From Candidatus Delongbacteria bacterium (GTDB taxonomy: Bacteria; Delongbacteria; UBA4055), in NCBI GenBank assembly GCA_027858795.1, contig JAQICF010000100.1:1-6952 (forward strand): a stretch of DNA of 6,952 nt, given 5' to 3'. The notes beneath the pieces were generated by a model. It was not told the origin of the DNA and searched no databases. It saw only the letters and a program-made list of their open reading frames with translations. This document shows, one piece after another, positions 1 through 6,952 of this stretch. The stretch's first letter is position 1; each line of letters starts with the position of its first letter. The position numbers were made by a program, and so were the translations under genes.

Positions 1-2
1 AG

Positions 3-86
3 ATTAAAGATTTATTACGAATTCACCGAGGATATTCTAAGAAATTAAGAAATAAAATTATTAATGAAATTTTATTAAAAAATTGA
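3..86 (+). CDS. 3' end of an unidentified gene (partial)
   Basis: The frame beginning at base 3 is open from the window edge to a TGA at 84-86. It gives a basic 27-residue tail that includes LLRIHRGYSKKLRNK. One other + frame stops at once and the remaining one stops by base 48. A Lys/Arg-rich, Leu/Ile-rich tail is plausible for a real protein end, but it is too short to assign to a family. The next gene-like signal is 110 bases downstream. This could also be chance open sequence in AT-rich DNA. Confidence 0.35.
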   Translation: MKDLLRIHRGYSKKLRNKIINEILLKN

Positions 87-141
87 TAAATAACAACACA
101 AAAAAGGTATTAACCCAAAGATTCTTAGAAAAGCAAGCAAA

Positions 142-175
142 GGGTCACTATATGACACGATGCTAATGTTATATT
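142..175 (+). promoter_or_regulatory. Shared leader element, copy 1: GTCA-N5-TGAC plus promoter-like stretch
   Basis: The stretch reads GGGTCACTATATGACAC followed by GATGCTAATGTTATATT. It contains a perfect short inverted repeat, GTCA (144-147) and TGAC (153-156). The same arrangement recurs at 4600-4632 and 5937-5969, each time shortly before a gene start. If TATATT (170-175) is a -10 box, transcription would start about 15 bases before the ATG at 197. No convincing -35 lies at 17-bp spacing, so the exact promoter boxes are unresolved. The inverted repeat could be an operator. Confidence 0.45.
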
Positions 176-196
176 GAAACAGAAGACGGAGAATAA

Positions 197-256
197 ATGG
201 AAAATAATATATTCGTATTTACATCAGACAAAACAAATCTAAAATCCAACCCTTAA
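197..256 (+). pseudogene. Truncated N-terminus of a paralogue of the 1423 gene
   Basis: An ATG at 197, preceded by a GGAG-type ribosome site (188-192), opens a 19-residue frame, MENNIFVFTSDKTNLKSNP. The larger gene at 1423 begins MENNIFIYSPDEQDIK. Eight of the first 16 residues are identical and most of the others are conservative. The match then ends where the attC-like sequence begins, and the TAA at 254-256 lies inside that site. The simplest reading is the surviving start of a second copy of the gene, cut off by insertion of the HNH cassette or by deletion. It still has a promoter-like element and a ribosome site, so a tiny peptide could be made. An independent small gene is the alternative. 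Confidence 0.45.
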
Positions 257-322
257 CATTGGCAAAACAACTTGGACACCCGACTTGACTTAGTGAATCA
301 CTTTTTGCCATATCCGTTTGGA
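248..322 (+). repeat. attC-like site 1 (left boundary of HNH cassette)
   Basis: The left half is AACCCTTAACATTGGCAAAA (248-267) and the right half is TTTTGCCATATCCGTTTG (303-320). TGGCAAAA and TTTTGCCA are exact inverted complements separated by about 35 bases. The outer AAC and GTT triplets sit where integron attC sites carry their R'' (RYYYAAC) and R' (GTTRRRY) boxes. The length, about 75 bp, is within the attC range. The R boxes are only partly complementary beyond AAC/GTT, so the assignment is tentative. The same two halves, with identical spacing to GTT, recur after the HNH gene. Confidence 0.45.
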
Positions 323-342
323 CAAACAAATGAGAATCAACC

Positions 343-1122
343 ATGAAATGTGTTTTTTGCAAAGAAAACTCTGATAATAGTAAAAGTATAGAGCATATCA
401 TTCCTGAAAGTTTGGGGAATAAGAATGCTGTATTAGCTAAAGGTATTGTATGTGATTCTTGTAATAATTATTTTGGTGGAAAAATTGAAAAAGACTTATT
501 AGGTTCACCATTTTACAAATCTTTAAGAAGTAGATATGGTATTGAAAGTAAAAAGGGAAAAATTCCACTAAATGTCGGTTATTTACCAATAACTGGTAGT
601 GAAATAGAAGTTGATTTTAATGGAATCCCAGAACAAAATAGCCGAACTTTGAATGTGAATATTCCCAAAAAGTCTGATTTTCATAAGATCCTTAATGGTG
701 AAATTAATGAATTATATATTCCCGTTTCATTTGATCTGGAGAAAAGTAAAATAGTATCAAGATTTTTAGCAAAAGTAGGAATTGAAGTTGTCGCTCAAAA
801 ATATTGGGATTCTGAACGAGATGTCAGTTACTTAATTACTGAAGAACTTTTTGATCCTATACGAAACTATGCAAGATATGGTAAAGGAGTAGAATTATGG
901 GACTATCATCAAAGGCGAATCTATGAAGAAACAGAAGAAGCTAAATCACTTCAGAAAATATATGAGTTTAATATTTGGTCTACTGAAGATAATGATAATG
1001 CCTTAGGTCTTCATTTAACGATTGTGCTTTACGGATTAGAATTCACTATCAATTTATTTGAACCATCAATCAATAGGTATCAAAAGTGGTTAAGAGAAAA
1101 TGACAATAAAATTCCAATATAA
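343..1122 (+). CDS. HNH endonuclease family protein (HNH_5-like)
   Basis: Predicted metal-dependent DNA nuclease of 259 residues. The N-terminus shows the HNH signature. A zinc knuckle is formed by C3-x2-C6 and C37-x2-C40. The catalytic-type EHIIPESLGN carries H18, and CNNYFGGKIEKDLL follows with Asn41/42. This spacing is typical of HNH proteins of the HNH_5 kind. Residues from about 60 to 259 are a mixed alpha/beta region I do not recognise; it probably sets target specificity. The start is fixed by MKCVFC, since a later start would remove the first cysteines. The ribosome site is weak (TGAGAA about 10 bases upstream). The gene begins 26 bases after the GTT of attC-like site 1 and ends just before site 2, with no promoter of its own visible, as in integron cassettes. 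Function in defence or mobility is inference. Confidence 0.85.
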   Translation: MKCVFCKENSDNSKSIEHIIPESLGNKNAVLAKGIVCDSCNNYFGGKIEKDLLGSPFYKSLRSRYGIESKKGKIPLNVGYLPITGSEIEVDFNGIPEQNSRTLNVNIPKKSDFHKILNGEINELYIPVSFDLEKSKIVSRFLAKVGIEVVAQKYWDSERDVSYLITEELFDPIRNYARYGKGVELWDYHQRRIYEETEEAKSLQKIYEFNIWSTEDNDNALGLHLTIVLYGLEFTINLFEPSINRYQKWLRENDNKIPI

Positions 1123-1127
1123 ATACA

Positions 1128-1182
1128 AACCCATAACATTGATAAAAACCATTACACCAAAATTTTGCCATTTCCGTTAGCA
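1128..1182 (+). repeat. attC-like site 2 (right boundary of HNH cassette)
   Basis: The left half is AACCCATAACATTGATAAAA (1128-1147) and the right half is TTTTGCCATTTCCGTTAG (1163-1180). These match site 1 at nearly every position, with the same 5-base gap between TTTTGCCA and GTT. The arms TGATAAAA and TTTTGCCA pair with one wobble and one mismatch. The HNH stop codon lies 5 bases upstream, the usual place for a stop relative to attC. Recombination between the two GTT triplets (316 and 1176) would excise a circle of 860 bp. Confidence 0.45.
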
Positions 1183-1422
1183 GTAATTCTAAAAAGGATA
1201 AAAAAAACAATATGAATATATTCGACTATCCAAGCAATAAATTACTAAAGCACGATGAGTGAGGAAGAAATGAGGATTGTTGAGGGGAATGGAAAATGGA
1301 TGAGATAAAAAACGATAAAACATAGTATCGAAGGTATTACTGGGATTATTTAATGGTTGCACTAATTCGGAAATTAGCTTAAAATGTGACATTATAAAAA
1401 TTGGATTGTTTGAGGTATTGAT
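1183..1422. other. Gene-poor stretch between HNH cassette and 1423 operon
   Basis: No long reading frame is present. A 16-codon frame starts at 1212 (MNIFDYPSNKLLKHDE, stop 1260-1262) behind an A-rich AAAGGAT. Its MNIF start faintly echoes the MENNIF starts at 197 and 1423. A second, 17-codon frame begins at 1255 and overlaps that stop. Neither is convincing as a gene. A perfect small stem, CTAATT-CGGA-AATTAG, lies at 1362-1377 without a T-tract. Any promoter for the downstream operon should be here: TTGCAC (1357-1362) and TATAAA (1393-1398) are present, but their spacing is too long for a standard promoter. Confidence 0.4.
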
Positions 1423-2031
1423 ATGGAAAATAATATTTTTATTTATTCGCCTGATGAACAAGATATTAAATTTGAAAGATTCCATATTTGTGTTTGGGAA
1501 TTCAGGAATGGAACTTCTATCATTGAAATAGGGGGAGAGATAAAGCATGATTGCTTGACAAACTTAGATCAGCTTTCAATATATTTATACATTCCTTGGA
1601 TAAATAATAATCATAAAGTTATAGATCTTTACGATAATTTAAAAAACCCTGAAAATAGTAGATTCATCTTTAATGATTCTGTTATAGATACTAAATCCCT
1701 TGATGGTGGAATAGGCATTGGAGGTGTAATACATTCTTTTGTTTCAAGAGATCGCCTTTGTATTCTTCCCATTCAACCTGATGATATTATCGATTCTACT
1801 AACAAGATAGTCAAACTTTCACTTAACTCTCTTAAGAAGAGTGAAGGAGCAAACGTATATTTTCGATTTTATATCGAAAATGATATAAAATTATTGTCAA
1901 CTAGGAAAACTGGGATTACACACTCTACAATTATTTATGATTTTAAAATAAACGAAAAAGGAATTTATATGGTATCTCAAATATCGTTAACGAAAAGGCA
2001 TTATGTGATATTGCCTCATGCTTTTTCTTAA
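1423..2031 (+). CDS. Unknown protein, likely N-terminal part of a frameshifted membrane gene
   Basis: A 202-residue product of unknown family. The ATG has a good ribosome site, GAGGT, 6 bases upstream (1412-1416). The protein has many alternating hydrophobic/polar stretches suggesting beta strands, for example HICVWEFRNG and LSIYLYIPWI, and a Gly-rich GGIGIGGV in the middle. It has no signal peptide or membrane segment. The last 16-20 residues look less natural than the +3 frame that overlaps them. That frame is open from 1947 and runs through to 2489. A single-base deletion between about 1947 and 2028 would explain this: the intact ancestor would be about 354 residues, with two membrane helices at its end. 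A 19-residue relative of this N-terminus lies at 197-256. If translated as is, this is a soluble truncated product. Confidence 0.6.
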   Translation: MENNIFIYSPDEQDIKFERFHICVWEFRNGTSIIEIGGEIKHDCLTNLDQLSIYLYIPWINNNHKVIDLYDNLKNPENSRFIFNDSVIDTKSLDGGIGIGGVIHSFVSRDRLCILPIQPDDIIDSTNKIVKLSLNSLKKSEGANVYFRFYIENDIKLLSTRKTGITHSTIIYDFKINEKGIYMVSQISLTKRHYVILPHAFS

Positions 2032-2096
2032 ACATAATTCCAAATTCTTACGAACTTAATTTCGTTGATAATACTGTTCTGAAGAGTATTAGAACA

Positions 2097-2489
2097 TTGG
2101 AATATCCATCTTTTACGAGATACTTAGGTGATAAAAGAGTTAAAAAAGATGAGCATATTGTTGTATTCCATAAGAAAGAGAATAAAGACAGTTATAATTT
2201 TTTTATTAAATATTCTAAAGAAAGAATTGGAATGGATCAGATCGCTTTAGCGATATCTATTAGCTTATTATCAGGCCTATTATTGTACATGCCTTCATAT
2301 AAGAAAGAAGTCGATGATACATATTTTTCTGTTGCTTTTTGGGGTAAACTACCTCCAGAGGTAGTTATCTCGACATGTTTAGTGATAATTGTATTACTAT
2401 ACTTTTTCATACCTTTTATCGTTACTTATATAATGAGGATTATTGGTGAAATTAAGAAATTTATAAAGGAGACTTTGAGAAAAAGATGA
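2097..2489 (+). CDS. Two-helix membrane segment, likely C-terminal part of the 1423 gene
   Basis: If begun at the TTG at 2097, this gives 130 residues. The same frame is open upstream to 1947 and reads naturally there (NIIPNSYELNFVDN), and no good ribosome site precedes 2097. I therefore think it is the rest of the 1423 gene after a frameshift. Two transmembrane segments are clear: about residues 48-65 (IALAISISLLSGLLLYM) and 88-112 (VVISTCLVIIVLLYFF). Basic stretches lie before the first (KYSKERIG) and after the second (RIIGEIKKFIKETLRKR), so both ends are predicted in the cytoplasm. The stop overlaps the next ATG as ATGA, implying translational coupling to the PIN fusion protein. No family recognised. 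Confidence 0.55.
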   Translation: MEYPSFTRYLGDKRVKKDEHIVVFHKKENKDSYNFFIKYSKERIGMDQIALAISISLLSGLLLYMPSYKKEVDDTYFSVAFWGKLPPEVVISTCLVIIVLLYFFIPFIVTYIMRIIGEIKKFIKETLRKR

Positions 2490-3997
2490 AAGTGTTATTA
2501 GATACAAATATAATTATACATAGAGAAACCAGTCATATTATAAATAAATCTATCGGACAACTTTTTCGTCTACTCGACAAAGGGAAGTATACTAAATGTA
2601 TACATCCAGTTACGATCAAAGAAATTGAGAAAAATTTAAACTTATTAACAGTTCAGTCTTTCCAAGTAAAGTTAGAAAGTTACAAGCAGTTAATTCAAAC
2701 CACACCTATAGGTCAGGAATTTAAATTTATTATAGAAGAAATTGATAAAAGCCAGAACGATTTCAACGATAGCATATTATTGAATGAAATTTATATGGAA
2801 AGAATTGATTATTTTATTACAGAAGATAAGAAAATTCATAAAAAAGCAAAATTACTTGATATCGATGACAAAGTATTTACAATTGAAACTTTCATTGATA
2901 AAGAGTTATCGGAGCATCCTGAACTTATCAATTATAAAGTATTATCTGTAAGAAAAAAAAGGTTTGGAGAGTTAAATATAAATGATGTATTTTTTGATAC
3001 TTTTAAAAACGATTACAATGGATATGTTAAATGGTTTACAAGGAAAGCTGATGAGTTTATATATGTAACTTATGAAGACAATTTCATTGCTTCCTTACTT
3101 TACCTTAAAGAAGAAGACCATTCAGAAGACTATTCAAATATTAATCCAGTGTTTTTTCCAAAAAAGAGATTAAAAATTGGTACTTTTAAAATCACTAGAA
3201 ATGGAGCAAGGCTCAGTGAAAGATTTATCAAAATTATCTTTGATAATGCGTTACGAATGAAAGTTCAAGAAATATATGTTACAATTTTTAATAAGGATTT
3301 AGAAAAGAAAATGTTACTTAATCTGCTATTTGATTGGGGATTTAAATTTCATGGATATAAACAAACTGCAAGCGGTAAAGAGGAAGTTTATATACGGGAT
3401 TTCATCCCTTACTTCGATTACACAGATCCAAAATTATCCTATCCATATATAACTAAGAATAATTCGATCTTCTTAGCACCGATATATCCTGACTACCACA
3501 CCGACTTACTCCCCGATTCGTTATTAAATAACGAAAAACCAGAAGAATATAAGGAAGAAACTCCTCATAGAAATGCTCTTAAAAAAGTGTATATATCGAG
3601 ATCAATAGAAAGAAATGTTAAACAAGGAGATTTGATCATTTTCTACAGGACAGGGGGTTACCATAAAAGTGTTATTACTACTTTGGGTGTTGTTGAGAGC
3701 ATAGTTTTCTCATTTAAGAATTCAAAGAATTTTATTACAAAATGTAGGAAGAGAAGTGTATACTCAGATCAAAAGCTTTTAGAGTGGTGGAATTACAATT
3801 CAAATTACAGACCTTTTATTGTAAACTTTTTGTATTGCTATACATTACCTAAAAGAATAAATTTAAAAAAGATGATCGATTTGGGTATTATTGCTGATAT
3901 AAATTCTGCTCCAAGAGGCTTTACGAAAATCTCGAAAGAACATTTTGAAACGATTTTAAGGGAGACCCATACAAATGAAAGTATTATTGTCGATTAA
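2486..3997 (+). CDS. PIN ribonuclease - GNAT-like - PUA/EVE-like fusion protein
   Basis: A 503-residue multidomain protein. Residues 1-135 are a PIN domain, a metal-dependent RNase fold. The usual four acids are visible: D6 in LLDTN, E46 in TIKEIEKN, D95 in NDFNDSILL and D114 in YFITEDKKI. Residues about 150-306 resemble a GNAT acetyltransferase fold, with a core helix after TRNGARLSERF and a late WGFKFHGY segment. The acetyl-CoA loop departs from the standard RxxGxG/A pattern, so activity is uncertain. Residues about 327-497 (FLAPIYPDYH..., GDLIIFYRTGG) look like a PUA/EVE-type nucleic-acid-binding domain. The start overlaps the previous stop (ATGA), with AGGAG at 2467-2471. The end overlaps the ASCH gene by 23 bases. 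The inferred role is cleavage of RNA, perhaps modified RNA or tRNA, as a toxin or defence effector. The PIN call is firm, the other two moderate. Confidence 0.8.
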   Translation: MKVLLDTNIIIHRETSHIINKSIGQLFRLLDKGKYTKCIHPVTIKEIEKNLNLLTVQSFQVKLESYKQLIQTTPIGQEFKFIIEEIDKSQNDFNDSILLNEIYMERIDYFITEDKKIHKKAKLLDIDDKVFTIETFIDKELSEHPELINYKVLSVRKKRFGELNINDVFFDTFKNDYNGYVKWFTRKADEFIYVTYEDNFIASLLYLKEEDHSEDYSNINPVFFPKKRLKIGTFKITRNGARLSERFIKIIFDNALRMKVQEIYVTIFNKDLEKKMLLNLLFDWGFKFHGYKQTASGKEEVYIRDFIPYFDYTDPKLSYPYITKNNSIFLAPIYPDYHTDLLPDSLLNNEKPEEYKEETPHRNALKKVYISRSIERNVKQGDLIIFYRTGGYHKSVITTLGVVESIVFSFKNSKNFITKCRKRSVYSDQKLLEWWNYNSNYRPFIVNFLYCYTLPKRINLKKMIDLGIIADINSAPRGFTKISKEHFETILRETHTNESIIVD

Positions 3998-4346
3998 ACC
4001 AGAATATGCCAATAAGATATTTGCAGGTACAAAAAAGTACGAATTTAGGCGTAGTATTTTCAAAAATCCGGATATTAAAACTATTGTTGTTTATTCCTCT
4101 TCACCTGTTCAAAAAGTAATCGGCGAATTTGAGATTGAAAGAATTTTAAATAATAGTATCAATGATCTATGGAATATTACAGAGCAGGAATCCGGGATCA
4201 ATAAAGAATTCTTTTTTGAGTATTACAAAGGCAAAGAAACAGGTTTTGCAATAAAGATCAAAGAACCAAAGAAGTATGAAATCCCTTTAGATATCAAGCA
4301 TGATTTTAACAAAACCCCACCACAGTCATTTGTGTACATTTCATAA
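3975..4346 (+). CDS. ASCH-domain (PUA-fold) protein
   Basis: A 123-residue protein made of a single ASCH domain, a PUA-like fold thought to bind RNA. It carries the family motif GxKxxExR as G18-T-K20-K-Y-E23-F-R25, a following KTIVVYSSSPVQKVIGEFE strand region, and the C-terminal PPQSFVYI end common in such proteins. It is often annotated as a predicted transcriptional regulator. The start lies inside the end of the PIN fusion gene, with an AAGGGAGA ribosome site at 3958-3965, so the two are co-translated. As partner of an RNase it could be the specificity or neutralising subunit; this is inference. A 114-bp copy of its 3' end lies at 6617-6730. Confidence 0.88.
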   Translation: MKVLLSIKPEYANKIFAGTKKYEFRRSIFKNPDIKTIVVYSSSPVQKVIGEFEIERILNNSINDLWNITEQESGINKEFFFEYYKGKETGFAIKIKEPKKYEIPLDIKHDFNKTPPQSFVYIS

Positions 4347-4365
4347 AAGATATAACAGATATCTT
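4347..4365 (+). repeat. Perfect stem-loop directly after the ASCH stop codon
   Basis: AAGATAT-AACAG-ATATCTT gives 7-bp perfect arms starting at the base after the stop. It is AT-rich and not followed by a T-tract, so it is at most a weak 3' mRNA stabiliser. The ASCH remnant at 6617-6730 lacks this stem. Confidence 0.4.
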
Positions 4366-4392
4366 ACAAGAATTGAAAAGGGTAAAGATAGG

Positions 4393-4420
4393 TATGAAGT
4401 ATGAGGTATGAAGTATGAGG
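4393..4420. repeat. Heptamer tandem repeat TATGARG x4
   Basis: Four contiguous 7-base units alternate TATGAAG and TATGAGG. They lie in the non-coding stretch 4347-4676, which has no gene and is made almost entirely of repeats and transcription signals. Confidence 0.8.
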
Positions 4421-4425
4421 TGGCT

Positions 4426-4444
4426 CATGGATTCGCTGGGTTTG
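4426..4444. repeat. 19-bp dispersed repeat, copy 1
   Basis: CATGGATTCRCTGGRTTTG occurs here and at 5744-5762, with two differences. In each case it lies between the preceding gene and the heptamer/terminator block, so it belongs to the same duplicated intergenic unit. Confidence 0.7.
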
Positions 4445-4452
4445 GGTTGGTT

Positions 4453-4486
4453 CAATTGACAGTTGACAATGGACAATTTACAATTA
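4453..4486. repeat. Imperfect tandem repeat of ACAATT/TTGACA type
   Basis: The stretch contains CAATTGACAGTTGACAATGG and continues with ACAATTTACAATTA. It is a run of degenerate 9-11 base units built on ACAAT and TTGAC. No coding meaning is seen. The TTGACA hexamers resemble -35 boxes but have no matching -10 in phase. Confidence 0.5.
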
Positions 4487-4503
4487 AAGTCAAAAGATCC
4501 CAA

Positions 4504-4545
4504 CTTCTGACCTCTAATCTCTAACCTCTAACATCTAACATCTAA
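4504..4545. repeat. Heptamer tandem repeat YHTCTRA x6
   Basis: Six contiguous 7-base units: CTTCTGA, CCTCTAA, TCTCTAA, CCTCTAA, CATCTAA, CATCTAA. The terminator stem begins exactly at the end of the last unit. A four-unit version precedes the second terminator at 5855-5882. Confidence 0.85.
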
Positions 4546-4569
4546 AAGCTCCTACAGGGGCTTTTTTTT
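4544..4569 (+). terminator. Rho-independent terminator after the ASCH operon
   Basis: The stem AAAAGCTCC / GGGGCTTTT has one T-G pair and a TACA loop, followed by a run of eight T (4562-4569). It separates the 1423-4346 operon from the first DUF1016 gene. The same terminator recurs at 5883-5906. Confidence 0.85.
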
Positions 4570-4599
4570 ATTAATAAAATCACAAATAAAATACCAAAA

Positions 4600-4632
4600 G
4601 GTCACTATTTGATACTTTGCTAATGTTATATT
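4600..4632 (+). promoter_or_regulatory. Shared leader element, copy 2, before first DUF1016 gene
   Basis: GGTCACTATTTGATAC is followed by TTTGCTAATGTTATATT. The inverted repeat is GTCA/TGAT, one base short of perfect. With TATATT (4627-4632) as -10, the leader would be about 38 bases to the ATG at 4677, with the AGGAG ribosome site at 4664-4668. A canonical -35 at 17-bp spacing is not seen. Conservation with the copies at 142 and 5937 is the main support. Confidence 0.5.
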
Positions 4633-4676
4633 GCTCTTAAAAGATGAAATAAAAGTAATAAACAGGAGAAAGAAGG

Positions 4677-5726
4677 ATGAAAGCACTTAGTGAAAAAATA
4701 GTTGAATTAATTGAAAATGCACGAGTCTATGTTTCTAAGACAGCTAATACAACTATGGTATATACCTATTTCCATATTGGCAAACTTATCGTTGAAGAAA
4801 TGCAAAAAGGAGAAGAAAGAGCTGAATATGGAGCAAATTTATTAATACAAGTTTCAATAGATTTAAAAAAGAAATTTACAAAAGGTTTTTCTGTTCCTAA
4901 TCTTGAACGAATGAGAATATTTTATTCGATTTATTCAAAATCCTCAAACAACTTGAGGAATTCTGACATTTTTAAAAAATCCTCAAACAGTTTGAGGATT
5001 TCTCTATCAAAAAACAAAACTATAAATTTACTACCATTAGGTTGGTCGCACTATCTATTTCTTTTGAGGATAGATAATGAAGTAGAACGACAATTCTACG
5101 AAGTGGAAAGCTATAAAAATCAATGGAAGTTAAAAGAATTAGAACGACAGTTTAATTCCGGTTTATTCGAAAGACTTTCATTAAGTAAGAATAAAGATGA
5201 GATAATTACACTTGCTAAGAAAGGTCAAATAGTAGAAAAACCAGAAGATGTAATAAAAGATCCACTTATTTTGGAATTTCTAGGTTTGGACGATAAACCC
5301 AAATATACAGAAACAGATTTGGAAACTGCCATTATAAATAAAATTGAAGATTTTATGATGGAATTGGGAAAAGGTTTTTTCTTTGGAGGAAGGCAAGTTC
5401 GATTTACTTTTGATGAAGAGCATTTCTTTGTTGATCTGGTATTTTACAATCGGTTGCTTAAATGTTTTGTACTTATTGATCTGAAGATCGGTAAATTAAA
5501 ACATCAAGACCTTGGGCAAATGCAAATGTATGTAAATTATTACGATAGATATGTAAAGCAAGAAGATGAAAATCCAAGCATAGGTATAATTATTTGTAAG
5601 CACAAAAAAGAAACTATGGTTGAAATCACATTACCTGAAAATAACAAACAACTTTTTGCATCTAAATACCAAACTATATTACCTAGTAAAAAAGAACTTA
5701 AACAGATAATAGAGAATAATTTATAA
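4677..5726 (+). CDS. DUF1016/YhcG-like PDDEXK nuclease, complete
   Basis: A 349-residue protein with the full architecture of the YhcG/DUF1016 family. The N-terminal helical domain (about 1-85) contains KGEERAEYGANLL and KGFSVPNLERMRIFY. A hinge with GWSHYLFLLRID and LKELERQFNSGLFERL follows. The C-terminal PD-(D/E)XK nuclease domain (about 205-349) has D253 in FFVDLVFY, D268-L-K270 in VLIDLKIG and Q281 in GQMQMYVNYYDR, the expected active-site pattern. Length is normal for the family. These proteins are predicted DNA or RNA nucleases, often in mobile or defence regions; their exact target is not established. Start chosen from AGGAG 8 bases upstream. The hinge holds two in-frame palindromes (4941-4959, 4977-5001). 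Own terminator-promoter leader, so transcribed separately from the ASCH operon. Confidence 0.92.
   Translation: MKALSEKIVELIENARVYVSKTANTTMVYTYFHIGKLIVEEMQKGEERAEYGANLLIQVSIDLKKKFTKGFSVPNLERMRIFYSIYSKSSNNLRNSDIFKKSSNSLRISLSKNKTINLLPLGWSHYLFLLRIDNEVERQFYEVESYKNQWKLKELERQFNSGLFERLSLSKNKDEIITLAKKGQIVEKPEDVIKDPLILEFLGLDDKPKYTETDLETAIINKIEDFMMELGKGFFFGGRQVRFTFDEEHFFVDLVFYNRLLKCFVLIDLKIGKLKHQDLGQMQMYVNYYDRYVKQEDENPSIGIIICKHKKETMVEITLPENNKQLFASKYQTILPSKKELKQIIENNL
4941..4959. repeat. Coding palindrome A in DUF1016 hinge
   Basis: TCCTCAA-ACAAC-TTGAGGA, with 7-bp perfect arms, encodes SSNNLR. A second, closely related palindrome starts 39 bases (13 codons) later in the same frame. Confidence 0.85.
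4977..5001. repeat. Coding palindrome B in DUF1016 hinge
   Basis: Perfect 11-bp arms, AAATCCTCAAA and TTTGAGGATTT, around a CAG loop. It encodes KSSNSLRI. With palindrome A it forms a repeated in-frame module, K-S-S-N-x-L-R-x-S. Confidence 0.9.
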
Positions 5727-5743
5727 TACAAACCAGGATAATT

Positions 5744-5762
5744 CATGGATTCACTGGATTTG
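5744..5762. repeat. 19-bp dispersed repeat, copy 2
   Basis: CATGGATTCACTGGATTTG follows the stop of the first DUF1016 gene by 17 bases. It matches 4426-4444 at all but two positions. Confidence 0.7.
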
Positions 5763-5808
5763 TTGTTTGACTCGAGGAAATAAAGAAAAGTCAAAACATG
5801 AATATCTC

Positions 5809-5820
5809 CCGATAAATCGG
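5809..5820. repeat. Short palindrome CCGAT-AA-ATCGG
   Basis: Perfect 5-bp arms within the intergenic stretch between the two DUF1016 genes. It may be the core of a decayed dispersed palindromic repeat. No gene is seen nearby. Confidence 0.4.
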
Positions 5821-5854
5821 TACAAATCAAGGAGAGAAGATTAAAAGATTCCAA

Positions 5855-5882
5855 CCTCTAACTTCTGACCTCTAACCTCTAC
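5855..5882. repeat. Heptamer tandem repeat x4 before second terminator
   Basis: Units CCTCTAA, CTTCTGA, CCTCTAA, CCTCTAC run directly into AAGCTCC, the left arm of the terminator. Confidence 0.85.
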
Positions 5883-5906
5883 AAGCTCCTACAGGGGCTT
5901 TTTTTT
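5883..5906 (+). terminator. Rho-independent terminator after first DUF1016 gene
   Basis: AAGCTCC-TACA-GGGGCTT stem with one T-G pair, followed by eight T (5899-5906). It is the same element as at 4544-4569. Confidence 0.85.
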
Positions 5907-5936
5907 ATTAATAAAATCACAAATAAAATACCACAA

Positions 5937-5969
5937 GGTCACTATTTGACACTATGCTATGGTTATCTT
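5937..5969 (+). promoter_or_regulatory. Shared leader element, copy 3, before truncated DUF1016 gene
   Basis: GGTCACTATTTGACACT carries the perfect inverted repeat GTCA (5938-5941) and TGAC (5947-5950), followed by ATGCTATGGTTATCTTT. The TTGACA here is a canonical -35 hexamer, but it lies only 12 bases from TATCTT. Either the -10 lies elsewhere or TTGACA belongs to the operator-like repeat. The gene start is about 30 bases downstream. Confidence 0.45.
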
Positions 5970-5998
5970 TCATAAAAAACATTAATTAAATCGGTAGG

Positions 5999-6559
5999 AT
6001 GATGAATGCAAAATTAATAGAAGAAAATCTTTTCAATCGTGTAGATAATATTCTCAGTATTGCTCACAAGAATATTGTAACTTCAGTAAATATTAATATG
6101 GTTATTGCATACTGGCTAATAAGAAGAGAGATCGTTATAGAATTGCAAGCTGGCAAGAAAAGAGCAGCTTATGGAAAAAAGATAATTGAAGATTTATCAC
6201 AAAAACTAAATAAAAAATATAAACAAGGGTTTTCTATTAGGAATTTACAATACTTTCGAAAATTCTATACAGTATTTTCTGACAGAATAACAATTTCGCA
6301 CCCGCTGGGTGCAGAATTCAAAGACGATAATCAATTTTCAGATAACTGTAATAATAGTAGTGGTTTAGCAATTATGCACTCACTGGGTGCGGAATTTAAA
6401 AGAATGAAAATACACTCTTTCTCTCCTCAATTATCGTGGTCTCATTATAGAGCCTTATTAAAATCAAATGATAAAAAAGCAAGACAGTTTTATGAAGATG
6501 AAGCAATAGCTTGTGGATGGAACAAAAGAGATTTAGAGAGAAATAAAGTTATTTGTTGA
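5999..6559 (+). CDS. DUF1016/YhcG-like protein truncated before its nuclease domain
   Basis: A 186-residue paralogue of the 4677 gene. It contains the family's N-terminal helical domain (YWLIRREIVIELQAGKKRAAYG, then KQGFSIRNLQYFRKFY) and the hinge motif LSWSHYRALLK. It continues through GWNKRDLER, then ends with NKVIC and a TGA, where relatives read ERQI...ERL and go on into the PDDEXK domain. The D...DLK active site is therefore missing and the product cannot be a nuclease on its own. It might survive as a DNA-binding or dominant-negative N-domain, but decay is likelier. The start is ATGATG at 5999; with GGTAGG touching the first ATG, the second (6002) is equally possible. The hinge holds two in-frame palindromes (6298-6312, 6376-6390). 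Identity to the neighbour is moderate, so the pair is an old duplication or two separate arrivals. Confidence 0.8.
   Translation: MMNAKLIEENLFNRVDNILSIAHKNIVTSVNINMVIAYWLIRREIVIELQAGKKRAAYGKKIIEDLSQKLNKKYKQGFSIRNLQYFRKFYTVFSDRITISHPLGAEFKDDNQFSDNCNNSSGLAIMHSLGAEFKRMKIHSFSPQLSWSHYRALLKSNDKKARQFYEDEAIACGWNKRDLERNKVIC
6298..6312. repeat. Coding palindrome C in truncated DUF1016 hinge
   Basis: GCACCC-GCT-GGGTGC, perfect 6-bp GC-rich arms in AT-rich surroundings, encoding the start of HPLGAEFK. Confidence 0.85.
6376..6390. repeat. Coding palindrome D in truncated DUF1016 hinge
   Basis: GCACTC-ACT-GGGTGC, 6-bp arms with one T-G pair, encoding the start of HSLGAEFK. It lies 78 bases (26 codons) after palindrome C, in the same frame. 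Confidence 0.85.
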
Positions 6560-6616
6560 AATGTAAGGATAAATCATATATTACAGTATCCAAAAATGGA
6601 GTCCCTAAACAGATGA

Positions 6617-6730
6617 AAAGAAACAGGTTTTGCAATAAAGATCAAAGAACCTAAGAAGTATAAAATCCCTTTAGATATTAAAAGTGATTTTAACAAAACC
6701 CCACCGCAGTCATTTGTGTACATCACATAA
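6617..6730 (+). pseudogene. 3' remnant of a second ASCH-domain gene
   Basis: A 37-codon stretch plus stop begins KETGFAIKIKEPKKY and ends TPPQSFVYIT. It matches the C-terminus of the ASCH protein (DNA 4233-4346) with about nine base differences in 114 by my reading. The codon directly upstream in this frame is TGA and there is no start, so it cannot be expressed as a protein. Homology begins abruptly at 6617. It marks the end of a deleted ASCH copy, now placed just after the truncated DUF1016 gene. Confidence 0.9.
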
Positions 6731-6762
6731 AAAAGATCCTAAGATAAATCCAGGAATATATA

Positions 6763-6814
6763 AGTTGAAACAAGGGGATCTAATCCCCTTGACTGGCATA
6801 TAGCCAGTTCAACT
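6763..6814. repeat. Three-way-junction palindromic element
   Basis: The outer stem AGTTGA (6763-6768) / TCAACT (6809-6814) encloses two perfect hairpins. One has 9-bp arms, CAAGGGGAT (6771-6779) and ATCCCCTTG (6783-6791), around CTA. The other is ACTGGC-ATATA-GCCAGT (6792-6808). There is no T-tract, so it is not an ordinary terminator. It may be a mobile palindromic repeat or a structured RNA. It lies between the ASCH remnant and the IS end in otherwise featureless DNA (6731-6843). Confidence 0.75.
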
Positions 6815-6854
6815 GAAATATAACGAATGCGGATAAATTAATCTGTACCCTTTG

Positions 6855-6952
6855 TCAAGGACAATGATAAAAAGGGGGTTGTTCTAAAAGTTGACTTCTG
6901 TATTCAACAGGAGTCAACTTTTTCAAATCCCATTGTGGTCTATCATTGTTAT
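6855..6952 (-). CDS. IS3-family transposase (OrfB, integrase core), C-terminal fragment
   Basis: Read on the minus strand from the window edge, the frame gives 31 residues beginning NNDRPQWDLKKLTPVEYR and ending FYHCP before the stop at 6857-6855. YNNxRPHxxL...TPVEYR is the hallmark C-terminus of IS3-family DDE transposases of the IS150 group, just after the catalytic core. The gene is incomplete only because the window ends. A 16-bp stem (6886-6922) lies inside this coding end. The element probably helped mobilise or rearrange the neighbouring duplicated genes. Confidence 0.9.
   Translation of the reverse strand, partial: NNDRPQWDLKKLTPVEYRSQLLEQPPFYHCP
6886..6922. repeat. Long hairpin inside transposase 3' coding end
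   Basis: Arms AAAAGTTGACTTCTGT and ACAGGAGTCAACTTTT pair over 16 bp with one T-G pair around an ATTCA loop. On the + strand the right arm runs into TTTTT (6919-6923), so it could act as a terminator for transcripts entering the IS from the left. Confidence 0.75.

Follow-up and report, generated by a model that had tools for sequence, protein, structure and literature searches.

The DNA analyzed here (the window) is a stretch of 6,952 nucleotides from Candidatus Delongbacteria bacterium (contig JAQICF010000100.1 of assembly GCA_027858795.1), which carries two DUF1016 genes on the forward strand. Gene 1 (4677..5726) encodes an intact DUF1016/YhcG protein of 349 amino acids, composed of DUF1016_N and a YhcG_C PD-(D/E)XK nuclease domain (PF17761, E 8.9e-35, and PF06250, E 7.7e-57). 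These were the only Pfam domains matched in gene 1 at E <= 0.001, and no Y1 tyrosine transposase domain was among them. The conserved acidic residues and lysine of YhcG_C (D253, D268, and K270) are invariant among 49 aligned sequences. Gene 2 (5999..6559) encodes a short DUF1016 protein of 186 amino acids with the N-domain and hinge only, and the YhcG_C nuclease domain was not matched in its Pfam scan. DUF1016_N scores over the curated cut-off in both genes. YhcG/DUF1016 is a widespread and poorly understood bacterial family of predicted DNA-cutting enzymes. A 2005 report predicted that YhcG is a nuclease and assigned no role to its N-terminal domain; its DNA cleavage is likewise a prediction (PMC1189080). 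A PDB sequence search with gene 1 gave no match at E <= 10. The AF2 model of gene 1 shows a helical N-domain with a helix at residues 73-87 (block pLDDT 83-88); this model as a whole (mean pLDDT 65) and that of the relative L011 (mean pLDDT 64) are weak, and their use was limited to helix positions.

Each gene contains a pair of in-frame palindromes in the hinge, as the sequence-only reading had claimed, and direct reading and a rescan confirmed their positions. Both pairs lie in one frame between FYSIYS or FYTVFS and the WSHY motif. In gene 1, palindrome 1 is TCCTCAAACAACTTGAGGA (4941..4959, centre 4950) and palindrome 2 is AAATCCTCAAACAGTTTGAGGATTT (4977..5001, centre 4989), which has the same core at a spacing of 39 nt. 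In gene 2, palindrome 1 is GCACCCGCTGGGTGC (6298..6312) and palindrome 2, 78 nt away, is GCACTCACTGGGTGC (6376..6390). Both had been described as GCACCC/GGGTGC; this holds for the first, which has perfect 6-bp arms, but the second is imperfect, with one T.G mismatch (GCACTC/GGGTGC). The repeated peptides noticed earlier are indeed encoded, namely KSSNNLRNS/KSSNSLRIS in gene 1 and HPLGAEFK/HSLGAEFK in gene 2. Upstream of the hinge lies a proposed recognition helix, VPNLERMRIFY in gene 1 (4893..4925, within AF2 helix 73-87) and IRNLQYFRKF in gene 2 (6236..6265), placed by the covariation columns described below (N-13, N-10, and N-9). The putative specificity residues are P74 (4896-4898), E77 (4905-4907), and R78 (4908-4910) on an i, i+3, i+4 face in gene 1, and R (6239-6241), Q (6248-6250), and Y (6251-6253) in gene 2. 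The post-hinge helix of gene 1 starts at WSHY-L (5043..5057).

The hinge palindromes are a family-wide pattern and are not peculiar to the two window genes. The first sample of 81 genes comprised the two genes of the window together with 79 out of 80 relatives, which were picked by similarity to gene 1 and are not random; L026, whose hinge boundaries could not be set, was left out. In this sample the longest hinge arm averaged 9.9 nt. Synonymous codon permutation gave an average of 5.5 nt (100 shuffles, none with a mean above 5.8), and equal windows elsewhere in the gene gave 5.3 nt. An arm of at least 8 was observed in 73% of hinges versus 5.5% under the synonymous-codon null. The check suggested by the sequence-only reading, scoring hinge palindromes against the rest of the gene across the family, thus found an excess at the hinge. 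Palindrome centres favour codon position 1 (107:5:4). Among 175 genes, 176 hinge centres with at least 9 of 11 pairs fall in position 1 versus 5 in the other two phases, while centres outside the hinges number 8, 11, and 10 by phase over 9.5 times more positions. Four ORFs with a hinge start before residue 50 and genes sharing an identical hinge region were left out, and the hinge-start filter was kept for the later sets. At least one hinge palindrome occurs in 221 of 240 genes, including E. coli K-12 yhcG, and none was found at 8 or more of 11 pairs in the remaining 19. Some of the 221 may be chance occurrences, as the rate outside predicts about 10 position-1 centres in 175 hinges. Silent changes that break pairing had been named as evidence against the sequence-only reading, and the opposite was seen: at 1005 of 1113 four-fold degenerate sites inside hinge palindromes, the third codon base forms a Watson-Crick pair with the base opposite. 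Since the palindromes in this count were preselected at 8 or more of 11 pairs, the synonymous null is the unbiased test of pairing.

Protein residues and palindrome bases covary. The scan covered 3465 column-offset pairs in 221 genes (Neff 107), the 19 palindrome-less genes being left out, and its top APC z was 12.4. Three N-domain helix residues on one face (-13, -10, and -9) track palindrome offsets 7, 8, and 5, respectively. At -13, R and E go with G (66/70 and 15/19), Q, A, D, and K with C (13/13, 10/10, 16/19, and 9/10), and T with T (24/35), and S is divided between C (16 of 30) and T (10 of 30). At -10, E and D go with C (46/49 and 13/13, together 59/62), K and R with G (41/53 and 31/43), and W, F, and Y with T (23/25, 7/7, and 5/5, together 35/37). 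At -9, N and Q go with A (51/57 and 41/47, together 92/104), as do Y (36/36) and L (18/19), and R goes with C (31/38). Behind the hinge, the S and L columns of WSHY-L (C2 and C5) covary with offsets 3 and 4 (APC z 8.9 and 11.1). Alleles at a single E. coli locus carry residues K, R, Q with CGCCAGACA or R, W, Q with GTGCAGACA, and this natural allele swap fits the code.

The mutual information of the three pairs (0.73, 0.72, and 0.47) exceeds the maxima of 300 permutations over the whole set (0.19, 0.24, and 0.15) and within 55%-identity clusters (0.29, 0.29, and 0.33), the largest of which contains 159 of the 221 genes. Bases predicted from genes less than 60% identical were right in 83%, 77%, and 92% of cases, compared with commonest-base baselines of 47%, 43%, and 74%. 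In sister pairs more than 60% identical, the base differs in 49/66, 46/63, and 22/62 when the residue differs, and in 15/68, 8/75, and 5/64 when it is unchanged. For seven plasmid genes obtained once the code had been trained, with nearest training proteins at 50-72% identity (L266 and L267 not counted), 16 of 20 scorable bases were predicted correctly, versus 9 of 20 by commonest-base guess. In gene 1, P, E, and R fit the C(7), C(8), and C(5) of palindrome 1; in palindrome 1 of gene 2, G(7) suits R and A(5) suits Y, and Q has no clear preference at its C(8). Both genes belong to the 221-gene set from which the code was derived, and their agreement with it does not test it independently. Among 76 multi-unit genes, the first unit fits the code better (166/195) than the middle (51/81) or last (133/190) units, and many hinge units are therefore not cognate. 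Because the helix residues covary with palindrome bases, DUF1016_N is very probably, judging from these comparisons, a sequence-specific DNA reader with its own site in its gene. As the palindrome changes in step with the DNA-reading residues, the enzyme's target seems to lie in the very gene that encodes it.

In the genomes sampled, the palindromes are concentrated at DUF1016 loci. The earlier proposal to look for the same palindromes in intergenic DNA did not reveal dispersal: across 27 genomes, the core CAGACANTGTCTG has 0-2 copies in each, altogether 19 places in 16 genomes, and 13 of 16 inspected places are within a DUF1016 hinge. A looser 12-base pattern, CCTCAANNNNNTTGAGG, is less specific; it was found in 9 of 30 genomes, at 16 places in all, 3 of 10 inspected places being in DUF1016-like ORFs, and is weak evidence either way. 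Copies also lie beside some genes. Seventeen flank copies resemble their own hinge at 11.5 of 16 positions, compared with 7.4 when genes were drawn at random (none of 2000 draws as high); eight E. coli duplicates, the near-duplicates L042, L058, L077, L318, and L319, and copies whose core has fewer than 4 G/C or that lack a comparable hinge palindrome (including L048) were left out. Flank copies agree with their own code at only 28 of 40 scorable bases. The 5' copies in L024, L041, L051, and L078 agree at 3/3 bases, and most genes have no such 5' copy; L037, L151, and the copy downstream of the K-12 gene each depart from the code at two of three bases. In the related loci L051, L058, L077, and L078, a TATGAT/TATAAT box, judged by eye, immediately precedes the 5' copy. 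In short BLAST searches, E. coli hinge palindrome 3 matched 3 phage records at E 6, and palindrome 1 matched 17 plasmid records annotated as PDDEXK nuclease (5), hypothetical protein (1), or without a feature (11). Of three featureless records inspected, L266 has the palindrome directly upstream of a DUF1016 gene, and in L264 and L265 it is intergenic with no convincing DUF1016 remnant. Viral-contig scans gave 7 and 0 loci.

It is fairly likely that DUF1016_N is a dimeric double-stranded DNA-binding domain with a coevolving cognate site in frame in the hinge, most likely serving as an autoregulatory brake on the nuclease. Coevolution of reading residues and palindrome bases, a mark of such an autoregulated binder, was found; physical binding, dimerisation, the double-stranded ligand, and repression are what we infer. 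DUF1016_N would bind double-stranded DNA sequence-specifically, as a dimer. Its cognate site in most family genes would be an odd palindrome of about 25 bp, in frame in the hinge between two reading helices, usually with outer AATT/AATT, an R-N-Y centre, and a variable yet complementary core. The palindrome centre of gene 1 itself is C-A-G and departs from R-N-Y. Pre-hinge residues -13, -10, and -9 would read core offsets 7, 8, and 5, and post-hinge residues would read offsets 3-4. Palindrome and protein would coevolve, which would give each allele a private site. The product may then bind its own gene and the cognate copies beside some genes, most likely restraining a potentially toxic PD-(D/E)XK nuclease, and an operator within the ORF would keep a mobile gene and its control together. 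The candidate operator position, about 250 nt into the ORF, is unusual. Also weighing against this explanation are the imperfect code fit of flank copies and of later hinge units, the G.T-type mismatches of the noncoding copies described below, the palindrome retained by an E. coli strain that has no yhcG, and the 19 genes in which no hinge palindrome was found.

The main rival to a self-operator is a self-address for allelic homing or gene conversion, which we regard as possible though unlikely. Here the nuclease would cut site-bearing DNA (other alleles, neighbouring or empty sites), repair would copy its own allele or island, and the palindromes would be both address and recombination junctions. 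In E. coli MG1655, the gltF-yhcG block is flanked by two palindrome copies (L331:2145 and L161:6983), and strain L328, without the block and thus without yhcG, retains one, identical at 27/27 positions to L252 hinge palindrome 1 and sharing the left context GAGGTAACAATG. However, this block-free state was read in one strain and is also explicable by ordinary deletion between repeats, and L252-type strains have yhcG but lack the left palindrome. Differences between the K-12 and L255 alleles are concentrated in nt 241-540 (71 of 93), secondary hinge units and the downstream copy are often off their own code, and the nuclease residues are conserved, all of which favours homing. Two of three truncated E. 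coli alleles (L254 and L260) break at the edge of palindrome 3, but the third (L262) is broken upstream of the hinge. The first unit is usually cognate, which would make the gene its own target with no known protection, and promoter-side copies are left unexplained. A stronger form, in which YhcG alleles are self-addressed drives in a specificity war within their own coding sequence, seems unlikely as well. If it holds, helix residues and palindrome would change together to create new addresses, and rival alleles would have their addresses in the extra hinge units and the flanking palindromes, by which alleles could cut, convert, or excise each other's loci.

The palindromes could instead act as RNA hairpins in the mRNA, by controlling translation, by serving as a cleavage substrate for the gene product, or by making ribosomes pause between the domains. 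Copies upstream of, within, and downstream of the ORF may all be transcribed, and mismatches in the 17 noncoding copies are mainly G.T (18 vs 3 A.C), as in a transcribed hairpin. In the hinges, however, G.T mismatches number 47 where 45.2 are expected, and A.C is in excess (104 vs 70.2). Four-fold sites opposite T carry A 115 times and G 5 times, and G.U is therefore not accepted. The bases at offset ±1 are complementary in 60%, although no hairpin could pair them. Aromatic residues are associated with T, and R/K with G and N/Q with A are combinations typical of major-groove contacts. The hairpin reading is weakened by these data and is improbable. A dispersed selfish palindromic element tolerated in the linker (RPE, REP, or MITE-like), as the sequence-only reading had favoured, would account for in-frame palindromes in variable unit number and for two intergenic copies on Cetobacterium plasmids with no adjoining DUF1016 gene. 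It is very improbable: the cores are many and different, the codon phase is one, neutral insertion does not explain covariation with encoded residues, and many copies were not found in the sampled genomes, where CAGACANTGTCTG stays at 0-2 and an E. coli hinge palindrome used as query is found at 5 places at most in any E. coli genome. The hinge is therefore a special palindrome location, as claimed, but not a tolerant linker drawing such elements; the earlier observation is confirmed, its interpretation is largely replaced, and that reading is partly supported. Equally remote is a mutational by-product, in which template switching turns chance quasi-palindromes into perfect ones in a linker free of constraint. 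Template switching can alter both palindrome arms at once and would help account for fast turnover, but it leaves concentration at the hinge, codon phase, and covariation with distant codons unexplained.

A self-operator within the gene has partial parallels. The lac O3/O2 sites are intragenic operators and likewise place a binding protein's site inside or at the edge of coding sequence, even that of its own gene. They are single operators at single genes, whereas the proposed DUF1016 site lies inside the coding text of the DNA-reading domain in several phyla, keeps one codon phase, and is hypervariable, its bases coevolving with the residues that would read them. The C proteins of restriction-modification systems are HTH regulators that restrain a nuclease, and their private palindromic operator is the feature proposed here too; they are separate small regulators with promoter operators, whereas DUF1016 combines nuclease and putative reader in a single protein, with its site inside the ORF. 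Homing endonucleases resemble YhcG in having a site-specific nuclease gene, a long recognition site, and presence/absence polymorphism, but their gene normally interrupts the site, whereas DUF1016 palindromes are intact inside and beside the gene. Rickettsia/Wolbachia RPEs are also palindromic elements in frame within ORFs (PMC4316617), but they measure about 100-150 nt and are scattered over many genes, whereas DUF1016 palindromes are about 25 bp and concentrate in one gene family and its borders. REP/RAYT systems also place palindromes beside a DNA-enzyme gene in family-specific pairs (PMC3733652). REPs have high copy numbers, GTAG/CGTC tags, and a tyrosine transposase, in contrast to the few sites and PD-(D/E)XK nuclease of DUF1016.

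The literature search found no report of a coevolving in-gene palindrome and no later explanation of the N-terminal domain. To our knowledge, no arrangement has been described in which the coding text inside a DNA-reading domain is also the target with which that domain coevolves. DUF1016_N gains a likely role, reading DNA, together with a partial residue-to-base code. A candidate target can be obtained for most members, including that of E. coli K-12, from their own gene sequence, and the family provides a natural dataset of more than 200 protein-DNA specificity pairs.

Gene 1 (4677-5726 in the window) belongs to the DUF1016/YhcG family and is intact, encoding a DUF1016_N domain and a YhcG_C PD-(D/E)XK nuclease domain, and gene 2 (5999-6559) has the N-domain as its sole match. 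Rereading and rescanning confirmed the palindromes that the sequence-only reading had placed in both genes, at 4941-4959 and 4977-5001 in gene 1 (centres 39 nt apart) and at 6298-6312 and 6376-6390 in gene 2 (centres 78 nt apart). Both pairs share one frame and lie, as had been stated, in the hinge, the segment between the end of the N-domain (FYSIYS or FYTVFS) and WSHY. The second palindrome of gene 2 has one mismatch.

Among the 120 relatives of the gene 1 protein listed (7999 scored), hinge units resembling SSxxLR number two to four in 112, one in 6, and none in 2; in two of the 120 the sequence is incomplete or has no match to WSHY. The DNA sample comprised 80 genome loci of relatives, taken from a larger number, and the two window genes, and 81 of these 82 genes were analyzed, with locus L026 left out because its hinge had no definable limits. 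In the hinges, the longest arm of an odd palindrome was 9.9 nt on average, compared with 5.5 nt in 100 synonymous-codon permutations (highest shuffle mean 5.8) and 5.3 nt in windows of the same size in other parts of the gene, a strong hinge excess of the kind the earlier reading had proposed to look for before WSHY. Arms of at least 8 nt occurred in 73% of hinges and 5.5% of permutations, and arms of at least 10 nt in 51% and 0.6%. Of 116 centres of runs of at least 7 in hinges, 107 occupied codon position 1, and the centres outside hinges were distributed 29:25:29 over the codon positions. The sample was then widened to 175 genes with Firmicutes-, Proteobacteria-, Bacteroidota-, Nitrospirota-, and Planctomycetota-centred loci, each added gene taking the group label of its centre genome. 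Counting centres where 9 or more of 11 pairs are complementary, hinges in this set held 176 at position 1 and 5 in other phases; outside hinges there were 8, 11, and 10 by phase in 9.5 times more positions. Hinge core sequences are very diverse (for example, GTCAGACAGTGTCTGAC, TCCGAGACAGTGTCTCGGA, and CAAATTGCTACGCACTGCGTAGCAATTTG). Recurrent features are the outer AATT/AATT and, at the centre, R-N-Y, from which gene 1 of the window deviates. E. coli K-12 yhcG carries three hinge palindromes.

Among hinge mismatches, G.T is as frequent as expected and A.C is in excess. Where a four-fold site faces T, A fills the wobble position 115 times and G 5 times, so G.U is no acceptable substitute there. 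The centre-adjacent pair, which a hairpin could not use, is complementary in 60% of hinge palindromes. Together, these patterns favour a double-stranded DNA site with two-fold symmetry. In noncoding copies, by contrast, G.T mismatches number 18 and A.C 3, so those copies may have a role in RNA.

Of 240 genes, 221 have a hinge palindrome, and in these covariation between alignment columns and palindrome bases was tested. The N-domain columns that track the palindrome best are -13, -10, and -9 before the hinge (GFS-x-[-13]-NL-[-10]-[-9]-MRxFY), which are hypervariable among conserved residues and whose i, i+3, i+4 spacing places them on the same helix face. These columns are associated with the bases at offsets 7, 8, and 5 from the palindrome centre. 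In line with textbook major-groove chemistry, R/K goes with G, E/D with C, N/Q with A, and W/F/Y with T, while R at -9 goes with C, that is, G on the opposite strand. The exceptions are E at -13, which goes with G, and the mixed cases: Q at -10 and both S and T at -13. The highest partial correlation of all (0.31) belonged to post-hinge column C2, the second residue of WSHY, and offsets 3 and 4 covary with C2, C5, and C30. Mutual information exceeded all 300 permutations, also when shuffling was restricted to clusters of related genes, one of which holds 159 of the 221 genes. With genes more than 60% identical removed from training, offsets 7, 8, and 5 were predicted at 83, 77, and 92%, against 47, 43, and 74% for the commonest base, and sister-pair contrasts were consistent with the prediction. 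In seven later-fetched plasmid genes, 16 of 20 scorable bases were correct (9 of 20 by commonest base), the poorest being L338 with 1 of 3. Both window genes (gene 1 with P,E,R, gene 2 with R,Q,Y) are consistent with the code but belong to the training set. The DUF1016 reader and its in-gene site were shown to coevolve.

The same relationship is seen among alleles at the E. coli gltD-yhcG-nanQ locus. Identity to K-12 in alleles L255, L256, and L261 is 96-97% over the C-part, 90-91% over the N-part, and 66-68% over the hinge; 93 differences separate K-12 from L255, 71 of them in nt 241-540. L252-type strains carry AATTCGCCAGACAGTGTCTGGCGAATT as palindrome 1 and L255 carries AATTGTGCAGACACTGTCTGCACAATT, with both arms altered jointly; that of MG1655 differs from the L252 type by CACC on one arm. 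The preceding helix changes from AKNLRQM (K-12 type) to TRNLWQF (L255), and the first palindromes of both (K,R,Q and R,W,Q) match the expectation of the code. The O157:H7 allele is 78 bp shorter, in frame, which is the length of two units.

The sequence-only reading had likened the palindromes to known protein-coding palindromic repeats; in the genomes sampled, however, they are not dispersed. Each of 27 genomes has 0-2 occurrences of CAGACANTGTCTG, making 19 places in 16 genomes, and 13 of the 16 places opened lie inside a DUF1016 hinge, one being a paralogue other than the locus fetched. The search with CCTCAANNNNNTTGAGG (12 fixed bases) is less telling, with 16 places in 9 of 30 genomes and 3 of 10 opened places in DUF1016-like ORFs. 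By match counts, an E. coli hinge palindrome used as query has at most five places per genome, with 5082 of 5426 genomes matching. In 7.3 Gb of plasmids, a 35-nt E. coli palindrome matched 17 records, of which 5 carry a PDDEXK nuclease annotation and 11 list no feature. In the MG1655 stretches read, palindromes of the same build lie in the hinge (three), 27 nt past the gene (one), and in the gltD-gltF interval (one). Over 50 kb of another E. coli strain, eight centres reached 9 of 11 pairs or more, none with AATT build. Cetobacterium plasmids L264 and L265 (each around 2515) carry intergenic AATT-type palindromes with core GTCAGACAGTGTCTGAC and no adjoining DUF1016 gene, one of them 3' of an apparent type I restriction gene remnant; these may be empty sites or sites acting in trans. 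A literature search on titles, opening lines of abstracts, and term counts, mainly in non-subscription journals, listed no report on DUF1016/YhcG palindromes or DNA specificity. PMC4316617 places DUF1016 on Rickettsia elements and describes RPE, PMC3733652 treats REPs with no mention of DUF1016 or YhcG, and PMC1189080 predicts YhcG to be a nuclease whose N-terminal domain has no known match.

Same-build palindromes were also found just outside some DUF1016 genes. By eye, in the related loci L051, L058, L077, and L078 a -10-like box comes before the 5' copy and the ribosome site after it, and in L041, L048, and L151 the copy lies immediately ahead of the ribosome site; 3' copies lie at +13 to +87 in L288, L121, L135, E. 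coli, and L037. The 17 non-redundant flank copies score 11.5 of 16 in similarity to their own hinge, against 7.4 for random genes, and 0 of 2000 draws reached 11.5. Individual scores range from 16 (L288) down to 8 (L044, L272, L315), 6 (L125), and 5 (L266).

A 141-nt intergenic block precedes both window DUF1016 genes (4513-4653 and 5850-5990, 85% identical) and contains a terminator-like AGCTCCTACAGGGGCTTTTTTTT followed by a GGTCACTATTTGA.AC motif; shorter pieces of it lie before the first gene of the window, partly at 138-176 and 70-103. The genes look as if they were carried as cassettes. Downstream of the short gene 2, 6609-6737 repeats the 3' end of the ASCH-domain gene (4225-4353) at 89% identity, probably as a scar of recombination. 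Neighbours at 2486-4346 and 343-1122 encode an ASCH-domain protein, an HNH_5 protein, and a 503-aa protein with PIN_3 and EVE matches, both under the curated cut-off, and the neighbourhood looks like a defence or mobile island. The DUF1016 genes of L267, L338, and L337 have as neighbours, on plasmids, a type I methyltransferase gene on one side and a specificity-subunit gene on the other, or else BREX pglX and a Shedu nuclease gene. A Fusobacteriota-centred search found internal stops in 17 of the DUF1016_N matches listed, which suggests rapid turnover of DUF1016 genes.

The main rival to self-restraint is self-addressed homing by the YhcG nuclease. The MG1655 gltF-yhcG block is flanked by palindromes on both sides, and a strain without the block has one palindrome. 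Secondary units match their own code less (first 166/195, middle 51/81, last 133/190), and in E. coli, comparison of alleles and code shows that they fit the other allele. Two of three truncated E. coli alleles, L254 (near 1394) and L260 (near 1201), break at edges of palindrome 3, one beside IS1. However, the cognate first unit lies inside the gene itself, which argues against homing. Self-restraint is the reading we chose: the DUF1016_N protein would bind the palindrome as a dimer, and the nuclease would thereby restrain itself. Promoter-side cognate copies at a few loci and specificities that differ among alleles and paralogues (the Eubacterium plexicaudatum genome has 14 DUF1016_N matches, counting fragments), together with a site that travels with its gene, are compatible with such self-restraint.
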